Assembly: GCA_003327425.1 (NCBI GenBank)
Contig: QOQW01000005.1
Span: 1-64,000 of the forward strand
Length of the DNA: 64,000 bases
Direction of reading: 5' to 3'
Origin: Candidatus Ozemibacter sibiricus
GTDB taxonomy: Bacteria; Muiribacteriota; Ozemobacteria; Ozemobacterales; Ozemobacteraceae
Under the pieces are notes generated by a model. The model saw nothing but the letters and a program-made list of their open reading frames with translations, did no database searches and was not told the DNA's origin. A program made the translations under genes and the position numbers. Below, piece by piece: positions 1 through 64,000 of the stretch. The stretch's first letter is position 1, and each line of letters starts with the position of its first letter.

Positions 1-357
1 TGGCCCCTCCCCATTGGACCACCCGGCAGGGCACAGCGGTCACCCGGAAACCCAGGAAACACGCAATTTCCCCTGGGTCAGCCCAAAACCGTTGGGTGGG
101 TCAGATTTCGACCGCTGATGACATTCCAGATTGGCGTGGTCCGGTCACGGTCACGACCGGGTACCACCGGGCATCTTGCTGCAGGTGCGGTGCAAGGGTG
201 CGAGGAATCATGTTGGGGAATTTACGATTCGATCGGTTAAATGTCAAGAGTGGCTTCTCCGCTTTCTATATAAAAATGGTCTTGCTCGCGGCAAAAACCT
301 TATTTCGCGGGGGCGACATTTCAAATCGTCTATCGTTGTAGTGTCAATTTCATGCCA
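1..357. other. Non-coding flank left of the insertion sequence
   Basis: I find no convincing gene here. Short open frames exist but have no recognisable domain and no good ribosome binding site. The only structure I noticed is a small inverted repeat, CCGGTC at 141-146 and GACCGG at 155-160, with an 8-base loop and no T-run. Base composition is lower in GC than most of the window, matching the island to its right. Confidence 0.4.
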
Positions 358-1742
358 CACTTTGATTGAAGTTCCTGTTAACGGTACCACCAGCGGTTTG
401 AGAAGCTGGATGGTCTGCAAAAGCGCATAGGAGGCTGTACAGAACGAAGCCCCCGAGGTACGATTGAGTTGAGCACCAACTATCGAACCAAAAGGAGGCT
501 TCGTATGGAACCAGGATACCTCGAATTCATGATTAATGGAATGGCGCCTGTGCTGGATATGGTTCCCGATCCTGTTGACCGGCGGTTGATCTTGGCCGGA
601 ACCATGACACGGCTTCTCAACTGTGACAGCCTGCTTGATCTCTCCCAAACCTATGACATCAACAAGGATGCTCTGTATGCCAGTTTTGATGCGATTCCTG
701 CCCGACGCTGGCTTCGCAGGCTTATCAAAAGAGGTCGGGAGAGGCTGGCGGCCCATCTGAAGACTTGGCATGCCAAAGATGCCTCCTACAGGAGCCGACA
801 TCCGATCACCCTGTGCGCTGACGATTTTACCCGCATGGCCAGAGGGACATTGGGTGGGTGGACAGGGCTGTTCTACTGCGGCGCGGTTAAAAAGGTGGTC
901 TCCGGGGTCAACATCGAAGTCTTGGCGGCGGTGATTGGCGACGGCGATGAAATTATCATCCTGGCCGTGCGAATCGTCCCGCCACCTCCCGAAGGTCAGG
1001 GACGCCCTCCGCTGAACCAAAATCAGTGACTCCGCAAGGCACTTCGCGAGGTGGAAACGTTCTTGGCCGTTCGTCAGACCAACCTTGAGGGGTGCCCCCT
1101 CGTGGTAGATGCAGCCTACGTTTCGCCAGAGAACGTGGCTCTGGTTCACAAGTTGGGGATGCACTTGGTAAGCAAGCTCGCCGCCAATCGGGTGGTTCAC
1201 GGACACGTTGATGGGCCGCTCACTGCCAAAGCCGGTTTTTTTGCAGAGTTGGCGGCGTTCCTTCATACTCCTCCTTATCGGGAACTTCGCGGCGAGGAAG
1301 GCGTCTTCTATCAGCGACACACCGTCTTTGTCCCTTCCCTCAAGGCCAACGTTCTCATGGTCACTTTCATCCATGACACGGACCTTCTGACGTATTTCAC
1401 CACCAAAACCAGCATGAAAACAATAACTCTGCGCAACCTCATCCGCTACAGATGGCAATTGGAGCGGATCTTCTGGATTTTGAAGCAGGATGTCGGCATC
1501 GGCGACATCCATCACAAGATTGACACACGGTGTGAAGCAAGAATCTATCTGCATCTCTTGCTTGCACAAGTGGCCAGAGACGCGGCCGCTCATTTCAAAT
1601 GCTCCCCCAAGGATATTGTCCGTGGCATCCGTCGGGCCCCGGGCTTGGTGCTCTACAAATTGGGCTTCCAGACAGCTTTTGCATGGCATCCTGGCGGAAA
1701 TTCAGTACTAGATGAGCGTCGAGCAGCATGACAATCAAAGTG
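358..1742 (+). mobile_element. IS4-like insertion sequence (ends approximate)
   Basis: The element contains one DDE transposase reading frame. Its boundaries are suggested by an 11-base perfect inverted match: CACTTTGATTG at 358-368 on the left and CAATCAAAGTG at 1732-1742, just after the transposase stop. The flanks beyond this match do not pair well, and I could not recognise a target-site duplication, so the true ends may lie some bases outside. It sits at the left edge of a low-GC glycan island and may have taken part in its acquisition. Confidence 0.55.
505..1731 (+). pseudogene. IS4-family DDE transposase interrupted by an in-frame TGA
   Basis: Cut-and-paste transposase of the IS4/DDE_Tnp_1 type. 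The reading frame opens at ATG 505 (an upstream TTG at 469 is less likely) and is broken by a single in-frame TGA at 1027-1029 (codon 175). The same frame continues without a shift to 1731, so the product would be about 408 residues if the stop were sense. Catalytic candidates are all present: D106 or D107 in LCADDF, D202 in LVVDAAY, and E320 inside a Y(2)R(3)E(6)K-type signature in which the first Tyr is Ile313 (R316, E320). The stop falls between the first and second Asp, so neither half alone has a full active site. Most likely a recently inactivated element; readthrough or a sequencing error cannot be excluded. Confidence 0.8.
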
Positions 1743-1837
1743 AGATGCGTCTATGTATTTTGTCGGCCAAGGAGAATTGTGCTACATTTGAGATGTCTTT
1801 CAAGGAATCGTCGCATGTTCGCCGGAGGTGAAAATTG

Positions 1838-2683
1838 ATGAACGTTCGAAGGATGCTGCGAAGCCTGTACAGGCTGCTCCCCTGGCGTTTGACGAAGGTC
1901 AAGGATTTTTACCTCTGGATTGAGAATTTTTGGAGGACCCTTCATCGAAATCGGACGGTTGTCAGGCCAATTGGAGGAGTGTATTTCCGGCTTGAGTTGA
2001 ACCAGTTAATCGATTCTGCGCTCCATTTTGATGGGGTTTTTGAGCCTGACACGTCGGAATTGTTGGCACGGTTGGCTTTCCCTGGAATGGTGTATTTTGA
2101 CGTCGGCGCCAATGTCGGTTGTCATGCCCTTCCTATGGCCAAGATGGCCGGTCCTACAGGTCGCGTCTACGCTTTTGAGCCAATGACCTGGGCTTATAAG
2201 AAGTTTCTCAAGAACCTTCGACTTAATCAATTTTCCAATGTGGTTGTCGAGAAACTTGCCTTGGGGGAAACGGTGGGAACGTTTCGCGGTTTTTTTCGCA
2301 ACCAATGGCCTATTTCAAGTAAACAGCCATCCATCCCTCCGACTATAGAAGAGATTCAAGTCGATACCATGGATAATTTCTGCAGGCGTCGAAATGTCGA
2401 AAAGGTTGATCTGATCAAAATCGATGTTGATGGAATGGATTTGAAGGTCCTCCGGGGTGGGCAGCAGACGTTGGCGCGATTCCGCCCCCGAGTGATTGTA
2501 GAGATTGGGGAATACACCCTCCAGGCGGCGGGCGATTCCATCGAGTCCTTTTTTTATTTTGCAAAGAGTTTGAATTATCGAATCGAAAGCGAAAAAGGCA
2601 ACCTACTGGAAACAGTCGAAGACATAAGAACGGCGATTCCCGACCTGGCAAATTCTACCATCAATGTTCTTCTACGGCCGTAA
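1838..2683 (+). CDS. FkbM-family SAM-dependent methyltransferase
   Basis: Probable O-methyltransferase acting on a sugar or other secondary-metabolite hydroxyl. The FkbM (Methyltransf_21) fold is clear: SAM motif I at residues 88-94 (DVGANVG), an acidic end of strand 2 in YAFEP, and the family-typical KIDVDGMDLKVLRGG segment near residue 195 followed by VIVEIGEY. The length of 281 residues is normal. ATG 1838 is chosen over TTG 1835 because GGAGGTG at 1824-1830 is spaced 7 bases from it. It lies between the insertion sequence and an asparagine synthase gene in the low-GC part of the window, so a role in decorating a surface glycan is likely; the actual substrate is not visible. Confidence 0.85.
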   Translation: MNVRRMLRSLYRLLPWRLTKVKDFYLWIENFWRTLHRNRTVVRPIGGVYFRLELNQLIDSALHFDGVFEPDTSELLARLAFPGMVYFDVGANVGCHALPMAKMAGPTGRVYAFEPMTWAYKKFLKNLRLNQFSNVVVEKLALGETVGTFRGFFRNQWPISSKQPSIPPTIEEIQVDTMDNFCRRRNVEKVDLIKIDVDGMDLKVLRGGQQTLARFRPRVIVEIGEYTLQAAGDSIESFFYFAKSLNYRIESEKGNLLETVEDIRTAIPDLANSTINVLLRP

Positions 2684-2995
2684 ATTGACAGAAATTCACA
2701 TTTCGGAAAAAATTTTGATTGATTCTATTGTATAAATAGTGATTTTTAGATGTGCTTTTGTTGATTCATTGAATTTGCTGGTTTTCCTAGCGAGACAGGC
2801 TTCATGGCTCCCAACATCAGATTCTTCGACCGCGAACAGGACCTCTTCCTGCCGTCCAATGGGTTTCTATTTCAAGAGATATTTGAATTGAAGATGCTTC
2901 ACTGGGCCTTTCGCCGATTGGGTGCATTATTGCCGCGGGGACATTGAAGCTGGCGGAGCAGGCCATGAATCTGTGAATCGAGGTCGGGGTATAAT
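2684..2995. other. AT-rich intergenic gap, possibly a decayed gene
   Basis: About 310 bases without a convincing gene. The first 90 bases are very AT-rich, with a TTGACA at 2685-2690 but no matching -10 at normal spacing. A 47-codon open frame at 2804-2947 shows no recognisable domain and may be a remnant of an older transposase or simply chance. A TATAAT at 2990-2995 abuts the ATG of the next gene and lacks a -35. Confidence 0.35.
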
Positions 2996-4891
2996 ATGTG
3001 TGGCATCTGCGGGATAATGAATGTTGATGGTTCCAGGGTTTCCCGATGGGAACTAGAGAAAATGTGTCAGACCCTCATTCATAGGGGCCCTGATGCTGAG
3101 GGGATCTACGTGGATGGAGAAGTTGGTCTCGGACAGCGTCGGCTCGCCATCATCGATCTCGATCCACGTTCTGTAGCTCCTCTTGGGAATGAAGACCAAC
3201 GGGTCTGGGTTGTTTTCAATGGGGAAATCTACAATTTTCGGGCGCTGCGCGCAGAGCTCGAGCGAAAAGGACATCGTTTTGCGACCGCCTCTGATACCGA
3301 GGTGATCGTCCATCTTTATGAAGAGGATGGCCCTGCCTGCGTTGAGCGTTTGCGTGGGATGTTCGCCCTGGCGATCTGGGATAAAGACCGCAAGCGGATG
3401 TTTCTGGCACGCGATCGGTTGGGCAAGAAGCCCTTGTTTTATGCCTGGACTGGGAAAAGCCTGGTTTTTGGTTCGGAAATCAAGGCTTTGCTGGCGACAG
3501 GGAAGCTTTCCCGAGAACCGAACCTTGCTGCCATCGACCGGTATTTGACGTGGCAGTACATCCCGAGCCCGGATACGGCTTTTGTTGGGATCAATCGACT
3601 AACGCCAGGCCATGTTTTGACCTGCGATGCGCATGGGAAGATTGACCTAAAACGTTTTTGGGCCCCGCCCGTCTTTTCTGGGGGTGAGCGCTCGCATTCG
3701 CCGACTGAGGGTGAGGCGCGTGAGCGTGTCTTGGAGCTTCTGGATGAATCCGTTCAGCTACGAATGGAGGCAGATGTTCCGCTCGGGGCTTTTCTGAGTG
3801 GAGGAATCGATTCAGGGGTTATCGTTGCCTTGATGGCCCGGCATTCTCCACGGCCTGTCCGCACCTTCACCATTGGATTCGATGAGGGGGAATTTGACGA
3901 GAGGCCTTGGGCTCGGCTCATTGCCACGCGATATGGGACGGTGCACCAAGAATTTCTGGTGCGCCCTGAGGTGGAGGGTATTCTTGACCTGCTCATTTAC
4001 CATTTCAATGAGCCCTTTGCTGATTCATCGGCCATCCCGACGTTCTACCTCTCGAAGATGACCAGAACGCAGGTTACGGTCGCGCTTTCAGGCGATGGAG
4101 GAGATGAGAGCTGGGCAGGGTATCTCAATTATCGCGATCTGTTGCGATGGGGAATCGTCGATCAGCTCCCATCGTTTCTGAGACGGCTGCTTTTCACCAT
4201 GCCCAGTAAGCTTTTGGAGGGGTGCGGGCGATGGAATTCCCTCGCTCGATTGGCGAGGGGCCTTGCCATGGTGGGAGGGGGACCCCTCGAAAGGTTCGTC
4301 TTGTATTCTAGCTATTTCAAACCTCAAGAAAAGCGTCTGCTCTATACTCCTTCTTTTCGCCGCATGCTGCGGCACGCTCCGGCACCCAAGAGGGGGCCAG
4401 AGGTCATGGGTCCCGAGGCAGGAGAGCCTTTGTTGGCCTGGATGATGCGCCATGATCAGTCTTTTTACCTACCTGATTGTTTGATGATGAAGACTGATAT
4501 CGCGTCCATGGCCAATAGTCTTGAAGTAAGGTGCCCTTTGTTGGACCATATCCTTGTCGAGTATGCAGCTGGACTTCCACCCGATTGGAAGCTCCGGGAG
4601 GGTGAAACCAAAAGTTTTTTCCGGTCCATTGTAAAAGATCTTCTTCCTGTTGAGATCCTTCAGAAGCCCAAGACTGGCTTCGCTGTCCCGATGGGGGCCT
4701 GGTTGCGAGGAAATCTCCGAGTTTTGGTGCGAGACACTTTGGAATCCGATCGCGCTGTTCGGCGTGGCCTTTTTCAAAAAGAATTTCTCAAAAAGATGGT
4801 CGATGAACATATGGCTGGCGCACGGGATTGGAGCAATCGGCTGTGGGCTCTTTTGTTCCTTGAACTCTGGTTCCGTCATTGGATCGACTGA
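2996..4891 (+). CDS. asnB: Asparagine synthase (glutamine-hydrolysing), AsnB type
   Basis: Two-domain amidotransferase. The N-terminal Ntn glutaminase starts with MCGICG, so Cys2 would become the N-terminal nucleophile, and has RGPDAEG and the NGEIYNF glutamine-binding segment. The C-terminal synthetase has the ATP pyrophosphatase loop SGGIDSG beginning at Ser268 and the SGDGGDE motif. The length of 631 residues is typical. In glycan clusters such enzymes usually amidate a uronic acid or another sugar carboxylate rather than make free asparagine, and that is the likelier role here. The start is fixed by the obligatory Cys2. The flippase gene follows 8 bases downstream, so they are probably co-transcribed. 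A second paralogue lies about 12 kb downstream. Confidence 0.9.
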   Translation: MCGICGIMNVDGSRVSRWELEKMCQTLIHRGPDAEGIYVDGEVGLGQRRLAIIDLDPRSVAPLGNEDQRVWVVFNGEIYNFRALRAELERKGHRFATASDTEVIVHLYEEDGPACVERLRGMFALAIWDKDRKRMFLARDRLGKKPLFYAWTGKSLVFGSEIKALLATGKLSREPNLAAIDRYLTWQYIPSPDTAFVGINRLTPGHVLTCDAHGKIDLKRFWAPPVFSGGERSHSPTEGEARERVLELLDESVQLRMEADVPLGAFLSGGIDSGVIVALMARHSPRPVRTFTIGFDEGEFDERPWARLIATRYGTVHQEFLVRPEVEGILDLLIYHFNEPFADSSAIPTFYLSKMTRTQVTVALSGDGGDESWAGYLNYRDLLRWGIVDQLPSFLRRLLFTMPSKLLEGCGRWNSLARLARGLAMVGGGPLERFVLYSSYFKPQEKRLLYTPSFRRMLRHAPAPKRGPEVMGPEAGEPLLAWMMRHDQSFYLPDCLMMKTDIASMANSLEVRCPLLDHILVEYAAGLPPDWKLREGETKSFFRSIVKDLLPVEILQKPKTGFAVPMGAWLRGNLRVLVRDTLESDRAVRRGLFQKEFLKKMVDEHMAGARDWSNRLWALLFLELWFRHWID

Positions 4892-4899
4892 CCGCAGGC

Positions 4900-6210
4900 A
4901 TGGCCATTTCCCTCAAATATCGGCTCCTGGTTGCCCTGCGCTGGAATGTGCTGGGAACAATCATTCTGCAGGGGTCTACGTTCTTTTCCACCGTGGTGGT
5001 GTCGAACCTTTTGGGGCGAGCTGTTTTTGGTGAATATGGGATTATCCAGAACACTGTGATGACTTTTGCTGGTCTCGCCCAACTGGGGATAAGCGGGACC
5101 ATGACTCGATTCATTTCCGAATTTCGTGGCAAAGATCCAGCTCGCACGGCGCGAATTCTCGGATTGGGGTGGTCGTTCACTATCTGGTCAGGAGTCCTCG
5201 GTGCAGTGATCCTGCTGACATGTATTCGATGTCTGGCGGAACATGCCCTGCGGGCGCCCCACCTCGCCAGTCTTTTGCATTTGTCGGTGATTGGCCTGAT
5301 CTTCACTATTTTGAGCGGATTCCAAGTGGGGGCGCTCATGGGGTTGGAAAGCTTCGCAGCTTTGTCAACAGCCTACATTGGCAGTGGGTTGCTGAGTTTG
5401 CCGATGTTTGTGGCGCTTCCCTGGGGGTGGGGTTTGGCGGGGGCTGTGGCCGCCCTGTCATTGAACGCCTTGTTGCGATGGTTGTTCCTCCGGTATCACC
5501 TTTCCCGTGAGCTGCAGGCCCATCAACTGGCCATTGTTTCCGAGGGGGCCTGGTCCGAATACGGGATCTTGTTGTCCTATGCCTTGCCTGGCGCCCTTAG
5601 CAGTTTCTCGACATTGCCCGCCCTCTATTTTGTCAACGCTCTCCTGGCGCGGCAGCCCGGTGGATTTTCGCATCTAGGGATGTTCAACGCGGTGGTAACC
5701 CTTCGTCAGGTTCTGATGTTCGTCCCACAGGTGCTGAACGGGGTGGCGTTGCCGATCCTCAACAATCTTCGAGGAAATGGGGAGCGAGCGGCATTCTGGA
5801 AAACCTTCCATCACCTGATCCTTGGCACCGGTGTGGTTATGCTCCTGGCTGGAGGGCTTTGTTATGCCCTCGGTCCTCTGCTTCTACGTTTTTTCGGGCG
5901 CGATTTCCTGGATGGACAACCCGTGTTATTCTGGATGATCGCCGCGGCCATCGTGGAAGCTCTGGCGGTAGGCATCGCGCAAATCATCCAGAGCCTGGGT
6001 CGCATGTGGACGTCCTTCTTGACCCTCGCCATTCCGCGAGATCTTTCATTGATTTGCCTTGCCTGGCAATTTGTGCCACAATGGCAGGCACGAGGTTTGG
6101 GCATGGCTTTCTTTTTCAGTTGGCTTCTTTGTCTCGGGTGCCTCCTCATTTTGACGGCGGGCCATCTTCGTGACGATCGAGCGCTGTTCCCAAAATCCTC
6201 TATCGAATAG
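4900..6210 (+). CDS. Polysaccharide flippase (Wzx/MOP superfamily)
   Basis: Integral membrane protein of about 436 residues with roughly 12 hydrophobic segments and few charged residues between them, as in oligosaccharide flippases of the MOP family (Polysacc_synt). The opening segment contains the family-like pattern GTIILQGSTFFSTVVVSNLL, followed by GEYGIIQ. It would move undecaprenyl-linked oligosaccharide across the inner membrane. ATG 4900 is preferred over an in-frame TTG at 4879 that overlaps the upstream gene. It lies between the asparagine synthase and two methyltransferase genes, consistent with a glycan locus. Which lipid-linked sugar it transports cannot be read from sequence. Confidence 0.85.
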   Translation: MAISLKYRLLVALRWNVLGTIILQGSTFFSTVVVSNLLGRAVFGEYGIIQNTVMTFAGLAQLGISGTMTRFISEFRGKDPARTARILGLGWSFTIWSGVLGAVILLTCIRCLAEHALRAPHLASLLHLSVIGLIFTILSGFQVGALMGLESFAALSTAYIGSGLLSLPMFVALPWGWGLAGAVAALSLNALLRWLFLRYHLSRELQAHQLAIVSEGAWSEYGILLSYALPGALSSFSTLPALYFVNALLARQPGGFSHLGMFNAVVTLRQVLMFVPQVLNGVALPILNNLRGNGERAAFWKTFHHLILGTGVVMLLAGGLCYALGPLLLRFFGRDFLDGQPVLFWMIAAAIVEALAVGIAQIIQSLGRMWTSFLTLAIPRDLSLICLAWQFVPQWQARGLGMAFFFSWLLCLGCLLILTAGHLRDDRALFPKSSIE

Positions 6211-6221
6211 GAGTATTCCGG

Positions 6222-6902
6222 GTGGACCAATCCTCCAAGAAGGTGCCTTTGCCTGGTCCCATGCCGGTTGACCGGGAAGCCTGGGCCCGACAACTCCACC
6301 TCTCTACTTTTGTGAATACCTATTACCAATATCAAGACCTCATGAAGCTGCCAGGTGTGAAGAAGCTTCTGGTCGTAGGGTCTGGGCATGGTCTAGATGT
6401 TCTGGTTTTCAAATGGCGAGGCTTTCAAGTTGAGACCCTCGATATTGATCCCACGTTTCGGCCAGATCATGTCGGCAGTTTGCATGACCTTTCGGCTTTT
6501 GGCGATGGTCAGTTCGATGGGATTGTCGCCTCGCATGTGCTGGAGCACCTCGCGGTCCCTTATCTTGATCGGTGTCTTGAAGAAATGGCGCGGGTGGCTC
6601 GGTTCGCGCTGGTATATCTGCCTGTGGCGGGACGTCATGGTCAGATTCGCTTGAACCTGGGGTTCAAAGGAATCGACCTCTCCTGGGAATGGGATCTCTT
6701 CAATTGGTTTCATCGACCTGATGGAGTAACCCCGCGATACCAAGGGGGACAGCACTTCTGGGAATTGGGCTACTGCGGGTTTCGCGAGCGTGATCTCATT
6801 GCTCGTTTCAGCCAGTATTTCCATGTTCTTGCTTCCTATCGGAATCCGGACTGGATCTGGAGTCATAATTTTCGTCTTGCTTCCAAGCGCTACCATCCAT
6901 GA
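6222..6902 (+). CDS. Class I SAM-dependent methyltransferase
   Basis: A 226-residue Methyltransf_11-like protein. The SAM-binding glycine motif is VGSGHG at residues 52-57, with a following acidic strand end in LDID and a VASHVLEHL segment typical of these enzymes. The start is GTG 6222 preceded by AGGAG about 9 bases upstream. Its stop overlaps the ATG of the next methyltransferase by 4 bases (ATGA), indicating translational coupling. The pair probably methylates glycan residues; substrate unknown. The C-terminal half has no second domain I recognise. Confidence 0.75.
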   Translation: MDQSSKKVPLPGPMPVDREAWARQLHLSTFVNTYYQYQDLMKLPGVKKLLVVGSGHGLDVLVFKWRGFQVETLDIDPTFRPDHVGSLHDLSAFGDGQFDGIVASHVLEHLAVPYLDRCLEEMARVARFALVYLPVAGRHGQIRLNLGFKGIDLSWEWDLFNWFHRPDGVTPRYQGGQHFWELGYCGFRERDLIARFSQYFHVLASYRNPDWIWSHNFRLASKRYHP

Positions 6903-7654
6903 ATCAACTTTCGAAAACAGCCCTTCACTATTGGGATCAGCTATATCACTGCCCTCCTCCCATTCACCTGCCTAGAGGGTGGGGAGCGGGAGCCCGCAAC
7001 CTTCAGCGACTTTTGCGGCGATACATCAAGCCGGGTGATAAAGTGTTGGAGATTGGGGCCGCCCCTGGGATCTGGCTGGCCTGGGTTGCGAAGACTTTCG
7101 GCGCATCCGTCGCGGGGCTAGATTTTTCCCCAACAGGGGTAGCTTTGGGGCAGGAGTTCTTTCGTGACCAGGGTTTAGTCGGTGATTGGCGATGTGAGGA
7201 TGTTTTCGAGTGTTCATTTTCTCGAGGTTCGTTTGATGTAGTGTATAGCAATGGGTTTATTGAGCATTTTGCCGACCCTGCTGCATTAGTTGGCCTGCAT
7301 TTAGAACTAGTTAAACCAGGTGGGCTGGCCCTGATTACTGTTCCAAACTATCGAAGATTGTATGGAGTTCTCCAGCGGTACTTCGATCCTCAGAATTTCG
7401 AAACGTTTTTTCTTGACACCATGAGCATCGAAGCGCTTCGACGCCTTGCTCCACCTTTATTGGCTGAAAAAGTAGAGGCATATCCTTTTGGGCGCTTCGA
7501 CATCGGGCTTTTACACATCCATCGGAGGTGGCCCAGGCCGATCGCCATGCTGCTTACCCACTTCTTCTACTTGCTCAGCTTCCTGCAGCCTGTCGATATT
7601 GCGGTCCTCTGCCCCCTCCTGGTGCTGGCCATTCGGCGGAAATTGGATCATTGA
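6899..7654 (+). CDS. Class I SAM-dependent methyltransferase
   Basis: A 251-residue methyltransferase translationally coupled to the preceding one. Motif I is EIGAAPG at residues 51-57; an aspartate follows in VAGLDFSP, and SNGFIEHF corresponds to motif post-II/III. Near the C-terminus there is a hydrophobic stretch (roughly residues 213-245) that could associate with the membrane, suggesting a lipid-linked substrate. Adjacent genes are flippase, methyltransferase and glycosyltransferases, so glycan modification is the best guess. Confidence 0.75.
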   Translation: MNQLSKTALHYWDQLYHCPPPIHLPRGWGAGARNLQRLLRRYIKPGDKVLEIGAAPGIWLAWVAKTFGASVAGLDFSPTGVALGQEFFRDQGLVGDWRCEDVFECSFSRGSFDVVYSNGFIEHFADPAALVGLHLELVKPGGLALITVPNYRRLYGVLQRYFDPQNFETFFLDTMSIEALRRLAPPLLAEKVEAYPFGRFDIGLLHIHRRWPRPIAMLLTHFFYLLSFLQPVDIAVLCPLLVLAIRRKLDH

Positions 7655-7732
7655 TCCAGAAGGCACCCTTTGATTGGTATCTAAAAATTCAATCAAAATG
7701 TAAAAAAAGCTCCCCGCTCCCAAAAGCTACTC

Positions 7733-8821
7733 GTGAAAATCATCTATTCGTACAATAAAACTGGTTTTGAAGCCGAGATGTATGAGGCCAACATCCGAAA
7801 AGCTTCGGATGATCACTTTGATTTCATTCCTTTCAATCATGGGCAATTTCTTGATCCAAGGAACTACCTTGAGGCAGTAGCCCTCGATCGCCTGTATCAA
7901 GCCCGGCATCCCAGCCTTGTTGCCATGTACCAGGCTTTACAACGGTTGATTGCCGAGACAGGTGCTGCGGCGTTGATCGCCTTCAATTGCCCCCCCTATC
8001 ATCCCGATTTTTTGCGGACCATTGCCGTGTATAAAGTCTTGTACAGTGGAGATGATCCTGGGTCTACCTATATCCGCAATATTCCCTATCAACACGCGTA
8101 TGATCACCTCTTCTACGCCAACCCTGGCTACAGTCGAGATATGGACATGGCGGAAAAAATGCGGTATTGCGGTGTGAAGAATGCTGATTTCGTTCCGATT
8201 GGGGTCATGGAGGGGGCTTACGACCCTGGCATCTCGGAAGCCGATCTTTTTCAGCGACCGCGTGACATCGATGTCATTTATGTCGGGGCCTTCTATCAGC
8301 AAAAGCTCTCTTTGCTTGCCAAATTGAAGCGCGCATTAGGTAAGCGGTTTCAGGTGTATGGTTTTTTTCGGTTTTCCCATAATCTCTTTTTCATTTTCCG
8401 ACATCGGTACCCAGGGTGGGTATCCCCGGTGACTTTTCCCGAGCGGGTCCGGCTTCATCAGAGGGCCAAGATCGGCATCAACATTCATTGGAATGAATAT
8501 AACCTGGGAAATGAACGCACGTATTATCTCCCTGCCAATGGCGTCATGCAAATCTGTGATTGCGCGCCTCTCCATTCTAGGCTCTTCCCGGAACCAGGGG
8601 AGATCGTAGGATATTCGGACTTCGATGATCTGGTGAAAAAAATTCGGTACTACCTCGATCACGAAGAAGAGCGCCAGGCCATCGCCCGTGCTGGTTTTCG
8701 CCGAGTAATGGCGGAATACCGATTCGTCGAAATCACTCGCAAGGCCGCTCGAAAAATTGTGGATGGTATGGACCGAATCGGTTTTTCTCTGAGTCGCAGC
8801 GTTCCAGTCTGGCAGCCCTAG
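7733..8821 (+). CDS. Glycosyltransferase, CgeB-like (Glyco_trans_1_2 domain)
   Basis: A 362-residue GT-B-type protein. The C-terminal half shows the CgeB-like pattern: VIYVGAFYQQ opening the second Rossmann domain, AKIGINIHWNE, then NERTYYLPANGVMQICD and a terminal helix region with EERQAIARAG. The N-terminal domain contains YSGDDPGS and NIPYQHAYDHLF, typical of this family. It presumably transfers a sugar from a nucleotide donor onto the lipid-linked glycan. GTG 7733 is the only reasonable start; the ribosome binding site is weak. The gene is visibly lower in GC than genes downstream of 12 kb. Confidence 0.75.
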   Translation: MKIIYSYNKTGFEAEMYEANIRKASDDHFDFIPFNHGQFLDPRNYLEAVALDRLYQARHPSLVAMYQALQRLIAETGAAALIAFNCPPYHPDFLRTIAVYKVLYSGDDPGSTYIRNIPYQHAYDHLFYANPGYSRDMDMAEKMRYCGVKNADFVPIGVMEGAYDPGISEADLFQRPRDIDVIYVGAFYQQKLSLLAKLKRALGKRFQVYGFFRFSHNLFFIFRHRYPGWVSPVTFPERVRLHQRAKIGINIHWNEYNLGNERTYYLPANGVMQICDCAPLHSRLFPEPGEIVGYSDFDDLVKKIRYYLDHEEERQAIARAGFRRVMAEYRFVEITRKAARKIVDGMDRIGFSLSRSVPVWQP

Positions 8822-8914
8822 CTTTGCAGATTGGCACGCGGTATGGCCGAATTTTGACGCCGGAGCGGAGGAAGCGCCCGCTGTTTGGTGTCTCCTCTTT
8901 TTGAGGTATACGGA

Positions 8915-10066
8915 ATGATCAGGGTTCTCGAGGTTTTTGGGCGTTTGAATCGTGGTGGCGCGGAAATGCGCACTTTAGATGTGCTCCGGGAAATCGATCG
9001 AAACCAATTTTCTATCGATATGGTAGCTTTAACGGATCAGCCAGGTGATCTGGACGAGGATTTTCGCCAACTTGGCTGCAGAGTGATCCATTGTCCGTTA
9101 GATTCGATGCTTCCATGGCGGTTCCCCAGATTGGTCGTCGGGTATGATGTTGTTCATGTCCATTTGCAGTTTTTTTCCGGATATATCCTTCGCTTGGCGC
9201 GATGGGCCGGGGTGCCCCGCCGGATCATCCATTTCCGTGGAACCACCCGTGGAAACGAACGGCGTTGGCGGTATCCGCTGCAAACGCGCATCATGCAGCA
9301 TTTGATTCAGCGCGATGCTACAAGGATCGTCGGAAACGGGGAGAGCTCCCTGGCCTTGGCCTGGAATCGTGAATGGAGACGGGATCCCCGCTGCCTGGTC
9401 ATTCCAAATGGACTTGACCACCGCCCTCTGGATATCGTCCCCGATCCCGAAGGGGTCAGAAAAGAGTTCGGCTTTCCCAGCCAAGCTCCCTTGGTCGTTC
9501 ATGTGGGAAGGATGGATCTTGCGAAAAACCATCTTCGGTTGGCGGAAATATGCAGAACCATCTACCAGATGCATTCGGAAACACGATTTCTATTCATCGG
9601 CCGGGAAGATCCGGACATCGGAAATCGGCTTCGGTCACGCCTTGAGGCTTTGGGGATGACGGAAGTCGTTCGTTTAACCGGGACCAGGCAAGATGTTGGC
9701 AGGTTGATCCATGCCGCCGATCTGTTATTGTTTCCTTCCCTGCATGAAGGGGTGCCAGGGGCGGTTCTGGAGGCCGGTGCCATTGGGCTGCCGGTTTTGG
9801 CGAGCGATCTCCCAGGGGTTCAGGAGATTGCCCGCCATCTTCGGGATATTCACCAGATGCCATTGTCATCGCCCGATACGGCCTGGGCGAATACCGCTTG
9901 GAACATTCTTGTCCGCCACCGCCAGAAGGACCGGGTGACAAATGCCAAGGAAGCACTGCGGCGCTTCGCGCGCACCATTTTTGCCTTGCCCAATTGTATC
10001 AAGGCCCATGAAATTCTTTGGAAAGGCGGTGGTCGATCGGATATCGACCTGCTCTATCAACAGTAG
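8915..10066 (+). CDS. Glycosyltransferase family 4
   Basis: GT4 retaining glycosyltransferase of about 383 residues. The N-terminal domain begins IRVLEVFGRLNRGGAEM, the classic acceptor-side GGAE loop. The C-terminal domain has LVVHVGRMDLAKNH and the donor-binding E(7)E motif with Glu278 and Glu286 (HEGVPGAVLEAGAIGLP). ATG 8915 is chosen because GAGG at 8903-8906 is well spaced; an in-frame TTG at 8885 has no such site. It is convergent with the next glycosyltransferase gene and is the last gene of the low-GC island. Confidence 0.88.
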   Translation: MIRVLEVFGRLNRGGAEMRTLDVLREIDRNQFSIDMVALTDQPGDLDEDFRQLGCRVIHCPLDSMLPWRFPRLVVGYDVVHVHLQFFSGYILRLARWAGVPRRIIHFRGTTRGNERRWRYPLQTRIMQHLIQRDATRIVGNGESSLALAWNREWRRDPRCLVIPNGLDHRPLDIVPDPEGVRKEFGFPSQAPLVVHVGRMDLAKNHLRLAEICRTIYQMHSETRFLFIGREDPDIGNRLRSRLEALGMTEVVRLTGTRQDVGRLIHAADLLLFPSLHEGVPGAVLEAGAIGLPVLASDLPGVQEIARHLRDIHQMPLSSPDTAWANTAWNILVRHRQKDRVTNAKEALRRFARTIFALPNCIKAHEILWKGGGRSDIDLLYQQ

Positions 10067-10108
10067 GTTTCAATCCCCTTTGGTAGCGCTTGTCCCCAGT
10101 GGCGACTG

Positions 10109-11289
10109 TCACGATGGGGAAAGAAGTTGGCGATACTTATTGAGAAGGCCGGCAGCGAGTGCTGGCGGCTGAAAATGCGCCAGGGCGCGAGCACGGCCGG
10201 CCTGGCCATGGCGATGCCGAAGGGCGGGATCGGCCAGGTAGCGGCGCAGGGCGCCGATGAGGGCCTGGACGTCGCGGGGGGGGATGAGAGTGCCAGTCAC
10301 GCCGTCGACGACGGAGTCGATGCTCCCAGGAATACGGCTGGCCAGCACGGGTTTGCCCATGGCGGCGGCCTCCAGGTGAGCGACGCCGAAGCCTTCGCGG
10401 TAGCTGGGGTTGACCAGGAGATCCATGATGGCGAGATGTTCGGGGATATCGTGCCGCCAGCCAGTCAGGTGGACCCGTGGATCTTGACGGAGGATATTTT
10501 CTTCTTCGGGCATGAGGGGGTCGATGGGTTCGAAGATCCCGACCAGAAGCAAGTGGGCGTGGGGAAATTCCTGGCGGATTTGGCGCCAGGCGCGGGCCAA
10601 CTCGCCCATGCCCTTCTCACGAACCACCCGACCGATGAAGCCAATGACCGGAGCGTCGAGGGGAATGCCATAACGGCTGCGCACTTCCAATTGTCGATCG
10701 AGGCCATAGGCGGCAGGATTGAAACGGCCTTCGGCGTCGATGCCGCTGACGCTGCCTTGACCGAGCACGAAGACCTTCCTCGGAGGACAGAGTCGTTCGC
10801 GGATCACGTGTCGGCGCATGGAAGGACTATCGCACCAGACGAGATGGGCGTGTCGGCAGGCCAGGCGAGTGGTGGTGTCGAGCAGGCGTTTCATGGGGCC
10901 GGCCAGGGTCATCTGGGGCAGGCCGAAAATCGACAGCACGCGCCCTCGTATGCCGGCCAGGCTGGCGGCTAGCGTCCCCAGCAAACCAGCCTTGGGAGTG
11001 TGAGAATGCACGATATCGGGGCGTTCGGCTCGAAACAGGCGATAAAGGCGAAAAAGCGAGAGAAGATCGGCGGCGGGCGCCAAGCGCCGAGCCATCGGCA
11101 CGCCACGAACGGGCACCCCGACCTGTCGGCCAAAAGCTTCCAGATCAGGTTCAGGGGACGAGACGGCGGTGATGCGAACCCCGTGCTCTTTCAAGAAGGG
11201 AATCTGCGCAGAGAAAAAAAAAGCGTCATGGGAACGGTCGTGCAATGGAACAACGAGAAAGAGGCAGGTTTCGCCATTTTGACAGGCAT
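10109..11289 (-). CDS. Glycosyltransferase family 4, apparent frameshift near the N-terminus
   Basis: GT4 enzyme with AVSSPEPDLEAF, HSHTPKAGLLG, VIGFIGRVVREKGM and the E(7)E motif in YREGFGVAHLEAA. The conserved start of this family (a TTVPMTL then FFxGQIxFLKExG pattern) is split between two frames. HCTTVPMTL is encoded from ATG 11289 in one frame and FFFSAQIPFLKEHG in the next, and the break lies in a run of nine A (plus strand 11214-11222). Adding one base would rejoin them exactly. As it stands the frame containing the main body opens only at a TTG (about 11308) with an unfamiliar N-terminus. This is a slippage-prone tract, a real mutation or a sequencing error. Divergent from the following GT2 gene. 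Confidence 0.8.
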
Positions 11290-11398
11290 CTCCAAAGGAC
11301 TGGGACAAGGACGCTGGTGCACGTCTGCTTTCGGGTTCGGCATTCTACGGAGAATCGGATCGGATGACATCCGAGTGGGCTGGTTCCCGAACGGACAC

Positions 11399-11425
11399 TT
11401 GAGGAACCCCAGCCAAGCGTATACT
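11399..11425 (+). promoter_or_regulatory. Possible promoter of the GT2/polymerase pair
   Basis: TTGAGG (11399-11404) and TATACT (11420-11425) resemble sigma-70 boxes but are only 15 bases apart, shorter than the optimum. They lie about 50 bases upstream of the GT2 start in a divergent intergenic region, a sensible place for a promoter. Confidence 0.35.
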
Positions 11426-11475
11426 ATCAGAGCGCCTACGCACTGACAACAAAGGGCGGAGGACAGGAGTTCCGC

Positions 11476-12354
11476 ATGCTTCTCACGATCGGTCTGCCCA
11501 TTTTCAACAATCGCTCCACCGTTCTGGAGGCAGTGCGTTCAGTGTTTGCCCAGACATTCCAGGACTGGGAATTGTTGCTGGTAGACGATGGCTCTACCGA
11601 CGGTTCGGTCGAACTGCTCCGTAAGATTCGAGACCCGAGGGTGCGGTTGTTTGTTGATGGAACGCATCGCGGCCTGGTGGCGCGACTCAATCAAATTGCC
11701 CGCGAAGCCCGGGGGGACTTCGTGGCCCGCATGGATGCGGACGACTTGATGGACCCCGAGCGTTGTCGCTGGCAAATGGAACAATTGCTCGGGACTCCGG
11801 GGGTCGATGTGTCAAGCACAGGGGTATTGGCGATCGACGGGGAGGCTCGTCCCATCGGGGTGCGCGCCTTGGAGCCGCTCGATGTGTCGCCACGCACCAT
11901 TCTCACGCGAGGCTCGATCATTCACGCCAGTGTCATCGCGCGTCGTGATTGGATGTTGGCTCACCCCTATGACCGGCGATTTCCTCGAGCAGAGGATCGT
12001 GAGCTATGGATCAGAACCTGTGGCAGCAGCAGATTCGCCAAAGTGTGTCGGCCGCTTTACTTTGTGCGCGAGATCGACCGGTTTGTACGAGATAAATTTC
12101 TTGCCAGCTATCATACAGAGCGTCGGATCTTGAAAAAATATGGACCATCTACGCTCGGTCGGTTTGGCACAGCGGCCTTGCTGGCACGCTCCTACCTGAA
12201 GTCGGGAGTGGTGGTCCTGCTTGACAAGCTCGGGTGGGCGAGTTCGTTGATGACGCGGCATCAGACACTTCTGACGGAACCTGAGCGCAAGGCCTTCGAA
12301 CGGATCATCGAAACGATTCGCCATACTCCAATTCCCGGGGTGGATCATGAGTGA
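11476..12354 (+). CDS. Glycosyltransferase family 2
   Basis: GT-A inverting glycosyltransferase, 292 residues. The opening LLTIGLPIFNN leads to the nucleotide-binding DDGSTDGS at residues 37-44 and the metal-binding DADD at 87-90. EDRELWIR provides the usual later acidic motif. ATG 11476 has AGGAG 7-8 bases upstream. Its stop overlaps the start of the next gene (ATG 12347) by 8 bases, coupling it to the O-antigen ligase-like protein. Acts on the cytoplasmic face on a lipid-linked acceptor; sugar specificity unknown. Confidence 0.88.
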   Translation: MLLTIGLPIFNNRSTVLEAVRSVFAQTFQDWELLLVDDGSTDGSVELLRKIRDPRVRLFVDGTHRGLVARLNQIAREARGDFVARMDADDLMDPERCRWQMEQLLGTPGVDVSSTGVLAIDGEARPIGVRALEPLDVSPRTILTRGSIIHASVIARRDWMLAHPYDRRFPRAEDRELWIRTCGSSRFAKVCRPLYFVREIDRFVRDKFLASYHTERRILKKYGPSTLGRFGTAALLARSYLKSGVVVLLDKLGWASSLMTRHQTLLTEPERKAFERIIETIRHTPIPGVDHE

Positions 12355-13843
12355 AAAGGATCAAGCGGCCTCGGGGGGGAATCAAACCGGAACTCTCTGT
12401 CAAGCTTCAGAAAGGGAGGGGAGGGCAGCCAAGACTCCTGGCTGGACAAGCATTCAAACACCCACTATCTATCGAGCAGACTCCCGGTCACCCAGCTTCC
12501 TAGATGGGTTGATTTCCTTGCTTTCATCCGTTAGCCCCAGCTTTTCAGGCAAACCCAACACCATCGCAGGGTCAGGAATCTTGGCGGGGTTGGTAGGGTA
12601 TGCCCTGGCGGCGCCGTTTTCCATTTCGCTGGCGCAGATCGCCTTGGGCATCGCCTTTCTGGGGCTGGTGCGCGAGTGGTGGAGGGGGCGAGCGGTGGGC
12701 CGGGAGGAGGCGGTCGCCGACCGCCCAGCATGGGTGGATCGGCTGCGAAGGCTGCCGTTCTGGCCGGCATATGCCTGCTTGACGTTGGCGGGGATCTTGT
12801 CGCTGCCGTTTGCCATCGACCAGGCGCGGGCCTGGGGAGAGATGACGAAGTTCCTGATCATCCTGGTTTTCCTGGTGGGGTATGCGGCGCCGCTCACGCG
12901 GGGGCAGCGGCGGGTGGTGCTGGGAACCCTGATTGGCAGCGGGGCGGTGGCGGCGCTGATCACGGTGACCGATCAATTCACCCGGATGGAAGCGAAAAAC
13001 CGGGCGCAGGGGTTCTTCTCCCTCCCGCTGACGTTCGGGGAGTGCCAGATGCTGTTGTTGGTGGTCGCGGTGGCGTGGTGGGCCTTCGGGGGGGCGACCC
13101 CGCGAGGGCGGCGTCGGTTGCTGGCGGCGATCGGCTGCTTGTCCTTGGGTGTGGCGGCCTCATTCACGCGTGGGGTGTTCATCGGGCTGGGAATCGGATT
13201 GGTAACGATGTTCCGGTCCCGGTGGCGGACGGCTCTGGCCGCGGCCGCAGCCACGGTGCTGCTCATGGGAGCCGGGGTGATGATGACACATCACCTGGCG
13301 AGCCGGGCGGCCGTGCTGTCGTTGGCGGGCGATCAGCCCGATGGGTTGTGCAACATCCGGTTGCGGATCTGGTCGGTGGGGCTCGACATCCTGGCCGCCG
13401 CTCCCGTGTTCGGAGTGGGAATGAACAACGTCAAGCCACACTACCAGGCACGGGCCACTCCCGTCGAGCATGCCCAGTCGTGGGTCTACGGGCATCTGCA
13501 CAACTCGTTCCTGCAGTATCTTGCGATGACGGGGCTGTGCGGGTATCTGGCCTTCGTCTGGTTCTGCCTCGAGGTCGGCTGCTTCGCTCGCCGCTTGCCG
13601 AAACGGTTCGCTGACTCTGAGGCGGCGGGATGGGCCAAGGCAGCGCTGCCGGTCTGGGTGGCCTTCCTGGGATCAGGGTTGACCGAGTATGCCTATGGGG
13701 ATGAGGAAGTGGCGATGCTGGCCTTCTTCCTACTCGGGTTCCTGGCTGCTCCGGCCCTCGAAGAGGGGGAAGCGGTCGAGGTGGTCGTCGACCGCTCTGG
13801 CGACCGCGACAGGCAGGCTGGGGCTCTTGTTCCGGAGGGCTAG
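12347..13843 (+). CDS. O-antigen ligase/polymerase-like membrane protein (Wzy_C)
   Basis: A 498-residue protein with about ten membrane segments and a large periplasmic loop near the C-terminus. Family-typical features are the RAQGFF segment, the SFTRG motif after a transmembrane helix, and HLHNSFLQYLAMTGLCG, the conserved His-Asn-x-x-Leu region of Wzy_C ligases and polymerases. It would either polymerise glycan repeats or ligate them to an acceptor in the periplasm. The first 65 residues are hydrophilic and poorly conserved-looking. Overlaps the GT2 gene by 8 bases. Confidence 0.8.
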   Translation: MSEKDQAASGGNQTGTLCQASEREGRAAKTPGWTSIQTPTIYRADSRSPSFLDGLISLLSSVSPSFSGKPNTIAGSGILAGLVGYALAAPFSISLAQIALGIAFLGLVREWWRGRAVGREEAVADRPAWVDRLRRLPFWPAYACLTLAGILSLPFAIDQARAWGEMTKFLIILVFLVGYAAPLTRGQRRVVLGTLIGSGAVAALITVTDQFTRMEAKNRAQGFFSLPLTFGECQMLLLVVAVAWWAFGGATPRGRRRLLAAIGCLSLGVAASFTRGVFIGLGIGLVTMFRSRWRTALAAAAATVLLMGAGVMMTHHLASRAAVLSLAGDQPDGLCNIRLRIWSVGLDILAAAPVFGVGMNNVKPHYQARATPVEHAQSWVYGHLHNSFLQYLAMTGLCGYLAFVWFCLEVGCFARRLPKRFADSEAAGWAKAALPVWVAFLGSGLTEYAYGDEEVAMLAFFLLGFLAAPALEEGEAVEVVVDRSGDRDRQAGALVPEG

Positions 13844-13899
13844 GCGTCAGTAGAGCCGCCGCCTGGCGACTGACAGGGGGGGGCTGAGGCAGGTCAGCG

Positions 13900-14703
13900 T
13901 CAGGGTGGGGGCCCGGCAGTCGAACCTTGGGTTGGCGTGGCTTCGGGACTGGATTGGCGTGAGGAGGCGGGTTGAGCTGCCGTAAAAGATCGGCCGTAGA
14001 CGGCCGTCAACGTGAGGGGCACCCCGGCGAAGAACAGGCCCAGGTGGCCGAGGTAGCGCAGCAAGGCGGCGCGGTCGAAGCCACGGTCGGTGGTCACCAG
14101 GAAGAACCCGAACAATACGAGGCTGACCACCGCCACCGGAAGGGCTTGATACAGGCCGCGTGCCTGGCGTCGCAAGATCACGGCCCAGGCATAGATCCGG
14201 TCGCCGGCGGGGGCATCAGCACGGGCGGAAGACCTTGTTCGACGCTGTCGGGGGCTGGGAAACGCCAGGACGGCCACCATCGCGATCAAGGTGCAGCCGA
14301 GGAGCCAGGCGGGGGGCGGCGTCGGGCCCAGACGGAAGGACAGGGCGGCCCAGTAGGGCAGACAGACGAGAACCACATCGGGGAGCCATGGCCATGGTTC
14401 GCCCCTCCACCAACGGCCAGCGCCCAGAGCGGCCACGATGGCGGTCACCGCCAAGGGGCCGGGCGTCGCGATCGGAAGGGCGATGGCTGCCCACAGGACA
14501 ACCAGCGCGACCATCCCCCGTGCGGTCAGAATGACCACCCACGGGGAGGATAGATATGGCTTGTCGGTTCCCGCTGGTGGTGCATCGGGGCTCGCAGGTG
14601 TGCCTCTTTTCGCGCGAAAGGCCGTTTCTTCTGGGAGGGTGTCCCCCTGCCCCTGACCATTCTGGAACACATTCGCCGGTTGCATCTTGAATGAGAGACC
14701 CAT
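13900..14703 (-). CDS. Hypothetical multi-pass membrane protein
   Basis: I do not recognise a family. The 267-residue protein has a hydrophilic N-terminus of about 50 residues, then roughly six hydrophobic segments: two or three between residues 55 and 95, about 108-120, 130-147, and two more between 185 and 240. It ends in a proline/serine-rich tail. The ATG at 14703 is the natural start. It is transcribed against the surrounding genes and lies between a polymerase-like and a dehydratase gene, so an accessory role in glycan export is possible but unproven. Confidence 0.55.
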   Translation of the reverse strand: MGLSFKMQPANVFQNGQGQGDTLPEETAFRAKRGTPASPDAPPAGTDKPYLSSPWVVILTARGMVALVVLWAAIALPIATPGPLAVTAIVAALGAGRWWRGEPWPWLPDVVLVCLPYWAALSFRLGPTPPPAWLLGCTLIAMVAVLAFPSPRQRRTRSSARADAPAGDRIYAWAVILRRQARGLYQALPVAVVSLVLFGFFLVTTDRGFDRAALLRYLGHLGLFFAGVPLTLTAVYGRSFTAAQPASSRQSSPEATPTQGSTAGPPP

Positions 14704-15041
14704 GGTGCCGTCTTCGGTGCCGGCCTGTCAAGTTTTCTGGCGGGCCTGCGGCAGAGGAGATGGACACACCATGTCCCTGCTCAGTGGCAGCGCTCGAGGG
14801 GAATCCTGCAGGGAAAACGTCGGTCTCCGTTCCCGTCGGGGAAGGGCCCTGGGCGATGTGGAAATGCGACCGACCTTGGCCTCCAAAGCAGCCGACCACG
14901 CTGCTGAACGATTGGCGGAAGAACCAGCGAAAGCCATGGCCTGGGATTTGATGCGTTCCAGGGGTTTTCCCTGGCCTCGCGCTGGTGGGTTTCCCACCTC
15001 GAGGGAAGAGGTGTTATCATCTGACGCCGGAGATCAACCAG
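14704..15041. other. Intergenic region with two adjacent palindromes
   Basis: No gene recognised. Just upstream of the dehydratase gene there are two consecutive perfect inverted repeats: CCAGGG/CCCTGG (14958-14963 and 14969-14974) and GGTGGG/CCCACC (14984-14989 and 14993-14998). Neither is followed by a T-run. They could be operators or RNA hairpins between the divergent genes. TATCAT at 15015-15020 is a weak -10 candidate. Confidence 0.35.
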
Positions 15042-17042
15042 ATGAAGCGCCGTACCAAGCTCCTGTTCCTGGCCATCGATGTGATGTCGATGGTGGCGGC
15101 GCTGTTCATCGCGTTCTGGCTGCGGTTCGAGTCGTTCACCCAGCATTCCCACTACCAGATGGGCGTGCAGATGCTGGTGTTCTCGATTCCGGTGAGCGTG
15201 TTCATCCTGTGGTGGGTGGGGCTCTACAATCGCACCATCGCGTTCACGTCGATCCCTGATCTGATCGCGGTCTTCCAGGCAGCGACGCTGGCGACGATGG
15301 CCAAGATGGGGTTCATCTACTTCCAGTGGCTCGGGTTCTCGCGGGCCGTGCTGGTGGCGGATTGGCTGCTGAACATGGCCTTCATCGGGTTTGCGCGGGT
15401 GGCGCCCCGGCTGTTGCTGCTGCTGGCCGAAGAGCCCTGGGTGCGCTGGGCCTTGCCGGGGGCGCTTGGGGGAAGCGGCAAACGGGTGCTGATCTTCGGG
15501 GCGGGCCGCGCCGGCGAAAGCGTCGTGCGGGAACTGCGGCAGAGCGAGACGCTCGGGATCACGCCGGTAGGATTCATCGATGACGATCGGGCCAAGCAGG
15601 GGCAGATCATCCAGGGCCTCAAGGTGCTGGGCACGCGGCACGACCTGGCCCAGGTGGCCGAGCGGTACGAGGTGCAGGAGGTCATCATCGCGCTGTCGGC
15701 GGCCTCCGGGCAGACCGTGCGAGAGATCGCCCGCGACTGCCGGGCGGCGGGGCTGCGGGTCAAGACGGTGCCGGGGTTGGCCGATCTGCTAGCCGGCCGG
15801 CCGGCCCGGCTGCAGGTGCGCGATGTCGAGATCTCCGATCTGTTGCGGCGGCCGCCGGTGCGGCTCGATCTCGACAGCATCGCGGCTTACGTCAAAGGCA
15901 AGCGGGTGCTGGTAACGGGGGCCGGCGGCAGCATCGGCAGCGAACTCTGCCGGCAGCTGCTGCCGTTCGGACCGGGAGCGCTCTTCCTGCTCGGGCAGGG
16001 GGAAAACAGCATCTATCAGATCCATCAAGATCTACGGCAACGTCCCGAAGCGGCAGGCGTGCAACTGGTGCCAGTCATCGCCAACATCCAGGATGGGGCG
16101 CGGCTGCAGCAGGTGTTCGCTGAGCGGCGTCCGCAGATCGTCTTCCATGCAGCGGCCCACAAACATGTGCCGTTGATGGAAGATCATCCCTGCGAGGCGG
16201 TCAAGAACAACGTGCTGGGCACCCTGAATCTGTTGCGAGCCGCCCGCGAGCATCCTCCCGAGCGATTCGTCATGATCTCGACCGACAAGGCGGTCCGGCC
16301 GACCTCGGTGATGGGCGCCACCAAGCGCGTCGCCGAGATGCTGCTGCAGATCGAAGCACGGCGGGGCGCGGCGGCTTCGCCCATGGGAGCCCCAGAGGCG
16401 GGTAGCGCGGGGGCCACCGATGCCCACCAGCCGCCGACGCGGTTCGCCGCGGTGCGATTCGGCAATGTGCTGGGCAGTCGCGGCAGCGTCATTCCGCTGT
16501 TCATGAAGCAGATCGAGCGGGGGGAAGCGATCACCATCACGCATCCTGACATGGTGCGGTATTTCATGACCATTCCCGAGGCGAGCCAGCTGGTCATCCA
16601 GGCCGGGGCGCTGGGCGCGGGGGGCGAGATCTTCCTGCTCGACATGGGAGAGCCGGTGCGCATTCTCGATCTGGCCGAGGATCTCATCCGGCTGGCGGGG
16701 CTCGAGCCGGGCAAGGACGTGCGCATCGAATTCTCGGGGACCCGTCCGGGCGAGAAGCTGCACGAAGAGCTGCTGACGGCGGTCGAAGAAAGCTCGGCCA
16801 CGCGCATCGAGAAGATCTTCGTGGCGCGCAGCGAAGCGCTCGACGCAGCCGCCGTCACGGCGGCGGTCGACCGCCTGATCGCCGACGCCAGGCGCGGCGA
16901 TGACGCCGCAGTGCTGGCCGGGCTGCGGGCGCTGGTGCCGGCGTTCCGCCGGGAATCGGAAGGCACGGCGCGGCCCGCGGAGAAAACCGGAGAGTCTGTC
17001 ACCGCGGCGGCCGGCGGGGGGGCGAGACCCGCCGGCGAGTGA
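15042..17042 (+). CDS. Membrane-bound nucleoside-diphosphate-sugar 4,6-dehydratase (CapD/WbpM/PglF type)
   Basis: A 666-residue inner-membrane enzyme that probably converts UDP-GlcNAc to the 4-keto-6-deoxy sugar used for bacillosamine- or fucosamine-like residues. Order: about four transmembrane helices (residues 8-125), a CoA-binding-like Rossmann domain (about 147-260), then the Polysacc_synt_2 short-chain dehydrogenase domain with GAGGSIG at 293-299. The catalytic region has Ser413 and the MGATK motif with Met424 and Lys428; replacement of the usual Tyr by Met is characteristic of this dehydratase group. ATG 15042 has GGAG nine bases upstream. An alanine/glycine-rich insertion (around residues 445-465) and tail look lineage-specific. 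Confidence 0.88.
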   Translation: MKRRTKLLFLAIDVMSMVAALFIAFWLRFESFTQHSHYQMGVQMLVFSIPVSVFILWWVGLYNRTIAFTSIPDLIAVFQAATLATMAKMGFIYFQWLGFSRAVLVADWLLNMAFIGFARVAPRLLLLLAEEPWVRWALPGALGGSGKRVLIFGAGRAGESVVRELRQSETLGITPVGFIDDDRAKQGQIIQGLKVLGTRHDLAQVAERYEVQEVIIALSAASGQTVREIARDCRAAGLRVKTVPGLADLLAGRPARLQVRDVEISDLLRRPPVRLDLDSIAAYVKGKRVLVTGAGGSIGSELCRQLLPFGPGALFLLGQGENSIYQIHQDLRQRPEAAGVQLVPVIANIQDGARLQQVFAERRPQIVFHAAAHKHVPLMEDHPCEAVKNNVLGTLNLLRAAREHPPERFVMISTDKAVRPTSVMGATKRVAEMLLQIEARRGAAASPMGAPEAGSAGATDAHQPPTRFAAVRFGNVLGSRGSVIPLFMKQIERGEAITITHPDMVRYFMTIPEASQLVIQAGALGAGGEIFLLDMGEPVRILDLAEDLIRLAGLEPGKDVRIEFSGTRPGEKLHEELLTAVEESSATRIEKIFVARSEALDAAAVTAAVDRLIADARRGDDAAVLAGLRALVPAFRRESEGTARPAEKTGESVTAAAGGGARPAGE

Positions 17043-17117
17043 GAAGCGCGCCCCCGAGGGGTGATGGAAGACCAGGGGGCCGAGTACGAACCAGCCAAAG
17101 AGCGAGGGCTGACGAGC

Positions 17118-19202
17118 ATGTGCGGGATCGCGGGGGTATTCCGTCCAGCGGGGCGCCCCCTGGCCGCCGGGCTGGATGAGATCGCGCGTCGGATGACCGC
17201 CGCCCTGAGTCACCGCGGCCCCGACGGCGACGGGTTCCTGGTGGATGAGCGGCGGGGGCTGGCCTTGGGACATCGTCGGTTGTCGATTCTCGATCTTTCC
17301 GAAGCCGGCCGCCAGCCGATGGTTTCGGCGGGCGGACGATTCGTGGCTGTGCTCAATGGCGAGATCTACAACTTCGCTCTACTGCGTGAAGAGCTGGAGC
17401 GGACGGGGCAGGCGCCGGCCTGGCGCGGGCGCTCCGATACCGAAGTGGTGCTGGCGGCCTGCGAAGCATGGGGCGTGCGGGCGACCATCGAGCGGTGTCA
17501 GGGCATGTTCGCCCTGGCCATCTTCGATCGCGTCGAGGGGGTTCTTCACCTTTTCCGAGACCGGTTCGGGGAAAAACCCTTGTATTTTGGCGTGATCGAT
17601 GGGATCTTCCTCTTCGCCTCGGAACCCCAGGCCCTGCGGGCCTTTCCCGGGCGGCCGGGCACCGTCGATCGCCGTTCCCTGGCGCGGCTCCTGCGCTACA
17701 ACTGCATTCCCGCGCCGCATACCATCTGGCAGGAGTTCCGGCAGCTACGGCCCGGGCAGGGGGTGACGGTCACAGCCAGGGAAGGACAGGGGGCGGTCGA
17801 GCTGGCGTCTTTCCGCTATTGGAGGCTGGTCGATGTGGCGCGGCAGGCGCGGGCCATGCCCTTTCGCGAAGGCCCGGAAGCGGCGGCGAGGCATCTCGAG
17901 GCGCTGCTGCAAGCGGCGGTACGCCGCCAGATGGTCGCCGAGGTGCCGGTGGGTGCCTTCCTGTCAGGCGGCATCGATTCCTCTCTGGTGGTGGCCTTGA
18001 TGCAGGAGCAGTCGGATCGCCCCGTGCCCACCTTCACGATCGGGTTCGACGATCCGCTCTATGACGAAACCGAGCAGGCCCTCCTCGTGGCCAGTCGGCT
18101 GGGAACGGCCCATACCGACCTGCGAGTGTCGGCGGCCGAAGCGCAGCGGGTCATTCCTGACCTGCCGCGGCTCTATGCCGAACCGTTCGCCGATTCGTCG
18201 CAGATTCCGGTCGTGCTGCTGGCCAGGCTGGCGCGCCGGCAGGTCACCGTCTGCCTGTCAGGGGATGGCGGCGACGAAGTATTCGGAGGCTACACGCGAT
18301 ACATCGATGGGGCAAGGGCCTGGCGGGTTGCTCGCTGCTGGCCGCGGCGCCTGCGGCACTGGTTGGCCGGGCAGCTTGACCGGATCGGTGCCACGACCTG
18401 GGCCCGGCTCGAACGATGGTTGCACCGTTGGTTCCCGGGGTGCGTAGGGCGAACCCTGCTGGCCGATAAGATGCCCAAACTGGCGGCCTTGCTGCGCGCC
18501 GATCAAATCGCCGATTTGTACAAGAGCATGGTTTCGCTGTGGGACGATCCAGCGGCGCTGGTGATCGGTCTGGAGTCCGACGCGGGGGCGGCGTCGATCT
18601 GGCCGGCATCATTTCCTGTCGGTTCGGCGGAGACGACCGAATGGGCTGGTCGGGAGCGAGCGGCGTCGAATGATTGGGCCGACCGGGGGGGGGAATGGGG
18701 CGAAGAAGCCTGGGCGGCCTTCGCTTTTGAAGGGGAAGGGGCTGCTGCCGAAGCGATGATGCTGGCCGATGCGCTGGGGTATCTGCCCGACGACCTGCTG
18801 GTCAAGCTGGATCGGGCGGCCATGTCGGTCGGGCTGGAAACGCGGCTGCCCTACCTCGACCCGGCGGTGGTCGAGTTCGCCTGGCGCCTGCCGCTCGGCG
18901 AAAAAATCGGGGGCGGGGAAGGGAAGCGGATCTTGCGGCGCCTGTTGGCCCGCCGGCTGCCGGGCGTGCGCTTCGACCGGACCAAACGCGGGTTCGCGAT
19001 CCCGCTCGGCGATTGGCTGCGCGGCCCTCTGCGCGACTGGGCGGACGATCTGCTGTCGCCGACGCGCCTCGCCCGGGAGGGGTTCCTGCGCCCGGAGCCG
19101 ATCCAAAAAGCCTGGGAAGAGCACCGGCGGGGCATCCGGGCTCATCACTACCGGTTGTGGGGCGTTCTCTGCTTCGAAGCCTGGCTGGAAGCGCAGCGGT
19201 GA
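17118..19202 (+). CDS. asnB: Asparagine synthase-like glutamine amidotransferase (second copy)
   Basis: A 694-residue AsnB paralogue. The glutaminase domain starts MCGIAG with Cys2 as nucleophile, which sets the start at 17118, and has HRGPDGDG and NGEIYNF. The synthetase domain has SGGIDSS from Ser283 and SGDGGDE. Compared with the copy at 3-4.9 kb it carries an acidic, Ala/Gly/Trp-rich insertion of about 50 residues before ADALGYLPDDLLVKLDR. Members of this type sit in exopolysaccharide and exosortase loci, where they probably amidate sugars. It follows the dehydratase gene and is convergent with the aminotransferase. Confidence 0.88.
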   Translation: MCGIAGVFRPAGRPLAAGLDEIARRMTAALSHRGPDGDGFLVDERRGLALGHRRLSILDLSEAGRQPMVSAGGRFVAVLNGEIYNFALLREELERTGQAPAWRGRSDTEVVLAACEAWGVRATIERCQGMFALAIFDRVEGVLHLFRDRFGEKPLYFGVIDGIFLFASEPQALRAFPGRPGTVDRRSLARLLRYNCIPAPHTIWQEFRQLRPGQGVTVTAREGQGAVELASFRYWRLVDVARQARAMPFREGPEAAARHLEALLQAAVRRQMVAEVPVGAFLSGGIDSSLVVALMQEQSDRPVPTFTIGFDDPLYDETEQALLVASRLGTAHTDLRVSAAEAQRVIPDLPRLYAEPFADSSQIPVVLLARLARRQVTVCLSGDGGDEVFGGYTRYIDGARAWRVARCWPRRLRHWLAGQLDRIGATTWARLERWLHRWFPGCVGRTLLADKMPKLAALLRADQIADLYKSMVSLWDDPAALVIGLESDAGAASIWPASFPVGSAETTEWAGRERAASNDWADRGGEWGEEAWAAFAFEGEGAAAEAMMLADALGYLPDDLLVKLDRAAMSVGLETRLPYLDPAVVEFAWRLPLGEKIGGGEGKRILRRLLARRLPGVRFDRTKRGFAIPLGDWLRGPLRDWADDLLSPTRLAREGFLRPEPIQKAWEEHRRGIRAHHYRLWGVLCFEAWLEAQR

Positions 19203-19343
19203 GCAAACTGGACGGAACCGGCGCGCCTGGAGGCCGGCGGGGCGAGGCCGGCCGGGGCTGGGCCGCGCTCGCCGCCATTCCCTCAGCGATTGGCGACGGC
19301 CAATGCGGAGTCGCGCGGCCGACTGGTCGTGGCGGCCTCAGCC

Positions 19344-20585
19344 TCAGCGGGTGGCGGCAGCCATCACCTTGCGGATGGCATCGCGCGTATGTTCGATCGC
19401 GGTCGGGTCGGTCGAGGGATGGACCAGGAACATCAGACTGGTCTCGAACAGGCGGGGGGCGTGCACGAGCGGATAGGCGGGGCCCCAGCCGCGGCGTCGG
19501 AAAGCGAGTTCCCGGGTGATGTCGCCGCAACTGCCGACGAAGCAGGGGATGCCCTCGGCGACGATGGCCTCCTGGATGCGGTCGCGGGTCCAGTCGGGGC
19601 GGAGACGGTCGAGTTCGAGGAAGGCGTAGAATTTGTAATAGGAATGAAAGGCGATGTCGGGAGGCCGTGGCACCCGCAGGCCGGGCAGGTCGGCGAGCCC
19701 CTCGAGCAGGAGGGCGGCCGCCTGGCGCCGGGCTTCGATCCAGGTGGGGACCTTGCGGAGCGCGACGCGACCCTGCGCCGACTGCACCTCGAGCATGCGC
19801 CAGTTGGTGCCGAACTCTTCATGCACCCACCGGAAGCCGGGGGGATGCTGGCGTCGGAACATGGCGTCGTAGCTTTTGCCATGGTCTTTGAACTGCCAGG
19901 CTCGTTCCCAGAGAGTGGGGTCATTGGTGGTCAGCATGCCGCCTTCGCCGAGCGTGGTCATGATCTTGTCCTGGCAGAAGGAGAAGGCGTTGACGTGGCC
20001 CCACGAGCCGACTGGGCGTCCGGCCCAGCGGGCGCCCAGGGCCTGGGCGCAGTCTTCGACGACTTTCAGGCCGTAGGCCTCGGCGAGGGCCAGCAACTGG
20101 GTCATATCGCATGGCCAGCCCGCCAGGTGAACCGCGACGATGGCCTTGGTGGCCTTGGTGATGGCGGGCTCGACCGTAGCGGCGGTCAGGTTCTGACTGT
20201 CAGGGTCGACGTCGACGACGACGGGGTGGGCGCCGCGCATGACGGCGCAACTGGCGGAGGCGATGAAGGTGCGACAGGGCACGATGACTTCGTCGCCGGG
20301 GCCGATGCCCAGCGTTTGCAGGGCCAGTTCGAGCGCCACGGTGCCGTTGGCCAGGGCGACCGCGTGGCGAGCGCCGATGAAGGCGGCGAATTCCTTCTCG
20401 AAGGCCTGGCCTTCCTGGCCGGTCCAGTAGTTGACCTTCCCGGAGCGCAGCACGCGCTCGGCGGCGGCGATCTCATCGTCGGCGAATACCGGCCAGGGCG
20501 GGAAGGGCGCGGTGCGCACCGGCTGGCCACCAGCGATGGCCAGAAGGTTGGGGGAAGAGGCGGAACCTGCGGTCGGATCAGGCAT
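19344..20585 (-). CDS. DegT/DnrJ/EryC1/StrS-family sugar aminotransferase
   Basis: PLP-dependent aminotransferase of 413 residues that would aminate a keto-sugar nucleotide. The cofactor region is clear: NGTVALELAL, the DEVIVPCRTFIAS strand, Asp178 in VVEDCAQ contacting the pyridine nitrogen, and Lys207 in SFCQDKIMTTLGEGGM as the Schiff-base lysine. It probably acts after the CapD-like dehydratase of this cluster, together making an amino-deoxy sugar. The start lies 3 bases after the end of the upstream sugar transferase gene, so both are one transcription unit. Confidence 0.9.
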   Translation of the reverse strand: MPDPTAGSASSPNLLAIAGGQPVRTAPFPPWPVFADDEIAAAERVLRSGKVNYWTGQEGQAFEKEFAAFIGARHAVALANGTVALELALQTLGIGPGDEVIVPCRTFIASASCAVMRGAHPVVVDVDPDSQNLTAATVEPAITKATKAIVAVHLAGWPCDMTQLLALAEAYGLKVVEDCAQALGARWAGRPVGSWGHVNAFSFCQDKIMTTLGEGGMLTTNDPTLWERAWQFKDHGKSYDAMFRRQHPPGFRWVHEEFGTNWRMLEVQSAQGRVALRKVPTWIEARRQAAALLLEGLADLPGLRVPRPPDIAFHSYYKFYAFLELDRLRPDWTRDRIQEAIVAEGIPCFVGSCGDITRELAFRRRGWGPAYPLVHAPRLFETSLMFLVHPSTDPTAIEHTRDAIRKVMAAATR

Positions 20586-20588
20586 GGT

Positions 20589-21290
20589 TCATCCTACCAC
20601 AGGTGGCGGGGGCGGTGCCTGGCCGACCCGCGGCCGCGAACCGGTGAATTTTTCGCGGGTGGCTTGGCCGGGCTGGGAAACGCCGGTGCCGCGGAGCACG
20701 CGCAGGATGGTCATCAGCAGGATGCGCAGATCGAGGGCGGGCGACCAGTGGTCGACATACCAGACGTCGAGGGCGAAGGTGTCCTCCCAGGTCAGGGCGT
20801 TGCGGCCGTTGACCTGGGCCCATCCGGTGATGCCGGGCGGCACCTCGTGGCGGCGGGCCTGTTCGGGCGAGTAGAGGGGAAGGTATTCTTCGAGCAGGGG
20901 GCGGGGGCCGACGAGGCTCATCTCGCCGCGCAGCACATTGAGCAGTTGGGGCAGCTCGTCGAGGCTGAGGCGGCGCAGCCAGCGGCCCAGGGTGGTCAGG
21001 CGCACCTCGTCGGGCTCGGGGCCGTTGCGCATGGTGCGGAATTTCCAGATCTCGAAGACCTTCCCGTGCAGGCCGGGGCGACGCTGTCGGAAGCACACGG
21101 GCGAGCCCATCTGCCACCAGATGAGGAGGGCGGTGATCACCGCCACCGGCAGGACGATCACGCCCAGCGCCGAGGCCACCAGCAGATCGAAGGCGCGTTT
21201 CCAGAGCCGGGCAAGATGGGACCGGCGGTGGTGCGGCGCTCGCGGCGGCCGCGCCGGGTTGGGCTGGGTACAGGAAGCGGTGGTGGTCAT
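20589..21290 (-). CDS. Initiating sugar phosphotransferase (bacterial sugar transferase)
   Basis: Monotopic phosphoglycosyl transferase (PF02397), 233 residues. One hydrophobic re-entrant helix (about residues 34-58) follows the basic KRAFD motif. Then come KFRTM, the SLDELPQL motif and the catalytic-core SLVGPRPL, ending with PGITGWAQVNGRN and the YVDHWS segment. It moves a sugar-1-phosphate from UDP-sugar to undecaprenyl phosphate and so starts glycan assembly. Transcribed with the aminotransferase. The N-terminal 25 residues are unconserved and proline/arginine-rich. Confidence 0.92.
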   Translation of the reverse strand: MTTTASCTQPNPARPPRAPHHRRSHLARLWKRAFDLLVASALGVIVLPVAVITALLIWWQMGSPVCFRQRRPGLHGKVFEIWKFRTMRNGPEPDEVRLTTLGRWLRRLSLDELPQLLNVLRGEMSLVGPRPLLEEYLPLYSPEQARRHEVPPGITGWAQVNGRNALTWEDTFALDVWYVDHWSPALDLRILLMTILRVLRGTGVSQPGQATREKFTGSRPRVGQAPPPPPVVG

Positions 21291-21418
21291 GGGACCGTAT
21301 GATAACGCAGATGGTTCTCTGGCGGCGAGTCTGGCGAAGCCGAGAAAACCGTTCTCGGCGCCGAGCGAACGAATGTGGTTTGTGGAATGGATGGCGTTGT
21401 GGTAGCATCCTTCCCGCT

Positions 21419-22171
21419 ATGAAGAGACGAGACGGTTTCACGTTGATCGAATTGTTGATCGTGGTGGCGATCATTGCGGTGCTGGTCGGGGTGGCGCTGC
21501 CCTACTACCAGAACTACGTGCGCGAGACCCGGATCACCAAGGCCAAGCACGAGCTGGACATCATCAAAGAAGCGCTCATCAAATACAACACCTTCGAAGA
21601 CAAGAAATTTTCAGGGAACGACCTGAACGTCCTTCAAGGAAACTACCTGCAGCAGCTCACGTTCGATCCGTGGGGGCGTGCCTATGAGGTATTCCCGGCG
21701 TCGGGCGTGGTGCGGTCGCTCGGTCCCGATCATCTCGATCCGCGGGACGACATCGTGGTCGACTACCTGCCTTCGCTGGCGTTGGCCAGGGCCACCTGGG
21801 TCGATGCTGATCACAACCGGCACATTACCGCCAGCGATGGGCTGCGGCTCGAGTTCACGCGGTTCCTGCTGCCGGGGCAGTCGATCACCTACACCAACGA
21901 TCCGGTGGCGGCCAGCGCGTCCGGGCCGAGCCTGCTCTTCTCGCCCGAAGTGAAGGTCGGCCAGCTTGGCGCCACCTCCACGCCGCTGGTGGCGACCATT
22001 TCCGAGCTCTGGATCCCCATCCTTTCCAACGACGACACCATTTTCTTCCCGGGGTCGTCGACGGTGCGGGTCGCTTCTGGCAACGTTTCGCTCAAGGATT
22101 TCTCGGGTCGGCCGGCCAACGGCACGGCCGGGCAGTTCCCGGGCATGGAAGTCACCATCAAGGCGGATTGA
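21419..22171 (+). CDS. Type IV pilin/pseudopilin-like protein
   Basis: A 250-residue prepilin with a class III leader. MKRRDG precedes the processing site Gly6/Phe7, Glu11 is the fifth residue of the mature form, and the hydrophobic helix continues as LIVVAIIAVLVGVALPYYQNYV. The next segment (KAKHELDIIKEALIKY and FDPWGRAYEVF) is GspG-like, but the C-terminal half is longer than in major pseudopilins and contains no calcium-loop pattern I recognise. The start at 21419 is fixed by the leader. Only 1 base separates it from the O-antigen ligase/TPR gene, suggesting a functional pair. No other pilus genes are in the window. Confidence 0.85.
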   Translation: MKRRDGFTLIELLIVVAIIAVLVGVALPYYQNYVRETRITKAKHELDIIKEALIKYNTFEDKKFSGNDLNVLQGNYLQQLTFDPWGRAYEVFPASGVVRSLGPDHLDPRDDIVVDYLPSLALARATWVDADHNRHITASDGLRLEFTRFLLPGQSITYTNDPVAASASGPSLLFSPEVKVGQLGATSTPLVATISELWIPILSNDDTIFFPGSSTVRVASGNVSLKDFSGRPANGTAGQFPGMEVTIKAD

Positions 22172-22172
22172 C

Positions 22173-25019
22173 ATGGCCAAGTCTCGTCGACCCCGCCCCT
22201 CGTCCTTTGAACCCACGCCGAGCCGATCGCCCGGGGTGGAAGCCGAGTTCGCCGATCTGCCCCAGCCGCTGCGCTTCGTGGCCGAGTTCTTCCGGCCCGG
22301 CCGGAGCGGAGAAGCCTGGCAACCCCTCGACCTGCTCGATTGGGTGATCTTCCTGGGGGTGGTCTGGGTCACCCTGAAGACGCCCTTCCTCTTCGATCGC
22401 GAAACGACCGAAAATTTCCTGACCCCGAAGGAGTTCTGGTCGAAGCAGACGCTGGCCTTGTTCGGGGTGGTTTTCGCTTTGCGGTTCCTCTACCACGGGG
22501 CGATCAAGCTGGTGCGAACGCGGCTCGATCTGCCGTTGGCGCTGTTTTTCGGGCTGTCGGTGCTGTCGGTGGCCTGGAACTACAACGCGCCGTCGGCTCT
22601 GCGCGACCTGCGCGGCACCTTCCTGATCATGATGTTGTTCCCTTACATCGTGAACACCGTGCGGAACCGCTGGCAGCTCGATGGCCTCCTGTGGGCGATG
22701 GTGTTCACCGGCATCGCCACGGCGACGCTGGGCATCATGGAGTCCTACAATTGGTACTTTCGCTGGGATCCGGCCAAGGGGTGGGTCTTCGCCCGTGACG
22801 AGATCTTCTCGGGGATGATCGACTATCAGGCCACGTACATCCCGTTGTTTCCGCAGCTGGCCGACAAGAACTACAGCATGATGTCGATCGTGTCGACCTT
22901 CGGCAATCGCAACTACCTCGGCACGTTCACCATGTTCACGGCCTTCATTCCCCTGGCCTTCTATTTCTACTACAACAACCTGGCGATGAAGGCGATCTCC
23001 CTGGGCTTGTACGGCTGGATGCTCTACGGGCTCTACATCACCCGCTGCCGGGCGGCGCTCTTGGGCATGCTGGTCGGCATCGGATTCATGACGCTGATGC
23101 TGCTGCTGTTCGACCGGAACTGGCGATTCGTCAAACGGAACATCGGCTTCTTCGTGGCGGTGGCGTGCATTCTGGGGGCGGGCTTCCTGGTGCAGGTGTC
23201 GACGGCGAAATCGTTCAACATGCTCGACAAGATCAAGAGCACCTTCACCATGGATCGCACGACCAGCAATACCTACGAGCGGGTCTGGGTATGGTATGCG
23301 ACCTTCCGGTCGTTCTCGCACAACCCCTTCAAATGGCTGCTCGGCAGCGGATTCGGCTCCTACAAGCATTTCTTCCCCTTGCAGGAGGCGAACACCTTCG
23401 ATGATGACAACAAGGAGACCTTTACGCCCGTCACCTTCCGACAGGCGCACAATGACTGGCTGCAGCTCGTCTCGGAGCTGGGCCTGGTGGGCATGGGCAT
23501 TTTCGTGCTGTTGCTGTGGCGGTTCTATGCGATCATCTATCATGCGGTCAAAGCCGAGACCAAGGATCTGCCCGAAGGGGAATTCCGCGGCGACCATGTG
23601 CTGCTGATCGCGCTGGGGGCCGCCATGATGGCCCAACTGGCGGCCGCTGTGCCCGATTTCCCCTTCCATCGCATCGAGACGGCGTTGTATGCCGTCGTCG
23701 TGCTGGCATTGGTGCCGGTCCTGGGAGAGACCGGGTTCTTCAAACGCCCCCTGCCGGTCCATGTCACCCGGCCTGAGCTGCCAGTGACGTTCGGACTGGC
23801 CGTGCTGGTGATGCTGGCGGGCGTGCTGAGCTGGCACTTCGAACGCCGGACCTACTATGCCGACACCCTCGTGCGAGCGGCCGAGACCATGATCCAGCAG
23901 CGGCCGACGGCGGAAACGCTGAGTTTTGCCAAGCAGAAGCTATACGAAGCCATTCGGATCGACCCTCTGCCGGGTGACCCCTACCTGAAGCTTTCTACCA
24001 TCCTCGAGATGGAAGGGAAGGGCAAAGAAGCGCTCGAGTTCGCCGAGCTGGCCTGGAAGAACATCAACTTCAACGCCCGGTCGACCTACCATTCGGTGGT
24101 CTTCCGGCGCATGCACATCTACTACTACCTGTTCCAGGATCGGGCCAAAGCCCTGGAGCAAGCCGAACTGGGCCGCTACCTGACCTGCGGCGAAGCCCGG
24201 TCGATCTATTATTTCTACATCGGGAAGATCGCCTGGGAGATGGGCGACCTGGTCCGCGCCGAATGGGCGCTCGAGCGGGCGATCAAGTTCCCGGCCTTCG
24301 AAGTGCAGGCCGGGGCGGTGCTGGCCGTGGTCAAAGCCCATCTGCAGAAATGGCAGGAAGCCTATGCCATCGGGGCTTCGGTGACGGCGGCCATCGGCAA
24401 TTCCGACCCGACCATCCTCGATGTGACCGGGATCGCGGCCTCCAACCTCGGAATGCAGGCGACGGCGGAGCAGCTCCTGCGCAAGGCGGTCGAATTGCAG
24501 CCCGGGCATCCCATCTTCAAGCGTGATCTTGGAGTGACGTTGGTTCGGCAGAACAAGCTGAGCGAGGCCAGGCCGTTGCTCGAAGAGGCCCATGCCAACG
24601 CGCAAACTCCGCCCCAGGTCAAGGCGGAAGTCGAAACCCTGCTGGCGTCGATGTCGCTGGTCGAGTTCGCCCAGGCGCATGGACACCTCAAGGCGGGGCG
24701 ACAGGCCGAGGGATTGGCCATTCTGCAAGGCCTGGCCAAAGCCAAAGTGCTGCATCCTCAGGTGCAAGAGCAGTTGAAGGCCATGATGGGGCAAGCTCCG
24801 CCGGCGGCGTCGCCCGGTTCCCCGACTCCCCAATCGCTGCCGAACCCCGCTCCGGTCCCGACCCCGTCTTTGCCTCCTGCTCCGGAGCCGCCGGCAGGCG
24901 CTTCCTCGCCGGAGGGGGGGAACCTGGCGCCGTCGCCCGAGCCCACACCTGTTCCCAACCCGTCAGGGGGCGGCGAAATGGGGCGTCCAGCCCTTGAACT
25001 GAATCCTGCCGGTGATTGA
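22173..25019 (+). CDS. O-antigen ligase-family protein with C-terminal TPR domain (possible O-oligosaccharyltransferase)
   Basis: A 948-residue membrane protein. Residues 50-540 hold about 11 transmembrane segments with the Wzy_C signature: FGNRNYLGTF, a TRCRAALLGM loop, and RQAHNDWLQLVSELGLVG, the His-Asn ligase motif. Residues about 590-870 are soluble TPR-like helices (YEAIRIDPLPGDPYLKLST; AVELQPGHPIFKRDLG). A proline-rich tail of about 65 residues ends the protein. Wzy_C proteins with TPR tails include pilin O-oligosaccharyltransferases as well as glycan ligases. The immediately upstream pilin gene makes the former attractive, though this is inference. Confidence 0.82.
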   Translation: MAKSRRPRPSSFEPTPSRSPGVEAEFADLPQPLRFVAEFFRPGRSGEAWQPLDLLDWVIFLGVVWVTLKTPFLFDRETTENFLTPKEFWSKQTLALFGVVFALRFLYHGAIKLVRTRLDLPLALFFGLSVLSVAWNYNAPSALRDLRGTFLIMMLFPYIVNTVRNRWQLDGLLWAMVFTGIATATLGIMESYNWYFRWDPAKGWVFARDEIFSGMIDYQATYIPLFPQLADKNYSMMSIVSTFGNRNYLGTFTMFTAFIPLAFYFYYNNLAMKAISLGLYGWMLYGLYITRCRAALLGMLVGIGFMTLMLLLFDRNWRFVKRNIGFFVAVACILGAGFLVQVSTAKSFNMLDKIKSTFTMDRTTSNTYERVWVWYATFRSFSHNPFKWLLGSGFGSYKHFFPLQEANTFDDDNKETFTPVTFRQAHNDWLQLVSELGLVGMGIFVLLLWRFYAIIYHAVKAETKDLPEGEFRGDHVLLIALGAAMMAQLAAAVPDFPFHRIETALYAVVVLALVPVLGETGFFKRPLPVHVTRPELPVTFGLAVLVMLAGVLSWHFERRTYYADTLVRAAETMIQQRPTAETLSFAKQKLYEAIRIDPLPGDPYLKLSTILEMEGKGKEALEFAELAWKNINFNARSTYHSVVFRRMHIYYYLFQDRAKALEQAELGRYLTCGEARSIYYFYIGKIAWEMGDLVRAEWALERAIKFPAFEVQAGAVLAVVKAHLQKWQEAYAIGASVTAAIGNSDPTILDVTGIAASNLGMQATAEQLLRKAVELQPGHPIFKRDLGVTLVRQNKLSEARPLLEEAHANAQTPPQVKAEVETLLASMSLVEFAQAHGHLKAGRQAEGLAILQGLAKAKVLHPQVQEQLKAMMGQAPPAASPGSPTPQSLPNPAPVPTPSLPPAPEPPAGASSPEGGNLAPSPEPTPVPNPSGGGEMGRPALELNPAGD

Positions 25020-25069
25020 CCGGGCGGTCGGTTGTCCGGCGACACCTTGTACAACGAACGCGTCCATCC

Positions 25070-26977
25070 ATGAATCAGCCATCTGTCCAACCGTCAGTCC
25101 CGCTTGTGGTCAGCCCTGATCGGGCGTGCTGTCCATTCGCAGAAATCAGTGAGGGCGGTCCGATCTCAAGGCCTGGATCTTCCTCGGCCCCTGGAAACAT
25201 TTCGGGCGATGTCGTGAGGAAGGCTGATTCAACCAGGGAGAGGCGGCGGGCGGCTGGGGCCGACGCCGCGCTGCTGGTGGTGGCTTTGTTGGTGGCGTGC
25301 CTCGCCGCGACCGGCTGCTTCGGGGGCAAGAAGCTGCCTCCACGCATTCAGGCGCTTCTGGCGACCAATGATCCCGCTGTCTTGCGGCTGGGGGTGTATG
25401 GCGATCCGCTGGGAGTGAACCCCGCGCTCCCCTTGGAAGAATTCGGGCGGCTGGTTGTCGATCTGGTCCACGCCGGCCCTTTGAAGCGGGGCCCGGAAGG
25501 AACCTTCCAGCCCGACCTGTTCGCCAGCTACGTGCCAACCCAGGACGAGCAGGGGAACCTGGTGGTCGAAGGCGCCTGGCGGAACGACCTGGCCTGGCAT
25601 GATGGCACTCCGTTCACTTCGCGTGATTTCGAGTTCACGCTGCAGGCGATGGCGGCCAGCGATTCCGGCTCTCCCTATGCGGATCTGGCCCGTCGCGTGA
25701 CGGCGGTCCAGCATTTCGATCGGGGGCGGCGCACCCGCATCGTGTTCGCCGGCAATTCGACCCAGTTTCTCGATCTGCTGACGGTCGGGGTCCTGCCCTC
25801 GCATCTGCTGGCGGGCCAACGATTGCGCGAGGCGATGGTTCCCCCCGCGTCTTTCGCCATTCCCGACCCGGACGATCTGGCCGTTCCCGCGTCGGCCCCG
25901 TCGGCGTCGGCCACGGTGGTGCCATTCGCCCTCTTTCCCGTCGGGATGGGGCCCTACCGGCTGGTCGCTCGCCAGCGCGCCCGCTTCGTCGAATTGGAGG
26001 CCGCTTCGGGGGCGGCCGCGGTGGCGCCCTTCCGCAGGATCGTGATCCGCTGTTTCCCGCGCCTCGAAGATCTGGTCGGAGCCTTCCGGAATGGCCAGCT
26101 CGACTGGATGCATGTGCCACCTGACATCGCCACCCGCCTCGAGGAGTTGCGGATGCCGGGCGTGACGTTCGTGCGCACGCCCAATCCGGCCTGCCTGGTG
26201 TGGGGGTTCAATACGCGCCGGCCGCCCTTCGATCGTCTGCCGGTGCGGCAGGCCCTGTCGGCACTGATCAATCGGGGCCGTCTGCTCGGGGCGCTGCCCA
26301 TGGAAGGGCGGGTGCTGGATGGCCCTCCCGCGGTGGGACTGGCCACGATGTCCAGCGGTCCACAGGCGGGAACCGCAAGAGCGGCCGGGTTGCCCACCGA
26401 GCTGCTGACCGGGGCCGGCCTGACCGACACCGACGGAGACGGCTGGCGCGAGTTCGAGGGGAAGCCCTTTTCCCTCACCATCTTGACCAACCAATCGAAT
26501 CTGGGTCGGAAGGTGGTCGGCGATCTGCTGGTGGAAGACCTCAAGAAAGTGGGCATCCGGGCCTCGGTGGTGACGACGACCTGGTCCGATCTGGTGGGGA
26601 AGCATCTGGCGCCCGGCGATTTCGACACCTTCCTGGTGGGATTCCACGTGCCGGCCGATCGCAGCTGGATCAACCTCTGGCACAGCGCGCCGCCGGTGGG
26701 TGAGCGCCTCAATTTCACCGGGTTCTGCCGCGAGGATCTCGATCGCGCCCTCGAAGCTTGGGATCGTGTGCCGTTCGGCGCCCCGGCGAGCCCACCCGTC
26801 GAAGACATCCGGGCCCTGCTGGCCGAACAGCTGCCGGTCGCCTGGCTCGTGCAAGCGGTCGATGTGGTGGCCTTCCAGAACGGGTTGCAGGGGGTCGATC
26901 CGCGACGCGCCCTGCTCGACCAGGACCTGCTGACCTGGAGCAAGCCCCCGGTGGGCGCAGCGGTTCCCCCGCGGTGA
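25070..26977 (+). CDS. Oligopeptide/nickel-type ABC substrate-binding lipoprotein (SBP family 5)
   Basis: Extracytoplasmic binding protein. A hydrophobic segment ends in the lipobox LAATGC, so Cys83 (counting from ATG 25070) would be lipidated. The mature part has the SBP_bac_5 plan: LRLGVYGDPLGVNP, AWHDGTPFTSRDFEFTL, NTRRPPFDRLPVRQALSALINR and GDGWREFEGKPFSLTILTN. ATG 25070 leaves an unusually long region before the signal sequence; GTG 25214 would give an 18-residue n-region with the Cys at position 35 and is equally plausible. The next gene begins in a 4-base GTGA overlap with this stop. It presumably delivers peptides or a similar ligand to the two ATPases downstream. Confidence 0.85.
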   Translation: MNQPSVQPSVPLVVSPDRACCPFAEISEGGPISRPGSSSAPGNISGDVVRKADSTRERRRAAGADAALLVVALLVACLAATGCFGGKKLPPRIQALLATNDPAVLRLGVYGDPLGVNPALPLEEFGRLVVDLVHAGPLKRGPEGTFQPDLFASYVPTQDEQGNLVVEGAWRNDLAWHDGTPFTSRDFEFTLQAMAASDSGSPYADLARRVTAVQHFDRGRRTRIVFAGNSTQFLDLLTVGVLPSHLLAGQRLREAMVPPASFAIPDPDDLAVPASAPSASATVVPFALFPVGMGPYRLVARQRARFVELEAASGAAAVAPFRRIVIRCFPRLEDLVGAFRNGQLDWMHVPPDIATRLEELRMPGVTFVRTPNPACLVWGFNTRRPPFDRLPVRQALSALINRGRLLGALPMEGRVLDGPPAVGLATMSSGPQAGTARAAGLPTELLTGAGLTDTDGDGWREFEGKPFSLTILTNQSNLGRKVVGDLLVEDLKKVGIRASVVTTTWSDLVGKHLAPGDFDTFLVGFHVPADRSWINLWHSAPPVGERLNFTGFCREDLDRALEAWDRVPFGAPASPPVEDIRALLAEQLPVAWLVQAVDVVAFQNGLQGVDPRRALLDQDLLTWSKPPVGAAVPPR

Positions 26978-27993
26978 GGGGTGTGGCTACCCCAGCTTCC
27001 CCTCTCCTGGAGGTCGACAATTATAGTCTGACCCTGACGGGGAGCGACGGCCGGCTCTTTCCCGTGCTGGAGGGGATCGGCTTCACCCTTGGGCGCGGCG
27101 AGACGATGGGCATCGCCGGGGAATCAGGTTCGGGCAAGAGCGTGCTGGCGCTCAGTCTGCTGGGCCTGCTGCCGCGGGCGGCCATCCGGGAGCAACGGGG
27201 CGCCCTGCGATTCGACGGCATCGATCTGGCGACGCTCGACGAGGCGGGGCTCCAGAAGCTGCGGGGGCGTCGACTGGCCATGGTCTTCCAGGAGCCGATG
27301 ACGGCCATGAATCCGTTGATGACCCTTTACGAGCAGGTGGCCGAGGGGGTGCGCACCCATTTCCCGCACCTTCGGGAAGATGAAGTGCGGCAACGGGTGG
27401 AGCGGGCCCTGCGGCGAGCGGGATTGGCTGATCCTGAGCGGTTTTTCGAATCCTTCCCCCACCAGTTGAGCGGTGGCATGCGCCAGCGGGCGATGCTGGG
27501 GATGGCCTTGGCGACGGAGCCTGAACTGATCGTGGCCGATGAACCGACCACCGCCCTGGATGCCGCCCTGCAGGTGCAGCTGCTGCAGGAGCTGCGGCGA
27601 ACCGTGCGCGACGAGGGACATTCGCTGGTGTTCATCAGTCATGATCTCGGGGTCATTCGTACGGTCGCCGATCGGCTGGCGGTGCTGTATGCCGGAGTCC
27701 TGGTCGAGTGGGGGCCGGTGGCCGAGGTGCTCGATCGGCCGTTGCATCCGTATGCGCGGGCCTTGCGCGATGCCATGCCTCGCCTGATCAAGGAACGGCA
27801 ACTGCCGCGGCCGATCCCCGGCCACTTGCCGTCGCCCGATCAGAAGCCGATCGGGTGCGTGTTCTCGCCGCGGTGCAGCAAGGCGGCCGAGCGCTGTCGA
27901 ACCGAGCGACCGGGGCCTTCCGAGCCTCTGCCGGGGCGGATGGTGCGCTGCCATTTCCCCGAATCGGTGGCGAAGCCAGGGGGGAAGGCATGA
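26974..27993 (+). CDS. ABC transporter ATPase, DppD/OppD type
   Basis: Nucleotide-binding subunit of a peptide-type importer, about 339 residues. It has Walker A GESGSGKS at residues 49-56, the Q-loop VFQEPMTAMNPLM, the signature LSGGMRQR from residue 165, Walker B LIVADEPTTALD and an H-loop in FISHDLGV. The C-terminal oligopeptide extension (oligo_HPY) is present with CVFSPRCSKAAERC, a cysteine cluster that in some family members binds an iron-sulfur centre. GTG 26974 overlaps the stop of the binding protein (GTGA). No permease gene is nearby. Confidence 0.88.
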   Translation: MRGVATPASPLLEVDNYSLTLTGSDGRLFPVLEGIGFTLGRGETMGIAGESGSGKSVLALSLLGLLPRAAIREQRGALRFDGIDLATLDEAGLQKLRGRRLAMVFQEPMTAMNPLMTLYEQVAEGVRTHFPHLREDEVRQRVERALRRAGLADPERFFESFPHQLSGGMRQRAMLGMALATEPELIVADEPTTALDAALQVQLLQELRRTVRDEGHSLVFISHDLGVIRTVADRLAVLYAGVLVEWGPVAEVLDRPLHPYARALRDAMPRLIKERQLPRPIPGHLPSPDQKPIGCVFSPRCSKAAERCRTERPGPSEPLPGRMVRCHFPESVAKPGGKA

Positions 27994-28985
27994 CTGCCGG
28001 ACCCGTGCTGGTGGTGGAGGGGCTGACCAAGCGGTTCCCGCTCGAACAGCCGCCGCTGCGACGCCTGCGGGACTGGTGGCGCGGCCGGCCGCCGCCGGTG
28101 CTGACGGCCTTGCAGGATGTTTCGTTCACCGTGGGAGCCCGGGAAACGCTCGGAATCCTCGGCGAGTCCGGTTCCGGGAAGTCGACGCTGGCGCGGGTGC
28201 TGATGGGCCTGTACCAGCCCGAGGCGGGGCGGGCCTTCCTGCTGGGGGAAGATCTTTTCACCAATGATCCGAAGGTGCGTCACCACCATCGGCGGCGGAT
28301 GCAGATGGTCTTTCAGGATCCGTTCGGGTCGCTCGATCCACGCATGAGCATCCGACGCATTCTGGCCGAGCCGCTGGCCATCCACCGGCCCTGTCCCGAG
28401 GCCGAATGGGAGGGCCTGATGGGGCGTGGCCTCGAGGAAGTCGGGTTGGATCGGGATGCTCTGGATCGGTACCCAGCCGAATTCAGCGGTGGTCAGCGCC
28501 AGCGGATCAGCATCTGTCGGGCGCTGATCCTGGATCCCGTGCTGCTGATCGCTGACGAGGCGGTGTCGGCTCTTGACGTGTCGGTGCAGGCCCAGATTCT
28601 CGAACTGCTGATGCGATTGAAAGAGGGACGTGGGCTCAGCCTGATCTTCATTTCCCATGATGTGGCCGTGGTGCGACAGGTCGCCGACCGGGTCCTTGTT
28701 CTGTACAAAGGTGTCATCGTCGAGAGCTTGCCGGCCTCTTGCCTCCTGGAGGATGCGACCCATCCCTATACTCAGCGCCTCCTGGGCGCAGCTTTATACC
28801 TGCGCGAGAACCGGGAATTCTCTGCATGGGAGGGGTCCGCCTCACAGAAGCCCCGAAGCGAGCCGCGTCCCGAGGGGTGTCCGTGCCAGTCATGGTGCGA
28901 CGTGGCGGAGGCTCGGTGTGGCCAGCCGCCCCCTGAGGTCGAGGTGCACCCAGGGCATCGCGTCCGGTGTTGGCGAGGTGGGTGA
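27990..28985 (+). CDS. ABC transporter ATPase, DppF/OppF type
   Basis: Second ATPase of the pair, 331 residues. Walker A GESGSGKS starts at residue 58, the Q-loop is MVFQDPFGSLDPRM, the signature FSGGQRQRISICRAL, and Walker B is LLIADEAVSALD; aspartate is followed by alanine-valine where PTS is usual. It ends in an oligo_HPY tail with cysteines (CPCQSWCDVAEARC). ATG 27990 overlaps the upstream stop by 4 bases. Together with the previous gene it would energise peptide uptake, but the two membrane subunits must be encoded elsewhere. Confidence 0.88.
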   Translation: MTAGPVLVVEGLTKRFPLEQPPLRRLRDWWRGRPPPVLTALQDVSFTVGARETLGILGESGSGKSTLARVLMGLYQPEAGRAFLLGEDLFTNDPKVRHHHRRRMQMVFQDPFGSLDPRMSIRRILAEPLAIHRPCPEAEWEGLMGRGLEEVGLDRDALDRYPAEFSGGQRQRISICRALILDPVLLIADEAVSALDVSVQAQILELLMRLKEGRGLSLIFISHDVAVVRQVADRVLVLYKGVIVESLPASCLLEDATHPYTQRLLGAALYLRENREFSAWEGSASQKPRSEPRPEGCPCQSWCDVAEARCGQPPPEVEVHPGHRVRCWRGG

Positions 28986-29296
28986 GAGCATCGGGCTGGC
29001 GCCTACCTCCTGACAGGCGTCCAGAGCCTCGAAAGCCCCTCGTTTTCCAAGGCAACCGGCAGGGGCCAAAGGCCCTTGGACCCCGGCGCGCGGCTTGGCG
29101 AGAGCGGCGAGTGCAGCAGTCAGGGTGATCGCTTCACCGGTTTGGCAGGCCGCTGCGCCTTCGATGACAACGGAGGTTTGAGGTCGCGGTCGCCTTGGGG
29201 AGGCGGGGGCCGAGCGACCTACGCCGCTTGCGCGCTTTCCTCGCTCGTCCTCTTCCAGTCCGTTCTCGACAACCCTCGGCATGGGGCACGGATTCG
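28986..29296. other. Intergenic region before the membrane-ASKHA operon
   Basis: I see no supportable gene. A minus-strand open frame runs through it but has skewed composition and no recognised domain. GGGGCC-AAA-GGCCC at 29062-29075 can form a short hairpin without a T-run. The region separates the ABC genes from the promoter at 29297. Confidence 0.4.
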
Positions 29297-29325
29297 TTGA
29301 CTTGCCGTGGGGAGGCAAGTATAAT
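29297..29325 (+). promoter_or_regulatory. Consensus sigma-70 promoter with an internal palindrome
   Basis: TTGACT (29297-29302) and TATAAT (29320-29325) are separated by exactly 17 bases, the best promoter match in the window. A perfect 7-base inverted repeat, ACTTGCC (29300-29306) and GGCAAGT (29314-29320), occupies the spacer and touches both boxes, a typical position for a repressor or activator dimer. The start codon of the DUF6754-like gene lies 44 bases beyond the -10, with GGAGG at 29358-29362. Confidence 0.75.
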
Positions 29326-29369
29326 TCGATGTTTTTCGTCCCTTACCCTCACCCATTGGAGGTCCGTCC

Positions 29370-30626
29370 ATGAGCGTGTCCAGGCTCCTTTCCAGGAAGG
29401 GGCTGGGGCGGCTGGCGGTGTTTCTGGCGGTGTACGGCCTGATAGCCGTCATGGCCCAGGAACCCCCGGCGGGGTCGCCCCCCGATGCCCCACCCAGCGC
29501 TGTTGCTCCCCAGGCCCCCGAACCGGGTGCCGCTCCGGCTCCGGTGCCGGCCGCCCCTGCTCCGGAACCCGCCCCCGCGGCGGCCGCTCCGGTCCAACCG
29601 GCGGCGCCGGCGGTTCCCCCCGAGTCGGTCCAGCCAGTCTCGCCTGACACGCCTCCCGCCGCCGCGGTTCCGGTCGCTCCCGCTGACCCTGCTGCCGCGG
29701 CGACGGCCGCCGCCGCTCCGACGGAAGCTTCGGCTGCCCCGCCAGCTCCGGCCGCTGAGCCAGCGGCAGGCGCCGCTCCTGACGCCGCCGCGGGGGCGCC
29801 GGCTGCTCCCGAGTGGTTCGACAAGTCTCGGGCGCCCATCGCCTTGATCATCGCCGTCATCGGCGGTCTGGTGACCTGGTTCACCCTGAGCGCCCAACGC
29901 GGGAAGGAGATGTTCATCCGGCGCATCAGCGGTCTGTCGGCGCTCGATGATGCGGTCGGCCGGGCCACCGAGATGGGCCGCGGGGTGCTATACATCCCCG
30001 GCATCTGGGACATGGACGACATCCAGACCGTGGCGGGCGTGACCATTCTGGGTCATGTGGCCAAGAAGACCGCCGAATATGACACCCCGCTGTTCGCCCC
30101 GATGACCCGCTCGTTCGTCATGTCGGTGGCGCAGGAGGTGGTCAAGCAGTCATACCTCGAGAAAGGCCGGGCCGATGCCTTCCGGCCCGATCGCATCAAC
30201 TACTTGACCGACGATCAGTTCGGCTACGTGGCGGGCGTCGGCGGCATCATGATGCGCGAGAAGCCGGCGGCCTGCTTCTATCTCGGGTGCTTCTTCGCCG
30301 AGTCGCTGATCCTGGCCGAGACGGGCAGCGCGGTGGGAGCCATCCAGATCGCCGGTACCGCCGAGCCGTCGCAGATTCCGTTCTTCGTGGCGGCCTGCGA
30401 CTACACCCTGATCGGCGAGGAGCTGTTCGCGGCCTCGGCCTACCTGTCGAAGAACCCGAAAGAAGTGGGCTCGTTGAAGGGGTCCGACATGTCCAAGCTG
30501 ATCATCATCGTGGCCATTCTGATCGGCACCTTCCTGGTGACCGTCAGCCAGACGCCCTTCGGCGAATCGAACTACTGGCTGAAGCGGGCCACCGAGCAAT
30601 ACCTCTCCTGGCTGAGCATCGAGTGA
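29370..30626 (+). CDS. DUF6754-type membrane protein, first gene of the membrane-ASKHA operon
   Basis: A 418-residue protein of unknown function. Residues 1-29 are a signal peptide or anchor ending VMA-QEP. Residues 30-147 are an almost pure Pro/Ala linker. A transmembrane helix (about 155-173) leads into a conserved domain with GRATEMGRGVLYIPG, a YLTDDQFGYVAGVGGIMMRE segment, AESLILAETG, GAIQIAGTAEPSQIPFF and ACDYTLIGEELFAASAYLS, then a C-terminal helix (about 386-402). I recall this domain as DUF6754; I cannot confirm by search. ATG 29370 has GGAGG at ideal spacing, directly downstream of a strong promoter. Six more genes follow within 20 bases of one another. Confidence 0.75.
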   Translation: MSVSRLLSRKGLGRLAVFLAVYGLIAVMAQEPPAGSPPDAPPSAVAPQAPEPGAAPAPVPAAPAPEPAPAAAAPVQPAAPAVPPESVQPVSPDTPPAAAVPVAPADPAAAATAAAAPTEASAAPPAPAAEPAAGAAPDAAAGAPAAPEWFDKSRAPIALIIAVIGGLVTWFTLSAQRGKEMFIRRISGLSALDDAVGRATEMGRGVLYIPGIWDMDDIQTVAGVTILGHVAKKTAEYDTPLFAPMTRSFVMSVAQEVVKQSYLEKGRADAFRPDRINYLTDDQFGYVAGVGGIMMREKPAACFYLGCFFAESLILAETGSAVGAIQIAGTAEPSQIPFFVAACDYTLIGEELFAASAYLSKNPKEVGSLKGSDMSKLIIIVAILIGTFLVTVSQTPFGESNYWLKRATEQYLSWLSIE

Positions 30627-30636
30627 GGGCCGACCC

Positions 30637-31542
30637 ATGCTATTCTTCAAACGCACACTCCCACTGATCATCACCTTCTGTTCCGGGGTCATCATGATCC
30701 TGGCGTTTTTCAGCGGTCCCGGGCTGCCGACGCTGAAAATGCTCGACAAGGAAGCCCCCGAATGGATCCGCATCACCATGATCTTCGCCATGGTGCTGGG
30801 CGGCATCAGCCTCCTTCACATCAACCTGACCAAGATCTCCCGGCGGGTCGACGGCTGGGGGTACAATGTCGTTCTGGTGGTCGGCTTCGTGTTGATGGCC
30901 ACCCTCGGCTTCTTCTCGGGGTTCGAGGGCTCGGAATCGCGGCTGACCGCCGGCAACCAGCTCTGGACCTACGAAGAAGCGGTTCAGAAATGGCACTATG
31001 TGACGGTCAAGTCGGTCAACATGGAAAAGGCCGAGGTCGAAGATCACACCACCGGTCAGAAACGGCAGGTGGAGTTCATCGGATCGGTGACGATCATCGA
31101 TGACCAGGGCAAAGAACAGACGGTCCAGCCCAACAAATTGAAGGGTTCGGGTATCGCCTGGCTGATGGCCTTCCAGCAGATGCTGTTCCATGGCGTGTTC
31201 AAGGCCGCGCAAGCGACGATGTTCTCGTTGCTGGCCTTCTTCGTGGCGTCCGCCTCGTTCCGCGCCTTCCGCATCAAGTCGAAAGAAGCGGCTCTGCTGA
31301 TGGGGGCGGCCTTCATCGTCATGCTGGGCAACGTGCCGGTCGGCAACCTGCTGACCAGCCTGCTCGACAAGATCTGGCTGGGGTTCATCGACTTCCCCGC
31401 CCTCAAGGAATGGATCATGATGTATCCGAGTTCGGCGGCGCAGAGCGCCATCCTGATCGGGGCCGCACTGGGCTACATCTCGGCTTCGTTGAAGATCATC
31501 CTCGGCGTCGAGCGGTCCTACCTCGGCGGCGGCGAGAGCTGA
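30637..31542 (+). CDS. Conserved-looking membrane protein of the MutL-like operon
   Basis: Function unknown. The 301 residues form three N-terminal transmembrane helices (about 7-26, 45-63, 76-96), a soluble insert of about 90 residues (FEGSESRLTAGNQLWTYEEA to NKLKGSG), and three or more C-terminal helices (about 195-215, 222-245, 268-290) around the motif MLGNVPVGNLL. Ten bases separate it from the preceding gene. The alternating hydrophobic and soluble parts suggest a structural subunit of a membrane complex with its neighbours. Confidence 0.7.
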   Translation: MLFFKRTLPLIITFCSGVIMILAFFSGPGLPTLKMLDKEAPEWIRITMIFAMVLGGISLLHINLTKISRRVDGWGYNVVLVVGFVLMATLGFFSGFEGSESRLTAGNQLWTYEEAVQKWHYVTVKSVNMEKAEVEDHTTGQKRQVEFIGSVTIIDDQGKEQTVQPNKLKGSGIAWLMAFQQMLFHGVFKAAQATMFSLLAFFVASASFRAFRIKSKEAALLMGAAFIVMLGNVPVGNLLTSLLDKIWLGFIDFPALKEWIMMYPSSAAQSAILIGAALGYISASLKIILGVERSYLGGGES

Positions 31543-31555
31543 GGAGGAGGCTGTC

Positions 31556-32452
31556 ATGGATTTCCTGCTGAAACTGAAAGACCTCGACCGGCGGGTCATC
31601 TTCGTGTTCATCGCCCTGGCGGTGGCCCTGCCGCTGTTGTTCAAGATGAGCTTCCCGGTGGTGCCGGGGCGCAATGTCAAGAGCCTGTTCGCCCATCTCG
31701 ACAAATTGGAACCGGGCACCCGCACCCTGCTGTCGTTCGATTTCGATCCGGCCTCGGCGCCGGAATTGCATCCGGCGGCGGTGGCCGTGCTGGTCCACAT
31801 GTTCCGGTGCCAGTTGAAGCCGGTCTGCATGGCCAACTGGCCGGTCGGTGGCGACATGGCGCAGAGCGCCCTGGAAGAGGCGCTACGAATTTTCAAAGAA
31901 ACCCCGGATGAGTACTACCGGCAGGTCGGCAAGCCGGTTCCCCCCACCAAAGACCTGAAGAAAGGCGTCGATTACGTGAACATGGGGTACAAGCCGGGCG
32001 GGATGGCGCACATCAAGGGCTTGATCCACGATTACCTCAAAGCCTACCCGCTCGACAAAGATGGGGCGGCGACCGGCGAGATGCCGATCTTCGATCTGCC
32101 CAACGGCAAGAAATTCACCCTGGCCGATGCCGGGTTGATCATGAGTTTCACCGCCGGCACCGGGGGAATCGAAGTCTACATCGGCCTGGGTGGAGAGCAT
32201 AAGCGGCCAATGGCGGCCTCGTGCACGTCGGTCAACATTCCCAAGTTCTACACCTACCTGCAGACCAAGCAGCTGATCGGCCTGGTCGGCGGCCTCCCCG
32301 GCGCGGCCGAGTGCGAGGCGTTGATCGATTACAAAGGCCCCGCCCAGCGCGGCATGGCGCCGCAGTCGATCGCGCACCTCGTGATCATGCTGTTCATCAT
32401 CGTGGGCAACATCGCCTACCTGTACGAACTGTCGAAAACCAAGAAGGCGTAG
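31556..32452 (+). CDS. Bitopic membrane protein of the MutL-like operon
   Basis: Function unknown. The protein (298 residues) has one transmembrane helix near each end (about 14-32 and 270-290) and a central soluble domain of some 235 residues that would lie on one side of the membrane. The domain includes SFDFDPASAPELHPAAVAVL, a KLKPVC-like strand (QLKPVCMANWP), VDYVNMGYKPGGMAHIKGL, and MSFTAGTGGIEVYI. I do not recognise the fold. Thirteen bases downstream of the previous gene, with GAGGAGG just before the ATG. Confidence 0.7.
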   Translation: MDFLLKLKDLDRRVIFVFIALAVALPLLFKMSFPVVPGRNVKSLFAHLDKLEPGTRTLLSFDFDPASAPELHPAAVAVLVHMFRCQLKPVCMANWPVGGDMAQSALEEALRIFKETPDEYYRQVGKPVPPTKDLKKGVDYVNMGYKPGGMAHIKGLIHDYLKAYPLDKDGAATGEMPIFDLPNGKKFTLADAGLIMSFTAGTGGIEVYIGLGGEHKRPMAASCTSVNIPKFYTYLQTKQLIGLVGGLPGAAECEALIDYKGPAQRGMAPQSIAHLVIMLFIIVGNIAYLYELSKTKKA

Positions 32453-32464
32453 GAGAGAGCGACC

Positions 32465-33121
32465 ATGACCCTGATCACCACCTGGCTCGGGGCGTTCATC
32501 ACCCTGTGCTGCTTCAGCTTCCTGTACAAGGACAACCCCTTCTACCGGTTCGCCGAGCACCTGTTCGTCGGGGTGTCGGCGGGCTACCTGTTCACGACCA
32601 TCGAGTTCCATCAGGCCCTCAAGCCCAACCTGCTGAGCAAGGTCCTGCCCGCGACCTTCGGGGTAGGGAAGGATGCCTTCAATGCGCCGGAATATATCCT
32701 GTTGATCCCGGCCTTCATGGGGGTGTTGATCTTCTTCCGGCTGAGTTCGAACCTGGCCTGGATCAGCCGCTACTCGTTCGCCTTCGTCATGGGCGTGTCG
32801 ACCGGCCTGGCCATCGTCTACACCACCCAGACCAGCCTGCTGCCCCAGATCAAGAAGGCGATCGTGCCGTTGTTCGTGCAGGGCGACCTGCTGGCGTCGT
32901 TGTCGAACTGGGTGCTGGTGATCGGTTCGATCAGCTGCCTGTTCTTCTTCTTCTTCAGTACCGAGCACCGCGGGCCGGTCTACGGCACCGTCTCGCGGAT
33001 CGGCATCTGGTTCCTGATGATCAGCTTCGGCGCGGCCTTCGGCTCGACCGTCATGGGCCGTATCTCCCTGCTGATCGGGCGCTTCCAGTTCCTGCTGGGA
33101 GAATGGCTGCACCTGCTGTAA
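32465..33121 (+). CDS. Multi-pass membrane protein of the MutL-like operon
   Basis: A 218-residue hydrophobic protein with about six transmembrane helices and short loops. Notable short motifs are LYKDNPFYRFAEHLFVGVSA near the first loop and a run of phenylalanines in SCLFFFFFSTEHRGPVYG. Family unknown to me. GGAGAG precedes the ATG. It completes the run of four consecutive membrane-protein genes of this operon and probably anchors or forms a channel with them; that is inference from context only. Confidence 0.7.
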   Translation: MTLITTWLGAFITLCCFSFLYKDNPFYRFAEHLFVGVSAGYLFTTIEFHQALKPNLLSKVLPATFGVGKDAFNAPEYILLIPAFMGVLIFFRLSSNLAWISRYSFAFVMGVSTGLAIVYTTQTSLLPQIKKAIVPLFVQGDLLASLSNWVLVIGSISCLFFFFFSTEHRGPVYGTVSRIGIWFLMISFGAAFGSTVMGRISLLIGRFQFLLGEWLHLL

Positions 33122-33137
33122 CGGGGAAGACGCCGCC

Positions 33138-33524
33138 GTGGGCATGTGGGACATACCCAAGAATCCGGCCAACGAAGGGCGGTTCTCCGACGAGGAGCTG
33201 ACGGCCTTCGTGATGACGGTGGCCCGGGCCATCGTCCGGCGGAGGCTGTCGGTTCCGGCCGTGATGGCGCTCGAACTGAGCAAGCCGGTGGCTTTTCTCG
33301 GCTACAGTTCGATGGTGGCCTTCAGTCCCATGCTCGATCTGGTGTTCGACCCGCTGAAAGTAGACAAGATGACCTGCATTCTGGCCGACCGGGACCGCAT
33401 CGAGCAGCTCCTGGTGGCCATCGAGACCCTGGAGAAGGACGGCGCGGCGGCCCACGGGCTGGCCGGGGACGACCTTCCCGATTTCAAGGCACCCGACAAG
33501 GAAGGTGAATCGCGTGGACATTGA
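33138..33524 (+). CDS. Small soluble protein of the MutL-like operon
   Basis: A 128-residue protein without membrane segments or recognised domain. The middle (residues about 35-80: PAVMALELSKPVAFLGYSSM and ADRDRIEQLLVAIETLEKD) is helical in character, and the C-terminus is charged. GTG 33138 fits GGGGAAGA upstream; ATG 33144 is an alternative. Its end overlaps the MutL-like gene by up to 20 bases, so the two are translationally coupled. It may be an adaptor between the ATPase and the membrane subunits. Confidence 0.65.
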   Translation: MGMWDIPKNPANEGRFSDEELTAFVMTVARAIVRRRLSVPAVMALELSKPVAFLGYSSMVAFSPMLDLVFDPLKVDKMTCILADRDRIEQLLVAIETLEKDGAAAHGLAGDDLPDFKAPDKEGESRGH

Positions 33525-35322
33525 CAAGATCGAGAGCATACTCGCAACCGACTGCGGCAGCACGACCACCAAAGCGATTTTGATCGAGAAACGCGACGGC
33601 GAGTTCCGCCTGATCGTGCGCGGCGAGGCCCCGACGACGGTCGAGGCGCCGGTCGAGGACGTCACCAAAGGCGTGCTCAACGCGGTGGCCGAAGTGCAGG
33701 AGCTGGCGGGGCGCCAGATCCTGAACGACGCCCAGACCGACATCATCAAGCCGCGCGACAAGGCCGGGCGGGGCGTCGACCTCTACGTCTCGACCAGCTC
33801 GGCCGGCGGCGGTCTGCAGATGATGGTGACGGGCGTGGTCAAGACGATGTCGGGCGAATCGGCGGCGCGGGCGGCGCTGGGGGCGGGGGCCATCGTCATG
33901 GATGTCATGGCCACCAACGACGGGCGCCTTCCCCACCAGAAGATCCAGCGCATCCGGCATCTGCGGCCCGACATGATCCTGCTCTCGGGCGGGGTCGACG
34001 GCGGCACCACCTCGCACGTCACCGAGCTGGCCGAGATCATTGCCGCGGCCAGTCCGAAAGCGCGTCTGGGCATCGGGTACGAACTGCCAGTGTTGTACGC
34101 TGGCAACAAGGATGCGGCGCCGCTCATCAAGGAGCGGCTGGCCGGCAAGGTGGCGCTCGATTTCACCGAGAACCTGCGGCCCACGCTCGAGAAAGAGAAT
34201 CTGATGCCGGCGCGGCACAAGATCCAGCAGCTCTTCCTCGAGCATGTCATGAGCCACGCGCCCGGGTACCCGAACCTGATGAAGATGACCGATGTCGACA
34301 TCATGCCGACCCCCGGTGCGGTCGGCGACATCATGCAGTTGATCTCGCGCCGCAAGGGTCTGACCGTGGTGGGCGTGGACATCGGCGGGGCCACCACCGA
34401 CGTCTTCTCGGTGTTCCAGGGCATCTACAACAAGTCGGTCTCGGCCAACTACGGGATGAGCTACTCGATCAGCAACGTGTTCGCCGAGGCAGGCCTGGAG
34501 AACATCATGCGCTGGGTGCCGTTCGCCATGGACGAGCGCGACCTGCGCAATCGCGTCAAGAACAAGATGATCCGGCCGACCACCATTCCATCGTTGCTCG
34601 AAGAGCTGATGGTCGAGCAGGCGTGCGCGCGCGAGGCGCTGCGCCTGTCGTTCGAGCAGCACCGGGCCCTGGCGGTCGGCTTGAAAGGCATCCAGCAGGA
34701 GCGCACGATCGGGGACGTCTTCGATCAGACGATGACCGGCCAGACCCTGGTCAACCTCAAGGATCTGAACATGCTGATCGGCTCGGGCGGGGTGCTGTCG
34801 CATGCGCCGCGCCGGCAGCAGTCGGCGATGATGATGATCGATGCCTTCCTGCCCGAGGGCATCACGCAGCTCACCGTCGACTCGATCTTCATGATGCCGC
34901 AGCTCGGCGTGCTGGCCAAGGTGCACGAGCAGGCCGCTTTGTCGGTCTTCGACAAGGACTGCCTGATCTATCTGGGCACCTGCATCTCGCCGACCGGCGT
35001 GCTGAAAGACGGGGCGGTGGCGTTGGAAGCCACCATCACCATGCCCGACGGCTCGACCATCAAGAAGGTCTGCAAGTTCGGCGATCTCGAGGTGGTGCCC
35101 CTGCCCGTGGGGCAGACGGCGCGGGCGCGGTTGAAGCCTACCTATGGCATGGACATGGGCGAGGGCGATGGCGTGGCGGTCGAGGCCGAGGTGCATGGCG
35201 GCGTGGTCGGGCTGATCTTCGATACGCGGGGGCGCCCGCTGAACCTGCCCGCCGACGATGGCGAGCGGATCAAGAAGCTGCAGAGCTGGAACGCCGCCCT
35301 CAACCTCTACCCGAAGAACTGA
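33505..35322 (+). CDS. MutL/GlmL-like ASKHA-superfamily ATPase
   Basis: A 605-residue relative of MutL, the reactivating-factor-like protein linked to glutamate mutase. Two nucleotide-binding motifs of the actin/Hsp70/hexokinase fold are visible: phosphate-1 DCGSTTTK from Asp16, and phosphate-2 DIGGATTD from Asp292. Other conserved segments are SSAGGGLQMMVTG, LLSGGVDGGTTSH and LIGSGGVLSHAPR. No glutamate mutase subunit (MutS/MutE) is in the window. Instead four membrane-protein genes precede it, suggesting the ATPase drives or assembles that complex. The start may be GTG 33505 or GTG 33514; the AAGGAAG stretch favours the second. Confidence 0.8.
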   Translation: MNRVDIDKIESILATDCGSTTTKAILIEKRDGEFRLIVRGEAPTTVEAPVEDVTKGVLNAVAEVQELAGRQILNDAQTDIIKPRDKAGRGVDLYVSTSSAGGGLQMMVTGVVKTMSGESAARAALGAGAIVMDVMATNDGRLPHQKIQRIRHLRPDMILLSGGVDGGTTSHVTELAEIIAAASPKARLGIGYELPVLYAGNKDAAPLIKERLAGKVALDFTENLRPTLEKENLMPARHKIQQLFLEHVMSHAPGYPNLMKMTDVDIMPTPGAVGDIMQLISRRKGLTVVGVDIGGATTDVFSVFQGIYNKSVSANYGMSYSISNVFAEAGLENIMRWVPFAMDERDLRNRVKNKMIRPTTIPSLLEELMVEQACAREALRLSFEQHRALAVGLKGIQQERTIGDVFDQTMTGQTLVNLKDLNMLIGSGGVLSHAPRRQQSAMMMIDAFLPEGITQLTVDSIFMMPQLGVLAKVHEQAALSVFDKDCLIYLGTCISPTGVLKDGAVALEATITMPDGSTIKKVCKFGDLEVVPLPVGQTARARLKPTYGMDMGEGDGVAVEAEVHGGVVGLIFDTRGRPLNLPADDGERIKKLQSWNAALNLYPKN

Positions 35323-35341
35323 CGAAAGGACGGGCTCGATC

Positions 35342-36466
35342 ATGGCCAGTGCATATACTCCAGGACTGAAGATCGTCGGCAAGACCCGTTTCGAGAAAGA
35401 CCGCAAGCTGCCCATGAAGGGCACCGTGCATGTCAAGAAGGGCGATCGCATCACGGCCGAGATGGTCGTGGCCTCGACCCATCTGCCCGGGAATGTGACC
35501 CCCATGAACATCGCCAACATTCTCGGGTGCGAACCCAAAGAGATCATGGATTTCATGGTCAAGAAGCAAGGCGATCAGGTGCAGAAGGGCGAGGTCATCG
35601 CCGAGACGCCTGGGTTGTGGGGGTTTTTCAAGACCCAGGTCCAGGCGACCATCACCGGAACGCTCGAGAATGTCTCGACGGTGACCGGGCAGGTCATTTT
35701 GCGCGAACCGCCCATTCCGGTCGAGGTGCATGGCTACGTCGACGGCGAGGTGGCGGAAGTCTACCCCGATGAAGGGATCCGCGTCGCCACGTATGGCACC
35801 TTCATCCAGGGCATCTTCGGCATCGGCGGCGAGGTGGTGGCACCGTTGAAGATGGTGGCCAGAAGCCCTTCCGATGTGCTCGATGCCGGGAATATCCTGC
35901 CCGAGCACAAAGGGAAGATCATCGTCGGCGGGTCGCTGGTCACCGCTGCCGCGCTGACCAAGGCGATCCAGGTCGGCGTCAAAGGCGTCATCGTCGGCGG
36001 CTACGATGCCTTCGACCTCAAAGAATTCCTCGGCTACGATCTGGGGGTCGCCATCACCGGAACCGAAGACAAGGGCATCACGCTGGTGGTGACCGAGGGC
36101 TTCGGCAAGATCAACATGGCGAAGAAGACCTTCGATCTGCTGGCCTCGCATGAAGGGAAGAAGACCTCGATCAATGGCGCCACCCAGATCCGGGCTGGCG
36201 TCATTCGGCCCGAGGTGGTCATTCCGCTCGAGGGCGTCAAAGAAACCGACGTGGTGGGCGGGGTGAACATGGGCATGAACCCCGGCACGCTGGTGCGCAT
36301 CATCCGGCAGCCGCGGTTCGGGGCGGTGGCCAAGGTGGCGAGCCTGCCCGAGAAGCCTGCCCACATCGCGACCGAGGCCAAAGTTCGTATCGTCGAGATC
36401 GAGCTGCTCGAGACCGGCGAACGGATGATCCTGCCGCGGGCTAACGTGGAAATCATCGAAGAATGA
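35342..36466 (+). CDS. Barrel-sandwich-hybrid protein of the MutL-like operon
   Basis: A 374-residue soluble protein. Two lipoyl/biotinyl-like half-motifs are seen, KKGDRITAEMVV and KQGDQVQKGEVIAETPG, surrounding HLPGNVTPMNIANILGCEPK. Further on are GYVDGEVAEVYPDEGIRVAT and a stretch GKIIVGGSLVTAAALTKAIQ. The pattern recalls the N-terminal barrel sandwich of RnfC-type proteins, but no cofactor-attachment lysine motif and no iron-sulfur cysteine set is present. Function unknown; the conserved position after the ASKHA ATPase suggests a partner. ATG 35342 follows GAAAGGACGGG. The next gene starts inside its stop (ATGA). Confidence 0.7.
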   Translation: MASAYTPGLKIVGKTRFEKDRKLPMKGTVHVKKGDRITAEMVVASTHLPGNVTPMNIANILGCEPKEIMDFMVKKQGDQVQKGEVIAETPGLWGFFKTQVQATITGTLENVSTVTGQVILREPPIPVEVHGYVDGEVAEVYPDEGIRVATYGTFIQGIFGIGGEVVAPLKMVARSPSDVLDAGNILPEHKGKIIVGGSLVTAAALTKAIQVGVKGVIVGGYDAFDLKEFLGYDLGVAITGTEDKGITLVVTEGFGKINMAKKTFDLLASHEGKKTSINGATQIRAGVIRPEVVIPLEGVKETDVVGGVNMGMNPGTLVRIIRQPRFGAVAKVASLPEKPAHIATEAKVRIVEIELLETGERMILPRANVEIIEE

Positions 36467-37746
36467 CCCCGCATCACAAGACCGGGGCCGGCGCCGACCC
36501 CGACATCGACCCCGAGGCGCTGAAGAAAGAGATCAAGCAGGAGCTCCTGAAACGGGAGATCCTGATGGGCATCGAGGACGACGAGATCGACCTGTTCGAG
36601 CTCGGCAAGGTGCTGTGGCGACGCTGGCGGCTGGTGATCGCGATGCCGGTGGCGGTGGCGTTGCTGGCGGTTGTGATCACGCTGCTGATGCCGAACTACT
36701 ACAAGGCGCAGACGACCATCTTCGTCCACTCCAAAGGTGGGGGGGCCATGAGCAGTCTGCTGTCGAGCCTTCCCCTGGGTGGTATGCTGGGCGGCCTGAG
36801 CCTTGGCGGTGGCGGGTCGGCCGAATATCTGATGGCCCTGTTGAAGAGTCGGGCGATCACCGATCGCATCATTCAGCGGTTCGACCTGGCTACCAGCACG
36901 CTCATCCTTGGCGACCCTCTGCCGAGCGATCTGTGCTATGACGACGTGCTCAAAGTCGTCGAAGAGATGGTCTCAATCACCAAAGACAAGGATGGCCTGA
37001 TCACGGTGGCGGTCGAGACCAAGTCGGCGACGTTCTCGGCCGAGATCGCCGAGGCCTACCTCGGGTTCCTGAAAGATCTCACCAAAGGGCCGGCGCGCGA
37101 GAAGCGGGTGTTCGTCGAGACCCAGCTCGAGAAGGTCAAACGCGAACTGCAAGAAGCCGAGCAGGCGTTCAAGGCATTCCAAGACAGGCACCAGTTGGTG
37201 GCGCTCGATGAACAGGCCAAGGCCTTGATCGAAAATCTGGTCAAGCTGGAAGCCGCCAAGGTCGAGAGCCAGATCGCCCTCAAGATGCAGGAAAGCCTGC
37301 TCAAGGCGTCGGGCAACGTGCCCGAGCTGGTCAAGCTCGAAGCTCAGAAAGTCAGCGAGCAGGCGCGGCAGGCCGGGCTCGAGAAGGCGATCGCCTCGGT
37401 GACCCGCCAGCTCGAGACCGTGCCGCAGCTCACCCTCGAGTTCACCCGGTTGATGCGCGATCTGAAGGTGAAGGAAAAGGTTTTCGGCGTCTTGACCGAG
37501 CAGCTCGAGATGGCCAAGATCGCCGAGGCCGAAGAAGGCAGCACCTTCGAGATCATCGACCGAGCACGCCCGCCCGAGCGCAAGTCGAAGCCCAAACGCT
37601 CGTTGATCGTGATCCTGTCGGGGATCACCGCCGGCATGCTGGGCGTGTTCCTGGCCTTCTTCCTCGAATTCCTCGAGAAGCGGCGGCGGGAAGAAGCGGC
37701 CCGCGCCGCCTCCGCGACCGACCAAGACGAGCCTAAAGCCGCCTGA
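36463..37746 (+). CDS. Wzz/chain-length-determinant-like membrane protein
   Basis: Polysaccharide co-polymerase-like protein of 427 residues. An N-terminal cytoplasmic segment leads to DEIDLFELGKVLWRRWRL, the usual entry to the first transmembrane helix (about 51-70), then NYYKAQTTIFV. Residues about 200-340 form a long coiled coil (EKVKRELQEAEQAFKAFQDR and similar). The second helix (about 381-403) follows RPPERKSKPKRSL, the proline-rich motif typical of Wzz. It would set glycan chain length in the periplasm. The ATGA overlap with the preceding operon is noteworthy: it links that unknown system to polysaccharide export. No BY-kinase domain is attached. Confidence 0.85.
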   Translation: MTPHHKTGAGADPDIDPEALKKEIKQELLKREILMGIEDDEIDLFELGKVLWRRWRLVIAMPVAVALLAVVITLLMPNYYKAQTTIFVHSKGGGAMSSLLSSLPLGGMLGGLSLGGGGSAEYLMALLKSRAITDRIIQRFDLATSTLILGDPLPSDLCYDDVLKVVEEMVSITKDKDGLITVAVETKSATFSAEIAEAYLGFLKDLTKGPAREKRVFVETQLEKVKRELQEAEQAFKAFQDRHQLVALDEQAKALIENLVKLEAAKVESQIALKMQESLLKASGNVPELVKLEAQKVSEQARQAGLEKAIASVTRQLETVPQLTLEFTRLMRDLKVKEKVFGVLTEQLEMAKIAEAEEGSTFEIIDRARPPERKSKPKRSLIVILSGITAGMLGVFLAFFLEFLEKRRREEAARAASATDQDEPKAA

Positions 37747-37766
37747 TCCGGCGAAGGGGCCGGTCC

Positions 37767-39803
37767 ATGGCCGTCAGAACGCCTCGGCCGAGGCGGCGCC
37801 GAACCGCCCACACCCGCAGCGCGACCGGCGGTTCCGGGCCCGGTGGATCGCCGCTCCTGGTGCGGCTGCACGAGTGGTTCGCCGCCTGGATGACCCGACT
37901 GACCGGCCGCCCCTGTCGGGGAACCCCGCGGGAGGTGCTGCGCGACCTGGGTGGGCCGGTCGATCGGTACCCCTGGCTGGCTGGGGTGGAAGATTCCCTT
38001 TACCCCGTCAAATTGTCGCCAGGTCCGCAAACCGGCGGGTGTTCGACCTCGCTAGCCGTCGCGGGCCAAGAATCCGCTGGGGCTGGCGCGGAATCGGCGG
38101 CCGGCCCTGATCCGCTCGCGCTTCCGGATCTGGAGCGGCGGGGCCGAGGGGCGCGGCGGGCGCGCGGACAGTTCTATACCCCCGAAGATCTCGTGCGGCG
38201 GGTGTTGCGCCTGACGGGGCTGCCGCCGGCTGAAGGCGAGGTGCTCGATCCGGCCTGCGGCGACGGGGCCTGGCTGGTGCCGGTGGCGGAAGCGTGGCGC
38301 GAAGCGGGGGTCGCCAGGCCCCTCGAGCGGATCTGGGGGTGCGATCTCGATGCCGAGGCCTTGCTGATCTGCCTGGCCCGGTTGCTGGCGGTGGCGCCGG
38401 CGGGCGGATGGCCCCACCTCGAACAGCGGGACTTCCTGCTCGATCCTCCTTCACTGGTAGTCCCGGGAGCCGATTTTGAGGCTCTCGCGGCAGAATCGAC
38501 AGGCGTCGGCCGGAGGCGTGGAGGTGGGGGCGCGGAGGCCGAGCGATGCCAGAAGGCGGGCAGAGCAGGGAAGGGGGGGCGGCACGAATCAACGGGAGGT
38601 GGTGGGGCTGCCGACACCTCGAACGATCCTGACATGGGTCGCTTTGGCGGGTTCGCCGCGGTGATCGGCAATCCGCCCTATCGGGTCAATCTCGATCCGA
38701 CCCTGCGCGCGGCTTTGTCAGCTCGGTTCTCGACGGCCGAAGGGGAAAAAGACCTCTATACCTTCTTCCTCGAGGGGGGAGTGCGGGCGTTGCGTCCGGG
38801 GGGAACCCTGGTGATGCTGACCTCGCACACCTACCTGGTCAACCACCAATGCGCGAAGATCCGGGAATTCCTGTTCCGACGGCACTCACCCCAGGACCTG
38901 TTTCTGCTGCCGGCCCGGTTCTTTCCCCAGGCGCCGGGGGTGCTGCCAGTCGTGCTGGCCGTTCGGGCGGGGGAAGCTCCCTCCTCGTCGATGCGGCTCC
39001 ATGGCCAGTATGACCCCGAACGTGGATGGGAATGGACCCGGCTGGTCGATCCGGCGACGCTCTGCCGACCTGAGGGCATTCGTCTGGCCCTGGTTCCGCC
39101 GGCCATGCGCGAGGTCTTCGCACGAATGGAGGCGGGAAATCCTTCGCTGGGCGAGGTCGCGCGGGTGGGCGTGGGCATTCAGGAATCGCTGGTGCGTGAA
39201 AAAGGGCGGGTCTCGAAATTCGTCCACCAGACTGCTCGCTCGTCAGAGGACGTTCCGGTGCTCCGCGGGCGGGAGGTGCAGCCGTTCAAGATCGTCTGGG
39301 AGGGCCTGTACCTGCGTTATGGACCGCATCTCAGCTATGCGGGCGATGCCGCGGTCTTCCAAGGGGAGAAGATCCTGTACCAGAACATCCGCCATGAGAG
39401 TCTGCCGGTGCGGTTGGTGGCCGCTCTCGACCGGCAGGGGTTCTTTCCGAAGAACTCGCTGTCGTACATCGCGCGGCCGGTGGTGCCATTCACTCTGGAG
39501 TACCTGGTCGGATTGCTGAATTCGACCTTGGTCAATGCCTGGTTCGCTGGCCACTTTTTCAGCTTTCACGTCACGGTCGGGCAGGTTCGACGGATTCCGA
39601 TTCCGATCGCTGATCGAGAACGACGGGCTCGCGTGGAGTCGGTGGCTCGGGAAATCGCCGGTACCCCAGGGGCTGGCGTGCCGGCGCCTGTTCAGGCGGC
39701 CCTCGACGAGGCGGTGGCCGCCTGTTACCTGGGGCCGGGACGGCATTCCGGTTTGCTCGACGAGGCGAAGAAACTGCTTGCACAGATCGCCGGAGTATGC
39801 TAA
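37767..39803 (+). CDS. N6-adenine DNA methyltransferase, Eco57I/TaqI-like
   Basis: A 678-residue enzyme expected to methylate adenine in DNA. RGQFYTPEDLVRRVL precedes SAM motif I, DPACGDG from Asp161, and the catalytic NPPY is at residues 302-305 in VIGNPPYRV. The C-terminal third (RGREVQPFKIVWEGLYLRYG; LLNSTLVNAWFAGHFFS; RRIPIPI) is like TaqI-type target-recognition regions. No nuclease motif is apparent, so it may be an orphan methyltransferase or an incomplete type IIG system. A glycine/arginine-rich insertion of about 50 residues lies between motif I and NPPY, and the first 130 residues are low-complexity. It starts 20 bases after the Wzz-like gene and may be co-transcribed. Confidence 0.85.
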   Translation: MAVRTPRPRRRRTAHTRSATGGSGPGGSPLLVRLHEWFAAWMTRLTGRPCRGTPREVLRDLGGPVDRYPWLAGVEDSLYPVKLSPGPQTGGCSTSLAVAGQESAGAGAESAAGPDPLALPDLERRGRGARRARGQFYTPEDLVRRVLRLTGLPPAEGEVLDPACGDGAWLVPVAEAWREAGVARPLERIWGCDLDAEALLICLARLLAVAPAGGWPHLEQRDFLLDPPSLVVPGADFEALAAESTGVGRRRGGGGAEAERCQKAGRAGKGGRHESTGGGGAADTSNDPDMGRFGGFAAVIGNPPYRVNLDPTLRAALSARFSTAEGEKDLYTFFLEGGVRALRPGGTLVMLTSHTYLVNHQCAKIREFLFRRHSPQDLFLLPARFFPQAPGVLPVVLAVRAGEAPSSSMRLHGQYDPERGWEWTRLVDPATLCRPEGIRLALVPPAMREVFARMEAGNPSLGEVARVGVGIQESLVREKGRVSKFVHQTARSSEDVPVLRGREVQPFKIVWEGLYLRYGPHLSYAGDAAVFQGEKILYQNIRHESLPVRLVAALDRQGFFPKNSLSYIARPVVPFTLEYLVGLLNSTLVNAWFAGHFFSFHVTVGQVRRIPIPIADRERRARVESVAREIAGTPGAGVPAPVQAALDEAVAACYLGPGRHSGLLDEAKKLLAQIAGVC

Positions 39804-39811
39804 ATCAAGGG

Positions 39812-39838
39812 TTAGCACTCTGCATGGTCGAGTGCTAA
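39812..39838 (+). promoter_or_regulatory. CIRCE element (HrcA operator)
   Basis: TTAGCACTC, nine spacer bases, GAGTGCTAA: a perfect match to the CIRCE consensus bound by the heat-shock repressor HrcA. It lies between the methyltransferase stop and the FmdB-like gene, 77 bases before that gene's ATG. TATGCT at 39796-39801 could be a -10 box placing the transcription start next to the operator, but the -35 is poor. CIRCE normally controls groESL or dnaK/hrcA; none is in this window. Confidence 0.9.
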
Positions 39839-39915
39839 ATCTTGCGGGAGACCTCGTTCTTCCCATTTCCGAAAAGGAGCAGGGTGCGGCAGCGACCGCC
39901 CCACAGGACGTATCC

Positions 39916-40350
39916 ATGCCAACCTACAGCTACCTTTGCGACAAATGCGAGAAGAAGTTCGATGCGTTCCACTCGATGCACTGCACGGACCCTCAACTGT
40001 GTCCGACCTGCGGGCATCCCGGCCGCAAGCTGTTGTCGGCCAGCTCGATCATCTTCAAAGGATCGGGGTTCTACACCACCGATTATCGCGATTCAGGATA
40101 TGTCGAAGCGCAGAAGCGCGATAGCGGCGAGGCTGGGAGCGGGTCCAAGAGTTCCGGCGGAAACGGGAGCGAGACAGCGTCTTCGTCGTCTTCTTCGTCT
40201 TCCAGTTCCGGAGGCGGGGAGACCGGAGGGAAAACTTCCACCTCCGGGGCGGCGGAGTCTGCTCCGGCCAAGAGCCACTCGGCCAGGCCAACCAGTCCTC
40301 CGCCGTCGCGATCGGCCAGCCGCGGGGAATCCCTCGCGCGAGCCGCTTGA
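39916..40350 (+). CDS. FmdB-family zinc-ribbon protein with low-complexity tail
   Basis: A 144-residue protein beginning MPTYSYLCDKC, the hallmark of FmdB-type putative regulatory zinc ribbons. Four cysteines in two CxxC pairs (8/11 and 29/32) would bind zinc. KGSGFYTTDYR at about residues 48-58 is also family-typical. Residues 70-144 are a serine/glycine-rich tail with a run of ten serines, unlike short family members. ATG 39916 has AGGA at 39905-39908. A perfect CIRCE operator precedes it, so it is probably induced by heat or protein-folding stress through HrcA. Biochemical role unknown. Confidence 0.88.
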   Translation: MPTYSYLCDKCEKKFDAFHSMHCTDPQLCPTCGHPGRKLLSASSIIFKGSGFYTTDYRDSGYVEAQKRDSGEAGSGSKSSGGNGSETASSSSSSSSSSGGGETGGKTSTSGAAESAPAKSHSARPTSPPPSRSASRGESLARAA

Positions 40351-40450
40351 GGCTCTGGTTCTCCGCAGCACCAATAGACCGTAAGAACGGTTGGTTTTCG
40401 AGGATCGAGGATGCATTCCGCCGATCGGGGGTCTGCCAGAGAACGCGCCC

Positions 40451-42943
40451 ATGGCCGGAACGGGTGACCGCGGCGCGGCTGGATTGATCGAAACCGAACG
40501 TCGGCTTGCCCGTTCCTTCAGCCCCACGGTGTTCCTGGGGGCAACCGCAGGCGCGATCGGCCTGGCGGCCTTTCTGCTTTTCCTGGTCCAGCCCATGCTG
40601 GGCCGGATGCTCTTGCCGTTGGCGGGAGGATCGCCTTCGGTCTGGAACTGTTGTCTGCTGTTTGCGCAGACCGCTCTGCTGGTCGGGTATGCCTATGCCC
40701 ATGGCCTGACGGGGTATTGCCCCGTCTGGGCGCAGCCGGCGGTCCACCTCGGACTGGGATGGCTCGCCTGGTCGACGTTGCCGTTCGGCTTCGGGGGGCA
40801 TCGCGAGGGCTTGGACCAGATCGGCGCCATGCCCTTGTTCGGCATTCTGTGGTGCGAAGCCGGCCTGGCCTTCGCGTACGTGGCCGCTTCTGCCCCCCTG
40901 TTGCAGTGCTGGTTCGCCCGGACGACCCATCCGGCGGCTCGTGATCCGTATTTTCTGTATGCCGCCAGCAATGCTGGCAGTCTGCTCGGCTTGCTGGCCT
41001 ATCCGATACTGATGGAGCCCTCCCTCGATTTGACAGACCAGGCTCGGGTCTGGGCCTGGGGATGCGGGGGTTTGGTCCTGTGGGCGGCCGCCCTCGGGTT
41101 CTGGCACTGGCGTTGGCTCGATCCTGGAGCTGGCCTCTCAACCGAAGGTTCTGCCTCAAGTGAAGAGCCGGCCAACGAGATCAAAGCCGCCTGGATCGTG
41201 CTGCCTGCTCTTTCCACCGGCCTTGTCATGGGAGTCACCCAATATCTGACGACAGAGGTCCTGCCCATGCCGTTGTTGTGGGTGGTACCACTCGCTCTCT
41301 ACCTGATATCGTACATGGTGGCCTTCGCCTGGCCTGACCTGGCCGATGGACCACTGACCGGGGTGGCTTGGCGGTATGTGCTGCTGCCGGTTCTGGCAAC
41401 CCAGTGGCTGCCGATGTGCGATCTCCAATGGTGGGTGGTGGGGCTGCAGGTGGCCGGGTTTTTCCTGCTGGCCCTGCGGTGTCATGGGCGCTTGGCGCGG
41501 TTGCGCCCCCCTCCTGCGTGGTTGACGCGGTATTTTCTGGCGCTCGCGGTGGGAGGGGCGGCGGGTGGAATCGGCATGACGTTCTTGCCCATGCGGGTGT
41601 TTTCTTCGCTCGTAGACTACCCTCTTCTGGTGCTGTTGACGGGGTATGTGCTCGCCAACGGGCCGATGAACTATCTCGGCGCTGCCTCTGAGCCAGCGTG
41701 CGGTTCAAAAGCGGGAAGAAAGATCGCGTGGGCGGGTGGGGGGCCATCTTTTTCGGCGGGGCTGGGGTGGTTCGAATGGTGGGCTCCCCTGGGATTCGGG
41801 GGTTTGATCGGGATGGCGTGCGTGTTCCTGCGGGGGCTTGCGTTGCCAGCCTGGCTGGACGGTCTTCTGATCTGGTCAGGAGTACCCTTGTCTGAGATTC
41901 CCTGGACGACCATTCGAGCCTTTGTGGGAATGTGGAAAGGGGAATTGATGCTGGTGGGAATGGTGGTCATCATGAGTCTGGCCACCTGGATGAGTTGGCG
42001 ATATCTGGGAGAGCGGTGGGGTGTTCATGTGGCGGTGGGTATGTGTGTGGTGATCGCGCTCTTCGAGCCAAGCCGACAAGTTGCCCCCATTCTTCACCAA
42101 TCACGGAATTTCTTCGGGGCATTGGAAGTGAGAGTCTTTTCAGGACCGCTGCCGGGGTTGTATCTTACCCATTGCATCACCCAGCATGGAATGCAACCAT
42201 CCAACCCGAAGGAGCGACCGATTCCGCAGTTGTACTATCACCCGCTGGGGGCTCTCGGAGATGTTTTTTCCTCCCCTGCCTTGCCGGAGTCGAACCGGTC
42301 GATCGGCGTGGTCGGCCTCGGGGTCGGAGCGATGGCGGCGTACAGTTCGGGAGCCCGGGAGCTGGTTTTCTACGAAATCGATCCTGATGTCGTATTTCTG
42401 GCGCGCGATTCGGGGTTGTTCCATTATTTGCAGAATGCAAAGGCGCCAGTCCGAATCGAGCTGGGGGATGCCAGGTTGCGGCTGCGAGAAGCTCCGGATG
42501 CCAGTTTCGACCTGCTCGTGCTCGACGCCTTCCTGTCGGATACGGTGCCGGTCCATCTGCTGACCCTCGAGGCGATCGACCTCTATTTGCGAAAGCTGCG
42601 TCCGACCGGCGTGCTGGTCATTCATGCCTCGGCGAAGTACCTGTGGCTGACCCCGGTCTTGCGGGCTGCGGCGACCCGCCGGGGATTGGATTGCCTGCTG
42701 GGCATGAATCTGCCGGTGGCGCCCGGGCAGGTTCGCCCGCCAGGCTTGCGTGACGGTCTTTTCGTGGTTCTCGGGCGAACCCCGGCTATCAAGGAAGATC
42801 TCTGCCGACGCGCTGGGTTCCGCTGGAAGGTCGCTCGCCCCGGGCAACCGGAGGATCTGTGGACGGATGAACGGGCCCCGCTGTGGCCGTACTTCCGGTT
42901 CGGACGCATAACCGACGCGGCGAGCGAGGCATCGGGAACATGA
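40451..42943 (+). CDS. Membrane-fused spermidine synthase-like protein
   Basis: An 830-residue fusion. Residues 20-560 carry about a dozen hydrophobic segments beginning FLGATAGAIGLAAFLLFLVQ, then LLPLAGGSPSVWNCCLLFAQ, a pattern I associate with fused membrane/spermidine synthase proteins. The C-terminal 230 residues form a spermidine-synthase-like Rossmann domain with VVGLGVGAMAAY (first Gly at 622), YEIDPDV and LGDARLRL, then LLVLDAFLSDTVPVHLLT. The aspartate-bearing DAF motif is present, but substrate specificity is uncertain, and many such fusions are not proven polyamine enzymes. ATG 40451 is preferred over TTG 40391. The next gene overlaps by ATGA. Confidence 0.8.
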   Translation: MAGTGDRGAAGLIETERRLARSFSPTVFLGATAGAIGLAAFLLFLVQPMLGRMLLPLAGGSPSVWNCCLLFAQTALLVGYAYAHGLTGYCPVWAQPAVHLGLGWLAWSTLPFGFGGHREGLDQIGAMPLFGILWCEAGLAFAYVAASAPLLQCWFARTTHPAARDPYFLYAASNAGSLLGLLAYPILMEPSLDLTDQARVWAWGCGGLVLWAAALGFWHWRWLDPGAGLSTEGSASSEEPANEIKAAWIVLPALSTGLVMGVTQYLTTEVLPMPLLWVVPLALYLISYMVAFAWPDLADGPLTGVAWRYVLLPVLATQWLPMCDLQWWVVGLQVAGFFLLALRCHGRLARLRPPPAWLTRYFLALAVGGAAGGIGMTFLPMRVFSSLVDYPLLVLLTGYVLANGPMNYLGAASEPACGSKAGRKIAWAGGGPSFSAGLGWFEWWAPLGFGGLIGMACVFLRGLALPAWLDGLLIWSGVPLSEIPWTTIRAFVGMWKGELMLVGMVVIMSLATWMSWRYLGERWGVHVAVGMCVVIALFEPSRQVAPILHQSRNFFGALEVRVFSGPLPGLYLTHCITQHGMQPSNPKERPIPQLYYHPLGALGDVFSSPALPESNRSIGVVGLGVGAMAAYSSGARELVFYEIDPDVVFLARDSGLFHYLQNAKAPVRIELGDARLRLREAPDASFDLLVLDAFLSDTVPVHLLTLEAIDLYLRKLRPTGVLVIHASAKYLWLTPVLRAAATRRGLDCLLGMNLPVAPGQVRPPGLRDGLFVVLGRTPAIKEDLCRRAGFRWKVARPGQPEDLWTDERAPLWPYFRFGRITDAASEASGT

Positions 42944-45615
42944 GCGATCCTCTGGAAGCGGAGCTGGCGAAGCGGGACCCGGCGGCCCGGCGACGCGCCC
43001 TGTTCGAGGCCTTTTCCCGGCGTCGTCACGATCTGCTTCCTGCCCTGGAAGCGTTCGCCCGCGCCGAGAAAGACGAGGAACTGGCCATCCTGGCGGCGCA
43101 GGTGTGCCTGTCGTTGCGCCATTTTCCCCCTGACCCCGCGCTCGAAAAAGAGATCCGCGATCTGCTGAAGCCCCCGGCTGATGTCGGGCTGCTGACGCCC
43201 CGAATGTGGGAATACCTGGCCCTGGCCGCGCCCCGGGAATTGATGCAAGCCGCCTTGCGCCAGTGTCGCCGAGGTCTGCCGCCCGAAGGGGTGCGCTTCC
43301 TCGAGAAAGCGCTCGAGCACCCTGATCCGGAAGTCCGCCTGGCGGCCTGCCGGCCAGGGGCAGCGGTCGGAGAACCGGCCGCGCTGGCGCATGTGCTGAG
43401 CCGCGTGCTGGATCCCGATGCGCGGGTGGCGCGGGAAGCGTTCGCGGCGGTGCAGAAGCTGCCCCGGGCCGAGCTGGCCAGAGTCTGCGAACAGGCGGTA
43501 CGGGGCAAAGACCCCTGGGTGGCGGGCACGGTGGCCCGTTTTTTCTCGGTCCTGGCGTGCGAAGAGTTGCGGCCCGCCCTGCAGGTCGCCCGCGACCATC
43601 CCGATGTCGAGGTGTCAGGGCAGGCCAGGGCGGCGTTGGATCGTCTCGACAAGGCGCAGGAGCGTCGCCACCTGATGGCGTTGCCGGCCAAGAGCCCGCC
43701 CGCCGGCGAGAAGAAGCCGGCAGGGGGAGGACGAGGGGTGGTGTCAATACCTCGTCAGCCGCCGATCATGCCCAAGATCGTGCCGGTGCCGGCCGGGGGC
43801 ATCCCCGGGAAGCCGGCCGGCCCCGCAGCGGGGGCGCTGCCAGGTTCTTCCGGCGTGACGCCGGGGCCGAAGAGCCCGCCGGTTGGCGAGCCCGCCCCGC
43901 CCTCCGTGGCGTCGCCCGCCGATTTCGGCGGCCTGCCGTCGGTGGTGGGCGGCTCTGCCTCGCCTCCTCCGGCGGCCAAGAAAGAGCGGGTGATTTCGGT
44001 GCGGGACCGGGTCAAATCCGCGCCGTCCGGCGAAGCACCCGCCGCGCCGGTGGCCGCTGGCTCTCTCGGAGAGCAGTTGGTCGCGGCCGCCGGGCGGTCT
44101 TCTGCCGCGGTTGCCGCCGCGGGCGCTGGCCACGGCCCCGGTGCCGTCCCGGCCGGAGGAAAAGGACCGGGCGTTGAATCCACCCCTTCTGTGGCAACCG
44201 ATGCCCAGACCTTGCTGGCCGGCGAGATCAGCTTCACGGTGGAGGACGCTCCGCGCGGGCCGGTCGGAGCCAGTGCGGCCCCGCCCGGCGTTGGAGGCAT
44301 GGCCGGGGCGTCTCCTGGCGGGGCAGGCCTGCCACCTGCGCCGCCGGTCCCTGGCTCCGGCCAGGCCGGAGGCAGAGAGCGGCCAGAGGGGCCCGCCGCC
44401 CCCGCCGTGCCCACAGCCTCTCCCGCTCCGGCCGCGCCTTCTGCGGGGGTGGCTCCGCCTCCAGGAGTGAGCAAGGGCCCCGCGGGGTCTCCTTCGTCAG
44501 GCGTGTCGGCGGTCGCGCCATCCCTTTCTCCTGTCGCTCCGCCATCGCCGCCGTCCACCCAGGGACCTGCGGCGCCATCCCCCTCCAGCTCGGCTGCGGC
44601 GGCAACGCCGTCGGCGTCGGTGGCGGCCGCCGCCCCACCACGGGGCGCTCCTTCCGCGGTGCCATCACCCTTCGCGGCAGCAACCGTCTCGGGAGCCGTT
44701 GCTTCGGCCGGCATTTCTTCGCCCGCTCCGGGTATTCCCGCACCTTCTGGACCCACCACCCCCGCTGTCCCCGTTGCTCCGGGGGCCCCTGCTGTCCCTG
44801 CCGCCTCCGCTGCTCCTCCCGCTTCCAGCAACCCCGCGCCGGCTCCTGCGGCCGGTCACCTGTCCTTCGAGCCGCCTCCGATGGCCGAAGCGATCCTGGT
44901 GCGGTATCCGTCCTTCCTGACCGTGCCGTTCGCTGCGCTCCTCGAGCCCAACACGCCAGCCGGGCACCTCGCCAGCCTGCGCACGTTCATGGAAGGGCTG
45001 CTGGGCTTCTTGAACTTCACCTTCCTGCAGACCTATCTCTTCTATGGCACCCGCTCCCCGAAGGGCGACCAGGTGGTGATGGAATGCCTGAAGGGCCATC
45101 TGGTGGCGCCGACGGCGGTGCGGTCGCTCCATCATCTCGCGCTTCTGGTCAAGAACGTGCCCGGCACCGATGCCTTTTTCACCTTCGCCCTCTCGCGCAG
45201 CCTGGCCGAGTCGGGCGAGAACAACCCCCTCGTGGTGGTGAAGGAGCTGTGGGAATACCTGCAGAGCCCGGTCGAACCCCTTGAAGAGACGTTACCGACC
45301 GCGGTGGCCGCCTTGCCCGGCATTCTGGTGGCCTGCAAAGGAATGCTGCACCATCCGCTGGTGATGAAAAGCGCGCCGGGGGCGCGCGAAGCCTTCTTCG
45401 ATCTGTCGGGGCCGCGGCCCGGGCCCCTCAAGCCGGCCGATCGCCCCAGTCTCGATCTGCCGCCTGGCGAGATCATCCTGCTGTCGCGCGATCGGGGCGA
45501 GGCCCTCGGCCTGTTCCCCTACTTTACATTCAATGGGGAACGTATTACCTTTGCCATACCTGATGCCAAGCAGGTTGCCATCCTCTACGAACGCCTCGAA
45601 CTGAAGGACGCCTGA
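42940..45615 (+). CDS. HEAT-like repeat protein with long Pro/Ala linker
   Basis: No known function. Residues 1-235 are helical repeats of HEAT type (DPEVRLAACRPGAAV; DPDARVAREAFAAVQ; HPDVEVSGQARAALD). Residues about 240-645 are an extreme Pro/Ala/Gly/Ser linker, disordered in character, with one embedded motif AGEISFTVEDAPRG. Residues 648-891 form a folded domain with FLTVPFAALLEPNTPAGHL, FLNFTFLQTYLFYG, and a terminal FTFNGERITFAIPDAKQVAI. There is no signal peptide or membrane helix, so it is probably cytoplasmic. Start and stop overlap the neighbours (ATGA and TGATG), so it belongs to one transcript with the membrane-fused and the transglutaminase proteins. Confidence 0.65.
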   Translation: MSDPLEAELAKRDPAARRRALFEAFSRRRHDLLPALEAFARAEKDEELAILAAQVCLSLRHFPPDPALEKEIRDLLKPPADVGLLTPRMWEYLALAAPRELMQAALRQCRRGLPPEGVRFLEKALEHPDPEVRLAACRPGAAVGEPAALAHVLSRVLDPDARVAREAFAAVQKLPRAELARVCEQAVRGKDPWVAGTVARFFSVLACEELRPALQVARDHPDVEVSGQARAALDRLDKAQERRHLMALPAKSPPAGEKKPAGGGRGVVSIPRQPPIMPKIVPVPAGGIPGKPAGPAAGALPGSSGVTPGPKSPPVGEPAPPSVASPADFGGLPSVVGGSASPPPAAKKERVISVRDRVKSAPSGEAPAAPVAAGSLGEQLVAAAGRSSAAVAAAGAGHGPGAVPAGGKGPGVESTPSVATDAQTLLAGEISFTVEDAPRGPVGASAAPPGVGGMAGASPGGAGLPPAPPVPGSGQAGGRERPEGPAAPAVPTASPAPAAPSAGVAPPPGVSKGPAGSPSSGVSAVAPSLSPVAPPSPPSTQGPAAPSPSSSAAAATPSASVAAAAPPRGAPSAVPSPFAAATVSGAVASAGISSPAPGIPAPSGPTTPAVPVAPGAPAVPAASAAPPASSNPAPAPAAGHLSFEPPPMAEAILVRYPSFLTVPFAALLEPNTPAGHLASLRTFMEGLLGFLNFTFLQTYLFYGTRSPKGDQVVMECLKGHLVAPTAVRSLHHLALLVKNVPGTDAFFTFALSRSLAESGENNPLVVVKELWEYLQSPVEPLEETLPTAVAALPGILVACKGMLHHPLVMKSAPGAREAFFDLSGPRPGPLKPADRPSLDLPPGEIILLSRDRGEALGLFPYFTFNGERITFAIPDAKQVAILYERLELKDA

Positions 45616-47417
45616 TGCTGCGCCCGATCCCCCGGATGTCGGTGACGATCGCCGGTCGCCCGGCCCCTTCGGGGATGGCTTCCCCCCTGCCTTCTCGCCG
45701 ACGGGTGCCATCGATGCTCTTCTTCATCCTTGGCCTGACCGCCTTGATCATGCTGTATGGCGGTCCAGCGGGGGCCCAGTCCGGCGATCGGCTGCTCGAC
45801 CGGTTCTTCCCTCCTCCCGCTCTGGCCCCGGTGCCGCCGACCCTGACTCTGCCTGCTCTCCCCGCCGTGCTGCCCGTGCAGGTCTCCGTCGAACAGCACA
45901 ATCAGGCGGTCCACCTGAACAATCAGGGCGTCGATGCGCTGCAGGCCGGTCGGGCCGATCAGGCTGTCAGCCTGTTCGAGCAGGGCGCCCAGCTCAATCC
46001 TGGCGAAGTCGGGTTGTGGAAGAACCTGCTGGCCGCCCAGCGCCAGGCCGAGCGCCCCCCCCGGGAGATCATCCAGACCGCCCTTCGCATCATGGCCATG
46101 GATCCGGCGGAAGGCATGGCCCCCTACGCCGCGGGCATGGCCTATCTCGACCAGCTCAAAAGTCCCCGGGAAGCCTTGCCCTTCCTGGCCGAGGCCGTCC
46201 GTCGCCAGCCCAACGAGCCCCGCTTCGCCACCGCCCTCGCCTCCGCCTGGGACAAAGCCGGCTTCCCTGATCAGGCCCTGGCCATTCTCAAAGAAAAGGC
46301 CGCCGAGGTCGGCGACGACCCCTATCCGCTTTATCTGCTGGGCAACCTGCTGGTGGCGCGGGGCGAGTTTCCCGCTGCCGTGCGGGCCCTGCGGTCGGCC
46401 AAAGCGAAAGACACCGAAGGGTATGCCCACGATGCCTATCTGCGGGCCCGCTTCGCGGCGGGCGATCTCGTCGGCCTCGACCAGGAGACGGCCGACGCGT
46501 TGCGTCGCTTTCCCCGCATCCTCAATCGGGCCAGTCTCGAACGGATCCTGTTCAGCTTGCAGCCGCACGAGTACGACTTCGTCGAGGAAGTCCGGGTCCA
46601 GATCGCGAACCCTGCCGACATCCGCACCTTCCATTTCGTGCTGCGCTTTCCTCCCGATGTGCCCGATCATCAGAAGGTCCAGGTCAAGGCGGCCGAGATC
46701 GAGACGCGCGGACGGCGGACCGCCGTCACCTGGACCGGCCCCGATGCCGACGGCCGGTTCAGCTTTCCGTGCACGGAATCGCCAGGCGCGACCGTCATCC
46801 TGCGGGTGCAGTACCGCCTGCAGGTGGTGCCCTGGCTGGGCCAGCGCGGGCCGTTCCGGCCGACTGCCCCGCCCGACCTCGAGCGGCTGCGGGCCGATCC
46901 CAAGCTGTCGCTGGCCGACCCGCGGCTGGAGCGGTTGCTGCAGCGGCTGGCGCGCGAGCCGGGCAACTTCCTGCAGAATGCCTACCGCGCGGTCGGTCGG
47001 GGCCTGAGCTACCGCGAGAACTTCGAGGATCGCTCGGTGGCGTGGGCGCTCGACCATCCCGATCAGTGCGATTGCACCGAATTCGCGCGGCTGCTGGCCG
47101 CCCTCGCCTTGAAACGGGGGATTCCCACCCGCGTGATCACCGGCTTTCTGGTCAAAGAGGAGTTCCTGCGCAGCGAAACGAACGTCGGCCACGCCTGGTG
47201 CGAAGTGCATTTCCGTGACAAGGGCTGGGTGCCGGTCGATCCCACCCTCGGGGTCACGCTCGACTGGGCGTATTTCGGCAACCTGCTATCGGACCAGATC
47301 GTCTTCGATTACGAAGAAGAGGGCCGCAAATCCCGGATCGGGGTCGATTTCGTCTCGACCACCAGCGACGTCGGGGTCAAAATCAGCAACACCTATCGGG
47401 TACGCCTGATCAGGTGA
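45615..47417 (+). CDS. Exported TPR protein with transglutaminase-like domain
   Basis: A 600-residue protein. A basic N-terminus leads to a hydrophobic signal or anchor (about residues 35-55) ending GPAGAQ. Residues about 95-300 hold TPR-like repeats (NNQGVDALQAGRADQAVSLF; LWKNLLAAQRQ). The C-terminal third is a transglutaminase-like fold with the full catalytic triad: Cys487 in DCTEFARLL, His526 in GHAWCEV and Asp542 in VDPTL. Such periplasmic domains are usually cysteine peptidases or act on peptides of the envelope; the substrate is unknown. The start overlaps the stop of the preceding gene. Confidence 0.8.
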   Translation: MLRPIPRMSVTIAGRPAPSGMASPLPSRRRVPSMLFFILGLTALIMLYGGPAGAQSGDRLLDRFFPPPALAPVPPTLTLPALPAVLPVQVSVEQHNQAVHLNNQGVDALQAGRADQAVSLFEQGAQLNPGEVGLWKNLLAAQRQAERPPREIIQTALRIMAMDPAEGMAPYAAGMAYLDQLKSPREALPFLAEAVRRQPNEPRFATALASAWDKAGFPDQALAILKEKAAEVGDDPYPLYLLGNLLVARGEFPAAVRALRSAKAKDTEGYAHDAYLRARFAAGDLVGLDQETADALRRFPRILNRASLERILFSLQPHEYDFVEEVRVQIANPADIRTFHFVLRFPPDVPDHQKVQVKAAEIETRGRRTAVTWTGPDADGRFSFPCTESPGATVILRVQYRLQVVPWLGQRGPFRPTAPPDLERLRADPKLSLADPRLERLLQRLAREPGNFLQNAYRAVGRGLSYRENFEDRSVAWALDHPDQCDCTEFARLLAALALKRGIPTRVITGFLVKEEFLRSETNVGHAWCEVHFRDKGWVPVDPTLGVTLDWAYFGNLLSDQIVFDYEEEGRKSRIGVDFVSTTSDVGVKISNTYRVRLIR

Positions 47418-47434
47418 GAGAAAGGGTTGATGCG

Positions 47435-48847
47435 ATGAATCCGCATATTTTCAAGGAATATGACATTCGGGGGGTGGTCGAGCGCGACTTCTCGCCCGAC
47501 CTGGTCGGCGATATCGGTCGGGCCTTCGTCACCTGGATCCGGCAGCAAGGGCCGAAATCCGAGCTGGCCCTGGCCGTGGGGCGCGATGTGCGGTTGAGCA
47601 GCCCGCCGTTGTTCGAATGGCTGGTCAAAGGCCTGTGCGACATGGGGGTGGAGGTGATCGACCTGGGGGTCTGCCCGACCCCGCTCGTCTACTACAGCCT
47701 CTTCCATCTGCCCGTCGATGGGGCGGTCATGATCACGGGCAGCCACAATCCCAAAGAGTTCAATGGGTTCAAGCTCTGCTACAACCGCACCACCTTGTTC
47801 GGCCGCCAGATCCAGGAGATCAGGAAGCTGGTCGAGGAGAAGCGCTTCCATCCGCGCGCCGGGTGGAAGAAGCACCACAGCGACATCATCGCCGCCTATC
47901 GCGAGTACCAGCGGCATCGGCATGCGGCCCTGGCGGTCGGCAAGCCCCACCTGAAGGTGGTGATCGATGCGGGGAACGGCACCGCCGGCCCGGTGGCGCC
48001 GCCCATCTTCCGTGATCTGGGGTGCGAGGTGGTCGAACTGTTCTGCGAGCCGGATGGTGCCTTTCCCCACCATCACCCCGATCCGACCATTCCCGCCAAT
48101 CTGCAGGCGCTGATCGAGACGGTCCGAACCACGGGCGCCGATCTCGGCTTCGCCTTCGACGGCGATGCCGACCGGTTGGGCGTGGTCGACGAGAAGGGGA
48201 CGATCCTGTGGGGCGATGAGATCATGATCGTGCTGGCCCGCGACATCCTGCGCCGGCATCCGGGGGCGGCGATCATCGGCGAGGTCAAGTGCAGTTCGCG
48301 CATGTATCGCGAGATCACGAAGGCGGGCGGCCGGGCCATCATGTGGAAGACCGGCCATTCGCTGATCAAGAACAAGATGAAAGAGGAGCATGCCCTGCTG
48401 GCCGGCGAGATGAGCGGTCACATCTTCTTCGCCGAAGACTACTTCGGCTACGACGATGCCATCCATGCCGCCCTCGAGGTGGCGACCATCCTGCATCAGG
48501 CCAAGAAGAACGGTCCCTGGCGGATGTCCGATTTCCTGGCCGATCTGCCGCCGGTGCAGGTCACGCCCGAGATCCGGATCGATTGCCCCGATGACGAAAA
48601 GTTCCGGGTCATCGAGCGCATGCGGGCGCGGTTGCAGGAGCATCAGGCGGCGGGGCGCGAACCGCGGATCATCGGCTGGAACGACATCGACGGCGTGCGG
48701 GTCGATTTCGAGCGAGGCTGGGGCTTGTTGCGTGCCTCGAACACGCAGCCGGTGCTGGTTTCACGGTTCGAGGCCGAAACGGCCGAGCGGCTGACCACCT
48801 ATCAAGGACTGTTCGAGACGCTGCTGCGGGAGTCCCGCGGTGGCTGA
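47435..48847 (+). CDS. Phosphomannomutase/phosphoglucomutase
   Basis: Alpha-D-phosphohexomutase of 470 residues that interconverts hexose-6-phosphate and hexose-1-phosphate, feeding GDP-mannose or UDP-glucose precursors. All four signature regions are visible: YDIRG near the N-terminus, the phosphoserine loop TGSHNP with Ser103, the metal loop DGDADR at 242-247, and the sugar loop GEMSGH. The phosphate-binding end has RASNTQPVLVSRFEA. Start chosen at ATG 47435 with GAGAAAGGG upstream; GTG 47414 overlaps the preceding gene. It probably supplies the glycan genes in the first 25 kb. Confidence 0.92.
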   Translation: MNPHIFKEYDIRGVVERDFSPDLVGDIGRAFVTWIRQQGPKSELALAVGRDVRLSSPPLFEWLVKGLCDMGVEVIDLGVCPTPLVYYSLFHLPVDGAVMITGSHNPKEFNGFKLCYNRTTLFGRQIQEIRKLVEEKRFHPRAGWKKHHSDIIAAYREYQRHRHAALAVGKPHLKVVIDAGNGTAGPVAPPIFRDLGCEVVELFCEPDGAFPHHHPDPTIPANLQALIETVRTTGADLGFAFDGDADRLGVVDEKGTILWGDEIMIVLARDILRRHPGAAIIGEVKCSSRMYREITKAGGRAIMWKTGHSLIKNKMKEEHALLAGEMSGHIFFAEDYFGYDDAIHAALEVATILHQAKKNGPWRMSDFLADLPPVQVTPEIRIDCPDDEKFRVIERMRARLQEHQAAGREPRIIGWNDIDGVRVDFERGWGLLRASNTQPVLVSRFEAETAERLTTYQGLFETLLRESRGG

Positions 48848-49973
48848 CCGGCCCAGGGCGCGAACCCGGGCGGCGGTGCAACGGGGCCAGGCGGCAGTCC
48901 AGGTCGGGGCGTGGCCGGCGCCTGACCGGCGTCCCGGTTTGGTCCAATTGACGATTGGTATCATTTTGATTTTTGTACAATGCATGTCGGCCGACGGCTG
49001 GCAGGTCGCTCTGGGGCCGGCCGACGTGGGGCGCGGCGCGCCGGGGGAGATCGTCGTCATCGACGCCGACCGCTGGTCGCGGACCGGTCTGCAGAAGCTG
49101 GCCGACCGCGGTGTGGTGCCGGTGGCATGGCTCGATGTCGCCCATCCCGAGGACGGGCGTACGTATTTGGTCGGCCTGCCGACCAAGGATCTGTACGTGC
49201 CGCTGCCGGTGCCGCGCGGCAAACGGGGCGTGCGTGGTCCCCGGCGGCTGGCCCGGTTCTACCAGACCTCCTGGCGGGAAGCCTTGCGGCGACGGGTGCG
49301 CGAGCTGGCCCACAAGGGCGTGGCCGGACTGTTCTTCACCGGCACCGATGCCCACCGGTGGCTGACCGACCACCCGGTGGGCCGCACCGCGATGCAGGAT
49401 CTGCTGGCCGACCTGGCGCGGGAGTTCCGGGCGCATCGGGCGGAGGCGCTGATCCTGTTGCATGGCGATGTGGCGCTGGCGACCGATGCCCGTCTGGCCT
49501 CGCTCGTCGACGGCCTGGTGCTCGACGGCCTGTGGTTCGGGCCGGGCGGTCGCACGATCAGACCCTGGGAGCGGGAACGGCGGCTCGCCGCCGTCGCCTG
49601 GTGGCTGGAAGGTCGGTCGGGGCCCGCGGTGGGTGCTGCCCTCACGCCGAGGTCATCTCTTAAAGCTGGGCGCTCCGCCGAGGCGGGGTCGGCGGGGCCA
49701 TCCTCGGTCGCAGGCGAACCGTCCTCCGCTGGGATGGCGTCGGCGTCGCTCTCGCCCGGGCCGATCGTGCCTGGCGCGGGCGGCTCGATGGTTGCTCGGC
49801 GTGCTTCGGCGGCCCAGGCGCAGGGGCCGGTCGCCCTGGCCCGGCCGCGCCGGCGATTCCTGCTGGCCCTGGAGCAGGCCGATTCCCCCGCCCGGCAGGC
49901 GCGGGCGCGCGCCGCCGGGGCCGCGCTGGGCATCGAGGTCGGGATCGCTTCGCTGCCCTTGATTCTTCCCTGA
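48840..49973 (+). CDS. GH114-like putative polysaccharide-active protein
   Basis: About 377 residues. After a hydrophobic stretch (residues 34-48) the sequence fits the endo-alpha-1,4-polygalactosaminidase/TM1410-like barrel: GEIVVIDADRWSRTGLQKL, VVPVAWLDVAHPED, a FYQTSWREAL segment, ELAHKGVAGLFFTGTDAH and SLVDGLVLDGLWFG. The C-terminal 100 residues are low-complexity with LALEQADSPARQARA. Such proteins trim extracellular amino-polysaccharide. GTG 48840 overlaps the mutase stop; ATG 48984 would omit the hydrophobic segment, which looks like a weak export signal (FVQC could be a poor lipobox). Assignment is by pattern only. Confidence 0.55.
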   Translation: MADRPRARTRAAVQRGQAAVQVGAWPAPDRRPGLVQLTIGIILIFVQCMSADGWQVALGPADVGRGAPGEIVVIDADRWSRTGLQKLADRGVVPVAWLDVAHPEDGRTYLVGLPTKDLYVPLPVPRGKRGVRGPRRLARFYQTSWREALRRRVRELAHKGVAGLFFTGTDAHRWLTDHPVGRTAMQDLLADLAREFRAHRAEALILLHGDVALATDARLASLVDGLVLDGLWFGPGGRTIRPWERERRLAAVAWWLEGRSGPAVGAALTPRSSLKAGRSAEAGSAGPSSVAGEPSSAGMASASLSPGPIVPGAGGSMVARRASAAQAQGPVALARPRRRFLLALEQADSPARQARARAAGAALGIEVGIASLPLILP

Positions 49974-49991
49974 CAATCACAAGGAGGTCGC

Positions 49992-50759
49992 ATGGTCTCG
50001 CGTCAGGAGCTGGTGTCCTATCTCGACACCCTGTTCAATGTCCCCACGTTTCCGGATGTCTCTTACAATGGCCTGCAGTTCGAAGGCGCGGGCGAGGTCG
50101 AGGTGATCGCCACCGGCGTCGATGCCACGGTGCCGTTCTTCCAGGCGGCCCGGCAGGCCGGGGCCCAGTTCGCCATCGTGCATCATGGCCTGTTCTGGAA
50201 GGGCAAGGAATGGCGTCGGCTCGATCGCTTCGCTCGCCAGACCGTGCGCGAACTCGAGCAGGGAGACCTGTCGCTCTACGCCTTGCATCTGCCGCTCGAT
50301 GGGCACCCGGAGCTGGGCAATAACGCCCGGTTGGCGCAGGCGCTCGGGCTGAAGGTGACGGGGCCCTTCGGCGAGTTCATGGGCCAGAAGATCGGCTGGG
50401 TGGGGCGGGCGGCCCGGCCGTTGACGGTCGAGGCGTTCCGGCGCCGCTGCGAAACCGCCATCGGGCCGGTGTTGCATCACCTCGCCTTCGGCCCCGCGCG
50501 CTTCACGCAGGTGGGCATCGTGTCCGGCGGGGGCTGGGATGCGGTCACCGACCAGCTGGTCTACGACGGGCAGGTCCAGGCGGTGGTGACCGGCGAGGCC
50601 ATCCATCAGGCCGTCGCCCTCTGCCGCGATCGCGGCGTCCATCTCTTCGCCTGCGGCCACTACGCGACGGAGACCTTCGGCGTCAAAGCCCTCGGCGAGC
50701 ATCTCGCCCGCACCTTTCGGGTCAAGCACCGGTTCATCGATCTGCCGACCGGTCTGTGA
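49992..50759 (+). CDS. Nif3-like dinuclear metal centre protein
   Basis: Nif3/YbgI family (DUF34), 255 residues. Conserved metal-binding segments are visible: SYNGLQFEG near the N-terminus, ATGVDATVPFF, FAIVHHGLFWKGKEW with the His pair, ALHLPLDGHPELGNNARL with a further His/Asp, and near the end ACGHYATETFGVKAL providing His and Glu. The family forms hexameric rings; its physiological substrate is unresolved (annotated as GTP cyclohydrolase-like). The Shine-Dalgarno AAGGAGGT at 49981-49988 is perfect, giving a firm start. The 3' end overlaps the convergent STN-type gene by 26 bases. Confidence 0.9.
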   Translation: MVSRQELVSYLDTLFNVPTFPDVSYNGLQFEGAGEVEVIATGVDATVPFFQAARQAGAQFAIVHHGLFWKGKEWRRLDRFARQTVRELEQGDLSLYALHLPLDGHPELGNNARLAQALGLKVTGPFGEFMGQKIGWVGRAARPLTVEAFRRRCETAIGPVLHHLAFGPARFTQVGIVSGGGWDAVTDQLVYDGQVQAVVTGEAIHQAVALCRDRGVHLFACGHYATETFGVKALGEHLARTFRVKHRFIDLPTGL

Positions 50760-51762
50760 GGGACGAAGACGCCGTTTCGGAACAGGACGACGAGGCGGGA
50801 ACCGGCTGCTCGGTCGTCGGTTGATCGGTGGCGAGGCTGGCGGGCCGTGCGGGCTCGGTGGCAAGGCGGCCCGTCGCTGTGGGGCCCGGCGTGGCTGTCG
50901 ACGCGCTCGATACCATGCTTGCCGATGGATGGGCCGATGCGCTGGTCGATGCGCTGAGCGGTTCGCTCGCCATTCCAGGGGCTGGCGAATGGGGAGTGGG
51001 GGGCGGCAGGATGTCGGCCAGGCGGCCGCGGGGGGCCAGATAGACGGCCGCTGTGGCATAGCCGCATTCCCCGCTGACCGCCAGCGCCACCCCGTGCAGA
51101 ACCAGGGGCCAGGGCAGATCATGCAGGCGAGCAGTGAGGGTGCCTGTCAGTTCGGGGTGCCGGATGATCCGGACAGGCACCTGGGCGGCCAGGAGCCCGA
51201 GTACCTGCTCCAGATCGGCTCGCTTGCAAACCAGGGTGATCGGTCGGGTGGCCAGAGGCGTGGGCGGGGGCGGGGAGGCGAAGCGTGGCGCGAAGAGAGC
51301 GGTCTGCGGGCGGGTCAGAATATGCAGGGAGATGGTTCCCACCGACTCGGAGATCGCTGCCAGGCCGGCGAGTTCGGCCAGCTCGCGCAAGGCCAGGCGG
51401 AATGGGCGCTGATGGAGGGCCAGCGTGACCAGCGGTTCGGGGGTTGGGGCCGGCAGGAGGTAGCCGCCTGACGGGGCAGGCACCAACAACGATAAGGCGA
51501 GGCTGATGGGGCAGGATGCGAGGGTCAGGCTCACCGGCGGACCGTGGTCGCTGGCGTGAAGATCTGGCGTGCGACCGGCCGTGGCGGTCACCTGCACGGG
51601 TGGGCTGGCCTCGCTCGTTTCTGAAGCTTCGGAAGGGGCGAACGGATCGAGATCGGCAGGGAATGGGTTGGGGCGTTCGGCCTTGGCGTTGGTGAGCCCC
51701 GGCCCTGCGATGGCGAGGCAGACCAGGCTGGCGATGGCCAGGCGTCGGCGCCAAGAGGTCAT
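50734..51762 (-). CDS. Exported protein with secretin/TonB short N-terminal (STN)-like domains
   Basis: A 342-residue protein. Residues 1-29 are a signal peptide (RRLAIASLVCLAIAGPGLTNAKA). Two regions resemble STN or N0-type domains: VSLTLASCPISLALSLL with TLALHQRPFRLALRELAELAG, and ITLVCKRADLEQVLGLLAAQ with GTLTARLHDLPWPLVLHGVA. The remaining 95 residues are Ser/Thr/Ala/Pro-rich. There is no secretin channel domain, so it may be an accessory or sensor for an outer-membrane complex. It directly follows the DUF4185-like gene (4-base overlap) in the minus-strand cluster. Confidence 0.6.
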   Translation of the reverse strand: MTSWRRRLAIASLVCLAIAGPGLTNAKAERPNPFPADLDPFAPSEASETSEASPPVQVTATAGRTPDLHASDHGPPVSLTLASCPISLALSLLVPAPSGGYLLPAPTPEPLVTLALHQRPFRLALRELAELAGLAAISESVGTISLHILTRPQTALFAPRFASPPPPTPLATRPITLVCKRADLEQVLGLLAAQVPVRIIRHPELTGTLTARLHDLPWPLVLHGVALAVSGECGYATAAVYLAPRGRLADILPPPTPHSPAPGMASEPLSASTSASAHPSASMVSSASTATPGPTATGRLATEPARPASLATDQPTTEQPVPASSSCSETASSSLTDRSADR

Positions 51763-53138
51763 GGGTCGCGAGGAGAGGCCAGGGGCGGGCCATCGAGGCG
51801 ATGGAAGACCGGCCAGTACAAGGTCAGATCGCGCAGCAGCGGGTCTTCGGTGGCGGCGTTGGTGAAATGGACGACCAGCCGGGGCTCGCCGCCGTCGAGC
51901 CGCCGGACGGCTTTGGCGGAATAGCAGAAGACCCCGTCGGGCCGATCGTGGTCGGTGCAGCGATGGATCACCCGCGTGCGCGCTCGGGCGAAATCAGGCG
52001 TGGGAGAGTCGCGCTGGACGATCTCGCGCGACAGCCCGCCGTCGCCGGAGGAAATCAGGCCGTAGCCCTGGGCGGTGCGGAACACCGTGAACTCGTTGGG
52101 CATCGGGGACAGCAGGGGGGAAGGCGCGTGCGGCGCTGGTTGCCAGCCGCGCGACCGCTGCCAGAATGTCCAGCGCGCGAAGGCGTCGGGCGATCCGTCG
52201 GTGCGGGCGAGCACGAGGGACTTGCGGCCATCGGCCCGCTGGTGGACCCCGTAGATCAGGATGTGGTCGCCGTCGGCCAGCAGGCTGCCTCCCCAGAGCA
52301 CGGATTCCAGCGCGGTGCGCTGCTTCCCGGACCCCTGGCGGGGATGGGCGAAGCGCGCCCAGGGCACCGCCACCCGTCGCCAGGTCCACTCCTCGACGGG
52401 GCGGTCGGGGGTATCGACGATGTACAGGTGATTGCCGGCCTCCTGGAACCCGAAGGGGCCGTCGGCGACCTTGCGGATTTCGACGGCGAAGAGATACAGG
52501 CGGCCGGCCTGCCAGATGCCATCGAGGGGCCACACGAACGTGTCGGAGGCCGGCGGCGCGAGGAACGGCAGTCGTTGCCGCACGAAGCGCAGGGGCGTGT
52601 CGGCGGCCAGGTCGCCGTCGGCCCAGGCAGCGGTGTTGTTGATGAAGGCGGCGCGCCGTCGGTCCCGCGAGGCTCCGGCGCCGACGAAGGTGTCGCCGAA
52701 CAGGACCAGCAGGCGGCGGCCCGGCACGGGCACGGTGTAACAGCCGTCGCCGCCGAGAAAGAATGGCAAGGCCCGGATCCGTGCATTCAGCGCGGTGTCG
52801 GGCCACAGCTTGCCGGCCGGGGGCGCGGCCCCGCTGGCCACCGGCGCCGACCAGCCGACCAGCGCCAGCAGGACCAGCCACCACGGCCTCGCTCGCCACC
52901 AGAAACCGGTGGTGGCCAGGCGAGCGGAACGGTGCCCCCGATCGGCGCCGAGGCGAGTCACGGGTTCCGCCTCTTCCCCCCGCCAGGGCCGAAGACCATG
53001 GCCCCCTGATCTGGTGAAAGCTGCCCCAGAGGTTCTCCCGCCGGCTGGCGGGCAACGGTGGACCAAGTCCGTGGGGGCACGATCGCTGGCGGCTATGGCT
53101 GGGCGGGCCACCCTGCTGGCGCGGCAAGGATGCATCAT
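51759..53138 (-). CDS. Exported DUF4185-like beta-propeller protein
   Basis: About 459 residues from ATG 53138, which overlaps the DsbD stop (ATGA). A hydrophobic export signal lies at residues about 85-103 (WWLVLLALVGWSAPVASG), so a later start, GTG 52961, giving a normal n-region is also plausible. The mature part has LLVLFGDTFVG, the hallmark of DUF4185-type five-bladed propellers, plus WPLDGIWQAGRLYLFAVEI, ESVLWGGSLLADGDHILIYG and LVLARTDGSPDAFARW. Function is unknown; related folds occur in glycan-active proteins. Its neighbours are an STN-domain protein and a disulfide-transfer protein. Confidence 0.6.
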   Translation of the reverse strand: MMHPCRASRVARPAIAASDRAPTDLVHRCPPAGGRTSGAAFTRSGGHGLRPWRGEEAEPVTRLGADRGHRSARLATTGFWWRARPWWLVLLALVGWSAPVASGAAPPAGKLWPDTALNARIRALPFFLGGDGCYTVPVPGRRLLVLFGDTFVGAGASRDRRRAAFINNTAAWADGDLAADTPLRFVRQRLPFLAPPASDTFVWPLDGIWQAGRLYLFAVEIRKVADGPFGFQEAGNHLYIVDTPDRPVEEWTWRRVAVPWARFAHPRQGSGKQRTALESVLWGGSLLADGDHILIYGVHQRADGRKSLVLARTDGSPDAFARWTFWQRSRGWQPAPHAPSPLLSPMPNEFTVFRTAQGYGLISSGDGGLSREIVQRDSPTPDFARARTRVIHRCTDHDRPDGVFCYSAKAVRRLDGGEPRLVVHFTNAATEDPLLRDLTLYWPVFHRLDGPPLASPRDP

Positions 53139-55426
53139 GGCCGGTCGCGCAGCCCCTGGCGCAGTCGCTGGGCCAGGTCGTCGACCCCGATGTCGCCGAC
53201 CACCCGGAGCTCGGCCCGCTCACGGCCGCTCGGGTCCAGAATGACCAGGGTCGGCAGGCCGACCACGCCGAACCGCTCCAGCACGGCCTTGACCGGCGGG
53301 GGCGAGGTGGTGGCGTCGATCTTGACCAGCACGTATTTCTGCAGCACCGCCGCCACGGTGGGGTGGGGGAAGACGTTGCGCTCCAGCTCTTTGCAGATGG
53401 TGCACCAGTCGGCCCGGAAGTCGATGAAGACGGGTTTGTTCTCGCGGGCGGCCTGCGCAAGGCCATCTTCGAGCCGATCATGCCAGAGGGGAAGTCCCGC
53501 CCCGCCAGCGGGCGGGGCCGCCGCGGTCGGCCCGGTCGGCAGGCAGAGGCCGCCCCACTGCCCGGCGGCGCTGATGGCGAAGGCGCACGCCACCGCCAGC
53601 GCCACCACGCCCAGGCAGCGGGCCACCCGCTCGCTCAGGGCGTTCTCGGCCGAGACGGGGCCGAACACCCCCAGAAAGCCGGCGAAGGCGGCCAGCAGTC
53701 CGGCGGTCAGCAGCGCGGCCCACGGCGTGCCGATGAAGGGATGGGCGAAGTAGAAGGCCGCGCCCAGCAGCAGGAAGCCGTAGAATTCCTTGACCTTGAC
53801 CATCCAGTCGCCGGCCTTGGGCAACGCATTCAGCGAGCCCGAGAAGGCGCCGATGACCACCAGGATCAGCCCCATGCCCCAGGCGAAGGCGAGCAGCATG
53901 GTGAACCCGAGCATCACGCTGCCGCTGGCGGCGATGAAGGCGAGAATGCCGGCCAGCGGGGCGGCCACGCAGGGCGAGGCCATCAGTCCCGACACCATGC
54001 CCAGCACGAACACCCCGCCCCAGCCGGTGTGCTTGAGCCCCGCCACTTTCTGCCGGAGGGTGTCCGGCACCTGCAGCATGAACAGATCGAACATCGACAA
54101 GGCCAGCACCACGAAGATGGCGGCCATCACCAACTGGAAGGTCGCGCCTTGCAATATTCCCCGCACCTGGGCCCCGAACAGGGCTACGATCAGGCCCAGC
54201 AGCGCGTAGGTCAGCGACAACCCCGCCACATAGGTGACCGACAGGCTCAATCCTCGTCCGAACGAGGTGTTTTCCTGGCGGCCGCCGATGATCGACAAGG
54301 TGATGGGGATCATCGGGTAGACGCAGGGCGTCAGACTGACCAGGAAGCCGCCGACGAAGGCCACGAGCAGCGCCCACAGCAAGCCCTGTTCGCGCAGGGT
54401 GCGTCCGAAATCGTAGGTGCCGCCAGGCACGGCGACCTGTCCGACCATGGCGTCGCCCGGTTCCGGCGCGGCCGGTCTGCCGCTGGCGTCGGCCGGGGCC
54501 AGGCTGGGGACCGGCCCGGCGGTCGACCCTCCCCTCGTGACGGCGGGAGAACCGCTCGGCTCGTTCGAGGGCCGCTCTGGCGAGGCGGGCCCTGGTCCTG
54601 CCCCGGTCGTTTTCGCGTCATCGGCGGCGGCGGGCTGGGTTGATGCTGCTGTTCCGGGGCTGCCTTCGGTTGGAGCGGGGGCCGGCGGCTCGGCCGGCAG
54701 CCTCGGCCCGGCCGGCGTCGGGGCGCCCGGCACCGCCAGCGTGAGCGCTGTCTCTTCGGGCATGAAGCAGGTGATCGACGAACAGCCATGGTAGCCGACG
54801 ACCAACGGCACGGCCGCCTGCTCGCCGATCTCGCTCACCGACAGGCCGATCTCGTGGCGGCCGGTATCGAAGACATCGATCTCCTTGCCTTCGAAGGGGT
54901 CGAGCTTGCGCTGGATGGGAGGCCAGGTGACGGCCAGCTTGCCGACTTTGGCCTGGACTTCGGTTCGCTCGCGGTAGAGGTGGTGGTCAGGGGCGACGGT
55001 GATGGTCAGGGTGGCCAGCACGCGGTCGCCGTCGGGCCGGATGGCCGGGCTCAGCGTGAAGGTGAAGGGCTCGGCCGCTGTTCCGGCCATTCCGGCGAAC
55101 AGGCCAGCGGGTGGTTTGAGCTGGCCCTCGGCCGGCGGCCGGCCTGTCACCAACGCCAGACAGGCCAGGACAACCAGGGCGAGCAGGGCGCGCCCGGCCC
55201 GGCGCTTCTGGGGCGAACTGGCAAGCAGGCCGTCAGCAGCGTCGATGGAAGTCGGATAGGTCGATCCGGCGCGATGGGGAGGCTGGCAGGCGTCTTCCGA
55301 AGCATGGGTTGAGAAAGGCTGGGGGCGGTCGTTTCGAGATAGAGCCGAGGCATGACCGGCGGTTCGCCCGTCCCGAGACGGGGCGAAACGCGCGGGGCCT
55401 GGGCATGATGACGGCGACGAGGGCAT
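53135..55426 (-). CDS. dsbD: Thiol:disulfide interchange protein DsbD
   Basis: Inner-membrane reductant shuttle of 763 residues. An 80-residue hydrophilic lead precedes the signal (ALLALVVLACLALVTG). Then follow the DsbD alpha immunoglobulin-like domain with the CSSITC cysteine pair, a Pro/Ala linker, and the eight-helix beta domain with SLTPCVYPM and SPCVAAPLAG. The thioredoxin-like gamma domain has CTIC (Cys675/Cys678) in ADWCTICKELE. Electrons from cytoplasmic thioredoxin are passed to periplasmic partners, for example in cytochrome c maturation. The start at 55426 has GGAGGA four bases upstream. All three cysteine pairs are present. Confidence 0.92.
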   Translation of the reverse strand: MPSSPSSCPGPARFAPSRDGRTAGHASALSRNDRPQPFSTHASEDACQPPHRAGSTYPTSIDAADGLLASSPQKRRAGRALLALVVLACLALVTGRPPAEGQLKPPAGLFAGMAGTAAEPFTFTLSPAIRPDGDRVLATLTITVAPDHHLYRERTEVQAKVGKLAVTWPPIQRKLDPFEGKEIDVFDTGRHEIGLSVSEIGEQAAVPLVVGYHGCSSITCFMPEETALTLAVPGAPTPAGPRLPAEPPAPAPTEGSPGTAASTQPAAADDAKTTGAGPGPASPERPSNEPSGSPAVTRGGSTAGPVPSLAPADASGRPAAPEPGDAMVGQVAVPGGTYDFGRTLREQGLLWALLVAFVGGFLVSLTPCVYPMIPITLSIIGGRQENTSFGRGLSLSVTYVAGLSLTYALLGLIVALFGAQVRGILQGATFQLVMAAIFVVLALSMFDLFMLQVPDTLRQKVAGLKHTGWGGVFVLGMVSGLMASPCVAAPLAGILAFIAASGSVMLGFTMLLAFAWGMGLILVVIGAFSGSLNALPKAGDWMVKVKEFYGFLLLGAAFYFAHPFIGTPWAALLTAGLLAAFAGFLGVFGPVSAENALSERVARCLGVVALAVACAFAISAAGQWGGLCLPTGPTAAAPPAGGAGLPLWHDRLEDGLAQAARENKPVFIDFRADWCTICKELERNVFPHPTVAAVLQKYVLVKIDATTSPPPVKAVLERFGVVGLPTLVILDPSGRERAELRVVGDIGVDDLAQRLRQGLRDRP

Positions 55427-55950
55427 GGCTTCCTCCAGGAAACAAGGATCGGGCGCCGATGCCGGGCGCCATTGGTCGATCGGAGCGATCGGCCGTGCGG
55501 TCTCGCAGGCGGCTGCACCGGCGGCGGTTCGGCCATGATGATACGTGGTTTCCCCCCGGGCGGCAATAGGACCTGGGGGAGGGCGAACGTCAGCCGCTTG
55601 CGGAGCGTTCCGTGCAGCAGGAAACCTCCCTCTCCCTCAGCTTGCTGCCAGGGGTGCGGCCTCCTGGACTCCTTGTCGCCGCCGGCCGATCGGATCGAGC
55701 TTGGAAGGTGGTCCATCGGCTTCGCCCGGAGCCCGAGCGAGGCGCCATGCCTGCCAAGGCTGGTCGCGGTGCCGTGAGCCGCTGAGGGCGGCCGCGAGCG
55801 GCCCCGCGGGGCCTCCTTCCGGCGGCCTTTTCCCTCGTTCGACCAGACCTGCCCGTCCTTGGTGGTCAGGTCTGGTCGCGTTTTTCCGACATGTTTCGGG
55901 ACGCGTCGCTGAGGGAGGGCTTCCCCGTGGTGCCGACCTTGTGCTCTGCC
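55427..55950. other. Gene-free gap between dsbD and the HMA gene
   Basis: About 520 bases. I find no gene with a recognisable product on either strand; open frames are of the kind expected by chance at this GC. The only strong element is a plus-strand terminator at 55840-55885, although no plus-strand gene precedes it, so a small RNA in 55500-55885 is possible. Confidence 0.45.
55840..55885 (+). terminator. Rho-independent terminator with a perfect 12-bp stem
   Basis: CGACCAGACCTG (55840-55851) pairs perfectly with CAGGTCTGGTCG (55867-55878), with a 15-base loop, followed by CG and five T. The T-run lies on the plus-strand side only. Genes on both sides are minus-strand, so it ends an unrecognised plus-strand transcript or is a chance or relict structure. 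Confidence 0.7.
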
Positions 55951-56154
55951 TCAGCCGCGGGCCGGGAACCCAGCCGCCTGCAGGGCCTGGCGGGCGGCGT
56001 CGACGGCGGCTTGATGGTCGGCGGTGAAGGCGACCGACTTGCTGTTCAGATCGACCGTCACATCGGACAGGCCGTCTACCAGCAGCAGCGCTTGCGCGAT
56101 CGTCTCGACGCAGCCGTCGCATTTCATCTTGTCGATGGTCCACTGGATCTTCAT
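55951..56154 (-). CDS. Heavy-metal-associated (HMA/CopZ-like) protein
   Basis: A 67-residue single-domain metallochaperone. The metal site is MKCDGC (Cys12 and Cys15), within the ferredoxin-like HMA fold that continues VETIAQALLLVDGLSDVTVD and ends HQAAVDAARQALQAAGF. It likely binds copper(I) or another soft metal in the cytoplasm. ATG 56154 is chosen because AAGGAG lies nine bases upstream; an earlier ATG at 56187 would add an unconserved extension. No metal ATPase is in the window. Confidence 0.88.
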   Translation of the reverse strand: MKIQWTIDKMKCDGCVETIAQALLLVDGLSDVTVDLNSKSVAFTADHQAAVDAARQALQAAGFPARG

Positions 56155-56218
56155 GGGCGATGGCTCCTTGCGGGTGCGGGCGGGCACGGCGGGCGCCAGA
56201 CGGTGGGCGCCGGGGCCG

Positions 56219-57085
56219 TCAATCCCCCCATTTCATCTTCTGCCGCAGCACCTGGAAGAAGTTGCGCGGCCGGAAGACGACGATGCGGGCCAGCTCCTGG
56301 GCCCGCGCGATCTCGATCTGGTCGCCGTCGAGCAGCTGGAACCCATGCTGCCCGTCGAGGACGAGGTTGACCTCGGAATGCGTGCAGGACAGCGCGGCGA
56401 CGATCGACTCCTGGTCGGAGGTGATGACCGGGCGCGTGCTGAGCGTATGCGAGTTGAGGGGCGTGACGAGCAGGGCGTTGACCCAGGGCGGCACGATCGG
56501 CCCGCCGGCCGACAGGGAGTAGGCCGTCGACCCGGTCGGGGTCGAGAAGATGACCCCGTCGCCGTGGCAGGTCATGATGTGGGTGCCGCTGATCGAGATC
56601 TCCAGGTCGATGACGCGCAGGATCGGTCCTTTGGTGATGACGGCATCGTTCAGGGCGATGCCTCGGAAGATCGGCTTGCCGCGGCGCCGCACCACCGCCT
56701 GCAACATCATGCGGTTCTCGATGCGGAACTGGCCCGCCCGCAGCCGGCGCAGGATCGACAGCGCCTTGCTGGCGTCCCCCAGGGTCAGGAAGCCCAGGTG
56801 GCCGAGGTTGATGCCGGCGATGGGGATGCCTTCCCCGGCGAACGAGCGCACGCAATCGAGGATGCTGCCGTCGCCGCCCAGCACTACGATGAGGTCGACA
56901 TACTGGCCCATTTCGCTGCGCCACACGCCGCGATCGGGCTGACCGACCGACGGGGCCACCTCGCGGTCGAGCAGGATCTCGAGGTCGTGTTCGTCGGCCC
57001 AGCGCAGGATCTTGCGCAGCAGCGGCGGCACCGCGGGGCGATTGGGGTGGCAGAGCAGGCCGAGGCGATGGACGGGGCGTTTCAT
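56219..57085 (-). CDS. nadK: NAD kinase
   Basis: A 288-residue enzyme that phosphorylates NAD to NADP in the cytosol. The GGDG motif is at residues 70-73 (Asp72 catalytic), followed by GINLGHLGFLT, the NDAVITKG segment and the family signature STPTGSTAYSLSAGGPIV. Near the C-terminus VLDGQHGFQL completes the substrate pocket. Length and motifs are normal. The gene lies 12 bases downstream of a TPR protein gene and is probably in its transcript. Confidence 0.94.
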   Translation of the reverse strand: MKRPVHRLGLLCHPNRPAVPPLLRKILRWADEHDLEILLDREVAPSVGQPDRGVWRSEMGQYVDLIVVLGGDGSILDCVRSFAGEGIPIAGINLGHLGFLTLGDASKALSILRRLRAGQFRIENRMMLQAVVRRRGKPIFRGIALNDAVITKGPILRVIDLEISISGTHIMTCHGDGVIFSTPTGSTAYSLSAGGPIVPPWVNALLVTPLNSHTLSTRPVITSDQESIVAALSCTHSEVNLVLDGQHGFQLLDGDQIEIARAQELARIVVFRPRNFFQVLRQKMKWGD

Positions 57086-57097
57086 GGGTCAGCCGAC

Positions 57098-58552
57098 TCA
57101 GTCAGGGGGGAAGACCTGGTAGTAGTTGCGCCCCGACCGGATGGCCTTGGCCACGCTGCGGGCCGCCAGCCCGTAGACGGTGCCGGCTTGCCCGGTGGCC
57201 ACCCCATCGAGCAGCTCGAGGGCGGCCTCTTTGTGCCCCACTTTGAACAGCAGGTTGGCCAGCAGCAGCTTGGCGTCGAGGTTGCCAGGGTCGCACTGCA
57301 GGCTGCGCCGGATCGCCTCGAGGGCGGCCCGGTCGTCGCCCAGCCGGAACAGGGTTTCCCCGCGCTGGAAATGCGCTTCCGACCATTGCGGGTAGAGCGC
57401 GCAGACCTGCTCGAAGGCTTGCAGGGCGGCCGTGTAGTTGCGGCTGATCTTGTTCTGCAGGCCGCGGTTGAAATCGGCGAAAACGGTGGTGACCTCGGCT
57501 TCGACGGTGGCGAAATCGCCGTGCTTGCTGCAGGTCGGACCGCCAGCCCAGCCATACTCGCCGCCTTCGGGACAGACCGGCCGGGCGCTCAGCCGGCCGC
57601 TCTCGACCAGCGCCTGCAGGTCGAACGCGGCTTTCTTGCTGGCATCGGCGGCAGCTTGCGCTTCCTGGGCGCGTTTGATCGCCGCCATCTGGTAGCAGCA
57701 CCGTTGTTTCTGTTTCATCCGCTCGAAGTAGCTGGCTTCGAGGAGGCGGGTGGGCGAGGCCGGCCGGGCGGTGTCGACCGGCGCCACCGGGCTGTCGCGC
57801 TTCGCGGGCGGGGGCGGCAGCGACGAGGTGACGGGCGCGAAGCGGGGTTTCAGCGGGCGTTCGAGGTCGCGCAGGGATTGGGTGATGTACTCGTCGCCAG
57901 GGTACAAGCGCGCCAGGCGGCGGAACTCGGCGATCGCTTCGGCGGTGCGGCCCTGGCGGGCCCAGACGGCGGCGCGCAAGCTGAGCAGGCGCAGGTGGTT
58001 GGGGTCGAGGCGCAGGCCGATGGCGATCTGCCGCAGGGCCTCGGCATGGTTGTTCTTGCGGGCGGCGGCCAGGCCGAGCAGGTAGTAGGTATCGGCGCGA
58101 GGTCGGTTCTGGGGCCCGGTCAGGATGTCGCGCACCGACGTCTGCGGCGCGGCGATCGAGGAAAAGGTCTCCTGCGCGTCGAGCGGGCCGGCCAGTGCCA
58201 TCATCCACAGGCCCGCCAGGCCGAGAACGAAGAGCCGAGCCGGCTGGCGGCCGGGGCTGTCGCGGCGAGCGGCGGGCATCATGGGGCGGCTGCTGCCGTG
58301 GCCCGTCTCGTGGCGGGTTCCATGTCTCGACCCATGCCTCGTCCCATGTTTCGTCCCTTGGCTTGTCCCATGCATCGGTGCCTGGCTCGCCCTGAGACGC
58401 GCGGTCGCGCCCGCCAGAGAGCCTGCGGTCGCGCTCGTCGTGGGGCTCGCCGTGGCGCCCGCGGCGGGGGCGATTCCAGGAAGCGCCGGGGCGGCCGCCC
58501 CGCTGTCGGCGGGAGCGGCCGGCGAGCGCTGCTGCCGTCGCCTTTCGCTCAT
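57098..58552 (-). CDS. TPR protein with repetitive N-terminus and membrane anchor
   Basis: A 484-residue protein of unknown function. The first 100 residues are low-complexity and include five tandem four-residue units of the form GT(K/R)H. A hydrophobic segment (about residues 106-124, LFVLGLAGLWMMALAG) is followed by an alanine-rich cleavage-like site (LDAQ). TPR units follow (TYYLLGLAAARKNNHAEALR; AVWARQGRTAEAIAEFRRLA; HFQRGETLFRLGDDRAALEA). ATG 58552 overlaps the upstream stop by 4 bases. The region between the TPR groups has a cysteine-bearing segment (KQRCCYQMAA and GGPTCSKHGD). Likely an envelope-facing scaffold. Confidence 0.72.
   Translation of the reverse strand: MSERRRQQRSPAAPADSGAAAPALPGIAPAAGATASPTTSATAGSLAGATARLRASQAPMHGTSQGTKHGTRHGSRHGTRHETGHGSSRPMMPAARRDSPGRQPARLFVLGLAGLWMMALAGPLDAQETFSSIAAPQTSVRDILTGPQNRPRADTYYLLGLAAARKNNHAEALRQIAIGLRLDPNHLRLLSLRAAVWARQGRTAEAIAEFRRLARLYPGDEYITQSLRDLERPLKPRFAPVTSSLPPPPAKRDSPVAPVDTARPASPTRLLEASYFERMKQKQRCCYQMAAIKRAQEAQAAADASKKAAFDLQALVESGRLSARPVCPEGGEYGWAGGPTCSKHGDFATVEAEVTTVFADFNRGLQNKISRNYTAALQAFEQVCALYPQWSEAHFQRGETLFRLGDDRAALEAIRRSLQCDPGNLDAKLLLANLLFKVGHKEAALELLDGVATGQAGTVYGLAARSVAKAIRSGRNYYQVFPPD
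58321..58380. repeat. Imperfect 12-bp tandem repeat, five units
   Basis: Units begin at 58321, 58333, 58345, 58357 and 58369 with the pattern CATGtctCGaCC; four start with CATG. On the minus strand they encode a repeated G-T-K/R-H motif in the TPR protein. Because the period is a multiple of three, changes in copy number would keep the frame. Confidence 0.8.
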
Positions 58553-61173
58553 GCGGCTTTGCTCAAGCGGCGGCGCATCAATTCGGCCCAGCTGATCATC
58601 TCGGGGTCGCGGGCGTGGCTGGCGACGAAGGTGAACTCCTTCAGCGCCCGGGGGGCAAGTCCTTTGGCGAAATAGATCTTGCCGAGCAGGAAGTGCACGC
58701 GGGGGTCGTCGGGCGCGACTTTCTGCGCCACCACCGCATGCTTGAGGGCTTCGTTGACGAAGCCGAGGTTGAGGTTGGCCTTGATCAGCTCGAGGCGCGC
58801 CTCGAGGTGGTCGGGCTCGAGCTTGAGGATTTCGCGATAGCACCGGATGGCGATCTTCAGCTTGCCACGCCGTTTCAGCAGACGGGCATAGGCGAGCAGT
58901 CCGGCCACCGAGTCGGGTTTCAACGCGAGCAGGCGCTGGTAGGCCATCAGAGCGTCATCGAACCGCTCGAGCCGTTCATAGGCCTGCCCCATCTCGAGGT
59001 AGAGCGGCAATTGGTTCATGTCGGTGGCCAGAGCCGCGGTCGCCGCCTTGATCGTCTTCTCGCAAGCGGCTTCGATCTTCTTGCGCACGGCTTTCAAATT
59101 GTTCTGGATCTGCGGGTCGGAGTAATCGAAACTGGCGGCCTTACGGAACGCCCCCAGCGCTTCTTCATACTGCTGCCGGTTGCTGTAGAGGACGCCGATC
59201 GAGTTCCACAGGCCGGCCTGGTCGGTGACGTTCGGCGAGGCCTTGATGAAGGCGGCGATCGCCTCCTCCTCGAGGCCGTTGGCCTGGTAGACCTTGCCCA
59301 GTTCGAGCCAGGCCTCCCAGCGGTCGGGGGCTTTGGCGGTCAGCCGTTCGAGGGTCTGCATGCCTTCGGCGGTCTGTCCGGTCGCCAGTTGGGCCATGGC
59401 CAGGTAGTAGAGGCCGTCGGGGTGGTCGGGGGTCAGCCGCAGCACCTCTTCCGCCAGCGGGCGCAGCTCGGCGCGCTGTCCGAGCTTGAACTGCGCGCTG
59501 GCCAGGGCCATCATCGTGCGAGGTTCGGGGTTGAACTGGTTGGCCAGCGCTTCCTGATACAGGTCGCGGGCGCGGGCCGGATCGCCTTTCTTCAGCATCA
59601 CATCGCCCAGTTTCTCGAGGACGAAGGGGTCGTTCGGTTTGAGGCTCAGAGCCTGGGAATACTCGTAGACGGCCTGGTCGAATTGCTTGAGCAGCTCATG
59701 GATCTGCCCCAGCTGGCTGTGCCCGTACGAGTCGCTCGGATGCAGCAGGCAGGCCCGTTTCAGCTCCATCTGGGCCAGAGAAAGCTCGCCGGCCTCTTTG
59801 TAGACCATGCCGAGCTGATAGTGCGCGTAGGGGTCATCGGGCGAGAGCTGGATGCACATCTGCAGGGCCTCGCGGGCGGCGGTCAGGTTGCGGCTGGCCC
59901 GTTCGAGGGTGCCCAGCTGGTAGTGGGCCTTGGCCAGGAACCGATTGATCGACAGGGCCGTCTGGAAGGCGGCGCGGGCATCATCGAGCCGGCCGGCCTT
60001 GCGCAGCAGGGTGCCGTGGTAGAGGTAGATCTCAGCCACCTGCGGGTGGAAGGACACGCAGCGTTCCATGGTCGACAAGGCGCGGTCGATCTCGCCTCGC
60101 TCCTCGAACAGTTGAGCGAGCCTGACCAGCAGAGAGAAGTTCTCGGGCGACCGGGCGATCTTGGCTTGCAGGGTTTCGATCTCCTGGGCGACGCCGGCTT
60201 CGAGGAACTCGGCCAGGGTCTGGCACTGGCGCTTCTGGCGGTCAGTCTCGAGCAGATCGTCGAGCCAGGGGGCCATCTCGTCGCCCCCCCGCGGAGCTTC
60301 TTCGGCCGCCGCCGCAGGGGTCGGGGAAGGGGGCGGGGGGGCGGCCGTCGGTTCGCGCAGCGGCGCCTCGGTGGTGGTGGCGGTCGCGGGCAATGGGGGA
60401 AGCGAGCCATCACCGCCCTGGCCGAGGCCGGCCAGCGGGTTGTCGTCTTGAGAGGGAGAGGAGGCGCGTCGGGGGGCGCGCCGGCTTGCTTTTTTGCTGG
60501 CCGTGGCGCGGGAGGGGGCGGGGCGCGGGGCCGTCACGGCGCCCGAGACCATGCTGGCCACGAGCGGCTCGGCCGCGGGCGGCCGCGCCGGCGTCTTCGG
60601 CGGGGCGAGCAGCGCCGCCTCTTCTTCAGGAGTGGGGCCGGGCACGGCGGTGGCTTCCCGATCGGTCTCTTCGAAGGGGGTCTCCGCCGCCGACAGCGAC
60701 TGGCCGAGACCGGCCGGCAGGACTTCTTCGAGGTCGGAACTGGGCAGGCGCCGCCGGGGCGCTCCGGAATGGGCCAGCCACCAGCTGACCAGCTCGATGA
60801 TGCCCCACAGGGTGACCATGCCGCTGGCCAGCCCGGCCAGGATGCCGGCCAGGGGGTAGCCGGTCAGGGCCTGGCTCAGGTGCAGGAAGAAGAAGGCGAA
60901 GCCGCCCAGGGCCGCCTTCATCAAGGCAGCGGTGGGCGGGTGATCGGGGAGTTCGTCGCCCTGCCAGGCCAGCATCTCGGTGACCGGGTCGAGGGGCCGG
61001 GTCGTTCCCGATTTGGCTTCGGCCAGTCGTCGCCCGCAATGGGTGCAGGACAAGGCCGAGGCGAGATTCCGGGTGCCGCACTGCGGGCAGGCCAGGAACA
61101 GCAACCGGCCGCAGGCGGCGCATTCGGAGGAGACGTTGTCGTTGACGGCCCCGCATCCCTGACAGTTGATCAT
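58549..61173 (-). CDS. Double zinc-ribbon, membrane-anchored TPR protein
   Basis: An 874-residue protein. Eight cysteines in four CxxC pairs (4/7, 18/21, 29/32, 43/46) form two N-terminal zinc ribbons. Two transmembrane helices lie at about residues 88-128. A Pro/Ala-rich linker (about 140-310) leads to at least a dozen TPR units to the end (for example AEIYLYHGTLLRKAGRLDDA, DPYAHYQLGMVYKEAGELSL, DSVAGLLAYARLLKRRGKLK). Probably a scaffold with its ribbons in the cytoplasm; partners unknown. It overlaps the next TPR gene by ATGA. Confidence 0.8.
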   Translation of the reverse strand: MINCQGCGAVNDNVSSECAACGRLLFLACPQCGTRNLASALSCTHCGRRLAEAKSGTTRPLDPVTEMLAWQGDELPDHPPTAALMKAALGGFAFFFLHLSQALTGYPLAGILAGLASGMVTLWGIIELVSWWLAHSGAPRRRLPSSDLEEVLPAGLGQSLSAAETPFEETDREATAVPGPTPEEEAALLAPPKTPARPPAAEPLVASMVSGAVTAPRPAPSRATASKKASRRAPRRASSPSQDDNPLAGLGQGGDGSLPPLPATATTTEAPLREPTAAPPPPSPTPAAAAEEAPRGGDEMAPWLDDLLETDRQKRQCQTLAEFLEAGVAQEIETLQAKIARSPENFSLLVRLAQLFEERGEIDRALSTMERCVSFHPQVAEIYLYHGTLLRKAGRLDDARAAFQTALSINRFLAKAHYQLGTLERASRNLTAAREALQMCIQLSPDDPYAHYQLGMVYKEAGELSLAQMELKRACLLHPSDSYGHSQLGQIHELLKQFDQAVYEYSQALSLKPNDPFVLEKLGDVMLKKGDPARARDLYQEALANQFNPEPRTMMALASAQFKLGQRAELRPLAEEVLRLTPDHPDGLYYLAMAQLATGQTAEGMQTLERLTAKAPDRWEAWLELGKVYQANGLEEEAIAAFIKASPNVTDQAGLWNSIGVLYSNRQQYEEALGAFRKAASFDYSDPQIQNNLKAVRKKIEAACEKTIKAATAALATDMNQLPLYLEMGQAYERLERFDDALMAYQRLLALKPDSVAGLLAYARLLKRRGKLKIAIRCYREILKLEPDHLEARLELIKANLNLGFVNEALKHAVVAQKVAPDDPRVHFLLGKIYFAKGLAPRALKEFTFVASHARDPEMISWAELMRRRLSKAA

Positions 61174-61176
61174 GGC

Positions 61177-61578
61177 TCAATGCCTGCTCTCTTCGAAATG
61201 ATGGTCGATGATATGCCAGGAGTCGGGGATCTGGTACGGCACCTCGGGAGCCGTCAGGTCGGTGGATTCCCCGGTGTGGCGCCGTGCCTTTCCCTGGCTG
61301 CGGATCGGTTGATAGGCCTGGAAGGACTCGATGCAGCGGTGTTCCCAGCTGATGACCAGCAGGCCGTCCCCCGACCCTTCCAGGATCGGATGCGGATCGA
61401 GGTGCTGCCGGAAGAACCCTTCCAGGCCCGGGTCCAATGTCCGAACGTGAGGCCAGAAGCTAGCGAGGTTGTCGGCCCCCTGGGCCACGGCGAAGAGGAC
61501 GGTGGTGATGGCATGGGAAGGGAGCAGGCCGGAGACGGACTCGTCACGGTCGAGCATGACCAGCCGAATGACGCTCAT
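61177..61578 (-). CDS. Small hypothetical protein
   Basis: A 133-residue soluble protein with no family I recognise. Conserved-looking parts are MSVIRLVMLDRDESV, HAITTVLFAVAQGADNLASF, GDGLLVISWEHRCIESFQAY and the His-rich end DSWHIIDHHFEE. The start at 61578 overlaps the stop of the upstream small membrane protein by ATGA, and the TPR gene follows 3 bases later, so it belongs to this operon. Confidence 0.6.
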   Translation of the reverse strand: MSVIRLVMLDRDESVSGLLPSHAITTVLFAVAQGADNLASFWPHVRTLDPGLEGFFRQHLDPHPILEGSGDGLLVISWEHRCIESFQAYQPIRSQGKARRHTGESTDLTAPEVPYQIPDSWHIIDHHFEESRH

Positions 61579-61964
61579 CGCCCCTCCTCGGAGTCGCCCT
61601 CCGCATCGGTGGTGGTGTGGGCCTCGCGCCAGAAATGGGCGATCGGCTCGCCCAGGAAGGCCCCGAGCAGCGAAAACAGGAAGACGGTCAGGAAGGCGGT
61701 CTCCTGGTCGAGGACGAAGTAGATGAACGGGGCGGTGCACAAGCCCAGCAGCATGCCGACCACGCATCCCACGATGGTCGATTCATGGACGGCGAGGAAA
61801 GCGCCCAGGACCGACCCGATCAACAGCCCCGGCAACGACCCTTCGGGAGCCAGGGTGCCCATGATGAGGGCGCCCAGACTCCCGAAGGCCACCACGATCG
61901 TGCTGGACATGGCATAGACCAGAACGCGCGTGGAGATGCCGGTCGGCGAGGTGCTGAAGTTCAT
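61575..61964 (-). CDS. Small membrane protein
   Basis: A 129-residue protein with three to four transmembrane segments (about 13-40, 44-60, 62-80, 88-105) rich in glycine, and an acidic C-terminal tail (TTTDAEGDSEEGR). There is a histidine/glutamate-bearing loop, FLAVHESTIVG. I do not recognise a family. Coupled by ATGA to the downstream 133-residue protein. Confidence 0.6.
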   Translation of the reverse strand: MNFSTSPTGISTRVLVYAMSSTIVVAFGSLGALIMGTLAPEGSLPGLLIGSVLGAFLAVHESTIVGCVVGMLLGLCTAPFIYFVLDQETAFLTVFLFSLLGAFLGEPIAHFWREAHTTTDAEGDSEEGR

Positions 61965-61980
61965 GCCGCCCCTTCGTCGA

Positions 61981-62009
61981 GCCTGGGGGCCGGCTGAGCG
62001 GCCCCAGGC
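61981..62009. other. GC-rich hairpin between two minus-strand genes
   Basis: GCCTGGGGGCCG (61981-61992) pairs with CGGCCCCAGGC (61999-62009) with one bulged G and a 6-base loop. There is no T-run on either side, so it may stabilise or partly attenuate the transcript after the exported-protein gene rather than act as a classical terminator. Confidence 0.45.
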
Positions 62010-62019
62010 CAGGTCCGTG

Positions 62020-62709
62020 TCAGGGATTCAGGATGGTCTTCTCGTAGTAGTAGTTGTTCTGGGGATTCTCGGCGATGAAGGTGGTCAGTTCGCGCAGGTA
62101 GCGGGTGCCGTCGATGGTGGCGGCCCGCAGGCAGAGTTCTTTGATTTCGGCCAGATTGTTCTGAATCTCGCGGTAGGGATTCTTGGTGGTGACGGGGCGG
62201 ACCACCCGCACCACGCCGCGCACCTGGGGCACGTCGAGGCTGGCGGGGACGTCGATCAGGTCGATCTGCTTGATCGTGTAGCCGACGCCTTCCAGTTCGG
62301 CCCGGATGCGGTTCTTCAGCATGGTCTTCTGCTCATCGCTCAGATAGGGCATCTCCTTCTGGCCGCGACGACCCATCCGGGCCCAGAAATCGTCGAGGCG
62401 GGCCTTGGCCTCATCGGTGGCCAGGGTGGTCTGCGGGGTCAGCGAGCGGGTGCGGCCCAGCTCGGTGAGCTGCTCCTGGACGGCGGTCGCCTCGTCGATG
62501 GGGCCGGTCTCGGGGGCCATGCCGAAGGCGGTGGCGCCGCTCTGCGGCTTGACATGGGTTTTCTGAATCTTGTCGGCGGCGAAATCCCGCAGTTCTTTGG
62601 AATAACCCAGGTATTCCAGGTCGTCGGTGACGGCCGCCCGGGCCAGGCCAGGCATCAGGACGCACAGAGCGATCAGCATGACGAACCAGGAGCGGCAATG
62701 CAGCTTCAT
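62020..62709 (-). CDS. Exported hypothetical protein
   Basis: A 229-residue protein with a clear signal peptide (MKLHCRSWFVMLIALCVLMP, cleavage near ARA-AVT). The mature part is helical: DDLEYLGYSKELRDFAADKI, KARLDDFWARMGRRG, LSDEQKTMLKNRIRAELEG and a VPQVRGVVRVVRPVTTKNPY strand segment. It ends with a tyrosine run (YYYEKTILNP). No family recognised. ATG 62709 has AGGAG eight bases upstream, and a promoter with extended -10 lies just before it, so it is probably expressed on its own. Confidence 0.65.
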   Translation of the reverse strand: MKLHCRSWFVMLIALCVLMPGLARAAVTDDLEYLGYSKELRDFAADKIQKTHVKPQSGATAFGMAPETGPIDEATAVQEQLTELGRTRSLTPQTTLATDEAKARLDDFWARMGRRGQKEMPYLSDEQKTMLKNRIRAELEGVGYTIKQIDLIDVPASLDVPQVRGVVRVVRPVTTKNPYREIQNNLAEIKELCLRAATIDGTRYLRELTTFIAENPQNNYYYEKTILNP

Positions 62710-62755
62710 GACGAATCTCCTCTTGATAGGGGAATCCCCGATTTCCTTGGGGGGA

Positions 62756-62782
62756 AGTATAGCACACACCACCTCGCGTCAA
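62756..62782 (-). promoter_or_regulatory. Promoter with extended -10 for the exported protein
   Basis: Read on the minus strand: TTGACG (62782-62777), 15 bases, then TGCTATACT, a TGnTATACT extended -10 whose hexamer is 62761-62756. The short spacer may be compensated by the extended -10. The start codon is about 47 bases downstream. Confidence 0.55.
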
Positions 62783-63097
62783 CAGGGGGGCACCAGTTTT
62801 CGACCTACCTACAGGTTCGCGAAGGCGGGTTGCCTGGGCGCTGCCGGCTCCGGAGACGGCGGCGGGGCGGCGGCCAGGGCGTCGGAGCAGGCGCCGGCGT
62901 CTGGCTGAGCCGAGCTGGTGGCGGCCAGGCGGCCGCCGCCAGGCCGGTGGGCCGCGCCGGCGGCGGTTGCCGCGCGGGCGGCTCGCGCTCGCGCTGCTGC
63001 CAGAAGGGGAGAGACGGCCCTCCCCACCTGGCGGCTGCTGGCGCATATGACACACGCCGCCAGGCAGGTGAGGCGGACCCCGTGGCCGGTCTTCCTG
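62783..63097. other. GC-rich intergenic region
   Basis: Very GC-rich, with short runs of GGCGGC-type repeats. Open frames here encode only Ala/Arg/Pro-rich chains and I do not support a gene. GGGGAG and CTCCCC around 63010-63030 could pair, without a T-run. Confidence 0.4.
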
Positions 63098-63592
63098 TCA
63101 GGATTCCCCGAAGGCTTCCTTCAGGCGGGCCATGGTGGTCTGGGGATCCTCGATGATGATCTTGGAGCCGGTGATGACATCGACGAATCCCAACTCCTTG
63201 TGATAGCGCGGTACCAGATGCTGGTGCAGGTGATCGATGCTGGCCCCCGAGGCATCGCCGATGTTGAAGCCGATGTTGAACCCCAGCGGCTGGTAGAGCT
63301 TGTCGAGCACGTCGAGGCAGCGGCGCAGCAGCGGGAAGAAGGCGGCTTCCTCCTGCTGGTTGAGCTGGCGCGGATCGACGATGTGGCGTTTGGGAAACAG
63401 CAGCAGATGCCCCGCATTGTAGGGATAGAGGTTGGCGCAGACGGCGAACAGGTCGTCCTGCCAGGCCAGCAGGCTGGTGACGCGGGGATCGCCGGCGAGG
63501 ATGGCGCACAGGATGCAATCGACCGGCGGGCGCTGCTTCCCTTTGATGTAATCCCGTTTGGCGGGCACGAACAGCTGTCGACGGAAGGTCAT
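63098..63592 (-). CDS. HIT-family nucleotide hydrolase/transferase
   Basis: A 164-residue histidine-triad protein. The triad HLHQHLVP places His121, His123 and His125, and the nucleotide-binding helix-strand LYPYNAGHLLLFPKRHI is upstream. Cys26 and Cys29 (CILC) may bind zinc together with later histidines, as in the branch of HIT proteins related to Ap4A phosphorylase. It probably hydrolyses or transfers nucleotidyl groups of dinucleotide polyphosphates in the cytosol. It lies 19 bases downstream of the DUF885 gene and may be co-transcribed. Confidence 0.9.
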   Translation of the reverse strand: MTFRRQLFVPAKRDYIKGKQRPPVDCILCAILAGDPRVTSLLAWQDDLFAVCANLYPYNAGHLLLFPKRHIVDPRQLNQQEEAAFFPLLRRCLDVLDKLYQPLGFNIGFNIGDASGASIDHLHQHLVPRYHKELGFVDVITGSKIIIEDPQTTMARLKEAFGES

Positions 63593-63611
63593 GGGATGGT
63601 CGGCCCGGGGG

Positions 63612-64000
63612 TCAGCTGCCCTGGCGGGCCGGTCCGGCTTTCAGGATCTCGCGCAGCATCTGCGGGTAGAACTCGCGCCCCAGGAAGAGCGGAAGGCTGC
63701 CTTCGCCCAGCACGAGATCGTGGAATTCCCGGTCGGTGAAATCGCCGGCGAACTCGCGGTGCAGGTCTTCCTTGAGGGTCTGCAGCAGATGCTTGCCGAC
63801 CAGGTAGCTCAACGGATAGCCGGGGGTCATGGTGTAGCGATGCAGCTCGGCTCGCGCCGCCGTTTCATCCATCTGGGTCTGTTCGATCAGGAACTGGAGG
63901 CCCTGGTCGAAGGTCCAGGTCTTCTGGTGGAGGTTGACGTCGAGCAGCACGCGAGCGGCTCGCCAGCATTCATCGGCGGTCTGGACGAACAGATTCTCTT
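63612..64000 (-). CDS. DUF885-family protein, C-terminal part (runs off the window)
   Basis: The frame stays open to the window edge, so only the last 129 or so residues are seen. The pattern ARVLLDVNLHQKTWTFDQGL, followed by TPGYPLSYLVGK and DREFHDLVLGEGSLPL, is characteristic of the C-terminus of DUF885 proteins, which have an HExxH-like zinc-peptidase core further upstream and often carry signal peptides. Enzymatic role not established. The true start is outside the window. Confidence 0.8.
   Translation of the reverse strand, partial: ENLFVQTADECWRAARVLLDVNLHQKTWTFDQGLQFLIEQTQMDETAARAELHRYTMTPGYPLSYLVGKHLLQTLKEDLHREFAGDFTDREFHDLVLGEGSLPLFLGREFYPQMLREILKAGPARQGS

Follow-up and report, generated by a model that had tools for sequence, protein, structure and literature searches.

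The genes and elements considered here, all on the forward strand, lie within what we call the window, i.e. the whole 64,000-nucleotide stretch of DNA that was analysed, and are as follows.

37767..39803, + strand: Eco57I-type adenine DNA methylase gene (PF07669, PF12950, PF02384)
39778..39783, + strand: candidate -35 element, TTGCAC, inside the 3' end of the methylase gene (from comparison of orthologous upstream regions)
39798..39806, + strand: candidate extended -10 element, TGC-TAAATC, with a 17-nt spacer to the -35 element, 5 nt before CIRCE
39812..39838, + strand: CIRCE operator (HrcA-binding inverted repeat), exact 9-9-9 form (0 mismatches; orthologous sites in 11 other genomes)
39916..40350, + strand: fmdB, encoding an FmdB-family zinc-ribbon protein of 144 aa, Ruc (Rv0991c)-like (TIGR02605, PF09723, invariant cysteines, tail composition)
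40391..42943, + strand: fused MFS/spermidine-synthase-like gene (NF037959, E 2e-12)
42943..45615, + strand: HEAT-repeat protein gene (PF13646)

The sequence at 39812-39838 reads TTAGCACTC-TGCATGGTC-GAGTGCTAA and matches the CIRCE consensus TTAGCACTC-N9-GAGTGCTAA at 18/18 arm positions. It is the sole CIRCE match in the 64-kb window at up to 3 mismatches, the number expected by chance from dinucleotide shuffles being 0, and the start of fmdB lies 77 nt downstream. None of GroEL, GroES, HrcA, GrpE or DnaK is encoded within the window. At the same threshold (<=3 mismatches) the whole genome (5.68 Mb; 58 contigs, 97.9% complete) contains exactly two CIRCE elements, the second of which (C5:142765-142791) precedes groEL1-groES-groEL2-hrcA-grpE-dnaK; this is where hrcA itself is encoded (PF01628, E 6.6e-44). 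In that locus (L009 4766-12361) two groEL genes flank one groES, forming a single operon with hrcA-grpE-dnaK and one CIRCE. The earlier note had described an exact operator with an fmdB-like gene as the first one downstream and the chaperone genes and hrcA away from the site, and had proposed a genome-wide scan for CIRCE and hrcA; the description was accurate in each respect, and the scan located the repressor gene.

The methylase gene, which is of the Eco57I/TaqI type, ends 8 nt before CIRCE and occupies the same position in several relatives. It is absent from the corresponding loci of two genomes (G006 and G007), where CIRCE-fmdB persists, and it is outside the regulated unit. The spermidine-synthase-like gene that the earlier note placed after fmdB is indeed present but does not belong to the conserved unit, since no match to it was found in the relatives' loci compared, which are from other genera; in the window it is possibly co-transcribed with fmdB. 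The HEAT-repeat gene is found downstream of fmdB in five relatives (G002, G003, G006, G007 and G019). Because it is near fmdB in relatives and the spermidine-synthase-like gene is not, the HEAT-repeat gene is the likelier of the two as a possible second operon member, if there is one. Its product is Pro/Ala-rich over a long central stretch and conserved towards the C-terminus, and members of several genera in the family have the gene adjoining fmdB.

Conservation of the arrangement was assessed by scanning for CIRCE, fmdB and hrcA in 24 genomes of the order, all from one family, and in 40 genomes of the phylum (Riflebacteria), most of them metagenome-assembled. An fmdB orthologue is present in 18 family genomes and CIRCE stands directly upstream of it in 12/18, at a distance of 2-168 nt from the start codon; the pairing on which the earlier note had staked its proposal is thus retained among relatives. 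Across these 12 sites the information content per position is 1.92 bits in the arms, 0.49 in the spacer, 0.26 in the downstream 30 nt and 0.70 in the upstream 40 nt, so that the arms are near-invariant while the spacer and downstream flank vary, as expected for a protein-binding palindrome. Nearly all remaining CIRCE elements in the family precede groES or groEL. In other families of the phylum (f2, f3, f5, f6 and f8) CIRCE occurs only before groES-groEL or hrcA, and for this reason CIRCE-fmdB looks like a regulon extension particular to this family. Upstream of 72 FmdB loci from outside Riflebacteria, which are the closest sequence relatives and do not include mycobacteria, no site within 400 nt had fewer than 6 mismatches. 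The pairing is probably ancestral to the family, as it is found on deep branches of the GroEL tree (G005, G006/G007 and G000/G012). One genome, G006, carries a third exact CIRCE (C30:12182-12208; L033/L228), which follows closely on a good -10 sequence (TATAAT) and lies 25 nt ahead of a gene for a 78-aa DUF2188 protein (PF09954, E 5.1e-20) that is followed by a ResIII/DEAD-type helicase gene (519 aa); this locus is a possible further lineage-specific HrcA target.

A candidate promoter ends immediately before the operator. As read from the alignment, the orthologues share the pattern TTGA(A/T)(C/G), a 17-nt spacer and TGN-TAN4, ending a few nt before CIRCE; the -35 counterparts in relatives are TTGAAC, TTGATC or TTGATG, and TGN-TAN4 stands at the extended -10 place in all 12 CIRCE-bearing orthologues. 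The window's own -35 and -10 elements are weak, and the former was missed by a consensus scan. In many genomes the promoter-like sequence extends over the final codons and the stop codon of the methylase gene. G006 and G007, which have no methylase gene, retain both this sequence and CIRCE, and genomes of genus g10 that lack both CIRCE and the methylase gene keep TTGAAG...TGTGATAA; its persistence there without the methylase argues for selection on the upstream sequence as a promoter and not as coding sequence. Since the -35/-10 pattern ends just before CIRCE, HrcA would cover the start site of fmdB transcription, which is predicted to fall within the operator. A start site inside CIRCE is the classical HrcA-repressible layout.

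The six family genomes in which fmdB lacks CIRCE belong to genera g10 (G014-G017) and g9 (G010, G011), which are sisters in the GroEL tree (support 92/89). In G014 and G016, groES-groEL-groES-groEL-grpE-dnaK is intact with hrcA alone missing, the place that hrcA occupies in the window genome, between groEL and grpE, being empty, and no CIRCE is left in the genome. This hrcA-less g10 is a rumen/gut genus of Riflebacteria (loci L259, G016:C1:126500-141000, and L260, G014:C20). Within the family, true loss of hrcA was scored for these two genomes only: G013, G015, G017 and G009 were left out, as GroEL is missing too (the chaperone locus is unassembled in G015 and G017), as was G012, whose contig ends before hrcA. 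Elsewhere in the phylum, family f7 (4 genomes) is without hrcA and without CIRCE. In genus g9, hrcA and the CIRCE at the gro genes are both still present, yet fmdB has none. The simplest history suggested by these distributions is that the fmdB operator was lost in the ancestor of g9 and g10, followed by the disappearance from g10 of hrcA and the gro operator. The operator at fmdB may therefore have gone before hrcA did and, because g9 and g10 are sisters, the two losses are not cleanly independent evidence. A Fisher test over the 18 genomes gave p = 0.005, a value to which we attach little weight as all four g10 genomes enter it as hrcA-less (two are proven) and relatedness is ignored.

The genome has five Zn_ribbon_8 genes, among them the one behind this operator; the closest FmdB sequences in public genomes come from Candidatus Riflebacteria (Candidatus Ozemobacter and rumen MAGs among them), which speaks against a planctomycete origin. 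The product of this fmdB matches TIGR02605 (E 5.7e-16; 58.3 bits against a curated cut-off of 31.3) and PF09723 (E 7e-11; 42.4 bits against 34.4). The protein consists of a zinc ribbon with Cys8, 11, 29 and 32, all four invariant in the Riflebacteria FmdB alignment, then GSGFYxTDYRDSGY, part of a conserved stretch GSGFYxTDYRDSGYLEAKKKD, and then a Ser/Gly/Ala-rich tail, with residues 70-144 comprising 35% Ser, 17% Gly and 1 hydrophobic residue in 75. In an AlphaFold2 model, residues 1-40 are confident and pLDDT beyond residue 40 is mostly 44-60, so that this part of the protein is predicted to be disordered.

The earlier note regarded FmdB as a family without clear function, a view which is out of date. 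In Mycobacterium tuberculosis, HrcA acts as a direct repressor of Rv0991c (Ruc), a chaperone that is activated by oxidation (Becker et al., 2020; PMC7448276). Strong induction of Ruc at 45 °C and its derepression on mutation of hrcA are reported there, as are the binding of a single zinc via cysteines, a disordered C-terminus and, for the oxidised protein, prevention of aggregation (PMC7448276). The cysteines targeted by mutation in that study were 8, 11, 29 and 32, and its neighbourhood analysis placed ruc genes within dnaK/hrcA/groEL clusters of PVC, FCB and Chloroflexi (PMC7448276). We rebuilt the Ruc N-terminal sequence from the primers printed in that report, giving a fragment that reaches residue 49 with three residues missing. 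The fragment matches PF09723, as does the window FmdB, and the two are identical at 22/51 aligned positions; when four FmdB proteins from the same genome were compared with it, the one preceded by CIRCE scored highest (97 vs at most 77). A search of open-licence papers returned none linking CIRCE or HrcA to FmdB under that name, the link being known under Rv0991c.

Our reading, to which we assign a probability of roughly 0.78, is that HrcA represses fmdB along with the gro-dnaK operon and that FmdB is most likely a Ruc-like redox holdase. The second part of this reading is suggested by the predicted HrcA control, the matching cysteines, the disordered tail and the top Ruc score among the four FmdB proteins. 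HrcA produced from the gro-dnaK operon would bind the fmdB CIRCE and block a promoter whose start site lies inside the operator, so that fmdB is little expressed in the absence of stress. Once GroEL/ES is engaged with unfolded proteins, HrcA would become inactive and fmdB would be induced together with groEL-groES-groEL-hrcA-grpE-dnaK; oxidation of the four FmdB cysteines, with release of zinc, would then allow FmdB to hold unfolded proteins and pass them to DnaK. The two predictions of the earlier note, that the HrcA regulon extends to fmdB and that FmdB has a stress or proteostasis role, are favoured respectively by the exact operator, the presence of hrcA and the pairing conserved in 12 genomes, and by analogy with Ruc. 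The joint absence of hrcA and CIRCE in G014, G016 and family f7 also speaks for HrcA control, whereas genus g9, with hrcA but no CIRCE at fmdB, and the weak -35/-10 of the window count against it. The window genome has no Hsp33 (13 of the 40 Riflebacteria have it), and we considered whether fmdB replaces it; this idea was rejected, as several CIRCE-fmdB genomes also carry Hsp33 and there is no clean exclusion.

The most serious alternative accepts HrcA control of fmdB but takes its product to be a zinc-ribbon regulator or adaptor needed under heat stress and not a chaperone. Zinc ribbons are found in proteins of many functions, FmdB was originally named as a putative regulator ('regulatory protein FmdB'), and a pure holdase model leaves the conserved GSGFYxTDYRDSGYLEAKKKD stretch unexplained. 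However, the one biochemically studied member that we found, Ruc, is a chaperone in the HrcA regulon (PMC7448276), and both the cysteine spacing and the disordered tail match it, so that we consider a regulator unlikely.

Two further alternatives concern the inverted repeat itself. It might act as an RNA hairpin, in stability or attenuation of the fmdB leader mRNA or at the end of the methylase transcript, and the transcript could indeed form an 8-9 bp stem there; but folding of the leader is not unusual (z = -1.0), no T-run follows the repeat, the arms keep the exact CIRCE sequence with no compensatory changes, and the element is gone where hrcA is absent, which together make a hairpin very improbable. 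That CIRCE lies beside fmdB through chance or a mis-join in the 58-contig assembly is refuted by the conservation of the pair, which recurs in 11 further genomes from several genera, each assembled independently, and by the chance expectation of 0.

HrcA control of fmdB in Riflebacteria would constitute a second, phylogenetically remote case of the chaperonin repressor controlling an FmdB/Ruc-type protein, so that the link described in M. tuberculosis would not be peculiar to mycobacteria, and the case grows for placing a very common 'unknown' zinc-ribbon family within protein quality control. We propose, tentatively and at somewhat below even odds, that Riflebacteria and Actinobacteria each brought this chaperone under HrcA control independently. 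If this is true, the GroEL/DnaK heat-shock regulon has repeatedly had a zinc-ribbon redox holdase as a partner, and the rumen genus that lacks hrcA is a natural constitutive mutant. Because hrcA and the operator have both been lost naturally inside one family, comparison offers a test of the link between HrcA and fmdB.

The system closest to the one proposed here is HrcA-ruc of M. tuberculosis, in which an FmdB/Zn_ribbon_8 gene is likewise under HrcA together with groES/groEL (here as a prediction); the two proteins are alike in Cys 8, 11, 29 and 32 and in a hydrophilic C-terminus that is disordered, by prediction in our case. The mycobacterial system differs in belonging to another phylum, in having an HrcA site that overlaps a SigH promoter and in removal of HrcA by the proteasome, whereas in the window genome the candidate promoter is sigma-70-like and the sole other predicted HrcA target is gro-hrcA-grpE-dnaK. 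The classical HrcA/CIRCE regulon, comprising groESL and hrcA-grpE-dnaK, as described for delta-proteobacteria (PMC545781), has the same operator consensus and, going by the predicted start site of fmdB, the same arrangement relative to the transcription start, but there groESL is the constant member and fmdB is not mentioned. Finally, the ruc clusters of PVC, FCB and Chloroflexi resemble the Riflebacteria case in tying the FmdB family to proteostasis genes; in those groups the tie is one of gene neighbourhood, whereas fmdB of Riflebacteria is unlinked from the chaperone genes and is tied to them by a shared operator.
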